In this document: piece by piece, positions 1-39,662 of the stretch
Layout: every line of letters starts with the position of its first letter
How positions within the stretch are numbered: the first letter of the stretch is position 1
Source: Candidatus Bathyarchaeum sp.
GTDB taxonomy: Archaea; Thermoproteota; Bathyarchaeia; Bathyarchaeales; Bathyarchaeaceae
Length of the DNA: 39,662 nt
NCBI GenBank assembly: GCA_020344315.1
Contig: CP070820.1
Span: 874,560-914,221, forward strand
Reading direction: 5' to 3'
Position numbers and translations under genes: made by a program
Notes under the pieces: generated by a model
What the model was told of the DNA's origin: nothing
Databases searched by the model: none
What the model saw: the letters and a program-made list of their open reading frames with translations, nothing else

Positions 1-636
1 TAGGGCGTCAAGCAAGCCTCCACCCATAATTGCGTACATTACTGCAATCATGGGTAATGCAAGGACAAGTGATAGGGCTCTTCCAATATCTCTTCCACGG
101 GCGGATTTTGCAAACCGTGTACGTACCAAGGCGGCAATTACTGTGCCAATCCAGAGGGCTAAAAGAAAAGTGACTACGAAAATAATGACAATTATCGATA
201 TCTGAAGCATGTCCAGCCCCAATGGAGTTAGAGCAGCCGTGAAAAAGCCTGCGATCACAGTTATGGCGATGGCGTAGAATGGCATTACACCCAGAAACTC
301 TCCTAGCAGAACTTCGCTTGGCTTTATGGGGGCGGCTAAAAAGATTTCTACCTGCTCTGCTTGCATTCCCTGCAATGTATAGGTGATCGGCAGTATTATG
401 AGGTAGAAGAAAATTATGAACATTAGGATCGGCACCATTGCTAAAGCAAGTTGGGAGAGGAAGAAAGCGACTAGGTCGTCTACGAACAAATTAACGATTG
501 CCGGCGCAATGAACGCCAAATAAACAGCCAGCAAACCAATCACTAGATAGGGAAAGACTGGTTTTATCATTCGTATCCTGTTTATCCGAATGCGGTACTC
601 GTTCCGCGCAACAACCAGCCACTTAGGGGTTGGCAC
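1..636 (-). CDS. ABC-2 type transporter permease, C-terminus beyond the window
   Basis: This is the membrane subunit of an ABC transporter, paired with the ATPase gene just upstream. The frame is open from a GTG at 636 to the window edge, giving 212 codons. The N-terminus (PTPKWLVVARNEYRIRINRIR) is followed by several long hydrophobic segments. A stretch reading QAEQVEIFLAAPIKPSEVLLGEFLG is typical of ABC-2 permeases, where a cytosolic loop precedes a membrane helix. The GTG start overlaps the end of the ATPase gene by 14 nt and has a GGAGG about 9 nt upstream, which implies translational coupling. The substrate is unknown; drugs, lipids or peptides are all possible for this family. The open-reading-frame and topology evidence is clear, but the 3' end is missing. 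Confidence 0.8.
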   Translation of the reverse strand, partial: MPTPKWLVVARNEYRIRINRIRMIKPVFPYLVIGLLAVYLAFIAPAIVNLFVDDLVAFFLSQLALAMVPILMFIIFFYLIILPITYTLQGMQAEQVEIFLAAPIKPSEVLLGEFLGVMPFYAIAITVIAGFFTAALTPLGLDMLQISIIVIIFVVTFLLALWIGTVIAALVRTRFAKSARGRDIGRALSLVLALPMIAVMYAIMGGGLLDAL

Positions 637-1420
637 TCTTCTGCTTCCTCCACGCCAAGAGCTCTTTCTCTTCAACCCCGCCAGTTATTGCAATGAAGGC
701 GTCTTCCAAGGTCTTCGTTCCTGCTTCAGCAATGATTTCGTCTATTGTGCCGAAAGCAACGAGCCTGCCTTGGTTGATGATGCCTATGCGGTCGCACAGT
801 TCCTCCACAACAGGAAGAATGTGACTGCAAATGAAGATGGTCTTCCCTGCACTATCCGCTAACGATTTAATCAAATCCTTAACCATTAAGGCAGCGCGGG
901 GATCCAGCATGGAGGTTGGCTCGTCGAGGAAAAGAATAGGCGGATCATGGATAATAGCCGCAGCAATCAAAATTTTCTGTTTCATACCGCGACTATAGCC
1001 CTCAAGAAGAAAATCACGCCGATCATGAAGATTAAACAACTTAAGCAAATCCTCAATTCTTCTCGGCAATATATCATTGGAGACATCGTAGAGGGCGCCC
1101 ATGAACTCCAGAAACTCGTTGGCACTTAGCTTCTCATACAACCCTGGGGACTCAGCGAGCAGCCCCGTGACCCGTTTTACCTCCCTTTCATCTTTGAGGA
1201 TGTCATAGCCGTTCACGGTAGCTGTTCCACTAGTCGGTTTTATTATGCAATTTAACAGTCGAACAGTTGTGGTTTTACCTGCCCCGTTTGGACCGAGCAA
1301 ACCAAAGGTTTCTCCCTCGTAAACTTCTAGGTCGAGCTCGTCAACAGCCCTCACCTCGTTGCCATAATGCTTGGACAACTTGTCCGTACGAATTATAGTC
1401 TTCATCAGTCTTCCCTTCAT
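623..1420 (-). CDS. ABC transporter ATP-binding protein
   Basis: This is the cytosolic ATPase that would power the adjacent ABC-2 permease. Visible motifs are Walker A GPNGAGKT (residues 43-50), signature YSRGMK (142-147), Walker B ILFLDE (162-167), and an H-loop in FICSHILP. The length (265 aa) is normal for the DrrA/CcmA-like exporter ATPases. The first ATG is at 1420, but an ATG six codons later (1405) has GGGAAG shortly before it and begins the conserved part (MKTIIRTDKLSKHYG), so 1405 may be the real start. The gene lies in a minus-strand operon after a membrane protein and a winged-helix regulator. That layout is common for regulated exporters in archaea. The transported substrate cannot be read from the sequence. 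Confidence 0.93.
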   Translation of the reverse strand: MKGRLMKTIIRTDKLSKHYGNEVRAVDELDLEVYEGETFGLLGPNGAGKTTTVRLLNCIIKPTSGTATVNGYDILKDEREVKRVTGLLAESPGLYEKLSANEFLEFMGALYDVSNDILPRRIEDLLKLFNLHDRRDFLLEGYSRGMKQKILIAAAIIHDPPILFLDEPTSMLDPRAALMVKDLIKSLADSAGKTIFICSHILPVVEELCDRIGIINQGRLVAFGTIDEIIAEAGTKTLEDAFIAITGGVEEKELLAWRKQKSANP

Positions 1421-1450
1421 TTCATCTAAACATTGCTTCTTTAAATTATT

Positions 1451-1768
1451 TTACAAATCACTGAATACTTGCCTCAGATTATGTTGATATTCCTTGAAAG
1501 CACCGCGTCCTTTTTTTGTGAGTTTAAGTGCTGTATGTGGTTTTCGTTCAATAAATTCCTTCACTACTTGAACGTATCCTGCTTCTTCGAGTTTGCTCAA
1601 ATGGGATGATAGATTACCAGGAGTCATCTGAAGTTGATGTTGGAGGAAGAGGAAGTCTGCACTTTCGACGACGTAGAGTTGGGTCATGATCATCAACCTC
1701 GTAGGTTCGTGGATCAACCGATCAATGTTCTTCAGGTTAGAGGGATTTTTCGGCACTTGTTTTATCAC
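1451..1768 (-). CDS. Winged-helix transcriptional regulator (ArsR/MarR-like)
   Basis: This 105-residue protein is a single winged-helix DNA-binding domain. The order IDRLIHEPTRLMIMTQLYVVE, then a recognition-helix segment MTPGNLSSHLSKLEEAGYV, then a wing (ERKPHTALKLTKKGR) matches the archaeal one-domain regulators of the HTH_34/ArsR type. Its start lies inside the end of the upstream membrane-protein gene (32-nt overlap), and the ABC ATPase gene follows 31 nt downstream. It probably controls its own operon. A perfect 9-bp inverted repeat framing the operon TATA box (2400-2443) is the obvious candidate site. The ligand is unknown, and no cysteine pair suggesting metal binding is seen. Confidence 0.88.
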   Translation of the reverse strand: MIKQVPKNPSNLKNIDRLIHEPTRLMIMTQLYVVESADFLFLQHQLQMTPGNLSSHLSKLEEAGYVQVVKEFIERKPHTALKLTKKGRGAFKEYQHNLRQVFSDL

Positions 1769-2381
1769 CCTGAGTTAGTGGATATTTACGTATGAATCGT
1801 ATCAAAAGAACAAAGCCATAGATAATGATAGCAAGTCCCATTGTTAAGAGTAAGTATTCGAATGGAATAGTTATGAAATGACCTGTTAAAAACAGCACTA
1901 GCGATAATAGTCCATATGCGTAAAGTCGCTTTAGACCCATAGTGTATGCGAATAGGCTTGATATGATTGCGGCTCCAATCCCTATGATGATCATGCTATA
2001 TGAAACCATTAGATCCCTCAACACAGATGCCCAAGCTTGGGTTGTTGATACAAAAGCAAAAGCCATGAATGCTCCTAAACCGGCCACCATTAGTCCAATG
2101 AAGACTGCCGTTAACCTGTTTGCTCCTCCGCTTCTGAATTTTACATAACCGATCCTTGGCATTGTTATTTGCTTCTTGACTGAAATCCAAATTGGAACCA
2201 TAATTGCTGGAAAAATTGCTGGAATTACAAACCATGTGCTAAAGTCTCCCACAGATCTAAGTAAGATGCCCGATCCAAACAACAGAACATAAACGCCGAC
2301 AAAAACGTCAATCAAACCATCTTGATGATAGGACATGTAGGTCTTTTTCTCGATTTCCCTCAAACTTGGTTCTTTCATCAC
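1737..2381 (-). CDS. Polytopic membrane protein of unknown function, first gene of the ABC operon
   Basis: I do not recognise the family. The 214-residue protein has a charged N-terminal stretch (PSLREIEKKTYMSYHQDGLIDV), then about six hydrophobic segments in pairs, and a basic/polar C-terminus (RKYPLTQGDKTSAEKSL). The start is GTG at 2381 or the adjoining ATG at 2378. Both lie about 10-14 nt after the transcript start expected from the TATA box at about 2411-2421. It overlaps the following winged-helix regulator gene, so the two are probably made together. A membrane protein coupled to a one-domain regulator could be a sensor or anti-regulator for it, but this is inference from gene order only. 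Confidence 0.8.
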   Translation of the reverse strand: MMKEPSLREIEKKTYMSYHQDGLIDVFVGVYVLLFGSGILLRSVGDFSTWFVIPAIFPAIMVPIWISVKKQITMPRIGYVKFRSGGANRLTAVFIGLMVAGLGAFMAFAFVSTTQAWASVLRDLMVSYSMIIIGIGAAIISSLFAYTMGLKRLYAYGLLSLVLFLTGHFITIPFEYLLLTMGLAIIIYGFVLLIRFIRKYPLTQGDKTSAEKSL

Positions 2382-2399
2382 CGATCACTATTAGTCTAC

Positions 2400-2443
2400 A
2401 AACTACTTGCTAATATAAAAAGCTTTGCATCACAAAGTAGTTT
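2400..2443 (-). promoter_or_regulatory. Promoter with inverted-repeat operator for the ABC/regulator operon
   Basis: AAACTACTT (2400-2408) and AAGTAGTTT (2435-2443) are perfect 9-bp inverted copies separated by 26 bp. Between them the minus strand reads TTTTTATATTA (about 2411-2421), a good archaeal TATA box positioned for a transcript start near 2390 and the gene start at 2381. The arms therefore frame the TATA box, which is a layout expected of a repressor blocking TBP/TFB. The winged-helix protein encoded at 1451-1768 is the likely binder; this is inferred, not shown. Confidence 0.6.
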
Positions 2444-2563
2444 ATAGTTATGATAGGCACACTGATTTCCGTGCAAACACTTGGAAACTACGTTCCTAGG
2501 TGAATTCCTCTTTTTCCCTCAATCTCACATATGCATTTGATATGTCCTTCGTAGGATGTTATC

Positions 2564-3709
2564 TTAAAGGAACTTGCCAAACAGTAATCTGTATAACCTG
2601 TGTTCTAGGATTGTCAGGGTTTTGGCTCTTCCGAAGACGCGGAAATAATTTTTTCCCATGGCCTCAATCATGTCTCCTATATCATATCGGGGGAATAGAC
2701 AAGAGGAGATTATGAGTCTCCCCCACTCGCCTCTCTTGAGTTCATGAAGCATCTTCACACCTTTGCCTGTTTCAACCTCGAAATAGTACGTGTCATAATT
2801 TGGAGAAATGTAAGGCAGATCATCGAGTTGTTGTGCAAAAGCTCCCTCAGTGGCGCTGTACATCTCCACTATCGGAACCTCACCGAAATATTTCCTGAGA
2901 ACAGGCCCGTATTTGAACTGAATCTTTCTGACACTGGTGCAGACAAGAACTTTGAAATTCCACAGGTCTTTAGGTTTCTTTCCATGTCTCCGCTTAACGT
3001 ATCTGGCGAAGGACATGATTACTGGCGTTACACCAATGGTGGCTACTACAGGCTGATTCAGGGCTCGTTGGTAGACCAGTTCGAATCTTTTCTCCCAGTC
3101 TGATCTGGTGATGCCGGGACCCAGTGCATCTATTTCTTCCTGTCGGGGTAGAAGGCTGACCTGATTCAGCATGGGATTGAGTTTTGCGTAGGTTCCGGAA
3201 CTGTACCCGTAGGTAATCTCTTGTCCACCAACTTCTTTGGTAGTTACTGCTGACGGAAAGTTAAGGTTCAATATTTTTCCTGTCAGAACCTCCAGAGATT
3301 TTTTTCTGTAGGCGTAGTTGGTAATGGCTCGTGCTCCGCAGAGGAAAATTTGTTCAATATGGGTCTTTGTAACTGGCAATACTTTTGCGGTGCCTGTGGA
3401 GCCTCGAGTCATGACCCAGCATAAAGGGGGCTCAGACAGGATGACGGAGTGGTTGCCTGCTTTAACTTGTTCAAAATATGGTTGAAGACCAGCGTAGTTT
3501 ATCTTTGGAACGTTAGTTCGAAATGTAGAGGCATCTTCTACTTCGGTAACTGAGTGCTTTTTCCCGTAAAGTGTTTTTGCGTATCCTTCAAGCAGATTCT
3601 TCAGGATTCGCTGTTGTGCCTCGACGGGATTCTGTAAAGCTTCATACCAAGGATTAACGATCTGCTTTAGAATGTCCACGCCAATCATTGCTACCCCATC
3701 GACTAACAC
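2564..3709 (-). CDS. GH3-family acyl-adenylate-forming protein
   Basis: This is a member of the GH3 adenylating superfamily, whose plant members conjugate amino acids to acyl groups such as auxin. The 381 residues contain the ATP-binding signature TRGSTGTAKVLPVT, the MYSATEGAF segment (equivalent of the family motif before the adenylate pocket), and YDIGDMIE near the C-terminus. The protein stops about 40 residues after that last motif, so most of the C-terminal subdomain of plant GH3 enzymes is absent. I cannot tell whether that is normal for archaeal homologues. The first start is GTG at 3709; an ATG at 3688 with GGGGT just upstream is equally possible. The gene stands alone on the minus strand, so the substrate cannot be inferred from context. 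Confidence 0.8.
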   Translation of the reverse strand: MLVDGVAMIGVDILKQIVNPWYEALQNPVEAQQRILKNLLEGYAKTLYGKKHSVTEVEDASTFRTNVPKINYAGLQPYFEQVKAGNHSVILSEPPLCWVMTRGSTGTAKVLPVTKTHIEQIFLCGARAITNYAYRKKSLEVLTGKILNLNFPSAVTTKEVGGQEITYGYSSGTYAKLNPMLNQVSLLPRQEEIDALGPGITRSDWEKRFELVYQRALNQPVVATIGVTPVIMSFARYVKRRHGKKPKDLWNFKVLVCTSVRKIQFKYGPVLRKYFGEVPIVEMYSATEGAFAQQLDDLPYISPNYDTYYFEVETGKGVKMLHELKRGEWGRLIISSCLFPRYDIGDMIEAMGKNYFRVFGRAKTLTILEHRLYRLLFGKFL

Positions 3710-3754
3710 GAGATGACGGTGCAGTTTCTTTTAAGGGAAATTTTGTATGTGCTT

Positions 3755-4150
3755 CTAGGTTTTCGGATTCCTTCCCTTAGCCATAATTGCTCCTATTACT
3801 ACTCCCACTATCACAATTATTCCAATTATGACTAAGACGTAGGGGACGATTGCTCCTAGAGTGATAACGTCAGTTGCTACGAGATAGAACATAAAGCCCA
3901 CTAGTATTAGGATTAAACCGCCGATTAACGGACCTAAAATGCCGTACTCTCGCTTCTCATACTTCTCCGGCTCCCTCTTCTCCATTTTCTCTTCTTTTTC
4001 CCGTTTCTCGTGTTTTTCCTGCTTCTCAGACTTTTCACTTCTGTAATGTTCAGGCGGCATAGGTTCTTTAACCTTTAACGCGGCGCCGCACTGGGAACAA
4101 AAGGTCATTTCTTCGCTGACTTTAGCGCCACACTTCTGGCAATATGACAT
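3755..4150 (-). CDS. Zinc-ribbon membrane protein with charged linker
   Basis: This is a small membrane protein of unknown function. It begins MSYCQKCGAKVSEEMTFCSQCG, a double-CxxC zinc ribbon of the kind found at the N-terminus of many archaeal membrane proteins. An unusual Lys/Glu-rich linker of about 45 residues follows, with repeated EKxEK/EKRE units. Two hydrophobic segments then form a membrane hairpin, and the C-terminus is short and basic. The start at 4150 is chosen because AGGTGA lies 5 nt before it. An upstream in-frame ATG at 4213 would add 21 unrelated residues and precede the likely TATA element. The linker may be a helix or coiled spacer. The gene diverges from the membrane protein at 4278. 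Confidence 0.8.
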   Translation of the reverse strand: MSYCQKCGAKVSEEMTFCSQCGAALKVKEPMPPEHYRSEKSEKQEKHEKREKEEKMEKREPEKYEKREYGILGPLIGGLILILVGFMFYLVATDVITLGAIVPYVLVIIGIIVIVGVVIGAIMAKGRNPKT

Positions 4151-4177
4151 AAAATTCACCTTTATACAGCTTAATCT

Positions 4178-4262
4178 TCTATTATTTGAATGACAAGTAT
4201 TTAAAATATACACACAGAATTCATGGAGAAATGTTATAAGCCCTTACCGCAAGAATGAAATA
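4178..4262. promoter_or_regulatory. Divergent promoter region between two small membrane-protein genes
   Basis: On the minus strand, a TATTTTAAATA element centred near 4204 lies about 54 nt before the zinc-ribbon start at 4150. On the plus strand, TTATAAG at 4234-4240 lies about 40 nt before the start at 4278. Both distances suit archaeal promoters with short leaders. No operator-like repeat stands out. Confidence 0.4.
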
Positions 4263-4277
4263 GTTGAGGTGTATTAT

Positions 4278-4757
4278 TTGAACGAAAGCAAGAAATCTGC
4301 TCCCATATTTGGAGAGAGCATCATCACCGCCATTTCTGTCGGATTTGCCTTCCTTCTTGTGGGAATCATTTTTGTCATCACCCCAAACCTGTTTGACAAG
4401 ATTCTGGATTTCTTCAAAGACTTCACGCTAGTTGATATTAAAAACTCCAACTGGGTACTTCCAGCACCAGCATCTGCAAGCAGCCATTTACTAGTCTATC
4501 AGGCTGTAGCACAATTCAGCTTCGCTTTAGGTGCATTTCAAATAGTCATCCTAGCACTGAGATTTTTTGCCACTTCAGCATGGGAAAAAAAATCAGAAAC
4601 TGTAGGAAACTTGGTTTTCTGGCTTGGCGCAGGATTTCTAATTCAGGCTTTCCTTCTCGAAACCACATACTGGTTCATATTCTGCTCCACGATAATAATG
4701 CTATGTGGTGTTTCTCTGATCGCAAGAGCCATTGTTATGGCAGCTGCGCGCATCTAA
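4278..4757 (+). CDS. Four-helix membrane protein of unknown function
   Basis: No family is recognised. The protein has about four hydrophobic segments: ITAISVGFAFLLVGIIFVI, a helix around SFALGAFQIVILALRFF, a third around NLVFWLGAGFLIQAFLL, and WFIFCSTIIMLCGVSLIARAI. There is a soluble loop of about 40 residues between the first two. The start is set at TTG 4278 because GAGGTG ends 6 nt before it. An in-frame GTG at 4269 lies within that ribosome binding site and would add three residues. The gene ends convergently with the radical SAM gene about 50 nt away. Nothing in the context indicates a function. Confidence 0.72.
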   Translation: MNESKKSAPIFGESIITAISVGFAFLLVGIIFVITPNLFDKILDFFKDFTLVDIKNSNWVLPAPASASSHLLVYQAVAQFSFALGAFQIVILALRFFATSAWEKKSETVGNLVFWLGAGFLIQAFLLETTYWFIFCSTIIMLCGVSLIARAIVMAAARI

Positions 4758-4805
4758 CTATCAGTCACAACCTGTAGTTAGTTCAGCTTCAGAAAGGGCA
4801 CGCAC

Positions 4806-6158
4806 CTATTGAGTTCCAGCACAGAGGTACTGGTTTTTCTGATTTTCTAGGGGGCAGCCTCCGCCACAGACCTGCAGTTGCGGGCACTCCTTGCATTTTG
4901 CTTCTACATATTCTCTCTTTCTCAGCTGTAATGCAAGCGGGTGGTTCCAGACTTTCTGCCACTCCTCTTTGAGGATGTTGCCAAGACTCTTAAAGTAGCT
5001 TTGGCACGGATAAACATCACCGTTTGGTCCAACACACATGTTAATCATCGCTGCTGTGCATGATTTGACGCCTAAACCTAATTGTACAGGATCAAAACGA
5101 CAGTATTGGGTTGGGGTGTACCAAAGAAATTTTAGCCCTAGCTGATTCGCTTTGTCGTGGACTTTGGGCAGGAGCTCTTTCAGGGTTTCAAGGGGCAAAA
5201 CGAATTCTTTGCTTATCCCGTTTGCCTTTCCCGAGTAGATTAAACTATTACATCCAAAAGCCGCTACTCCAAGCTCTTTCAAGAAGTCTATGGTTTCCAG
5301 AAAATGTTGGGCATTGTATCTACTGAGAGTGGTGTTTGTCGTCGCGTAAATCTGCGTTGGAATCACATTTTTGATTCCAGCCACAGTTTCTCTCCAGCTT
5401 CCTTCTGTCACCGTCATCCGGTCATGAATTTCTGGCTTGTGGGATTCAAGGGTCACTTGGATGAAGTCCAGTCCGGTTTTTTCAAGGGTTTTGACGTAGT
5501 TTTTGTCCTTTAGTTTTCTGCCGTTGGTGATGAGACCTGTGACTAAGCCTTTGTTTTGTCCGTAAAGCAGAAGCTCTGGTAGGTCTTCCCGCAGGGTTGG
5601 TTCGCCTCCAGTGAAGGTTAGTATAAAAACGCCAATTTGGTGAAGCCGGTCGATGATTTCTTTCCATTGTTCTGTGGTGAGTTCAGGGGTCTCATGCGGT
5701 CCGCCGGCGTAGCAGTGGTTACAATTGTTCTGGCATCTGAAGGTAAGCGCCAAGTCCACACGCAGGGGTGCCGAAAGCTCATGGGTGAATGGTTCTACTT
5801 TTTCCAAGTCCAGAAAGGATATGGGACAAATTTCTTCAGTCTGCGCCAAGGTGCTGATGGTGTAGATCAGCCGTTCATAATCGGTTCTCGCTGTATTCTT
5901 GTTCACTCGGTAAATGCTCCTGATCTTTGCAACAGCTTCGTCTGTTGTCATGCCCTGCATAAAATAGAAGGCGTAGGCAGTAGCTGTCTCGTTCAAGTAA
6001 AGAACAGTGTTTGCGTTGATCACTAAAAGTCCTTGACCGTCCGGTTCCACACGAAGCTGAAGAGCCAAACCTGCGAAATCCCCCTTCCCTCGATATGTGT
6101 AACGTCCATGAGGAATCTGGGATGAACGGAACATTTTACGAACAAAACTCATGATCAC
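4806..6158 (-). CDS. Radical SAM/SPASM peptide-modifying enzyme with PqqD-like N-terminal domain
   Basis: This is a likely peptide or protein maturase. Residues about 30-110 (LLVINANTVLYLNETATAYAF, then a helical segment) resemble the PqqD/RRE fold that binds precursor peptides. The radical SAM core begins at 132 with C142-x3-C146-x2-C149 and GGEP at 184-187. The C-terminus shows a full SPASM signature: C367, then G380-x4-C385, C422-x2-C425-x5-C431-x3-C435, and C446. This predicts two auxiliary iron-sulfur clusters. SPASM enzymes typically make thioether or C-C crosslinks or epimerise residues in a peptide. It starts 12 nt after the end of the DUF2207-like gene, whose last 27 residues carry ten cysteines, so that tail is the best candidate substrate. 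The start is ATG at 6158 or ATG two codons later. Confidence 0.9.
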   Translation of the reverse strand: MIMSFVRKMFRSSQIPHGRYTYRGKGDFAGLALQLRVEPDGQGLLVINANTVLYLNETATAYAFYFMQGMTTDEAVAKIRSIYRVNKNTARTDYERLIYTISTLAQTEEICPISFLDLEKVEPFTHELSAPLRVDLALTFRCQNNCNHCYAGGPHETPELTTEQWKEIIDRLHQIGVFILTFTGGEPTLREDLPELLLYGQNKGLVTGLITNGRKLKDKNYVKTLEKTGLDFIQVTLESHKPEIHDRMTVTEGSWRETVAGIKNVIPTQIYATTNTTLSRYNAQHFLETIDFLKELGVAAFGCNSLIYSGKANGISKEFVLPLETLKELLPKVHDKANQLGLKFLWYTPTQYCRFDPVQLGLGVKSCTAAMINMCVGPNGDVYPCQSYFKSLGNILKEEWQKVWNHPLALQLRKREYVEAKCKECPQLQVCGGGCPLENQKNQYLCAGTQ

Positions 6159-6170
6159 ATACCGCCTCCC

Positions 6171-7790
6171 TTATCCTACTCCTCCTCCTGCACAGGCGCA
6201 TGCACAGGAAACGCAGGCGCATACGCACGCGCAAGAAGCACAGGCGCATACGCAACTAGATTTGTGGTGAGCCGGTTTTCTAGAAGATTTTGAGGCTGAC
6301 ATAGGAACTATTGCGTTGGCGAACTTTTCGAGATTAGTAACAACATTGTTTGAGGTGTTCTCCACAGCCGTAGCAATGTTGTTGGCGAAGTCTGCGCCAG
6401 GAATTGTTGGAGGTTTCGCCGCTTTGCTGGGTGTTTCAATGTTTGGCTTATATGTGGGTCTAGGGTGATAGTGGCGATAGCTGAACCAGTACCAAAACCA
6501 GAAAGGACTCGGCTCAAAGGCTAAGTTGCTGAAAGCTGTTTTGGTACGCGATTTAACATTCGGGTCGAGTAAAAGCCACAGTAATTGCTCATCATAGGCT
6601 TTCGATGTTAACTCTGGCGTGCCCGCCTGTTCCACCTGTTTCCAAGCCTTTGCCACGATTTTCCGGTAGTAATCTATGGTGTCGCGTCGGCAGTAACCCC
6701 GCAACTTTTCTTCAACAGTTCGTCTGAGAAACATGATTGTTCGAGCAAGTTTCTCTTCGTCAAGGGTTCCGTCTTTTCTGATGGCGTTGAGGAAGTCGAT
6801 TTCATAGTATCGAAGAGGGTTTTTTCGAGTCCCTGTCTTGTCCTGAAAAGGTTTCATGATTCTAAGTTTTAGCGAGGGGGTCGTGGACTCTGCCCAAACT
6901 GCCCTCTTCTTCAAGAGACTGTATACAATTTCCGTGACTATCTGGGTTGGCTTCAGGTCGAGAAGATACGAAGCCTCCACAGCGGTTAGACCGCGCCTTA
7001 TTCCAAGGGTTTCGACGCCGATTTTAGGCTTCTTATAAGGTTTCTTGCGAATATTGATGAAGACTGCGACAATAACAACAACCGAAATTCCCAATAATAG
7101 AAGCGCAGGCCAATAATTCTGAAAGAAATCAACTATATCTGATTTTGTCTCATAAGCCTGAACATATTCCTTGGGAAAAGAGACTCCAAACTTGGGATTC
7201 TGACCCGGCGCCACATTTTTTCTCTCCCAGTAGATTGATAACCGTCCGTCTTCAGTCAACACATTGTCCCAGTCCACCGATGTTTTCACCATGTCTTCTG
7301 TGACTCCGGACGGTAAAACAATCAGCACTTGAAGGTCGAGTACGCTTGCGTCATACCATGTCGGAGTAAACTCCATACCAAAATTACCCGGGTTTTCGTT
7401 GTCTCCCTTTATCATGCCTGCAACATTTGTGGTAAGGTTAAATCTGGCAGTTTGTCCAGCCGTTAGGGGCGTACGAAATTTGACACGCACCTTATAGTCG
7501 CTTCCAGAACTCGCATCAGAGGCTACTAGAGTGTGACCTTGTTGGTCCATGGCTGTTCCTATTGTGAAGTCGCGTTTGGGTTGACCAACGTTTACGAAGT
7601 TTATGTCAGGACCAGACTTGAGAGTTATACTGATGTCATAAAGTAGGTCGATAGTGCGATCTTGATTTATCCATATTTTTGCCCACTCATGGTCCAGATA
7701 ATATGTCCATTGGGCTGCCACAGTGCCCGCAAACGTCGCCAAGATTAACATGACCGATAATGTGGCGAGCAGGAAACGGGCCCTCACCAT
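6171..7790 (-). CDS. DUF2207-like membrane protein with ten-cysteine C-terminal tail
   Basis: The 539-residue protein begins with a signal peptide (hydrophobic residues 5-24, likely cut near AAA-QW at 26/27). A beta-rich outer domain of about 190 residues follows, then one membrane helix (about 226-247). A cytosolic part comes next, containing a winged-helix-like segment (GIRRGLTAVEASYLLDLKP) and an aromatic patch (PFWFWYWFSYRHYH). This layout matches the DUF2207/YciQ family, whose function is unknown. The last 27 residues (513-539) hold ten cysteines arranged as three, four and three alternating C-x-C units, ending AGGGVG. Other DUF2207 proteins often end in glycine-rich tails. The predicted topology places the tail in the cytosol, where the radical SAM enzyme encoded next could reach it. 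The ATG overlaps the stop of the preceding zinc-ribbon gene (ATGGTGA). Confidence 0.85.
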   Translation of the reverse strand: MVRARFLLATLSVMLILATFAGTVAAQWTYYLDHEWAKIWINQDRTIDLLYDISITLKSGPDINFVNVGQPKRDFTIGTAMDQQGHTLVASDASSGSDYKVRVKFRTPLTAGQTARFNLTTNVAGMIKGDNENPGNFGMEFTPTWYDASVLDLQVLIVLPSGVTEDMVKTSVDWDNVLTEDGRLSIYWERKNVAPGQNPKFGVSFPKEYVQAYETKSDIVDFFQNYWPALLLLGISVVVIVAVFINIRKKPYKKPKIGVETLGIRRGLTAVEASYLLDLKPTQIVTEIVYSLLKKRAVWAESTTPSLKLRIMKPFQDKTGTRKNPLRYYEIDFLNAIRKDGTLDEEKLARTIMFLRRTVEEKLRGYCRRDTIDYYRKIVAKAWKQVEQAGTPELTSKAYDEQLLWLLLDPNVKSRTKTAFSNLAFEPSPFWFWYWFSYRHYHPRPTYKPNIETPSKAAKPPTIPGADFANNIATAVENTSNNVVTNLEKFANAIVPMSASKSSRKPAHHKSSCVCACASCACVCACVSCACACAGGGVG

Positions 7791-8122
7791 TTTGGCTCCT
7801 CAACTATCTCGAATGTCTGTTCACAGTAGGGACATGTTGCATAAGGTACACCGGACACGATTTTGATCCTGTCAGATTTTACCGAAGCTGAACAGTTGGG
7901 ACACTTGAGGGCAACCGCGCTCATTTGCCCTGAAAATTCCACCTTCTGGATGATCGTCTTCGGCTTTCTAGTTATGTAGTAAGCGCTTACGAAGCCGACC
8001 CCAAAAAGCAGAGTGGCAACGATCAGTCGTGAAGGCACATAAGCCGAAGCTAGAGCAAATATGATACCGAAGAAGAAAAGAACCGCAACTAAAATTGCGC
8101 CTAGCGCCGTTTTCAGGTTCAC
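7784..8122 (-). CDS. Two-helix membrane protein with C-terminal zinc ribbon
   Basis: This is a small partner gene of the DUF2207-like and radical SAM genes; no function is known. Two adjacent hydrophobic segments (LGAILVAVLFFFGIIFALASA and LIVATLLFGVGFVSAYYI) precede a cytosolic zinc ribbon, with KCPNC and about 20 residues later TCPYC. The start is uncertain. I favour GTG at 8122, because the upstream in-frame region to ATG 8251 encodes an unconvincing sequence, overlaps the reductase gene, and contains a TTTATACG element at about 8210-8218 that could be this operon's own promoter. The stop overlaps the next start by 7 nt, so translation is coupled. It could present or hold the Cys-tailed protein at the membrane, but this is inference. 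Confidence 0.7.
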   Translation of the reverse strand: MNLKTALGAILVAVLFFFGIIFALASAYVPSRLIVATLLFGVGFVSAYYITRKPKTIIQKVEFSGQMSAVALKCPNCSASVKSDRIKIVSGVPYATCPYCEQTFEIVEEPKW

Positions 8123-8238
8123 AGATACATTTGAAATAACTTCAAGTAATTTAATCTTACCGCACCGGAGGCAGCACGACCAAGATAGTATTAAGAGAAG
8201 ATAGAATTCGTATAAACATAGGTGTAGATAGCGAAGTT

Positions 8239-10350
8239 TTAGAATGGGCATACGCTTGCTGGGCAGCCACCTGCATATTCGGAGTCTGCACTTACATGTT
8301 TTTCAGTAGCCATCTCCTTGGTTAAAAGCGGACCCACATACAGAACCTGCTCCTTCTTGCTTCCATACCGATAAACCGTTACCCCTTTGCACTTCAACTT
8401 GTAAGCCAGCAGATACACCCTTCTAACGTCTTCCACGGTCGCATCGGGCGACAGATTCACCGTCTTCGACACAGCATTGTCAACGTATTTCTGGAAAGCC
8501 GCCTGCATTCTCACATGCCACTCCGGTTCAATATCCAAGGCTGTTACGAAAATTCTCCACACATCTTCCGGAATCTCCCCATTATTCTGTATGGAACCTG
8601 TCTTAGCGATCTCCAGCATCAAGTCTCTGCTGTAAAAGCTCCTCTCCTTTGCTAGTTTTTCGAATGTGGGCTGTATCTCCAGCAACCTTGTGCCCTCCAT
8701 AACATTTCGAACAAAAGCCACAGCAAAGATCGGCTCGATTCCCCCCGAGCAACCTGCAATTATGCTTATGGTTCCCGTGGGCGCAACTGTGGTAACCGTA
8801 GAGTTGCGAATCGTCTTGTAGCCCCTCTTCTCCCAGAGACTACCCTTAAAATTGAAAAAAGCTCCTCTCTCCTCCCCTATCTCAACAGATTTCCTTGTAG
8901 CCTCTTCACTGACGAATTTCATCACTTTTTCTGCCATGGCTAAGGCTTCTTCCGAATCATAGAGTATGCCCAAGAGGATGAGCATATCTGCGAAACCCAT
9001 AACTCCCAAACCGATTTTCCGGTTAGCTCGAGTGAGTTCGCCGATTTCCTGCACAGGATACTTGTTCACGTCGATCGCGTTGTCTAAGAAGTGGACAGCG
9101 GTTCTGGTGACTCTTCTCAGTTTCTCCCAGTCCAATTCTTTATCCTTAACCATCTTAGCCAAGTTGATGGAGCCCAAATTACATGATTCAAAAGGTAGCA
9201 ATGGCTGTTCTCCACAGGGATTGGTGCTCCGAATCTCTCCCAACTGCGGAGTTGGATTATGCCGATTTATTTCATCAATGAACACAAGGCCAGGGTCTCC
9301 TGTTCTCCAGGCGTTGGCAACTATCAAATCAAAAATGTGGCGAGCCCGTAGCTTCGCTTCAGTCTTTCCGCTTCTCGGATTCGTCAGGGCAGCTTCCCTA
9401 TCTTTTTCCACAGCCTCCATAAACTTGTCCGTAACCGCCACTGAAATGTTGAAGTTAGTCAGAATTCCCTCTCTGGACTTTGCTTCAATGAACTTTAAGA
9501 TGTCGGGATGGGTCACGTCCAATATTGCCATGTTGGCTCCCCGTCTTCGTCCTCCTTGTTTAATCACGTTGGTGGCAGCGTCATAGATTGTCATGAAGGA
9601 GACTGGTCCAGAGGCTACTTCCTTGGTGGAGCCTACTATATCTCCTGCAGGCCTCAACTTCGAGAACGAGAAGCCTGTTCCCCCGCCGGACTGATGGATC
9701 AACGCCATATGCTTCAATGTGGTGAATATCCCATCTATCGAATCCTCCACTGGCAGGACGAAACAGGCGGAGAGCTGACCAAGTCTGGTGCCGGCGTTCA
9801 TAAGAGTCGGAGAGTTCGGTAAAAACTCCCGGTTCGCCATAACCTGATAAAACTCTTCCCCAGTCCCTTCTACATCAGCTTTCTTGTCATAGAGAAGGTC
9901 AGCCTTAGCCACTGCTCTGGCAACTCTGCGAAACATCTCACTGGGAGTCTCGACAACTTTGCCCTCATAATCTTTCATGAGATACCTGTTTTTCAGCACT
10001 TTTATGGCGTTGACTCCTAGCTTTAAATCGTCAACAACACCGAAGAACTGTTTGAACTCTCTAATTTCTGCCCGCTTCTGACGGTACAAAATATATGCCT
10101 TAGCCACATCAGCGTAGCCATCTCTGATGAGAACCTCCTCAACGATATCCTGAACGTTCTCGACACTGGGAATTTTTTTTTCGAAGCGTTCGTTGACGAG
10201 TTTCACAACATCTTCGGAAAGCCTCTTTGCAATGATTTCATCTCCCCTCTCGACAGCCTTCAACGCCTTAAGAATGGCGTTAGTTATCTTGGTTTCATCG
10301 AATCTAACTATACGTCCATCTCTTTTTGTGATCTTAGAAACTCTAACCAA
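8239..10350 (-). CDS. nrdJ: Adenosylcobalamin-dependent ribonucleotide reductase (class II)
   Basis: This enzyme reduces ribonucleotides to deoxyribonucleotides using a B12-derived radical, in the cytosol. Residues 1-95 form an ATP-cone allosteric domain (KITKRDGRIVRFDETKI). The barrel carries C196 (SACFVLP), the thiyl-radical cysteine C379 within NPCGE with E381, and C390 (ESCNLGSIN). The phosphate-binding APTGTISIIAGCSGG lies further on. The last residues hold a C696-x4-C701 pair, as expected for re-reduction by thioredoxin. The 703-residue length fits the class. The start is TTG at 10350 with a GGGGGG run 6 nt upstream; no ATG or GTG is nearby. No separate small subunit is present, which agrees with class II. 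A 13-bp palindrome lies just upstream. Confidence 0.95.
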   Translation of the reverse strand: MVRVSKITKRDGRIVRFDETKITNAILKALKAVERGDEIIAKRLSEDVVKLVNERFEKKIPSVENVQDIVEEVLIRDGYADVAKAYILYRQKRAEIREFKQFFGVVDDLKLGVNAIKVLKNRYLMKDYEGKVVETPSEMFRRVARAVAKADLLYDKKADVEGTGEEFYQVMANREFLPNSPTLMNAGTRLGQLSACFVLPVEDSIDGIFTTLKHMALIHQSGGGTGFSFSKLRPAGDIVGSTKEVASGPVSFMTIYDAATNVIKQGGRRRGANMAILDVTHPDILKFIEAKSREGILTNFNISVAVTDKFMEAVEKDREAALTNPRSGKTEAKLRARHIFDLIVANAWRTGDPGLVFIDEINRHNPTPQLGEIRSTNPCGEQPLLPFESCNLGSINLAKMVKDKELDWEKLRRVTRTAVHFLDNAIDVNKYPVQEIGELTRANRKIGLGVMGFADMLILLGILYDSEEALAMAEKVMKFVSEEATRKSVEIGEERGAFFNFKGSLWEKRGYKTIRNSTVTTVAPTGTISIIAGCSGGIEPIFAVAFVRNVMEGTRLLEIQPTFEKLAKERSFYSRDLMLEIAKTGSIQNNGEIPEDVWRIFVTALDIEPEWHVRMQAAFQKYVDNAVSKTVNLSPDATVEDVRRVYLLAYKLKCKGVTVYRYGSKKEQVLYVGPLLTKEMATEKHVSADSEYAGGCPASVCPF

Positions 10351-10370
10351 GTTTAGCCCCCCAAAGTACT

Positions 10371-10383
10371 AATGGTCACCATT
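10371..10383 (-). promoter_or_regulatory. nrdJ: Palindrome in the ribonucleotide reductase promoter
   Basis: AATGGT-C-ACCATT is a perfect 6-1-6 palindrome located between a TATA-like TTATAGATTAAA (minus strand, about 10386-10397) and the TTG start at 10350. It lies where RNA polymerase would begin transcription, so it could be a repressor site. It does not look like the bacterial NrdR box. No candidate regulator gene adjoins it. Confidence 0.4.
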
Positions 10384-10503
10384 ACTTTAATCTATAACCC
10401 TCAAATTAAGGATGATCTTTGAAATGAACTAAGAAATTCTTTAATTCCTTAAGGCAAGAAAGAGGTTTCTGCTACAACCAAAAAGACCCAAATTAATTAA
10501 CTG

Positions 10504-10515
10504 AAAAAGAAAAAA
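10504..10515 (-). terminator. Thymine-rich terminator after trpB2
   Basis: On the minus strand the non-coding region about 50 nt past the trpB2 stop reads TTTTTTCTTTTT, without a strong hairpin before it. Archaeal polymerase commonly terminates at such oligo-T tracts. It separates trpB2 from the ribonucleotide reductase gene downstream. Confidence 0.45.
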
Positions 10516-10563
10516 GAGACGGGGAGATTTTCGGGAGGGCTTGAGTTCTCCATCCAGCCGTGG

Positions 10564-11949
10564 TTAGTAAGGAAGAGTTGCCAACCAGGGATAAAGCTCC
10601 CTTATCTTACCTACAGCCTTCTGCACCTTTTCCTCTGGGTAATCGTACGGTAGTAGTTTGCCTTGGTTGTAGTCGTCGTAAGCTTGCATGTCAAAGTAGC
10701 CGTGACCGCACAGCAGGAAGAGTATAGTCTTCTCCTCACCAGTCTCCTTACATCTTAATGCTTCATCAATGACGCCTTTGATAGCATGGGTTGGCTCAGG
10801 AGCCGGTATTATGGCCTCGCTTTCTATGAAGGTTTTTGCGGCATCGAAGACCTCCACCTGATTATAGGCCGCGGTCTCTAACATGTTTGCCTCATTCAAG
10901 ACGCTTAACGTGGGGGCTATACCGTGGTAGCGTAGACCTCCAGCATGGATTGGTGGGGGTATGAAATTATGGCCTAAGGTGTGCATTTTGACTAGGGGGG
11001 TAATCCTTGCTGTGTCGCCGTGATCGTACATGTATTCGCCTTTGGTGATCGAGGGACAAGCTGTCGCTTCAGTGGCTACAAACCTGATATCTTTTGGGGC
11101 TTTTCCTGTAACTTTGTCGTAGTAGAAGGGCCAGAAGAGACCTGAGAAGCTGCTGCCGCCACCTATGCATCCGTAGATTACGTCTGGGTAGTCATCTACT
11201 AATTCAAGCTGTTTCTTAGCTTCCTGACCTACCACTGTTTGATGCAAGAGAACATGATTGAAGACACTTCCTATACCGTAGTTTGTGTCTTGATTAGTCA
11301 AGGCGTCTTCTACAGCTTCGCTGATGGCAATTCCTAGGCTTCCAGAGCTGTCAGAATCTTCCGCTAAAACATCTCTGCCAGCCTTTGTTTCTTTGCTCGG
11401 ACTCGCGTGAACCGTGGCGCCGTAACTTTCCATCAGAACCCTTCTGTAGGGCTTTTGGTCGTAGCTAATCCTGACCATGTATACTGTGCATCCGATGTTG
11501 AAAGTCTGGCAGCCAAAGGCGAAAGCTGAGCCCCATTGGCCGGCTCCGGTTTCGGTTGCCATGCGTTCTTTGCCTTCTTTCATGTTGTAGTAGGCTTGTG
11601 GAACGGCAGTGTTGGGTTTGTGGCTTCCTGAGGGGCTGACTCCCTCATATTTGTAATAGATTTTGGCTGGAGTCTTAAGGGCCTTTTCTAGTCGAGATGC
11701 TCTGATAAGCGGGGTGGGTCTCCACAGACGGTAGACGTCTCTCACTTCGTCAGGGATGTTTATCCATCTTTCTTGACTCATCTCTTGACCAATGATCTCT
11801 TTGGGAAATATTAGGGGAACGATTCCAGGTCCAGGTGCTTTCGTGTCTGTTTGTATAAGGGGAGGCATTGGTTTAGGCATGTCGGGCAGTATGCAGTACC
11901 ATTGTTTGGGTATTTCTTCCTCATCTAGCATTATTTTTTTGGATACCAT
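10564..11949 (-). CDS. trpB2: TrpB2-type tryptophan synthase beta chain
   Basis: This is a PLP enzyme that condenses indole with serine to make tryptophan, or salvages indole. The length (461 aa), the long N-terminal extension ([17 protein letters not shown]) and a shorter match to canonical TrpB identify the TrpB2 branch found in archaea. The PLP lysine is K111 in SGSHKPNTA, the phosphate loop is [11 protein letters not shown], and [10 protein letters not shown] is the serine-binding region. No trpA or other trp genes lie nearby, which is usual for trpB2. The start is ATG at 11949 with a GAGAGTGA about 9 nt upstream; a second ATG six codons later is possible. It is divergent from a TrpY-like regulator, which probably controls it. 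Confidence 0.93.
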
Positions 11950-12055
11950 GAGTTTTTCACTCTCTTTTTCGATTTTGAAGAATTAACCTTTTTTATGCCA
12001 TGAAGTGGTTATATAAGCTTTGCCGGATAACAGTTTACCTTGAGGAGAGATAGAT
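11950..12055. promoter_or_regulatory. Divergent promoter region of trpB2 and the TrpY-like gene
   Basis: On the plus strand, TTATATAAG (12009-12017) is a strong TATA box, followed by the ribosome binding site GAGGAGAG (12042-12049) and ATG at 12056. On the minus strand, CATAAAAAAGG near 11988-11998 is a weaker TATA candidate for trpB2. The TGTACA element known as the TrpY box in Methanothermobacter is not present, so if this regulator binds here it reads a different sequence. GGTTA/TAACC words occur several times but form no clean symmetric site. Confidence 0.5.
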
Positions 12056-12559
12056 ATGTGGAGCCAAATCAAGGTCTTCTTTAAAGATTTGCCAGCCCAA
12101 CAGAGGGTGGCGAGGCTCTTGTTTGAGAGGGGCTTCCAAGTCAGGGGGGACGGCAAAGTTGTGAGCGGTGGAATAGAGATACCTCACACCCAGATTGCAA
12201 AGGAAGCAGGTGTTGAACGCCGAGCCGTCGACAGTACTGTTCAAACGATACTCTCTGAGACAGAACTGAAAAGGATTTACATGAATCTTAGGCAGGTGTA
12301 TTCGCTGCAGGAGGTTGCCCGCGAGTTTAACCTGAGCGTAATCGTTTTTGTGCCTAAGGACGCTAGCCAGACAGGCATCATAGCTAATGTTACGAAAAAG
12401 GTGTCAGAGAAGGGGCTCAGTATAAGGCAAGCTCTAGCAGAAGACCCCAGTATAAGTGCACACCCCACATTGACCCTAATCATCGAGGGGGATATTCCCT
12501 CAGAACTGATTGGCGAGATAAGAAGACTACCCGGAACGAGAAGCATCACAGTGTATTAG
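12056..12559 (+). CDS. TrpY-like HTH-ACT regulator of amino acid metabolism
   Basis: This 167-residue protein has an N-terminal helix-turn-helix region (residues about 1-75; PHTQIAKEAGVERRAVDSTVQ is the recognition part). It is followed by an ACT domain (about 88-167; SVIVFVPKDASQTGIIANVTKKV...), which in this family binds an amino acid. The length and order match Methanothermobacter TrpY (HTH plus ACT, about 18 kDa), which represses trp genes including trpB2 in response to tryptophan. Here the gene faces trpB2 across 106 bp, which supports the same role. A strong ribosome binding site (GAGGAGAG, 6 nt before ATG) fixes the start. The tryptophan ligand is inferred from context; the related allosteric-regulator family COG2061 has the same fold. 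Confidence 0.85.
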   Translation: MWSQIKVFFKDLPAQQRVARLLFERGFQVRGDGKVVSGGIEIPHTQIAKEAGVERRAVDSTVQTILSETELKRIYMNLRQVYSLQEVAREFNLSVIVFVPKDASQTGIIANVTKKVSEKGLSIRQALAEDPSISAHPTLTLIIEGDIPSELIGEIRRLPGTRSITVY

Positions 12560-12579
12560 CTGATTCAGCGTCGAATCGG

Positions 12580-13125
12580 TCAAGTTGATTTGTTAGTGTA
12601 GATTTTGATGGCTGAGATCATGATCCATGAGACAACAATTTTTGATATGGTTTCTGGAACAGCTATACCAATATTGAATATGTTTAATCCATATAGTGTC
12701 CATGAGCCAAGAACTATTATGAAGGTGATGAGGGCTACGGCTGACCTTTTTTCGATTGTATAAACGATTGAAGTGAGGCTCAGCATTACAAAGTGGGGCA
12801 CTGCCACAGCATAGTGGAGAGAACCGTATACCTCGTTGAATGCTGCCAGCAACTGGACTAGAAAAGTTGAAACCAACAGGCAAAGACTGCTATACTTGGC
12901 GTGTTTTCTGAAGACTGTTGCTGCGTAGATCATCAGAAAAAAACCTGCAAGCAATAGACCGAGGTTAAATATGGAGGCGACATTGCTGTCAGCGGCGTGT
13001 CCAAGGTCACTTAGGGCGTTGCTTTCCCAGCTGAACCGAGGATAAAGAACTAAAGACATTGCGATGGAAACGTAGAGGAGCATGGGTCCAAAAACGCCGA
13101 ATAGTGCATAGACCCTTTCTTCCAT
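12580..13125 (-). CDS. DUF998 family membrane protein
   Basis: This 181-residue polytopic membrane protein has about six hydrophobic segments. The N-terminal helix is followed by YPRFSWESNALSDLGHA, the hallmark of DUF998 (usually FSWxxNALSDLG), then repeated helices with few charged residues. The function of the family is unknown. It follows the AbrB-ACT gene on the same strand with a gap of about 55 nt and may share its transcript, but nothing links it to histidine synthesis. It is convergent with the TrpY-like gene, the two stops lying 20 nt apart. ATG at 13125 is the only plausible start. Confidence 0.85.
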   Translation of the reverse strand: MEERVYALFGVFGPMLLYVSIAMSLVLYPRFSWESNALSDLGHAADSNVASIFNLGLLLAGFFLMIYAATVFRKHAKYSSLCLLVSTFLVQLLAAFNEVYGSLHYAVAVPHFVMLSLTSIVYTIEKRSAVALITFIIVLGSWTLYGLNIFNIGIAVPETISKIVVSWIMISAIKIYTNKST

Positions 13126-13180
13126 AACTGAGCAGCTCCTAAAGGATGAATTTTCTTAGATGTTTATGTTAGAATTGCTT

Positions 13181-13588
13181 TTAGGTGTAACTTCTGAACT
13201 TCACTTCTTTTGCAGCGCCCTCCGCAACTATCTTCCTCTCAAGTTCCTCCACTTTACATTTGCATCTGGAAACATCGGCTATGACAACCCATTCAGCTGA
13301 TTTTCCTCTCCGCAGAGTTCTGGATTGGCTAGAGAGCAGGTCGACTCCCTGACTTGCTAGGATGTTTGCCGCTTTTGCAAGGGCACCGGGAATATCTGAG
13401 AACGTGATGCGTAATTCAACTAGTTTTGCCTCCGGGTCAGCGAAAGGGGTGATTCTGATCTCTTTCTCGTCTAAATCAGCTATCAACATTACATACATTC
13501 CCTCCGAGAGCCTCACGGCTTCACGGATTGAGGAAGGCATAGTAACTCTTCCTCTGGAGTCTATTCTAACTATCTCTGTCATTCGCAT
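13181..13588 (-). CDS. AbrB-ACT transcriptional regulator, candidate his operon regulator
   Basis: The protein joins an AbrB/SpoVT-type swapped-hairpin DNA-binding domain (residues about 3-49; VRIDSRGRVTMPSSIREAV) to an ACT amino-acid-binding domain (about 55-135; LVELRITFSDIPGALAKAANILAS). AbrB-type domains bind DNA as dimers, and ACT domains usually dimerise and bind an amino acid at the interface. The gene faces the ten-gene histidine operon, and a single nearly symmetric TATA element (13622-13630) lies about 35 nt upstream of its ATG. Feedback regulation by histidine is therefore a natural hypothesis, not a demonstrated fact. Start alternatives are ATG 13588 and ATG 13582. Confidence 0.87.
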   Translation of the reverse strand: MRMTEIVRIDSRGRVTMPSSIREAVRLSEGMYVMLIADLDEKEIRITPFADPEAKLVELRITFSDIPGALAKAANILASQGVDLLSSQSRTLRRGKSAEWVVIADVSRCKCKVEELERKIVAEGAAKEVKFRSYT

Positions 13589-13621
13589 GTTCTCTGGTCT
13601 CCACTATTCCTTTCAGAAACC

Positions 13622-13657
13622 TTTATATAAGGTGTGCGTAATATGGGTTCTAACCCA
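13622..13657. promoter_or_regulatory. Shared promoter and operator-like palindrome of the his operon and AbrB-ACT gene
   Basis: CTTTATATAAGG contains TTTATATAA (13622-13630), which reads as a TATA box on both strands. It is spaced for a minus-strand transcript starting about 12 nt before the AbrB-ACT ATG and a plus-strand transcript starting near 13652. At that plus-strand position lies TGGGTT-CT-AACCCA (13644-13657), a perfect 6-2-6 inverted repeat, followed by another CCCA at 13665-13668. A protein bound there would block his transcription. Confidence 0.5.
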
Positions 13658-13697
13658 CAAATTACCCACGGAGGACAAAAATTGACAGGGAGGAATA

Positions 13698-14972
13698 ACG
13701 TTCACCAAGCTACACACCCCAAAAGGAACCCGGGACTATCTACCTAACGAAGTTGAACAGTACCGCTACATTGAAGACCAGCTAAAAGAAATTTTTGAAC
13801 TATGGAGCTACAGAGAAGTCCGCTCCCCCACCATCGAATTCGTTGAAACCCTATCCACAGGCGTCGGACCCGAACTGGTCGACACCATGTTCAAGTTCCA
13901 AGACTTTGACGGAAAAATTTTAGCCTTAAGAGCCGAAATGACAGCGCCAGTCGCCAGAATCGTGACAACTCGCATGCCATCTGTGCCAGAGCCGATTCGC
14001 CTGTTTTACGTCACCAACGTTTTCAGGTACAGCCAATCGTACCTCAAGAGAGAAAGAGAGTTCTGTCAGGCTGGAGTTGAACTTGTCGGCTGCAACACCC
14101 CCGAGGCTGACGGAGAAATATTGGCTCTGCTCATCTCATCTCTCCAGAAAGTTGGCTTGAAAGAGGTGCGAATTGACCTAGGAAACGCCAGCCTCCTCAA
14201 AGACCTGTTGGATACAGCAGGCTTGAATGAACAACAGAAAGGCAGCCTTCAGAATCTTCTATCGTGTCGAGATTCGGTGAATCTAAAGAAGTTCATGGAA
14301 CAGAACGATTTTCCTTCCAAACTAAGAGAGGCATTCCTTCAGCTTTCTTGCTGCAGAAAATTAGATGAAGTTACATCAATATCCCTTAACGCGTCAAAAT
14401 ATGATAAGGCGAACAAGCATCTAGGAAGCCTCTTAGAACTTCAGGAAATCCTTGTGGACTATGATATAGAAGACATGGTTTTCTTCGATTTTTCTTTGAC
14501 AAAAAAGATCGGATATTACACTGGAATGGTGTTTGAGGCTTCTGTTCCAAACCTAGGTCTTCCCCTCGGCGGCGGAGGCAGATACGACAAATTCATCGAA
14601 AAATTTGGAAAACTCAAGCTTCCAGCAACAGGCTTCGCTCTGGAAATAGGAAAACTCCTCCAAGCCCTCATGGCACAAGGCTTTGAAATTCCAGAAGAGA
14701 CAAAAGCCAAGGTTATTGTATCGTCGAAATTCAGGAACACTGCGGTGGAAGCAGTTAAGCTTCTTCGTGAAGCCGGAGTCATTGCCTCATTGGAAGTAAC
14801 GAGGAGGAATCTTGAGAAAACAATGGAATACGGAAAGTTTGTTGGAACAGATTACGTGGTTTCTGTCGGTTCATCCCTCAAGAATCCTGTAACAGTTTAC
14901 GACATAAAGTCAAACGTTTCAAGAAGCGTAATGCTCGAAACTTTCCTTCGAGAAATCGGAGGGCAATCTTAA
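13698..14972 (+). CDS. hisZ: HisZ-like regulatory subunit of ATP phosphoribosyltransferase (HisRS-like fold)
   Basis: The protein has the class II histidyl-tRNA synthetase fold and precedes a short-form hisG, so it is most likely HisZ, which activates short HisG. Motif-like parts are TPKGTRDYLP near the N-terminus, LRAEMTAPVAR, and REREFCQAGVELVG (motif 2). In true HisRS the second histidine motif reads RGLDYY; here it is KKIGYYTG (residues about 270-276), so the catalytic arginine is missing. A C-terminal domain of about 90 residues is retained. The first ATG in frame, at 13887, would remove 63 conserved residues. The frame is open only back to a TGA at 13683-13685, with ATA (13695) and ACG (13698) as the only possible starts after GGGAGG. 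I place the start at ACG 13698. A 1-base sequence error or mutation is the alternative. Confidence 0.8.
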   Translation, partial: TFTKLHTPKGTRDYLPNEVEQYRYIEDQLKEIFELWSYREVRSPTIEFVETLSTGVGPELVDTMFKFQDFDGKILALRAEMTAPVARIVTTRMPSVPEPIRLFYVTNVFRYSQSYLKREREFCQAGVELVGCNTPEADGEILALLISSLQKVGLKEVRIDLGNASLLKDLLDTAGLNEQQKGSLQNLLSCRDSVNLKKFMEQNDFPSKLREAFLQLSCCRKLDEVTSISLNASKYDKANKHLGSLLELQEILVDYDIEDMVFFDFSLTKKIGYYTGMVFEASVPNLGLPLGGGGRYDKFIEKFGKLKLPATGFALEIGKLLQALMAQGFEIPEETKAKVIVSSKFRNTAVEAVKLLREAGVIASLEVTRRNLEKTMEYGKFVGTDYVVSVGSSLKNPVTVYDIKSNVSRSVMLETFLREIGGQS

Positions 14973-14973
14973 A

Positions 14974-15606
14974 ATGAAGAAAAAGATTCGCATCGCGATA
15001 CCAAACAAGGGGCGCCTGAAGCAACCGGCGATTAAATTGCTGGAACGAGCAGGAATAGAAATTTTGGAAGAGGAAAGAACCTACGTTTCAAGAACCTCTG
15101 ACCCCAGATTCGAGGCAATCTTCGCCAGAGCCTACGACATACCCGTCTACGTCCAATACGGCGCCGTAGACCTCGGCATCACAGGCCACGACCTAATTCT
15201 CGAAAGAGACGCAGATGTTCTCGAATTATTAGACCTAGAATTCGGAAAGTGCACTCTCGTCGTTGCGGTTCCAGAAACCTCAACAATCAACGCAGTCAAT
15301 GAGATTCCTGCTCTAACAAGGGTAGCAACTGAATTTCCTAACCTCGCCAGAAAATATTTCGAAGAAAATGAAATGCAAGTGGAAGTTTTGGAGGTTAGCG
15401 GAACATCAGAGCTCGCCCCTAAATTGGGTTTGGCTCAGATAATCGTAGACATCTCCTCAAGCGGCGAAACGTTGCGAAAAAACAATCTCAGGGTGATCGC
15501 CTCCATTCTTGGCTCCACTACTAGACTAGCCTGCAACAAGATCGCCTACAGAACCTTTGAGAAGGAAATCACTGAGCTTCTCGCCAGACTAAGGGGAGGG
15601 TTATGA
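14974..15606 (+). CDS. hisG: ATP phosphoribosyltransferase, short form
   Basis: HisG joins ATP and PRPP in the first step of histidine synthesis and is the usual target of feedback inhibition. This protein has 210 residues and ends right after the catalytic domain, so it lacks the C-terminal regulatory domain of the long form (about 290 aa). It begins IRIAIPNKGRLKQPAI, shows VDLGITGHDLI, and near the end carries the PRPP-binding loop IIVDISSSGETLRKNNL. Short HisG enzymes need HisZ, and the hisZ-like gene stops one base before this ATG. Its stop overlaps hisD by 4 nt (ATGA). Histidine inhibition would act through HisZ, as known for this form in bacteria. Confidence 0.95.
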   Translation: MKKKIRIAIPNKGRLKQPAIKLLERAGIEILEEERTYVSRTSDPRFEAIFARAYDIPVYVQYGAVDLGITGHDLILERDADVLELLDLEFGKCTLVVAVPETSTINAVNEIPALTRVATEFPNLARKYFEENEMQVEVLEVSGTSELAPKLGLAQIIVDISSSGETLRKNNLRVIASILGSTTRLACNKIAYRTFEKEITELLARLRGGL

Positions 15607-16913
15607 AAAAGATGAGAATTGTGACGGCTCAGGAATTCAAGGAGGAAATGATTACCCGAGTGGTGAACAGGGGGAAATCTGATCTATCCACGATCTCCTC
15701 CTCTGTTAGAACAATAATAGAGGATGTCAGAGAGAAGGGTGACACAGCCCTTTTGCAGTATACGGAGAAGTTCGACAAAGTACGGATTCCCACATCAAAG
15801 CTCAAGGTTGAAGCTAGAGAGATCAAGGAAGCGTATGAAAAGCTTGAAAAAAGCCAGATCAGCGCTTTAAGGAAGGCCGCCACCAATATTGCAAGTTTCC
15901 ACAAGGAACAGGTCAGAGAAAAGTGGACCATGAAAATTGCAGAAGGAGTAACTGTTGGACAGGTTACTCGCCCTCTAGCATCTGTTGGTATCTATGTTCC
16001 TGGAGGAAAGGCAGCTTATCCGTCTTCGGTGCTGATGTGCGCCATCCCCGCTCGGGTAGCTGGAGTCGAAAGGATCATCGTGTGTTCACCACCGGGAAAG
16101 AGTGGAGACGTTAATCCGGCTCTTTTGGTGGCTGCCGATATTGCGGGATTGAGTGAAGTATACCGTGTTGGAGGAGCGCAAGCCATAGCTGCCATGGCTT
16201 ACGGCACAGAGACGGTGCCAAAAGTAGACAAGATCGTGGGTCCAGGAAACGTTTTTGTGACCTCCGCAAAACTGGAGGTAAGCAAGGACGTGGCTATAGA
16301 CGTTCCAGCTGGACCAAGCGAGGTTCTGATAATCGCAGATGAGACCGGCAATGCTTCCTTCATTGCTTCAGACCTTCTTGCTCAGGCAGAACACGACCCT
16401 CAAGCATGGGCGATTCTTCTAACATCATCCAAAGCTTTAGCCTCAGCTGTCAGAGATGAGATTAACAGGCAGATGAAATCCCTCTCCAGAACAGAAATCA
16501 TTAGGTCCTCCATGCAAAAAGGAGGCTTAATAGTGATCGTTCGAGACATTGAAGAGGCGATAGAATACGCAAATTTGATAGCTCCCGAACACCTGCAAAT
16601 CCAAACCAATGCTCCCACCGAAGTTCTCAGCAAGATTCGAAACGCCGGAGCCGTCTTCCTAGGCAACTATTCACCCGTCGCTTTGGGCGATTACTCCTCC
16701 GGGTTGAATCACGTCCTTCCCACGGCAGGCTACGCAAAAATCTACTCCAGTCTCTCAACCTTAGATTTTGTTAAGACACTGAACTTTCTCCAGTGCAGTA
16801 AGGAAGGCTACCGGAATCTGAAAGAGACAGCAGTTACCATCGCTGAAATGGAGGGTTTTGACGGGCACGCAAAATCAGTCTCGATAAGGGAGGATAAAGA
16901 AAATGAAAATTGA
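15603..16913 (+). CDS. hisD: Histidinol dehydrogenase
   Basis: This zinc enzyme oxidises histidinol to histidine in two NAD-dependent steps, the last reactions of the pathway. The 436-residue sequence shows [35 protein letters not shown], and [15 protein letters not shown]. It also has [10 protein letters not shown] with the zinc/substrate residues, and APEHLQI and [18 protein letters not shown] near the C-terminus. All are standard for HisD at normal length. It begins within the stop of hisG (ATGA overlap) and its end overlaps hisC by 11 nt, so translation is coupled. Nothing unusual is seen. Confidence 0.97.
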
Positions 16914-17994
16914 AGACTTGGTTCAAAAGGAAGTTAGAAATCTTTCCTGCTACGAGGTTGAGACAATCCTTGGGCGCAAACTCTGTGAAAAAATCGTGAA
17001 GATGGACTTCAACGAAAATTTCGCCATGCCACGTGATATTATAGAAAAACTGTTACTTGATGCCTGCAGAAGCATCGACGTTCGAGCATACCCTCCACCT
17101 CGCGGATGCATGGCAGTCAAAGCAATCTCAACCTTCCTCGGCTTCAACGAATCTGAAATCTCTGTGGCGAACGGTGCAGATGAGGTCATGGATTTGCTCA
17201 TGAAGGTGTTTGTCCGAAGGGGTTCGAAAGTCTTGGTTGTTGAGCCCACATTTCCCATGTATACTTTCTTCGCGCAGTTGTATGGAGGCAAAACGGTCAC
17301 AAGTATGCTTGGACCCAACTTCGAGTTGGATGTTGACGCTATATTGAAGAAAGCGGAGAGGGATACTTCTCTGCTTTTTGTTTGTTCCCCAAACAATCCC
17401 ACAGGCAACCAATTCCGAGAAACGGACATCAAAAGACTCTTGCAGGAATTTAACGGTGTTGTTGTTGTGGACGAGGCATATGCTGACTTCGCTCGATATT
17501 CGGTCATCAACTGGGTGAGAGACTATGAGAACCTTGCCGTGTTACGAAGCTTTTCGAAGGCCTTCGGTTTGGCTGGACTCCGCCTCGGCTATCTAGTTTC
17601 AAACAGCACCCTTGTTAAGTATGTCCAGAGAGTGATGGATCCCTTCAATTTGAACGTAATAACTCAACAGCTCATAACATTTGCGCTACAGAACTGGAAT
17701 TACTTCGAAGAACGAATCAACTTCGTAGTCAACGAACGAGAATGGCTAATTGACAACCTAAAACGAGTCGATGGAGTAACTCCTTATCCTTCGGACGCAA
17801 ATTTCATTCTCTTCAAAGTAACTAATGGCAATCTTACCTCTGCCATCGTTAAAGAGAGACTTGAAAACAGAAATGTCTTGGTGAAGGATAGGGGGCACCT
17901 GCCTCTCCTAGAGAATTGCATACGCGTCACCGTTGGAACCCGAAACATGAACAAAACCTTCCTTTCAGCTCTGAAAGAGTCTCTGGAGGAATAG
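16903..17994 (+). CDS. hisC: Histidinol-phosphate aminotransferase
   Basis: This is a PLP enzyme of the fold-type I aminotransferase family that converts imidazole-acetol phosphate and glutamate to histidinol phosphate. Visible features are MDFNENFAMP near the N-terminus, ANGADEVMDLL (cofactor phosphate region), and SPNNPTGN at 162-169. VVVDEAYADF follows, then the PLP lysine K219 in SFSKAFGLAGLRLGY, and RVTVGT near the C-terminus. The length of 363 aa is normal. It overlaps the end of hisD and is followed six bases later by the HAD-phosphatase gene, whose product would act on this enzyme's product. Confidence 0.96.
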   Translation: MKIEDLVQKEVRNLSCYEVETILGRKLCEKIVKMDFNENFAMPRDIIEKLLLDACRSIDVRAYPPPRGCMAVKAISTFLGFNESEISVANGADEVMDLLMKVFVRRGSKVLVVEPTFPMYTFFAQLYGGKTVTSMLGPNFELDVDAILKKAERDTSLLFVCSPNNPTGNQFRETDIKRLLQEFNGVVVVDEAYADFARYSVINWVRDYENLAVLRSFSKAFGLAGLRLGYLVSNSTLVKYVQRVMDPFNLNVITQQLITFALQNWNYFEERINFVVNEREWLIDNLKRVDGVTPYPSDANFILFKVTNGNLTSAIVKERLENRNVLVKDRGHLPLLENCIRVTVGTRNMNKTFLSALKESLEE

Positions 17995-17999
17995 GCAGA

Positions 18000-19151
18000 A
18001 TGGCTTACCGACTGTTGAACAAAGAAAGGCAGATATACCTGAGAGAAGGCTCCGAGGAGACTCTTCGCGGAATCGATAGGATAATCTTTGACTTCGACGG
18101 TGTGCTTGTTCAAACTTCCCAGTCATACCGCCAGACCATAAGGAAAGTTGTTGACTACTACTTCCTAGAAATTTTAGGTCTTAAAGGAGAGGAAGGGAAG
18201 CTAGCCACTTTACGGGATATTCAGAAGTTTAAGGACACAGGAATGTACAACAACGATTGGAACCTCTCCTACGCCTTCATCACCTACTACCTCAACCTCA
18301 TAATCAGAGAACTCAAACAGAAAAACGCCCTCCAAGACTTCACAAAACAATTCAACAACCTCCAGTTCTCAGATCTTCAGAGCTTCATTCAAATTCTCAA
18401 AGCAGTCAGTGCCTTCCTTAGACGTTACGGAGTGAACGGAACTGACCTTGTTAATCTAAAAAACGATGATATTGTTGGCTTGGATTTATTCTTGGCACAA
18501 GCTAACCTTAAAGTTGGAGAGGACGAACGAAGGCTTGCTAGAAAGTTGGTTCCCTATGACCTTGAGAAGCCTGACCTGTTGAAGCGCTTGTTTGAGGAAA
18601 CGTATCTAGGCAGAAGGCTATTCAACAAAATTTATGGTGTATCATCTATCTTCGATTTTAGTGAAAGCTTTCTGGACAAAGAGGCGTTCATTCCCACCAA
18701 AGAGACCTTTAACGTACTTCTGCAACAGTTTGGCAAATTCGGGATATACTCAGGAAGACCCAGAATGCAAGGCATGTACATCTTAGAAAATTACAACTAT
18801 ACGGGATACTTTGATGAGAACAGAGCTGTTTTCCTTGGAGACCTCCTCAAATCCGAACTTGAAATGGAAAAGCTCGGAAAACCAAATCCCACTCTCTTCA
18901 TCGAGTTAATCGAGAAGTTCTCTGGTAAGGCAAGTGGGGTGACGTATGTGGGAGATGGAATCGCAGACGCCCTGCTTGTTGAAAACGCAAGGTCCAAAGG
19001 ACTTGAGAACCTATCATTTCTGGGTGTCCTGTCCTCATCAGAGGATTCCAATAAACTTTTTACCGAATACGCCAAACATGGGGCTGACGCCGTTATAACG
19101 GATGTAAATGATATTCCATACATACTCACGAGTTTGGGAGGAAGTGTTTGA
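18000..19151 (+). CDS. HAD-superfamily phosphatase, candidate histidinol-phosphate phosphatase
   Basis: The protein shows the four HAD motifs: DFDGV (D31 and D33) at the N-terminus, S251 in GIYSGRP, K294 in KLGKPNP, and GDGIAD (D319, D323) at the C-terminus. Between motifs I and II lies an unusually large, mostly helical insert of about 200 residues that would act as a cap over the active site. No PHP-type, inositol-monophosphatase-type (HisN) or fused HisB phosphatase is in this operon. The gene sits between hisC and hisB, so dephosphorylation of histidinol phosphate is the obvious job; this is inference from position. The start is ATG 18000, with GGAGG 10 nt upstream. A longer frame from 17916 overlaps hisC and looks spurious. 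Confidence 0.85.
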   Translation: MAYRLLNKERQIYLREGSEETLRGIDRIIFDFDGVLVQTSQSYRQTIRKVVDYYFLEILGLKGEEGKLATLRDIQKFKDTGMYNNDWNLSYAFITYYLNLIIRELKQKNALQDFTKQFNNLQFSDLQSFIQILKAVSAFLRRYGVNGTDLVNLKNDDIVGLDLFLAQANLKVGEDERRLARKLVPYDLEKPDLLKRLFEETYLGRRLFNKIYGVSSIFDFSESFLDKEAFIPTKETFNVLLQQFGKFGIYSGRPRMQGMYILENYNYTGYFDENRAVFLGDLLKSELEMEKLGKPNPTLFIELIEKFSGKASGVTYVGDGIADALLVENARSKGLENLSFLGVLSSSEDSNKLFTEYAKHGADAVITDVNDIPYILTSLGGSV

Positions 19152-19152
19152 A

Positions 19153-19731
19153 ATGAGAAAAGTGAAGGTTGAAAGAAAAACGAAAGAAGTGGACATAACC
19201 ATGGAGCTAGATGTGGACGGAAAAGGAACTGTAGAGGTGGAGACAGGCGTCAAGTTTCTGAACCACCTTCTAGTCACTATAGCTAAACACGGTCTCTTCG
19301 ACCTGAAAGTAAAAGCAACAGGAGACCTAACGCACCATATCAGCGAAGATGTAGCCTTGGTATTGGGCGAGGCACTGCGTAAAGTAGTGGAAAAAAGGAA
19401 GGGAATCAAACGGTTCGGGTCAGCCTATGTTCCCATGGACGACTCTCTGGCAAGAGCTACAGTAGACTTGGGCGGAAGAGCCTACATTATTAGAAACCTT
19501 GGACTCATGCAGCCTCAGATCGAAGACCTGAAAACTGAGGACATAGAACACTTCTTCGACTCTCTAGCCCAAGCTTCGAAAGCAAACCTGCACATAACGG
19601 TTCTCTACGGTAGCAACGAACACCACAAAATAGAGGCAGCTGTGAAAGCCTTAGCTCTTGCATTAAGGCAGGCTCTAGAGGTGGAGCCAAGAATCGGAGA
19701 TGAGGTTCCAAGCGCAAAGGGGGTTCTGTAA
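19153..19731 (+). CDS. hisB: Imidazoleglycerol-phosphate dehydratase
   Basis: This manganese enzyme dehydrates imidazoleglycerol phosphate. The two metal-binding His-His repeats are visible: THHISEDVAL in the first half and EHHKIEAAVKALALAL in the second. The usual FFDHML segment reads FLNHLL here, with the metal-binding histidine kept and the aspartate changed to asparagine. GDEVPSAKGVL is the expected C-terminus. The length of 192 aa is that of a single-domain HisB, with no fused phosphatase. ATG 19153 follows the stop of the HAD gene by one base and has GGAGG 11 nt before it. Confidence 0.95.
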   Translation: MRKVKVERKTKEVDITMELDVDGKGTVEVETGVKFLNHLLVTIAKHGLFDLKVKATGDLTHHISEDVALVLGEALRKVVEKRKGIKRFGSAYVPMDDSLARATVDLGGRAYIIRNLGLMQPQIEDLKTEDIEHFFDSLAQASKANLHITVLYGSNEHHKIEAAVKALALALRQALEVEPRIGDEVPSAKGVL

Positions 19732-19742
19732 CGGCACCTCAA

Positions 19743-20342
19743 GTGGCAGTCGTAGATTATGGTGTGGGAAACCTGAGAAGCATCAGGAGAGGGCTCGAAA
19801 GATCGGGAGCTCAAGTCCACATTACTCACAACCCAAACGACTTGCGAAAATCCGATGCCATAGTTCTTCCTGGTGTTGGCGCCTTTGCCCCAGCAGTCAA
19901 AAATCTAGTTCCTGTCACTGATGTATTGAAGGAGGCGCTGGAGTATGGAAAGCCGATTCTTGGAGTATGTTTGGGTCTGCAGCTTCTCTTCACACGGAGC
20001 AACGAAGGCGGATCAATAAGGGGACTGGACTTCATCTCAGGAGAGATCATCAAATTGCCTGAGAACGTAAAGATTCCTCAAATGGGATGGAACACCATTG
20101 ACATAGTGCAGTCTCATCCGTTGCTCGAGGGGGTTAAAGACAACTCTTACTTCTATTTCGTCCACTCCTACTATCCGCACCCCTCAGACCCGGAGGTAAT
20201 CGTAGCAACTACAGAATATGGAGTCAATTTTCCTTCAATGGTTGCAAAACAGAATCTCTTTGCAACACAATTTCACCCTGAAAAAAGCAGTAAAACCGGA
20301 TTAATTATCCTGAAGAACTTCGTGAGGATTGTGAAGAGGTAG
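19743..20342 (+). CDS. hisH: Imidazole glycerol phosphate synthase, glutamine amidotransferase subunit
   Basis: HisH hydrolyses glutamine and passes ammonia to HisF. The sequence has VVDYGVGNLRSI at the N-terminus, PGVGAF, and the nucleophile cysteine in GVCLGLQLLF. PQMGWN (oxyanion region) and the His/Glu of the triad in FHPEKS are also present. The length is 199 aa. The start is GTG at 19743; no clear ribosome binding site is close, but the preceding hisB stop is only 11 nt away. HisF lies two genes downstream, with hisA between them. Confidence 0.95.
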   Translation: MAVVDYGVGNLRSIRRGLERSGAQVHITHNPNDLRKSDAIVLPGVGAFAPAVKNLVPVTDVLKEALEYGKPILGVCLGLQLLFTRSNEGGSIRGLDFISGEIIKLPENVKIPQMGWNTIDIVQSHPLLEGVKDNSYFYFVHSYYPHPSDPEVIVATTEYGVNFPSMVAKQNLFATQFHPEKSSKTGLIILKNFVRIVKR

Positions 20343-20347
20343 CCAAG

Positions 20348-21070
20348 ATGTTAGTTATTCCTGCAGTTGACGTTTTAGAAGGGAAATGCGTTAGATTGGT
20401 TCGTGGAGACCCAAAGAAAAGCAAGGTCTACTATGAGGATCCGTTAGAAGCAGCTCGGCTGCTGGAGAACCAAGGGGCAGAGCTCATCCATCTAATCGAC
20501 TTGGATGCAGCACTAGGTTCCGGACAGAACATGGAAACAATCAAAAACCTAATGAAGAATATTGATGTGAAGGTACAGGTCGGCGGAGGAATCAGAACCC
20601 TAGAAAAAGCCGATGCACTGCTGAAACTAGGCGCCTATCGAATAATCTTCGGAACAGCCGCAGTTCAGAATCCCTCATTGGTCGAAGAGGCCGTAAATCA
20701 ACACGGATCAAAAAGCGTTGCCGTAGCAATAGACGAAAAGAAAGGAAAAGTTACATATCACGGCTGGAAGAACAGGTCCGAGATAGATTATCTAGACCTC
20801 GCCCGCTCTTTCGAAGCCATAGGAGTTGGCGCCTTAATCTTCACCTCCGTCAGCGTGGATGGAACCTTGAAGGGACCAAGAATTGAAAAGATCACAAAGT
20901 TGGTGGAAGCGGTGAGAGTTCCTGTCATAGCATCCGGTGGCGTAGCCAGCCTCGATGACTTGGTGGAGTTAGCTGGGACAGGAGTAGAGGGTGTAGTGGT
21001 TGGCGCCGCCCTTTACGAGAAAAAGTTTACCCTTAAAGAGGCTTTGGAGGTTGTGAAAAATGTTAGCTAA
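20348..21070 (+). CDS. hisA: Phosphoribosylformimino-5-aminoimidazole carboxamide ribotide isomerase
   Basis: HisA opens the ribose of ProFAR by an Amadori rearrangement. It is a TIM barrel of 240 residues with the catalytic aspartate in [22 protein letters not shown] and the matching [10 protein letters not shown] form the two phosphate-binding sites, and [15 protein letters not shown] carries the second catalytic aspartate region. It is clearly HisA rather than HisF by IPAVDV and the short length. It begins 5 nt after hisH and overlaps hisF by 11 nt. Confidence 0.95.
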
Positions 21071-21869
21071 AAGAATAGTGCCCTGCCTTGACGTTAAGGA
21101 CGGAAAGGTTGTTAAGGGCGTCCAATTCGTGAACCTGAAAATTGAAGGAGACCCTGCGGAGCTAGCGGCAGCCTATGAAGAACAGGGCGCTGACGAGCTG
21201 GTTTTCCTAGATATTACTGCTTCTCACGAGAAAAGGGATACAATGTTGGATGTTGTGAAAAAAACATCAGATATGGTCTCTATTCCCTTCACCGTGGGCG
21301 GGGGCATCAGAAACATCACCGACATCCAGAATGCCCTATCCGCTGGGGCAGACAAGGTTTCCATAAACACTGCAGCGGTTAGAGAGCCTGAACTTGTGAG
21401 GGCATCGGCTGAGGTTTTTGGTAGTCAATGTATAATTGTTGCTATAGATGCCAAGAGAGTTTACGTGGAAGAAAGTTTGCCTGACAAGACGGTTGTGGAG
21501 ACTGCGAAGGGGCTATGTTGGTGGGAAATCTACGTTGAGGGAGGAAGAGTGCCTACAGGAATAGACGCCATGGCTTGGGCTAAGACCGTGAAAGAACTGG
21601 GTGCAGGGGAACTTTTGCCAACTAGCATGGACTGCGACGGAACCCAAGACGGCTACGACATTCCCTTGACAAGAACCATGAGTAAAGCAACGAACCTGCC
21701 GATAATTGCCAGCGGAGGCGCCGGAAACCTTGATCACATCTACGAGGTTTTGACGGCTGGAGACGCTGACGCCGCCTTAGCAGCTTCTATCTTCCATCGG
21801 TCCCAGTATTCTGTGGGAGAGGTTAAGAGGTTCCTCGCTACGAAGGGAGTGCCGGTGCGTCTAGTCTAA
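21060..21869 (+). CDS. hisF: Imidazole glycerol phosphate synthase, cyclase subunit
   Basis: HisF is the TIM-barrel cyclase that uses ammonia from HisH to form imidazoleglycerol phosphate and AICAR. Characteristic segments are [20 protein letters not shown] (catalytic aspartate D11), FTVGGGIRN, and [12 protein letters not shown]. Further on are [28 protein letters not shown] (second catalytic aspartate), and [10 protein letters not shown]. The 269-residue length is slightly above the usual 252, mainly through an insert around residues 139-160. It overlaps the end of hisA. Confidence 0.96.
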
Positions 21870-21884
21870 CGGAGGAAGAGAATT

Positions 21885-22547
21885 TTGGTCTTGCAACTTA
21901 ATGAAACTAAGATTGACGAATTTGTTAAAAAGGTGAACTTTGAGAAGGGTAAGGGTCTTGTTCCCGCTGTTATTCAAGATGCGTCGAACGATAGGGTTTT
22001 AATGCAAGCCTTCATGAATGAGGAGGCTTTGCGGTTGACGCTTGCAAGTGGCAAGGCGCATTTCTGGAGCAGAACCCGTGAAAGAATATGGCTTAAAGGC
22101 GAAGAGTCTGGGCATCATTCACTAGTACAGAATGCTGTCTTAGACTGTGACAATGACGCAATTCTCTTTAAGGTTCAGCAGATTGGTCCAGTGTGTCACA
22201 CAGGCGAAGAGACGTGCTTCTACAAGCCCCTGATCGCAGAAGAAGAACAGGGGGTTGATGCAAAGATAGTTGAAAGGATTTTTGAGGTTATAAAAGAACG
22301 GATTCGGAATCCCACAGAGAAGTCCTATGTCTCCCGCCTGACTGCTGAAGGAGAGGACGCTGTTCTTCAGAAGATAGGGGAAGAGAATGTGGAACTTGTC
22401 CTTGCAGTAAAAGAAGGCAATGTCAAGGAGATCACGCATGAAGCAGCTGACGTGCTGTTTCATATCTTAGTGCTCTTCGCGCAAAGAGGCTTAAAGCTTA
22501 CCAGCATCTTCGAAGAACTGGAACGTCGCCACAAAAGAAAAACATAA
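21885..22547 (+). CDS. hisIE: Bifunctional phosphoribosyl-AMP cyclohydrolase / phosphoribosyl-ATP pyrophosphatase
   Basis: This protein carries out steps 2 and 3 of the pathway in one chain. Residues about 1-115 are the HisI cyclohydrolase, with FWSRTRERIWLKGEESGH, the metal site VLDCDNDA, and GPVCHTGEETCFY. Residues about 125-215 are the HisE pyrophosphohydrolase, with KSYVSRLTAEGEDAVLQKIGEENVE (acidic metal-binding helix) and HEAADVLFHILVLF. HisIE fusions are typical of bacteria, and many archaea have separate genes. The start is TTG at 21885, nine bases after GGAGG (21871-21875). It is the last gene of the operon and converges with the E1-like gene. Confidence 0.95.
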   Translation: MVLQLNETKIDEFVKKVNFEKGKGLVPAVIQDASNDRVLMQAFMNEEALRLTLASGKAHFWSRTRERIWLKGEESGHHSLVQNAVLDCDNDAILFKVQQIGPVCHTGEETCFYKPLIAEEEQGVDAKIVERIFEVIKERIRNPTEKSYVSRLTAEGEDAVLQKIGEENVELVLAVKEGNVKEITHEAADVLFHILVLFAQRGLKLTSIFEELERRHKRKT

Positions 22548-22575
22548 AATCCACAAAAATGAACAGATTTTAATT

Positions 22576-23691
22576 TTACACAATTAATTCTTCAGAGATG
22601 CCAAGCCCATCAACAAGTGTTTCGCGGAAAATGCTGAGGGCTTCTTGCTTTTCTTTTGGGCCTTCTATGATCATGACTCCGCTTTTGAGAATGCTGGCAG
22701 AGACTTTCTGATCTTTGTCAAAGGTTAGGCCGAGGGAAGCGTTGATTTTTACCTTGAAACCCTTTTTCTTGAGATATGGTAGTAATTCATTAAGGTTAAT
22801 CTGAAGAGTTTTTCTTGGGATGATGACGAATACTTTTTTTCCGCTTCTCCCACAGATTTCTTCAACCAGTTCTCGTTTAAGGGGCATAGGGGAATCTGAG
22901 GGTGTTGATCCGCAGACTGGGCATTCGTCAACTTTTGAGAGGCGAATTTCGTTGAATTCTACATGTTCTATATCAACGTGGAAGAGTTTGTTGGCTAAAC
23001 GAGGTTGTTTTCCTGTAAGTATCCTGATGGCTTCACTGACTTCTAGGCTTGCTATTATACCCAATAGTGAAGGATGGACTCCCACCACTCCGCATTTTGG
23101 CAGCTTGTCATCATCAAGGTTGCCGTAGAAACATTCGAGACATGCTGTTTTCCCCGGAATTATTGTAGAGACGTTGCCTGCGGTTGTTATTGCGGCTCCA
23201 AAAATGTAGGGTATGCCAAGTTTGACGCAGGCTCTGTTTATGGCGTAACGAGCTGTCATGCTGTCTAAACAGTCAATCACAACATCCATGCCCTTTACTA
23301 TTTCTTCAGCGTTATCCTCATTCATGTAGAGGGGAAGAGACTCTATTTCGATGTAAGGATTCAGTCTATGCAACTTCTTGGCAGCAACCTCAACCTTCGG
23401 ATATCCTATATCATCAACTCCGTAGAGATGCTGCCTATGCAAATTAGCTAATTCCACGACGTCCCGATCAACGAGACGCAAATGTCCAACTCCAATGGCG
23501 GCTAATTGCGTCGCAGCGGGAGAGCCTAATCCACCCAAGCCCAGCAGGCAAGCTTTGGCGTTTTTAAGTTTCAACTGGGCATTGTATCCCAGTTCAGCCA
23601 GAACAATCTGCCTTGAATAATACTCCAATTCTTCGCGAGAAAGATCTAACTGGTTTTGTTTGGTGTTTTTTGCCTCACTGCGGTGAGTCAT
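22576..23691 (-). CDS. E1-like activating enzyme (ThiF/MoeB/HesA family) with extra C-terminal domain
   Basis: This family adenylates the C-terminal glycine of a ubiquitin-like sulfur carrier. The sequence shows the ATP loop GLGGLG at 51-56, D75, and N83/R86/Q87 of NLHRQ. It also has zinc cysteines C184 and C187 (CLEC) with C257 and C260 (CPVC), and a likely catalytic C200 in KCGVVG. After about residue 270 comes an extension of roughly 100 residues (SGKKVFVIIPRKTLQINLNELL...) that I do not recognise and that is not a rhodanese by eye. The carrier gene stops 6 nt upstream of this start, so they form an operon with threonine synthase. The activated carrier may give sulfur for cofactors or amino acids, or modify proteins. 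Confidence 0.9.
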   Translation of the reverse strand: MTHRSEAKNTKQNQLDLSREELEYYSRQIVLAELGYNAQLKLKNAKACLLGLGGLGSPAATQLAAIGVGHLRLVDRDVVELANLHRQHLYGVDDIGYPKVEVAAKKLHRLNPYIEIESLPLYMNEDNAEEIVKGMDVVIDCLDSMTARYAINRACVKLGIPYIFGAAITTAGNVSTIIPGKTACLECFYGNLDDDKLPKCGVVGVHPSLLGIIASLEVSEAIRILTGKQPRLANKLFHVDIEHVEFNEIRLSKVDECPVCGSTPSDSPMPLKRELVEEICGRSGKKVFVIIPRKTLQINLNELLPYLKKKGFKVKINASLGLTFDKDQKVSASILKSGVMIIEGPKEKQEALSIFRETLVDGLGISEELIV

Positions 23692-23697
23692 TTAGGT

Positions 23698-23976
23698 TTA
23701 GCCTCCCACTACTGCTGGAAGAATTAACACTTCGTCTCCATCGTTGAGCGGAGTGTCAAGCTCCTTGAGGAAGCGAATATCTTTACCGTTTATATAGATT
23801 CTGATGTGTCTTTGAGGATTTCCCTCACTATCTAGTATCTTTGTTTTGAAATCTTCCCCGTTTTTCCCACTCAAAGAATCTAGAGTCTCCTTTAACGAAG
23901 AGCCCTTTGCTTTTACTTCTTTCTTCCCTAAGGCTGTTGCTAAAGTTGCGAAGACACGTAAAGTCACTTTTGCCAT
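23698..23976 (-). CDS. MoaD/ThiS-like sulfur carrier (SAMP-like, C-terminal GG)
   Basis: This is a 92-residue beta-grasp protein. It has the MoaD-like start VTLRVFATLATALGKKEV, the segment IRIYINGKDIRFL, and the end DGDEVLILPAVVGG. The C-terminal Gly-Gly is exposed with no extra residues, so it could be adenylated directly by the E1-like enzyme encoded next and converted to a thiocarboxylate. The start overlaps the end of the threonine synthase gene by 13 nt. Possible roles are sulfur donor for molybdopterin, thiolated tRNA, cysteine or homocysteine, or protein conjugation as for archaeal SAMPs. The PLP-enzyme neighbours favour amino-acid sulfur transfer. That last point is inference. Confidence 0.92.
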   Translation of the reverse strand: MAKVTLRVFATLATALGKKEVKAKGSSLKETLDSLSGKNGEDFKTKILDSEGNPQRHIRIYINGKDIRFLKELDTPLNDGDEVLILPAVVGG

Positions 23977-25226
23977 TTCTTCACCTCCAAGTTAAAGGTC
24001 TTTGCGAAGGATCCTAGATTGGGTTCAATTTCAACAGGTTCCGGGATATGGTGCAGAATCGCTTCGGTTGCTTTCAATCCATTACCTGTCACGTAGCATA
24101 CAACCTTTTCATCTGGTGAAATCTCTCCGCTTTCAACTAGTTTCTTCAGAACCGCTACGGTTACGCCGCCTGCTGGCTCGGTGAATATTCCTTCGGTCTT
24201 CGCTAAGAGTTTAATCGCGTCCAGTATCTCAGTGTCTGTGGCGGTTTCTGCTATTCCTCCTGATTGGCGTATGGTTTCAACCGCGTCAAGTCCGCTGCCT
24301 GGGTCCCCTACAGCCAAGCTTTTTGCGATTGTATCTGGGTATTCTATTGGGGTGACATCGTTGGATTTGTTTTTGAAGGCGTTTACTACTGGTGCGCATC
24401 CTGAAGGTTGAGCGCCAGAGACTCTGATTTTTGTGTCTTCGATTAGGTTGAGTTTTTTGAATTGGTTGAATCCTCGTTGGATGGCGCAGAGGAGTGCTCC
24501 GCTTCCTATGGGTACTACTACATGGTCTGGTGTTTTCCATCCAAGTTGTTCACATACTTCGAAGGCTAAGGTTTTTGAGCCTTCGACGTAGTAGGGACGT
24601 ATGTTGATGTTGGCGAAGGCCCAGTCATAGGTTTCTGCGGCTTGGGCGGCGAGTCTGTTTGCGTCGTCGTATGTTCCCTTGATAGCAACTATTTTGGCTC
24701 CGTAGGCTGATGCTTGAACAATCTTGTTAGGTTCTATGTCAGCAGGAATGAATACGTAGCATGATAGTCCTGCTTTGGCTGCATGGGCGGCTACGGCGGC
24801 GGCTAGGTTGCCTGTTGATGCGGCTCCGAAGGCTTTGGCGTGGAATTCGAGGGCTTTGGATGCTGCTACTGTGGCTGGCCGGTCCTTGAAGGAGTAGGTT
24901 GGGTTGACGCTGTCATCTTTGGCGTATAGCTTTTTTAGTCCAAGGGCTTTGGCCAGTCGGTTACATTTGTGTAAGATTGTGTAGCCTGCGCCTAGGTCCA
25001 CGATTTTTGTTTTGTCCTGTACTGGTAGTAGTTCGAAGTATCGCCAGACTGTGTTTGGTCTGTTCTGGAATGATTTTCTGTTTAGTTCTATTGAGTTGTA
25101 ATTGTATGCTACTTCTAATGGTCCAAAACATTCTTCGCAAACATAGGTTTTGATGGGCAGATATTCTCTGCCGCACTTTTTGCATTTGAGGGATTTTATG
25201 TGGTTGAGTTTCGAGACCTCCTGCAC
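23964..25226 (-). CDS. thrC: Threonine synthase (or related PLP enzyme) with N-terminal zinc ribbon
   Basis: This enzyme normally converts O-phosphohomoserine to threonine. The N-terminal zinc ribbon (C15, C18, C30, C33) is typical of archaeal threonine synthases. The PLP lysine is K114 in YSFKDRPA, GAASTGNLAAAVAAHAAK contacts the cofactor, and IGSGALLCAIQRG is the phosphate loop. The 420-residue length fits. GTG 25226 is chosen; a TATTAATAA element about 25-30 nt before it suggests a nearly leaderless mRNA. It is followed by overlapping sulfur-carrier and E1-like genes. That pairing is odd for plain threonine synthesis and raises the possibility that it uses carrier-bound sulfur on phosphohomoserine. 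Confidence 0.92.
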   Translation of the reverse strand: MQEVSKLNHIKSLKCKKCGREYLPIKTYVCEECFGPLEVAYNYNSIELNRKSFQNRPNTVWRYFELLPVQDKTKIVDLGAGYTILHKCNRLAKALGLKKLYAKDDSVNPTYSFKDRPATVAASKALEFHAKAFGAASTGNLAAAVAAHAAKAGLSCYVFIPADIEPNKIVQASAYGAKIVAIKGTYDDANRLAAQAAETYDWAFANINIRPYYVEGSKTLAFEVCEQLGWKTPDHVVVPIGSGALLCAIQRGFNQFKKLNLIEDTKIRVSGAQPSGCAPVVNAFKNKSNDVTPIEYPDTIAKSLAVGDPGSGLDAVETIRQSGGIAETATDTEILDAIKLLAKTEGIFTEPAGGVTVAVLKKLVESGEISPDEKVVCYVTGNGLKATEAILHHIPEPVEIEPNLGSFAKTFNLEVKKWQK

Positions 25227-25363
25227 CGTTTTGACGACTTGAATGTTATTCCATTATTAATACTTTCCTGATGTTATTATTCCAATTAGAATACACATGC
25301 TAAATGCCCGCTTGCGAGAGACCTCGGCTCAGTCAGCAAGTTTCCAGCAGCAAAAACACAAGG

Positions 25364-25370
25364 TTTATAT
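25364..25370 (+). promoter_or_regulatory. TATA box of the cysteine-synthase-family gene
   Basis: GGTTTATATTTC contains TTTATAT at 25364-25370. It would place a transcript start near 25395, about 33 nt before the GTG at 25428. The rest of the 200-bp divergent region with thrC shows no clear operator. Confidence 0.5.
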
Positions 25371-25427
25371 TTCATGTTGGAAGGGGTAGGATAACTATGA
25401 CAGTGTTATGAGGGATATTGATGGCTG

Positions 25428-26432
25428 GTGGACGTGTTTGTTCAAGCAGAAAATCGGTCCTTAACCTCAGTCGACTCCTTTTCCCCTGAATCTATCCGCA
25501 AGAAAATACATCTTCTCAAGCAGAAAATCGGAGAAACACCACTGATACATATCGACAACGTCAATGGAAGCTCAATCTACGCAAAACTAGAATACTACAA
25601 TCCTTTGAGCCACTCTGTCAAGGACAGACCAGCAGTTTACATGCTGGAGGGAGCAATAAAGCAGGGTCTAGTCACATCCGAAAATGCCAAATTCGTTGAA
25701 GCTTCCTCCGGAAATCTGGGAATAGCATATGGAAGAGCCGGCAAGTTTCTGGGTCTAAAAACATTAATAGTGATACCGAGCGTCTCCGCTGGAAAAACGT
25801 ATCGAAGAATCAGAGAGACCGGAGCAACGGTTGAAAAAACCCCGGACGGTTACTGCCCACTAAGAAACGAGAGAGATGGAGCCATAGCAAAAGTCAAGGA
25901 CATGTACCTGGATGATCCAAACAAGATATGGCTAGACCAATACAGCAACCAAGACAACCTAAGAGCCCACATGGAAGGAACAGGACCTGAAATCTGGAAC
26001 CAAATCGACGGAAAAGTAACAAACATCGTTTTAGGAGTTGGCACAGGAGGATCGTTGGTAGGCATCACAAGTTACTTGAAGGTAGAGAATCCTGATGTGG
26101 AAAGTGTAGCAGTTCAACCCCAAAGAAATCATCACATTCAAGGGTTAAGAAACTTCCAAGAATCCCTAGAACCGGCTATTCTCAGAAAAAACAGGAACTT
26201 GATTGATGACTGGATTGAAGTCAGCGATGAGGAAAGCTTTGAAGCCTTGAAGTATCTGTGGAGAGAGGGCTACCTTGTCGGCACATCATCTGGACTCAAT
26301 TATGTTGCCGCAAGAAGAATAGCCAAGAAAAACAAAGGTGCAACTATAGTGACCCTCTTTCCAGACACGTGCCTCAACTCCTTCAAATTGATACAAGAAC
26401 ATATTCTGAACGGTAGCCTCGACAAAAAGTAG
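25428..26432 (+). CDS. Cysteine-synthase-family PLP enzyme
   Basis: This fold-type II PLP enzyme has K65 in SHSVKDRPAV and the cofactor/substrate loop EASSGNLGIAYG. GVGTGGSLVGI forms the phosphate cup, and TSSGLNYVAA lies near the C-terminus. It differs from the second cysteine synthase in this window, which has the standard TSGNTGIGLA loop. The SSGN variant occurs in enzymes that use O-phosphoserine or use other nucleophiles (CysM and SbnA groups), so the acceptor or donor may not be O-acetylserine plus sulfide. It faces the thrC/sulfur-carrier/E1 operon and may be the partner that receives sulfur from the carrier. GTG 25428 is the first start; the N-terminal 30 residues are not conserved by eye. 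Confidence 0.85.
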   Translation: MDVFVQAENRSLTSVDSFSPESIRKKIHLLKQKIGETPLIHIDNVNGSSIYAKLEYYNPLSHSVKDRPAVYMLEGAIKQGLVTSENAKFVEASSGNLGIAYGRAGKFLGLKTLIVIPSVSAGKTYRRIRETGATVEKTPDGYCPLRNERDGAIAKVKDMYLDDPNKIWLDQYSNQDNLRAHMEGTGPEIWNQIDGKVTNIVLGVGTGGSLVGITSYLKVENPDVESVAVQPQRNHHIQGLRNFQESLEPAILRKNRNLIDDWIEVSDEESFEALKYLWREGYLVGTSSGLNYVAARRIAKKNKGATIVTLFPDTCLNSFKLIQEHILNGSLDKK

Positions 26433-26533
26433 AGATAACAGTAGCGCGTATTCTGGAAAAAAATTGCTTTAGGCAAAGCTTTTAGAAAAACCTAGAAGCT
26501 TCTATACCTGTCAACATTTCGGCTGGATGAGGA

Positions 26534-27589
26534 ATGAGTTGGGAGAAAACGCTAGATAGTTATGGTGCGGTAATCGAAGAACGTCTAAAAAAATTTCTAG
26601 CGGAAGCCGTGAAAGAAGCAGGAGATTACCACCCCTTCATTGAGAAGGTTTACTCTGATCTTGAAGAGTTTATGCTACGGAAGGGAAAGCGGTTGGCTTC
26701 ATGCAGCACGCTCCTCACCTACAAAGGCTACACAGGAAAGGTTGATGACAAAATCTTAGATGTCTGCGTCGGAATCGAGCTGTACCGTCACGCAATTCTG
26801 GTTCACGACGACCTAGTTGACATGGACAATCTCAGAAGAGGAGGAAGTACACTGCACAAAAAGTTCATGGAAAGCTACGACCCCTACACGCCACGTTTTG
26901 GGGAGGGAACTGCCGTCTTCGCCGGCAACATCGCATACTCCTTGGCGCTCAAATCTATAATGAATTCTGGTTTTTCAGAAGAGAAGCTTGGCAAAGTGCT
27001 GCTTCTCCTTTCAGAGGGTTACAGGGAAGTTAATGAGAGCCAAATCCTCGACTTACTCTTCGAATTCAAGGATATAGATGTTAACGAATGGTGTGTTATG
27101 GCGGGCAAGAGAGCTGCTTCCCTCTTCAAAGTAACAATCCTTATTGGCGCTATTCTGGGTGACGCCCCGGAGAAGGATTATTCAATGTTGGGTGAAGCAG
27201 CTGAGAACATGGGCTACTCCTTCGACATTCAAGACGACATCATCGACAGCTTCGCTCCTGAGGATCAGTACGGTCGTCCTCCATGCGTAGACATCGCCAC
27301 AGGCAAGAAACCCCTACACGTAATTCATGCTCTCAACTCAGTAGAGCAGGAGAAATCTGAAGCTTTAAGATGTCTTCTTGGAAAGAAAAATCTTAACCGG
27401 GGAGAGATAGAGTTGGTGAGAACTGTGCTTAGGGAGAGTGGAGGATTAGAAGCCGCAAAGAAGACATCAAAGAAACACGCTAAAAAGGCAAGAGAGCTCC
27501 TCACCAAAACAAGCCTAACTGATGACGTTAAAGAATTCTTTAACAGCTTCATTGTATACATAGAGAAAAGCTTAGACTGGTACAAATAG
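26534..27589 (+). CDS. Isoprenoid chain-elongating synthase (geranylgeranyl-diphosphate synthase-like)
   Basis: This is a trans-prenyltransferase of archaeal lipid synthesis, adding isopentenyl diphosphate units to make C20 or longer chains. The first aspartate-rich motif is HDDLVDMD (D92, D93, D96, D98), and the second is FDIQDDIID (D234, D235, D238). RKGKRL (50-53) and KRAASLFKVT are the usual substrate-binding parts. The residue five positions before the first motif is alanine (A87), compatible with a C20 or longer product. The 351-residue length is near normal. ATG 26534 follows a weak GATGAGG. It is followed 65 nt later by ileS on the same strand, with ileS having its own TATA box. Confidence 0.92.
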   Translation: MSWEKTLDSYGAVIEERLKKFLAEAVKEAGDYHPFIEKVYSDLEEFMLRKGKRLASCSTLLTYKGYTGKVDDKILDVCVGIELYRHAILVHDDLVDMDNLRRGGSTLHKKFMESYDPYTPRFGEGTAVFAGNIAYSLALKSIMNSGFSEEKLGKVLLLLSEGYREVNESQILDLLFEFKDIDVNEWCVMAGKRAASLFKVTILIGAILGDAPEKDYSMLGEAAENMGYSFDIQDDIIDSFAPEDQYGRPPCVDIATGKKPLHVIHALNSVEQEKSEALRCLLGKKNLNRGEIELVRTVLRESGGLEAAKKTSKKHAKKARELLTKTSLTDDVKEFFNSFIVYIEKSLDWYK

Positions 27590-27604
27590 AAACAAGATTA
27601 AAAC

Positions 27605-27610
27605 TTTATA
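27605..27610 (+). promoter_or_regulatory. ileS: TATA box of ileS
   Basis: AACTTTATATTC contains TTTATA at 27605-27610, located about 48 nt before the GTG start. This gives an expected transcript start near 27633 and a leader of about 20 nt. It lies between the prenyl synthase stop and ileS, so ileS can be expressed on its own. Confidence 0.45.
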
Positions 27611-27654
27611 TTCATCCATGAGCAATCAGGGATTCATTCGGGTGTCGTGAATGA

Positions 27655-30600
27655 GTGGTGGCCGCGAAATTCAAGGCTAATTCTAGACCTTTGCTGACCC
27701 AAAACTATCGCCCACTCGAGCTTGAACGTGAAGTTCGTGATTTCTGGGAAAAAAACCAAACACTCCAGAAACTGGCAGAATACCGAGAAAAAAACAACAA
27801 AGGACTCCTCGGTTACGTTGAGGGTCCACCGACTCTAAACGGCATTCAGCATGTTGGTCATGCTCGAGGCCGGGTCATAAAGGATTTCCATTATCGCCTA
27901 AAAACAATGCAGAATTTTTATGTTACATTCTGGGCTGGCTGGGACAGCCAAGGATTGCCCGTTGAATTGGAAGTGGAGAAGACTCTTGGTGCAAAGAACA
28001 AGAAGGAGCTGCTAAAGCGGGTAGGTGTAGAGCGCTTTGTTGAGGAGTGCAAGAAGAGTATCCTGAAGTATCACCGCCAGTGGGTTGAGGCAGACAAGAA
28101 ACTGGGCATGTTCATAGACCAGGACAAAGCCTACTATACCCACCAAGACCGCTATATCGAACGGGAGTGGCAATACCTCAAAAGAGCATGGGAACAAAAC
28201 CTCCTCGGCGAAGGCTACTATGTTGTTGCCTACTGCCCCCACTGCCAAACATCACTCAGCAACGCCGAAGTAGGCCTCGGATACAAAGAAGTTGAAGACC
28301 CATCAATCCACTTCAAATTCAGACTAAGCGAAACCGAAAACGAATACTTCGTCATCTGGACCACCATGCCCTTCACCCTAATCACAGACATGATAATCGG
28401 AGTCAACCCCAAAGAAGAATACTCACGAGTCAAAGTGAAAAACGAAATATGGATTCTCGCTAGTAGCCGCGTCGAACCAATCATGGAAGAACTTGGAGTC
28501 GAAAAGTACAAAATTCTCGAAATTGTGAAAGGCAAGGACTTGGTGGGCGTAAAATATGAGTACCCCTTCAAGGACCTGATTCCCAAACAAGAAGAACTGG
28601 ACAAATTACCCCTAATTCACACCGTGGTAGGAGAAAGTTTCGTGGACGTTTCCACAGCCACAGGCATAGTGCACTTGTCCCCAGCAAACGGGGAAGACGA
28701 CTTTTTAGCATCCCAGAAACGCAAGTTACCCATTTACGCCCCCTTTGACGACGAAGCGACATTCACCGAGGAGGCAGGCGACTTTGCCGGCTTCTTCGTC
28801 AGAAAAACAGACAGTATGGTTGTGGAGGAACTTCGCAAGAGGGGACTACTACTTAAAATGAAAACCATAACCCACGAATATCCAACCTGCTGGAGATCCC
28901 ACCACAAACTCGTGTGGTTGGCGCGGAGAGAGTACTTCCTCTGGACAGACAAAATAAACGACAAAGTTGTAAAAGCCGCACAAAAGGTAAACTACTTCTA
29001 CGATAGCCCCAAGAACAGATTCTTCGCCTTCTTGAAAGAGGGAAAACCCTGGTGCATCTCCAGAGACAGAGTCTGGGGCTCACCATTACCCATCTGGGTC
29101 TGCGAAAAATGCGGCTCCAAAACTCTGGTAGCCAGCAAGGAAGAGTTGGTTGCGAAAGCCTTGGAGTTGCCCGGCAAAGATTTTGAACTCCACAAACCGT
29201 GGATAGATCGTGTGATATTGAAGTGCGAGGAGTGTGGAGGCAGGATGGTGAGGGAACATTTTGTGTTGGATGTCTGGCACAACAGCGGCGCCTCCCCCTA
29301 CGCCAGATTCACAGACGAAGAATTCAGCAAGTTTGTTCCAGTGAACTTTTTAACCGAAGCTGTGGACCAAACTCGAGGATGGGCAAACTCGCTTCTCCTA
29401 GAACATGTGATATTAACGGGCAAACCCGAAGCGCCCTACGAAGAGTTCCTCTTTCAGGGCTTTGTGTTAGACGCGAAAGGAAGAAAGATGAGTAAGAGCC
29501 TCGGAAACGTGATAGAAATCAACAAACTACTTCAGGAACGCTCAGCCGATGTCTCCCGTTTCTATTTCTTATGGAAAACTTCACCCATCGATTCCATGAA
29601 CTTCGACACCCAAGACCTTAGGGGACGCCCCTACCAAGTTCTCAGCACCCTCTACCACCTCCACAACTTCTTCCTGCAAAACGCCGAATACGACCGCTTC
29701 AACGCGAAAAAAAACACTCTTCAATGGGCAAAAAAGAAGGATTCTCTGAAAACTCCAGATCGATGGCTCCTATCCAAATTGCAAAATCTCGTAAAGGAAT
29801 TCACAGAAAGAGCTGAGGCATGCGAATTCAATTTTGCTCTGTCCAAGCTGGAAGACTACGTTGTCAATATTCTGAGCCGTGAATATGTTCCCATGATTCG
29901 AAGAGACCTGTGGAGCGACGACCCAGAAACCCTGAACCGCAGACTAGCTGTCTATGCAACCCTATGGTATATCCTGAAAAAATTAGTTCTCCTTTTCAAC
30001 CCTGCTACACCGTTTCTGAGTGAAGCGCTGTACCAGAAAGTCTACAGGGAACTGGATAACTCCCTCCCTGAAACAGTTAATCTGGAAAACTGGCCTGAAC
30101 CGGATGCTAACTTGGAGGATGCTGCCTTAGAAAAGGAATTTGAGATTCTGCTACAGAGCCTTCCCCTAGTGTATTCTGCTCGGCAGGATGCGCAGTTGAA
30201 ACGCCGATGGCCTCTGGCAAAGGCAGTTGTTGTTGCGCCCAAAAAGGTTCAGGGAGCCCTAAAGAAACTGGAAGCGCTGTTTCTTGAGCTGGCGAACATA
30301 AAGGAGGTCGAGTATGCAGAGGAGCTTCCGGAGGTTGATTCGAAGAGGTGGGCAATGGCTTCTGAAGCTGACCTGCATGTTCTGCTTGACACACATCGTG
30401 ACAAGGCTCTTGAGGGGGAAGGTATTATGCGGGACTTAGCCCGCCGAGTTCAAGCCCTCAGGAAGGAGCTTGGATTCTCACCCACTGACATACTTGAGTC
30501 AATTCACATTGCGGAACTGGACTCGGCGAGTATACAGCTGTTGAAACCTTACGTAACTGAGATGGAGGAGCTTGTAAGAGCCAAAAAAGTTCATGTGCAC

Positions 30601-30678
30601 GGGGAACGGGTTGAAGTCGATGCCGATTGGCACGAACGCAAGTTGGACCGAAAGAAAGTATACGTCGCCGTTCTGTAG
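27655..30678 (+). CDS. ileS: Isoleucyl-tRNA synthetase
   Basis: This class I synthetase charges tRNA-Ile. The HIGH motif is HVGH at 66-69 within GPPTLNGIQHVGHARGR, and the KMSKS motif is at 611-615 (GRKMSKSLGN). The large editing insert lies between them (TTMPFTLITDMIIGVNP, WRSHHKLVW). CPHC and CEKCGSK/CEECGG pairs are metal-binding knuckles. The anticodon-binding helical domain and a C-terminal region ending RKKVYVAVL complete the 1007 residues. This is a eukaryote/archaea-type length and layout. GTG 27655 or GTG 27658 is the start, after GGGTG. It is followed after about 100 nt by an LLM oxidoreductase gene. Confidence 0.97.
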   Translation: MVAAKFKANSRPLLTQNYRPLELEREVRDFWEKNQTLQKLAEYREKNNKGLLGYVEGPPTLNGIQHVGHARGRVIKDFHYRLKTMQNFYVTFWAGWDSQGLPVELEVEKTLGAKNKKELLKRVGVERFVEECKKSILKYHRQWVEADKKLGMFIDQDKAYYTHQDRYIEREWQYLKRAWEQNLLGEGYYVVAYCPHCQTSLSNAEVGLGYKEVEDPSIHFKFRLSETENEYFVIWTTMPFTLITDMIIGVNPKEEYSRVKVKNEIWILASSRVEPIMEELGVEKYKILEIVKGKDLVGVKYEYPFKDLIPKQEELDKLPLIHTVVGESFVDVSTATGIVHLSPANGEDDFLASQKRKLPIYAPFDDEATFTEEAGDFAGFFVRKTDSMVVEELRKRGLLLKMKTITHEYPTCWRSHHKLVWLARREYFLWTDKINDKVVKAAQKVNYFYDSPKNRFFAFLKEGKPWCISRDRVWGSPLPIWVCEKCGSKTLVASKEELVAKALELPGKDFELHKPWIDRVILKCEECGGRMVREHFVLDVWHNSGASPYARFTDEEFSKFVPVNFLTEAVDQTRGWANSLLLEHVILTGKPEAPYEEFLFQGFVLDAKGRKMSKSLGNVIEINKLLQERSADVSRFYFLWKTSPIDSMNFDTQDLRGRPYQVLSTLYHLHNFFLQNAEYDRFNAKKNTLQWAKKKDSLKTPDRWLLSKLQNLVKEFTERAEACEFNFALSKLEDYVVNILSREYVPMIRRDLWSDDPETLNRRLAVYATLWYILKKLVLLFNPATPFLSEALYQKVYRELDNSLPETVNLENWPEPDANLEDAALEKEFEILLQSLPLVYSARQDAQLKRRWPLAKAVVVAPKKVQGALKKLEALFLELANIKEVEYAEELPEVDSKRWAMASEADLHVLLDTHRDKALEGEGIMRDLARRVQALRKELGFSPTDILESIHIAELDSASIQLLKPYVTEMEELVRAKKVHVHGERVEVDADWHERKLDRKKVYVAVL

Positions 30679-30784
30679 AGCTAAACACGAATTTTGTTGC
30701 TATAACGCTTAAGTATATTAGTTTTTGACGCCAACACATTTCCTCATAGAAAGGATAGTCGACACGAAAGGAGACTTGGTAACA

Positions 30785-31747
30785 TTGGATAAAATCAGGT
30801 TCGGCGTGTTCCTTCCCTTTCACATTTTCAGAACTGAAAAAAGAATGCAGTTGTTTAATCGCCTCCAAGAGGTAGTTCTAGAATGTGAACGGCTGGGATA
30901 TTATTCAATTTGGCTGGACGATCATCTAATGCTAGAAAAAATGCCAATTCTCGAGTGCTGGACAACCCTCTCAGCCCTCTCCTCAGTTACCGAAAGGATA
31001 AGGCTAGGCACCATGGTAACCTGTAACTCCTTTAGGAACCCTTCATTGCTCGCCAAAATAAGTGCGACCTTCGACAACATATCAAAGGGGAGGCTGGAGT
31101 TCGGCATTGGAGCAGGAGTCCAGAAAAAGGAGCACATAGCCTACGGCATTCCCTTCCTCTCATCGAAGGCTCGGATAGAACGATTGGAGGAGGCTGTGGA
31201 AATCATAAAGAAGATGTGGACAGAAGAGAAAGCGAGCTACGAGGGGAAACACTACACGATACGGGATGCTGTTTGTGAACCTAAGCCAGTGCAGAAGCCT
31301 CATCCCCCAATAACCATAGGTGGAGGGGGAGAAAAACTAACGTTGAGAGTAACCGCTCAGCATGCGGACAGATACGACTGGGGCTATACGCCCTCCTTTG
31401 AGGAGTATAAGAGGAAACTGCAGACTTTAGAAAAGCACTGCATCGCTTTGGGTAGAAGTTTTCAAGAGATCGAGAAGTCACGCTGGCTTGCAGGACAGAT
31501 TTTCATTGGAGAGGACAGAAAAGAACTAGATGAAAAAGTTCTGCAGTATGTACCGGTAGGTGTTTCTCTGGAGGATTTCATGCGAACAAGCCTTGTGGGT
31601 ACTCCTGAAGATTGTAATAAACAAATACGGCAGTATGCAAATCTGGGTGTGACGCATTTTATGCTGTATTTCGGTGATCTTCCTGACCTGAGAGGATTGA
31701 AGCTTTTCGCCGAAAAAGTGGTTCCAAAAATGGATCAAACCAATTGA
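30785..31747 (+). CDS. LLM-class, probably F420-dependent, oxidoreductase
   Basis: This is a luciferase-like monooxygenase-fold TIM barrel. Segments include IRFGVFLPFH at the N-terminus, ECERLGYYSIWLDDHL, ERIRLGTMVTCNSFRNP, and GRLEFGIGAG. Further on are RIERLEEAVEIIKKMW and PITIGGGGEKLTLRVTAQHAD. These match the coenzyme F420-binding branch (for example methylenetetrahydromethanopterin reductase-like or glucose-6-phosphate dehydrogenase-like proteins). The substrate is unknown and no pathway genes adjoin it. I set the start at TTG 30785, 11 nt after AAAGGAG (30767-30773), giving MDKIRFGVF. An in-frame TTG at 30725 would add 20 doubtful residues. Confidence 0.88.
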   Translation: MDKIRFGVFLPFHIFRTEKRMQLFNRLQEVVLECERLGYYSIWLDDHLMLEKMPILECWTTLSALSSVTERIRLGTMVTCNSFRNPSLLAKISATFDNISKGRLEFGIGAGVQKKEHIAYGIPFLSSKARIERLEEAVEIIKKMWTEEKASYEGKHYTIRDAVCEPKPVQKPHPPITIGGGGEKLTLRVTAQHADRYDWGYTPSFEEYKRKLQTLEKHCIALGRSFQEIEKSRWLAGQIFIGEDRKELDEKVLQYVPVGVSLEDFMRTSLVGTPEDCNKQIRQYANLGVTHFMLYFGDLPDLRGLKLFAEKVVPKMDQTN

Positions 31748-31799
31748 TGGTGCACTCTATCTGGAAGCAATTTATTCGTGGCACGTTATAAGCTGATGT

Positions 31800-32849
31800 T
31801 CAAAATGATAGTCCCATCGGAACTACTGAGAGGATAAATACGACTACTAGGAGAATGGCACCCACTTTTCGAAGAGTTGTAAGCTTGGAAACATCGTCTA
31901 GGGGACCGGGATGTTTGGCAGCTGAAAAAAAGATAGCTAAGATAGCCATTGGCCACCATACAATAGCCAACAAAGCGATACCTGCGTATGAAATAATTTT
32001 GTGTGCCCTATCCCCCATTACACTTCGGGCGACGTGACCTCCATCAAACATGCCTGAGGGAACCAGATTAAGCATAGTGACAACCATGCCAACCCAACCT
32101 GCGAAGGCAACAGGATGAAGCTGTATCACATCTCCTGTGCCGCTGGGTGGAAACAGCGTTATAATGAACCGGAACAGAAGGGGCACTGGAAGTAACCCTG
32201 CGTCGGGGTCTAGGGGAACAAGTGTAGATAGCTGGATTCCTATGAAGGTCACTATTATTGCGATTATGAATCCTGTTATCGGTCCTGTGAAGCCGAGATC
32301 AAAGAGGGCATCCCTGTTTGGAGGAAGAGCTTTCTGTCGGATGAGGGCTCCGAAAGTGCCGATAGGTGGAAGACCTGGAATGAAGTATGGATAGGTGGCT
32401 TCAACATCGTGCTTGTCTGCCAGTAGCTTGTGTCCCATCTCATGAGTACCCAGTATAGCCATGATGGCTCCAGTAAACAGTAGGGCGTCTAAAATATTCA
32501 GGGAGTAAAGGTATCCGGAGAGGAAAACCGTTCCAAGCGTAGCGAAAAATAGTGCAATGTTTATTATGTTTCGGCTTGGTTCTGTGGGGGGTTTCGCTAC
32601 GATCTTAAGCACAACTTTTTCTTCTCTCCGTCTAAGAATTGGAAGAAGCTCCAGTGATTCCAGATGCTTCATAAGCCTTAGGAAAGCTTCCTTAGAGTCC
32701 TCTCGGAGACTTACATGGAAGGTTGGGATGCCATGTTCAATAAATCCTTCTTCCACGTCAAATTCTGCCTCGACCATGACCTGAATTTTTTCAAAAGGAG
32801 GTACGCCGACGGGATCAGCAAAGTATTCGTCTGAAGATGCACTGCACAT
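31800..32849 (-). CDS. Site-2-type intramembrane metalloprotease (M50 family)
   Basis: This is a membrane protease that cuts transmembrane segments of regulators or other proteins. A soluble N-terminal domain of about 90 residues (two alpha/beta segments; EKIQVMVEAEFDVEEGFIEHG) is followed by several membrane helices. The zinc site is HEMGH at 136-140 and the aspartate D269 in NLVPSGMFDGGH, the standard M50 pair. The length is 349 aa. ATG 32849 is the start. The gene converges with the LLM oxidoreductase gene and diverges from cysteine synthase. The substrate is unknown; no anti-sigma-like gene is expected in archaea. Confidence 0.93.
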   Translation of the reverse strand: MCSASSDEYFADPVGVPPFEKIQVMVEAEFDVEEGFIEHGIPTFHVSLREDSKEAFLRLMKHLESLELLPILRRREEKVVLKIVAKPPTEPSRNIINIALFFATLGTVFLSGYLYSLNILDALLFTGAIMAILGTHEMGHKLLADKHDVEATYPYFIPGLPPIGTFGALIRQKALPPNRDALFDLGFTGPITGFIIAIIVTFIGIQLSTLVPLDPDAGLLPVPLLFRFIITLFPPSGTGDVIQLHPVAFAGWVGMVVTMLNLVPSGMFDGGHVARSVMGDRAHKIISYAGIALLAIVWWPMAILAIFFSAAKHPGPLDDVSKLTTLRKVGAILLVVVFILSVVPMGLSF

Positions 32850-32921
32850 TATGACCGCGTATTGAAATCGCCTCGAAGTATTAGAATGTTATGTCCTGTG
32901 TCCGTGATACCACAAAAGCTT

Positions 32922-32949
32922 TATAACGGTGTTATAGAATCGTTATAGA
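32922..32949 (+). promoter_or_regulatory. cysK: cysK promoter with overlapping palindrome and repeat
   Basis: A TATA-like CTTTATAA (32919-32926) is overlapped by TATAAC-GGT-GTTATA (32922-32936), a perfect 6-3-6 inverted repeat. A third copy, GTTATAGA, follows at 32942-32949, exactly 11 bp after the same word at 32931-32938. One helical turn of spacing and overlap with the TATA box suggest cooperative binding of a regulator. The binding protein is unknown. Confidence 0.45.
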
Positions 32950-32972
32950 CAACAAATCAACCGGTGAGGCAA

Positions 32973-33974
32973 ATGATTGTGGAAAACATCCTCGACTTTA
33001 TCGGAAACACGCCTATGGTGCGAATTAATCATCTAAATCCAAACCCGAACCTTGAGATGTTCCTAAAACTTGAAAAATTCAACCCAGGCGGCTCAGTTAA
33101 AGACCGCATAACCAAATACATGATTGAACACGCAGAGAAGAACGGAAAGCTAAAGAAAGGAATGACAGTCATCGAACCCACCAGCGGAAACACAGGCATT
33201 GGACTCGCCTTGGTTTGCCGCGTGAAAGGATACGACCTATCTCTCATAATGCCCGACACCATGACACGAGAGAGACGCCAGATCCTGTTAGCCTTAGGCG
33301 CCAAGGTTATTCTCAGCGAAGGCTCAAAGGGAATGGACGGAGCTGAAGACCTTGCCCATGAGATTGCCAAACAGAACCCAGACAAATACTTTATTCCCAA
33401 TCAGTTCGCAAATCCTGCCAACGTTATCGCTCACTACGAAACCACAGCCGAAGAAATCTGGAGAGACACAAAAGGCAAAATCACACATTTTGTTGCTGGT
33501 TTAGGCACAAGCGGCACCCTAATGGGCGTATCATGTAGGCTCAGAGAACTCAAACCTGACATTCAAATAATTGCTGTCCAACCCGAAGCCGGCACGGGAA
33601 TTCAAGGACTGAAGAATCTGAAGACGCAGTATGTTCCAGCCATCTGGAAACGTGAACTCGTTGATGAAATCTACACGGCTTCTCCAAAGGATGCTGAGGA
33701 GTCGGCGAGAATCTTGGCTCTTCAGGAAGGTCTATTTGTTGGACCGAGTTCGGGGGCTATTTTTCACATCGCCAGAAAGAAGGCGAAGGAAATCGATGGA
33801 GGAGTGATGGTGGTGATAGCTCCTGATGGAGGAGAAAAATATCTCAGCACATCCTTATGTGATCCAGCGCTATGTGTAGAAGCCGTCAGAAAATTCGGAA
33901 TCCAATGCTCCTACAAAGACGGAAAACCAGTAACAGAAGCTACGACCACTGCCACCAAAGAAATTTCTCCCTGA
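32973..33974 (+). CDS. cysK: Cysteine synthase (O-acetylserine sulfhydrylase type)
   Basis: This PLP enzyme makes cysteine from O-acetylserine (or a related donor) and sulfide. It has the classic features NILDFIGNTPMVRI, the PLP lysine in NPGGSVKDRI, and EPTSGNTGIGLALV. GLGTSGTLMGV and GPSSGAI follow, and an extra C-terminal stretch contains a CDPALCVEAV cysteine pair. I choose ATG 32973, five bases after GGTGA (32963-32967); a GTG at 32964 lies inside that ribosome binding site. The gene is convergent with the zinc transporter gene, 6 nt apart. It is distinct from the SSGN-type enzyme at 25428-26432. Confidence 0.92.
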   Translation: MIVENILDFIGNTPMVRINHLNPNPNLEMFLKLEKFNPGGSVKDRITKYMIEHAEKNGKLKKGMTVIEPTSGNTGIGLALVCRVKGYDLSLIMPDTMTRERRQILLALGAKVILSEGSKGMDGAEDLAHEIAKQNPDKYFIPNQFANPANVIAHYETTAEEIWRDTKGKITHFVAGLGTSGTLMGVSCRLRELKPDIQIIAVQPEAGTGIQGLKNLKTQYVPAIWKRELVDEIYTASPKDAEESARILALQEGLFVGPSSGAIFHIARKKAKEIDGGVMVVIAPDGGEKYLSTSLCDPALCVEAVRKFGIQCSYKDGKPVTEATTTATKEISP

Positions 33975-33980
33975 AAAGTA

Positions 33981-34862
33981 TCAATTATGTTCTGAACACC
34001 AATTTTTACATTCAATGCCTGAACAGAAATACTTGCTTTCAAGCTCGATTGTTGAATGTTCAATATGATGCTTTCTGAATACTTCTTTAACTGCTTTTCT
34101 GGTCTGATCTGGAGTTCTAAGCCGCTCTTCATCTACTACGATGTGTGCTGTTAGGATATCGGTTTCTCCCTCTAAAGACCAAATATGCATATCATGCACT
34201 CCTGTTACTCCATCAATTGCTAAGAGATCTCGCTTAACTTCGTTGATGTTGATGTGCCTTGGCACACCTTGAAGCAGGATGTTTACTGCTTCCCTCAAAT
34301 TCTTGGATACGTTGTAAAGGATAAAGACCGTTAAGCCCAGTGTCATTATAGGATCAAGCAGGTAAACGTCCCAAAAGTGAATGAGGATGCCACCAATCAG
34401 GATGACCGCCCATCCAAGCACATCTTCTAACAGATGCCATGACAGAACTTTCTCATTCAAGCTTTCTCCTTTTTTTAACTGAAGAAAACCCGCACCATTG
34501 AATAGGATGCCAATGATTGCTATGCCAACCATGCCAGTCGCATTCACGTTTTCTGGGTTAAGAATTCTAGGTATGGCTTGAGAGAGGATAACTATGGAGC
34601 CCCCAAATAAAATCATCCCAGAAAAGAGAGCGGAAAAGAGGGAGAGCCGTTGATACCCAAAGGTTCGACTGGAATCAGGTGATTTACGTGCCCCTCGTTC
34701 AAAGAGCCAAGATGCCAGTAAGGCAACGCTGTCGCCAAAGTCGTGTAGTGCATCTGATAGAATTGCTAAGCTGTTTGTCCAAAAGCCACCAACAATTTCC
34801 AGAATGGTGAAGCCAACGTTTAACAGTGCTGCAATTTGCACTCTTTTCTCTCGCTTAGGCAT
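33981..34862 (-). CDS. Cation diffusion facilitator, probable zinc exporter
   Basis: This is a six-helix proton-coupled exporter of divalent metal ions. HxxxD pairs in helix 2 (H40 and D44 in SDALHDFGDS) and helix 5 (H143 and D147 in SWHLLEDVLGW) form the zinc-type HD-HD site. The cytosolic C-terminal domain has GVTGVHDMHIWSLEGETD, and the tail carries two CDF-unlike cysteines plus histidines (FCSGIECKNWCSEHN), which could bind metal. The length of 293 aa fits the CzcD/ZitB branch. ATG 34862 starts the protein. It stands alone and converges with cysteine synthase. Confidence 0.93.
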   Translation of the reverse strand: MPKREKRVQIAALLNVGFTILEIVGGFWTNSLAILSDALHDFGDSVALLASWLFERGARKSPDSSRTFGYQRLSLFSALFSGMILFGGSIVILSQAIPRILNPENVNATGMVGIAIIGILFNGAGFLQLKKGESLNEKVLSWHLLEDVLGWAVILIGGILIHFWDVYLLDPIMTLGLTVFILYNVSKNLREAVNILLQGVPRHININEVKRDLLAIDGVTGVHDMHIWSLEGETDILTAHIVVDEERLRTPDQTRKAVKEVFRKHHIEHSTIELESKYFCSGIECKNWCSEHN

Positions 34863-34921
34863 ATTTCATGCTACACTCTTAGTTAAATAAAAAGCTGACC
34901 CATAACTATACTTTATTTTTT

Positions 34922-34937
34922 CTGCATAAATGTGCAG
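34922..34937. repeat. Palindromic element, left copy, flanking an AT-rich stretch
   Basis: CTGCATAAATGTGCAG (5-bp arms CTGCA/TGCAG) is preceded by a run of T. A near-identical copy, CTGCATATATGTGCATG, occurs about 1 kb away at 35924. Including the preceding TTT, 17 of 18 bases match. It could be an operator of the neighbouring genes or the edge of an inserted segment. Confidence 0.45.
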
Positions 34938-34995
34938 TAAAATATAAACTAGGTTTATAAGTAGGAGCTGAACCATAAAATCAAAAAGTTTCGAT

Positions 34996-35343
34996 GTGGG
35001 TAAATTGAAAAAACAAATGAAGCAACTCGAAGACATTTTGGAAAACATACAGCATATAGCAGATGAAGACAAAGATGAGCGCCTTCAAATCGTAGCATCA
35101 GAGATACGAACTCTTTCTTTGGAAATAATTGATCATGTTATAAGCAGTAATTCAATAGCACCAGACAATCATCCTGAGTGTCCCAAAGAAGGATGTGTGG
35201 TAAATTACAAGGGAGGCAGGGAATACTGGTGTGAAGGAGTAGATTTCCTTCTCATGTCGAACTTGATGTTAAAACCAATATATTTCGCAATAAAAGATGG
35301 ACTAAAATATTTTAATTTTTTCGCTATGGGTGACTATTCCTAA
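34996..35343 (+). CDS. Small predicted helical protein of unknown function
   Basis: No family is recognised. The 115 residues start with a charged, helical region (KKQMKQLEDILENIQHIADEDKDERLQIVASEI) suggesting a coiled coil. A CPKEGCVVNYKGGREYWCEG segment with three cysteines follows, and then a hydrophobic/aromatic end. The start is GTG at 34996, about 20 nt after the transcript start expected from TTTATAAG (34954-34961). Base composition is strikingly richer in A+T than the surrounding genes, which may mean recent arrival or weak selection. The cysteines could bind zinc, but only three are in range. Confidence 0.6.
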   Translation: MGKLKKQMKQLEDILENIQHIADEDKDERLQIVASEIRTLSLEIIDHVISSNSIAPDNHPECPKEGCVVNYKGGREYWCEGVDFLLMSNLMLKPIYFAIKDGLKYFNFFAMGDYS

Positions 35344-35397
35344 ATACGAAGTTACGTTTTGTCATTTGTAAAATTTTGAAGTTAGGAGAAAATCAGA

Positions 35398-35871
35398 ATT
35401 ATAAAAATAAAAACAATTACTGCTATTATCTTATTCTTTGGCGTAATTGTTTTATTAACAAAACTAGATTTTTTTGTGAATGGACCATTATATGATTATG
35501 GTCTTGTTTTTGATTGGAAATGGTATAATGAATATTCATTCATTTACGATTTGCTTTGGCAAGTAGCAATAATTACTTTGACGCTTCTAAGCAGAAATCT
35601 TTACTTTTTCCCGATAGCAGAAGCATTTCACAAAACAGGAGCACAAGACATATTCTTCTATCTAATTTGGTGTGAAGGAAAATTTCCAGAAGGTGAATGG
35701 TTCTGGAGTGGCATTCCAGGTTATACCACAATTACTCATGTAATTAACTGCTTATGGATTAATGGTTTAGTTATTTCGATTTGTGTTGCCTGGTATTTTG
35801 TTGCTCGAAGAATCGATTTTTATAAAAGATTTTCGAAATATATTCCTTCTTCTTTATTAAAGAAAATTTAA
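35398..35871 (+). CDS. Small membrane protein of unknown function, no canonical start codon
   Basis: No family is recognised. The reading frame has three membrane segments. The first (TAIILFFGVIVLLTKLDFF) lies upstream of the first GTG at 35476 and is plainly part of the protein. The frame goes back only to a TAG at 35383-35385, and between there is no ATG, GTG or TTG. AGGAGAAAA (35384-35392) ends about five bases before ATT at 35398, so ATT may initiate. Otherwise the start was lost or mis-sequenced. With GTG 35476 the protein would have 131 residues. The DNA is AT-rich like the preceding gene, about 130 nt away. Confidence 0.6.
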   Translation: MIKIKTITAIILFFGVIVLLTKLDFFVNGPLYDYGLVFDWKWYNEYSFIYDLLWQVAIITLTLLSRNLYFFPIAEAFHKTGAQDIFFYLIWCEGKFPEGEWFWSGIPGYTTITHVINCLWINGLVISICVAWYFVARRIDFYKRFSKYIPSSLLKKI

Positions 35872-35923
35872 TTTTGATCTTTTGTTTATTATTTCGTGAC
35901 TATGTATGTTGATCTAATATTTT

Positions 35924-35940
35924 CTGCATATATGTGCATG
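35924..35940. repeat. Palindromic element, right copy, after the AT-rich genes
   Basis: CTGCATATATGTGCATG repeats the sequence at 34922 with one internal change (T for A) and a shifted end. The two copies bracket the two AT-rich orphan genes (about 1 kb). The copies are in the same orientation, though each is nearly palindromic. Confidence 0.4.
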
Positions 35941-36097
35941 AAAACTTTTTTTATCAATACGGGTAACCCTTTTTTATTCACACAAAAATTTCAGTATTGT
36001 GGGCATATAGCTTAAATAGAACCTTGATTGATTGGACTGAAGGATTAGAGTTCGGCTAGAATACTAGTTCTATGTATTACTGGGAGGTGCAAGTCGC

Positions 36098-36250
36098 ATG
36101 TCTGATAGAGAGCCTCGCGAGATGCATAGTGCAGTCTGCTCTGATTGTGGTAACGAATGTCAAGTTCCATTCAAACCTGATCCTAGCAGACCAGTCTATT
36201 GTCGAGATTGTTGGTCAAAAAGAAGACAAGCAAGAAGATACAGTTACTAG
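36098..36250 (+). CDS. Small CxxC-CxxC zinc-finger protein
   Basis: This 50-residue protein has CSDCGNECQVPFKPDPSRPVYC followed by RDCW, i.e. two CxxC pairs 17 residues apart, and a basic tail rich in arginine (SKRRQARRYSY). Such small archaeal CxxC zinc fingers are common, with no settled function; binding to nucleic acid is the usual guess. The start is well supported: GGAGGTG at 36082-36088 is nine bases before ATG. An alternative longer frame (36072-36272) on the same strand gives no protein-like sequence. A TATA-like TTAAATAG (36010-36017) lies about 80 nt upstream. It appears to be monocistronic. Confidence 0.88.
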   Translation: MSDREPREMHSAVCSDCGNECQVPFKPDPSRPVYCRDCWSKRRQARRYSY

Positions 36251-36276
36251 ACGTTTACAGCGAACGTTATAGTTAC

Positions 36277-36305
36277 AACCTTTTTTATTCCCATAATTTT
36301 TTTAA
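36277..36305 (+). terminator. T-rich terminator after the zinc-finger gene
   Basis: Two T tracts (CCTTTTTTATTCCC and ATTTTTTTAAAC) occur about 30-50 nt after the zinc-finger stop. These are typical archaeal termination signals. The rest of the gap up to 36505 has no supported gene. Confidence 0.4.
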
Positions 36306-36463
36306 ACAGCACACATCATTGTAATCAGCGTTTTTCAGTCTGATGCACCAGAATTCATAGTCGCAAATAGCCAAAGTTACCTCATGGATAAAGGTTATTA
36401 GACTATGAACAATAACTTCTCTCATGTCCCTAAAATCGGATTCGGCATGGTGACAGATATGCT

Positions 36464-36478
36464 CACGTATGCTACGTG
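36464..36478. promoter_or_regulatory. Perfect palindrome just upstream of the SIS-domain gene
   Basis: CACGTA-TGC-TACGTG has 6-bp inverted arms and ends 27 nt before the GTG start at 36506. It could be an operator. It is too short and too near the start to be a terminator of the upstream gene. No clear TATA box adjoins it. Confidence 0.3.
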
Positions 36479-36505
36479 GCAGGGGCGTTCTATTAATGAA
36501 GGAAG

Positions 36506-37663
36506 GTGGCAAAGATTAGCCGAAAAATTTCCGGAGTAGAATATGTCAAACGAATAAGTGATAACCTTCTAAATGTGAAAGAGAAGAGTCTGTTTCCTTT
36601 GTATGAAGACTTGAGGTCCGCTGATTGCATAGTTTGTGGCGGTTCGGGAAGATCCCTTCATTCGTTAAACGTCGCCATGAGTCAAATAGCAATGATGAAG
36701 GAGCCTAAGGTGGTTATCACCCGAGAAGACGTTGGTTTTCCGGGAAGAGGAATGTATGATGCTGCTTCAAAACTTGAAAAACGGTTCAAGAAGGTTGTTC
36801 TTCTTATCAATTCTGGGAGCGGCGAATCTGATGATCCGAATTATCTTGCTGAAAAATTGGAAAAATACTTGGAGGCGACTGGCAGCGAAAAGTTTTCTAT
36901 GGGACTGATAACGTCTAACCTTGATTCTTCCATCGCGAAGATAGTTAGGAGGCATGGACATGTGGTTAAGGTGGAGGGTCGAGGAAAACAACAGCTGCCT
37001 TCTGATGCTTACAGCGAGAAAGGAATAATGGGAGACCTCTTTGAGCTTGGAAGCTTGTTCTTGCTTCAGATGATGACTGAAGCGATTTCTGAAGGCAGTT
37101 CTGTGGAGAGGGTTCTTGAGCTGATAGCTGAGGAAGCACCGATCTTGAGAGAGATCACTGAAAACGCTGTCAAGTCCAAAGCGACTAATGTTTCCCTTGA
37201 TTTTCTGGAGAGGCGTAGTGGCGTGTTTTTGGGTGGAAGGGGAACAGCTGAGGAGGTGGCAAAGATGACTGCTGTGCGGCTGTTTCACATCAAGAGCTTT
37301 CTTGGAGATGACGTCTATATTGCCCGGGGCGTCAATACGCCTCATCCGAGGGCTGGAGACCTTGAGATTCTGATCTCTTATTCTGGTGAGACCAAGCCTG
37401 TGGTTGGTTGGGGAAGCATGTTTAGGAGTTTGGGGGGAACTGTTCTCTCCATTATTGGGCGCAGGGGAGCATCTCTTGAGACGAATTCTGATTTGCAGAT
37501 TATCCTTGAGGAGAAGGTTGAACCGGGGAAGCCGAGGAGATTTTACATGAGGGCAGCCTATGTGCTGAGTTGCCTTCCCATCTTGTTGACACAAAGGCTG
37601 AGTTTGAAAGGTCTTAAGCTACCCGAATACCTCCTTAACTGGTACCACAACGTAATCGAATAA
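36506..37663 (+). CDS. Tandem SIS-domain protein (sugar-phosphate isomerase or regulator-like)
   Basis: SIS domains bind phosphorylated sugars. The N-terminal half shows VCGGSGRSLHSLNVAMSQIA and LLINSGSGESDDP, which resemble the phosphate-binding loops of hexulose-phosphate isomerases. The C-terminal half shows FLGGRGTAEEVAKMTAVRL, GVNTPHPRAGDLEILISYSGETKP, and GGTVLSIIG, a second SIS-like fold. The protein is 385 residues, longer than the single-domain 3-hexulose-6-phosphate isomerase (about 180-200). The function is unassigned; aldose-ketose isomerase or ligand-binding regulator are both possible. The start is GTG at 36506. It converges with ilvD and shares no operon. Confidence 0.8.
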   Translation: MAKISRKISGVEYVKRISDNLLNVKEKSLFPLYEDLRSADCIVCGGSGRSLHSLNVAMSQIAMMKEPKVVITREDVGFPGRGMYDAASKLEKRFKKVVLLINSGSGESDDPNYLAEKLEKYLEATGSEKFSMGLITSNLDSSIAKIVRRHGHVVKVEGRGKQQLPSDAYSEKGIMGDLFELGSLFLLQMMTEAISEGSSVERVLELIAEEAPILREITENAVKSKATNVSLDFLERRSGVFLGGRGTAEEVAKMTAVRLFHIKSFLGDDVYIARGVNTPHPRAGDLEILISYSGETKPVVGWGSMFRSLGGTVLSIIGRRGASLETNSDLQIILEEKVEPGKPRRFYMRAAYVLSCLPILLTQRLSLKGLKLPEYLLNWYHNVIE

Positions 37664-37698
37664 TTCAGTGCTGTTCAAAGCAGAAATAGATGGAAAAA

Positions 37699-39357
37699 TT
37701 AGGCTTTTTCTAGTACACTTCCTTTGGATGCCGGTTGAACAAGCTTGGAATAACGCACTAAGTAGCCACTTTTGACTTTCGGTTCCTTTGCAGTCCAAGA
37801 CTTTGCTCGGTTATTCAGTTCTTCGTCGCTCAGTTTCACGTTCAGTTTTCTTTTCGGAACATCGATTTCTATTATGTCTCCGTTTCTCAGCATGGCTATG
37901 GGTCCGCCGATAGCAGCCTCAGGAGACACATGCCCTATACATGGTCCTCTGGTGGCTCCTGAAAACCTTCCATCAGTGATCAAGGCAACGGACTCGCTCA
38001 AACCCATCCCCGCTATAGCAGCTGTTGGGGAAAGCATCTCCCGCATACCAGGCCCCCCTACTGGTCCTTCATAACGGATAACCACCACGTCTCCTTCCTG
38101 AATTTTTTTGTCCAGTATAGCTTTCATGGCTTCCTCTTCGGTGTCGAAAATCTTAGCGGGACCTTTGTGAACCAGCATTTTAGGCGATATGGCAGTAGCT
38201 TTCACTACAGCCCCTTCAGGCGACAAGTTTCCCTTCAAGATGACTATACCGCCTTCCTGATGAACCGGATTATCCCGAGGGCGGATCACATTAGCGTCGA
38301 GAACCACAGCCCCTTCAATGTTTTCTTTGACAGTTTTTCCTGTTACAGTGACAGCGTCTAGATGAAGCGAGTCCTTAAGCTCCCTCATCAGAGCTGGGAT
38401 TCCGCCCGCTTCATCCAAGTCTTCCAACGTGTAAGGTCCACTCGGAACCATGCTGCTAAGATGTGGAACTCGCCTACTCAACTCGTCAAATAGAGATAAC
38501 GGCAAAGCAACTTCTGCTTCCCTAGCAATAGCCGTAAGATGCAGCACAGTGTTAGTTGAGCCGCCGAGAGCCATATCCACCATTATAGCATTCTCAAAAG
38601 AATCAGAAGACAATATCTTCCGCGGTTTCAAGTCTTCCTTTACCAAACCGACAGCTCTTTCTCCAGTGGCTTTGGCGATTCTCAGCCTCGCAGCGCTGAC
38701 AGCAGAAGGAGTAGCACACCCAGTCAAGGACATGCCAAGAGCCTCAGTTACGCAGGACATGGTATTGGCTGTGAACATGCCATTGCACGATCCACAACTG
38801 GGGCACGCGACATCTTCTAGGGCCTTCAGTTCCTCCTCACTCATCTTGCCTGCTGCAACCTTTCCTACCGCCTCGAACATTGAAGCTGTCCCCACTTTCT
38901 TTCCCTTGTAGACGCCTGAAAGCATAGGACCCCCGGTTACCATTATGGCGGGGATGTTGACTCTAGCCGCTGCCATCAGCATGCCGGGAGTTATTTTGTC
39001 GCAGTTGGAGATCAGAACCATTCCGTCAAACCTGTGGGATTGTACCATAACCTCAACCGAATCGGCAATCAGCTCTCTAGATGGTAAGGAGTACCTCATT
39101 CCTTCATGACCCATAGCCAATCCGTCACAGATGCCTATGGTATTGAATTCGAAAGGAACACCACCAGCAGCCAAGATGCCGGCTTTCACAGCCTTAGCCA
39201 CTTGATTAAGATGCGCGTGGCCAGGAACCACTGTCGTGAAGCTATTCACTATGGTAATAAACGGTTTATCTAAATCTCTGTCCGCGATTCCAAGGGCTTT
39301 TAACAAGGCTCTGTGGGGGGCCCTCTCAATGCCTAATTTTATCGTGTCGCTTCTCAA
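37699..39357 (-). CDS. ilvD: Dihydroxy-acid dehydratase
   Basis: This iron-sulfur enzyme dehydrates dihydroxy acids in valine, leucine and isoleucine synthesis. The 552 residues show [19 protein letters not shown] and [11 protein letters not shown] (cluster cysteine C119). [16 protein letters not shown] (C185, C188, C191) follows, then [14 protein letters not shown]. Also seen are [22 protein letters not shown] and the C-terminal ARSWTAKEP-like region. The PGH form of the first motif resembles the [4Fe-4S] type. The start is TTG at 39357, seven bases after GAGGGT. No other branched-chain genes are in the window. Confidence 0.96.
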
Positions 39358-39504
39358 TTTTTAACCCTCTGCAAGTCTCCAGTCAAGTGATCAGATAAAT
39401 AAAGAATGTACGGGATTCTGTTAAGTCTTTTGACCCAATGAAAATTTGGAAAATGTAGAAGAACGGCACATCTTAAATTTTAATCCCAACCTATGATTAA
39501 ATGA

Positions 39505-39662
39505 TTAATTATTCATAAAAACCATCAGACTAAGAACAAAGTAGTAGAGTTGATAGGGATAGACCCCTAATCTTTCAAGTAAACCCCTGTATTTACTTTT
39601 GATGAATATCCCTGAGATAATTACAAGAATGAGTGAAACTATAGCGGAAATGAGTGAATAGG
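39505..39662 (-). CDS. C-terminus of a membrane protein, truncated by the window edge
   Basis: On the minus strand an open frame enters from the right edge and ends with TAA at 39507-39505. The visible 51 residues contain YSLISAIVSLILVIISGIFI, a clear membrane helix, then a short positively charged loop (KSKYRGLLERLG), a second hydrophobic stretch (LYYFVLSLMVFM), and stop. The family cannot be named from this fragment. The 147-nt gap between it and ilvD is AT-rich with no gene. Confidence 0.65.
   Translation of the reverse strand, partial: YSLISAIVSLILVIISGIFIKSKYRGLLERLGVYPYQLYYFVLSLMVFMNN

Follow-up and report, generated by a model that had tools for sequence, protein, structure and literature searches.

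A radical SAM/SPASM enzyme encoded with a cysteine-tailed membrane protein in archaea: a candidate maturase and its candidate substrate

Radical SAM enzymes that carry an RRE domain are usually tied to small peptides, which are then cut out and exported. What, then, would such an enzyme act on when it is encoded beside a large membrane protein that ends in an array of cysteines? This question is raised by a locus in the window (i.e., the whole stretch of 39,662 nucleotides analysed here), which comes from an archaeal genome in a single contig of 1.56 Mb. We consider it fairly probable that the enzyme is a RiPP-type maturase, which acts on the cytosolic C-terminal tail of its neighbour instead of on a free peptide, most likely by forming thioether cross-links.

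The operon and its enzyme

A sequence-only reading of this DNA had placed three minus-strand genes at window positions 4806-8122, and all three were found there (Table 1). They form a compact operon, which encodes a zinc-ribbon membrane protein, a DUF2207-like membrane protein and a radical SAM enzyme. The ATG of the DUF2207-like gene overlaps the stop of the zinc-ribbon gene by seven bases (ATGGTGA), and the gap between the DUF2207-like gene and the enzyme gene is 18 bases to the likely ATG of the latter, or 12 bases to a GTG. The start of the enzyme gene is the one point that was amended, the GTG at 6158 (450 aa) being replaced by the likelier ATG at 6152 (448 aa). The nearest named relatives of the enzyme are Bathyarchaeota MAGs with 73-86% identity, in a contig scan whose patterns reach close relatives only; on this basis the host probably belongs to Bathyarchaeia. 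The gene directly upstream (window 8239-10350) resembles, by eye, an adenosylcobalamin-type ribonucleotide reductase; in the short loci checked it adjoins the operon only in genomes G000 and G001, and it is therefore probably unrelated to the operon.

Table 1. Features of the operon, in window coordinates
Feature	Residues	Position	Strand	Basis
Zinc-ribbon membrane protein, 112 aa, GTG start		7784..8122	minus	
Zinc-ribbon Cys ligands	C74-C100	7823..7903	minus	invariant columns
DUF2207-like membrane protein, 539 aa		6171..7790	minus	
Beta ectodomain	28-210, or more narrowly 29-206	7161-7709		AF2 model
Single TM helix	218-246	7053..7139	minus	AF2 helix and hydropathy peak
Conserved amphipathic helix	463-495	6306..6404	minus	AF2 (long helix at 466-494) and conservation 0.77
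Variable spacer	496-512	6255..6305	minus	majority frequency 0.51
Ten-Cys tail CVCACASCACVCACVSCACACAGGGVG, 3-4-3 Cys arrangement, candidate core substrate	513-539	6174..6254	minus	
Radical SAM/SPASM enzyme with N-terminal RRE, 448 aa		4806..6152	minus	
RRE (PqqD-like) domain	about 13-104	5841..6116	minus	PF05402 in relatives and AF2
Radical SAM CX3CX2C cluster motif	C140-C147	5712..5735	minus	invariant in 39/39 sequences
SPASM domain, seven-Cys	C365-X12-G-X4-C383...C420-X2-C423-X5-C429-X3-C433...C444	4821..5060	minus	

The zinc-ribbon protein has a hydrophobic N-terminal region that fits two TM segments by hydropathy, and then a CxxC...CxxC ribbon; at its C terminus stands an invariant PxW (consensus EEPKW). 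Among 32 relatives, C74, C77, C97, C100, P110 and W112 are invariant. Its gene is kept in the rearranged loci L154 and L157, and this conserved linkage backs the earlier view of the protein as part of the system.

In the window enzyme, both Radical_SAM (PF04055, 1e-23) and SPASM lie above the Pfam cut-offs. The seven-Cys motif by which SPASM domains are defined, CX9-15GX4C-CX2CX5CX3C-C (PMC6231123), is present in full, as the claim of a complete SPASM C-terminus had required; of its cysteines, the first six never vary among 39 sequences, and 9 of these sequences lack the seventh. The PqqD-like N-terminal domain holds up as well: of 34 relatives, 25 match PF05402, with a best E of 3.7e-5 (the window protein taken alone is below the Pfam cut-off), and in the AF2 model of the enzyme (pTM 0.83) the RRE region, at residues 16-104, has the expected order of three strands then three helices, with pLDDT mostly 83-92. 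The top PDB fold matches of this model in Foldseek are the RiPP maturases SkfB, SuiB, CteB and PqqE; further structural matches include two other SPASM enzymes, the epimerase EpeE and TigE, as well as non-peptide radical SAM enzymes. In the sequence-profile comparison, SkfB, PqqE and SuiB lead.

An alternative is that the enzyme takes part in the synthesis of heme or of a small molecule, its linkage to the tail being non-catalytic. The best NCBIfam match is NirJ2, then the heme b synthase AhbD, and the enzyme persists without the tail in two genomes (G285 and G420, described below). However, the NirJ2 score is 147.9 bits against a cut-off of 500, so far below the equivalog cut-off that a NirJ/AhbD identity was rejected, and none of the NCBIfam matches listed for the enzyme reaches its cut-off. 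It also carries an RRE domain and is constantly linked to the tail, and a heme or small-molecule role is highly improbable. The identity of a prokaryotic viperin (pVip), with a function in defence, was rejected too: the match covers the radical SAM core only, and the enzyme has the RRE and SPASM domains that viperin-type radical SAM enzymes lack.

The membrane protein and its tail

The 539-aa protein comprises, in order, a signal-type N terminus, a beta ectodomain, one TM helix, cytosolic helical domains, a conserved helix, a variable spacer and the Cys tail. The positive stretch RKKPYKKPK directly follows the TM helix; by the positive-inside rule, the C-terminal half and the tail should therefore be cytosolic, on the same side as the enzyme. 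The tail is hydrophobic (Kyte-Doolittle up to about 2.2), enough for it to touch the membrane or insert into it; its topology would then be a different one. In Foldseek, the model with the predicted beta ectodomain matches ribophorin I and M1 aminopeptidases, a match that gave no functional lead.

The label "DUF2207-like" survives only in the sense of remote homology. The window protein has no Pfam match to DUF2207 (PF09972), and among its relatives there are sub-threshold matches in 5 of 33 (best E 7e-4), the best scoring 23.4 bits, below the gathering cut-off of 24.4. A DUF2207 search of whole genomes (best E 5e-5) gave two genome matches, both of which are genes of this same Cys-tailed protein. 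On these profile scores, the protein is best regarded as a remote DUF2207 relative and not as a member by cut-off.

The ten cysteines reported for the last 27 residues were confirmed. All intact relatives end C-x-C-x-C-xx-C-x-C-x-C-x-C-xx-C-x-C-x-C-A, then in a Gly-containing end, and variation is confined to a few intervening residues (V/A at position 2, A/H/V at 6, A/S/N/H at 7, A/V/H at 11 and V/A at 15). The tail is the best-conserved part of the protein, with a majority frequency of 0.96, compared with 0.58 in the ectodomain, 0.30 in the TM helix, 0.71-0.72 in the cytosolic domains, 0.77 in the conserved helix and 0.51 in the spacer. Pairwise comparison of tail codons gave 7929 synonymous and 811 nonsynonymous differences (about 10 to 1), which implies that the protein sequence of the tail is under selection; its invariant Ser is encoded by TCN as well as AGY codons. 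Such heavy synonymous variation at an invariant amino-acid sequence rules out chance or a DNA repeat as the origin of the tail. The tail is modelled by AF2 with low confidence only.

Judged by conservation, the order of helix, variable spacer and invariant core mimics the layout of a RiPP precursor, here fused to a membrane protein, and the helix is a candidate for a leader-like recognition element. Of the features that mark the precursors of sactipeptides and ranthipeptides, a conserved candidate recognition region with a Cys-rich core is found here; a short stand-alone precursor gene is not, the tail being fused to a 539-aa protein.

A cysteine array could also be a site of the metallothionein type, at which thiolates bind Cu(I), Zn or an Fe-S cluster, the enzyme acting elsewhere or only indirectly. 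The CxC and CxxC spacing, the few tails with His for Ala or Ser and the zinc-ribbon protein as a partner would all suit such a site, whereas the constant pairing with an RRE-bearing SPASM enzyme, present or absent as a unit, would be left unexplained, and the core of the tail is without the charged residues that typical metallothioneins have. We regard this explanation as unlikely. The tails with His in Ala/Ser-type positions between the cysteines are those of L096 2670-4454 (G409), L098 7008-8633 (G333) and L099 7023-8642 (G401); these substitutions are suggestive of either metal binding or tolerance by the enzyme.

Linkage of enzyme and tail protein

Among 398 genomes of the phylum, 27 have both the enzyme and the membrane protein, 3 have the enzyme only, 3 have the membrane protein only and 365 have neither (Fisher p 3e-35 for co-occurrence, uncorrected for phylogeny). 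Two of the genomes with the membrane protein only, G022 and G060, have it at contig ends, and the third, G329, has a weak, tail-less distant relative and no enzyme at E <= 1e-60. The enzyme-only genomes are G285, G420 and G346, in the last of which the enzyme is cut by the contig end. Within a set of 61 relatives, the two genes are both present or both absent; the exceptions are again G022 and G060, truncated at contig ends, and G025 and G033, which have fragments of the enzyme. The genus of the window repeats this pattern on a smaller scale: the pair occurs in G000, G001 and G005 and neither gene in five other genomes, a distribution that is patchy but always paired.

Approached from the tail, the result is the same. 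True matches to the 10-Cys codon pattern in the 398 genomes are to this membrane protein only, beside the enzyme where the contig allows, and the other matches (G345, G356, G407) are triplet-repeat DNA. A looser search with a 7-Cys core added only G408 and G321 as true matches, the rest being scattered noise of a kind that a reversed-pattern control gave as well. These two genomes represent distant lineages; their tail, SCACVSCACACACVSCACACASGGAG, has nine cysteines, and their three genes, although shuffled in order and strand, all lie within about 4 kb. The sequence-only reading had proposed a genome search for adjacency of tail and enzyme as its check, and the outcome favoured it, in that every Cys-tailed protein with a complete gene neighbourhood adjoins the enzyme. 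Plasmid and viral-contig searches for the tail found nothing. Functional coupling of the enzyme and the tail protein is strongly supported.

In G032 (L143 5918-7729), the genes for the enzyme and the membrane protein contain stops or frameshifts and the tail codons are intact; this could be joint decay or an assembly error.

Nor did a separate precursor emerge. In the 37 loci examined, only these three gene families are common, other neighbours being lineage-specific, and no conserved Cys-rich small ORF was found near the enzyme, in agreement with what had been reported for the window. Clusters of small ORFs were rejected as precursors, since they seem to be antisense shadows of a single set of neighbours, plus a GIY-YIG-like protein. 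Because an almost invariant ten-Cys tail is encoded beside a peptide-modifying type of enzyme, the tail is probably the substrate of that enzyme. Neither of the two findings by which the sequence-only reading would have been refuted was made: the tail adjoins the enzyme wherever the neighbourhood is complete, and no alternative small precursor is conserved near the enzyme. Its proposal is therefore well supported as a functional link.

What this model leaves unexplained are G285 (95% complete) and G420 (80%), two genomes of one family, which have an intact enzyme nested within the tail-linked clade, with no membrane protein and no CxCxCxxCxC pattern detected in either genome. Possibly, this is due to loss, to a second substrate or role, or to missing assembly. 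The enzyme orthologues are at L155 4279-5631 (G285) and L156 5645-6955 (G420), and each of them has nearby another radical SAM gene and one whose product, by eye, resembles aldehyde ferredoxin oxidoreductase.

The gene content of the loci also bears on the fate of a modified tail, which might be released by cleavage, to yield a peptide or a cofactor in the manner of PQQ or mycofactocin. The PqqD/PqqE-like architecture and the position of the tail at the extreme C terminus are compatible with release, but only the three genes are widely common to the loci, with neither a peptidase nor a transporter gene conserved among them, and a released product seems distinctly improbable.

Proposed mechanism and comparison with known systems

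From the computed features (operon conservation, tail invariance, co-occurrence and domain architecture) we infer the following scheme for a tail retained on its protein. The RRE domain would recognise the region before the tail, for which helix 463-495 is the candidate; the variable spacer would let the tail reach the active site in the cytosol; and the radical SAM/SPASM core would modify the CACACA array, most likely forming several thioether cross-links from Cys sulfur to carbon on the tail's small residues. The outcome would be a rigid, hydrophobic, cross-linked peptide that remains anchored in the membrane, and the zinc-ribbon membrane protein would be a partner subunit.

Thioether formation is, by analogy, the most likely chemistry, because the nearest RRE-bearing structural relatives include thioether formers and all of the cysteines are invariant. 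Two points count against it: Ala is an unusual thioether acceptor, and a CxC array would also suit metal binding. Alternatively, the enzyme might modify residues other than Cys, either by epimerisation of Ala/Val to give alternating L/D residues or by formation of a C-C bond, so that the thiols stay free. This would fit the strict alternation of Cys and Ala and the presence of EpeE and TigE among the structural matches; a further point in its favour is that TvgB, likewise a radical SAM enzyme, forms cyclopropylglycine within a repeat motif (PMC9062424). However, all ten cysteines are invariant while some of the alternating residues vary (A, V, S, N, H), and the closest matches, SkfB and CteB, are thioether formers (PMC6231123); we rate modification of non-Cys residues as slightly less likely even than the metal site.

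The maturase may turn the Cys-Ala tail into a permanently attached, poly-cross-linked device of the membrane protein, in the cytosol or the membrane, a proposal that we find plausible while leaning slightly towards doubt. If true, RiPP chemistry would here make a functional component of a protein that stays in the membrane, rather than a released peptide or cofactor. Confirmation would mean that the chemistry of peptide maturation also reaches resident membrane proteins in archaea, and the enzyme together with an 80-residue fragment would then offer a compact pair for testing a new cross-linking pattern. The pairing of enzyme and tail is found across a large part of one archaeal order and in a few lineages of the phylum that are more distant.

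In the open literature, with few subscription journals included, nothing was found that links DUF2207 to radical SAM enzymes, or that treats radical SAM and RiPP in Bathyarchaeota, nor any arrangement in which a maturase is coupled to a large membrane protein by its tail and accompanied by a zinc-ribbon membrane protein. The parts themselves are of known kinds (an RRE/SPASM maturase and a Cys-rich core), and the arrangement would be the novel element.

The sactipeptide/SCIFF maturases SkfB and CteB likewise combine an RRE, a radical SAM domain and Twitch/SPASM, and act where a recognition region is followed by a Cys-rich core; in contrast, the candidate substrate here is the tail of a 539-aa membrane protein, with ten cysteines alternating with Ala, and the system is archaeal and has no transporter or peptidase. 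PqqE/PqqD of PQQ synthesis share the PqqD-like RRE and the SPASM radical SAM enzyme, whereas here the RRE is fused to the enzyme, there is no PqqA-like peptide and the tail is Cys-rich. Systems with repeated motifs (His-Xaa-Ser, Asp-Cys and TVGG repeats) also pair a radical SAM enzyme with a short repeated substrate motif (PMC9062424); the motif here is Cys-Ala, in 3-4-3 spacing, and is carried on a membrane protein. Finally, DUF2207 (PF09972) proteins have in common with the protein described here a remote similarity in the N-terminal domain and the membrane topology, but the latter falls below the cut-off, ends in a Cys tail and has a radical SAM partner that looks obligate.
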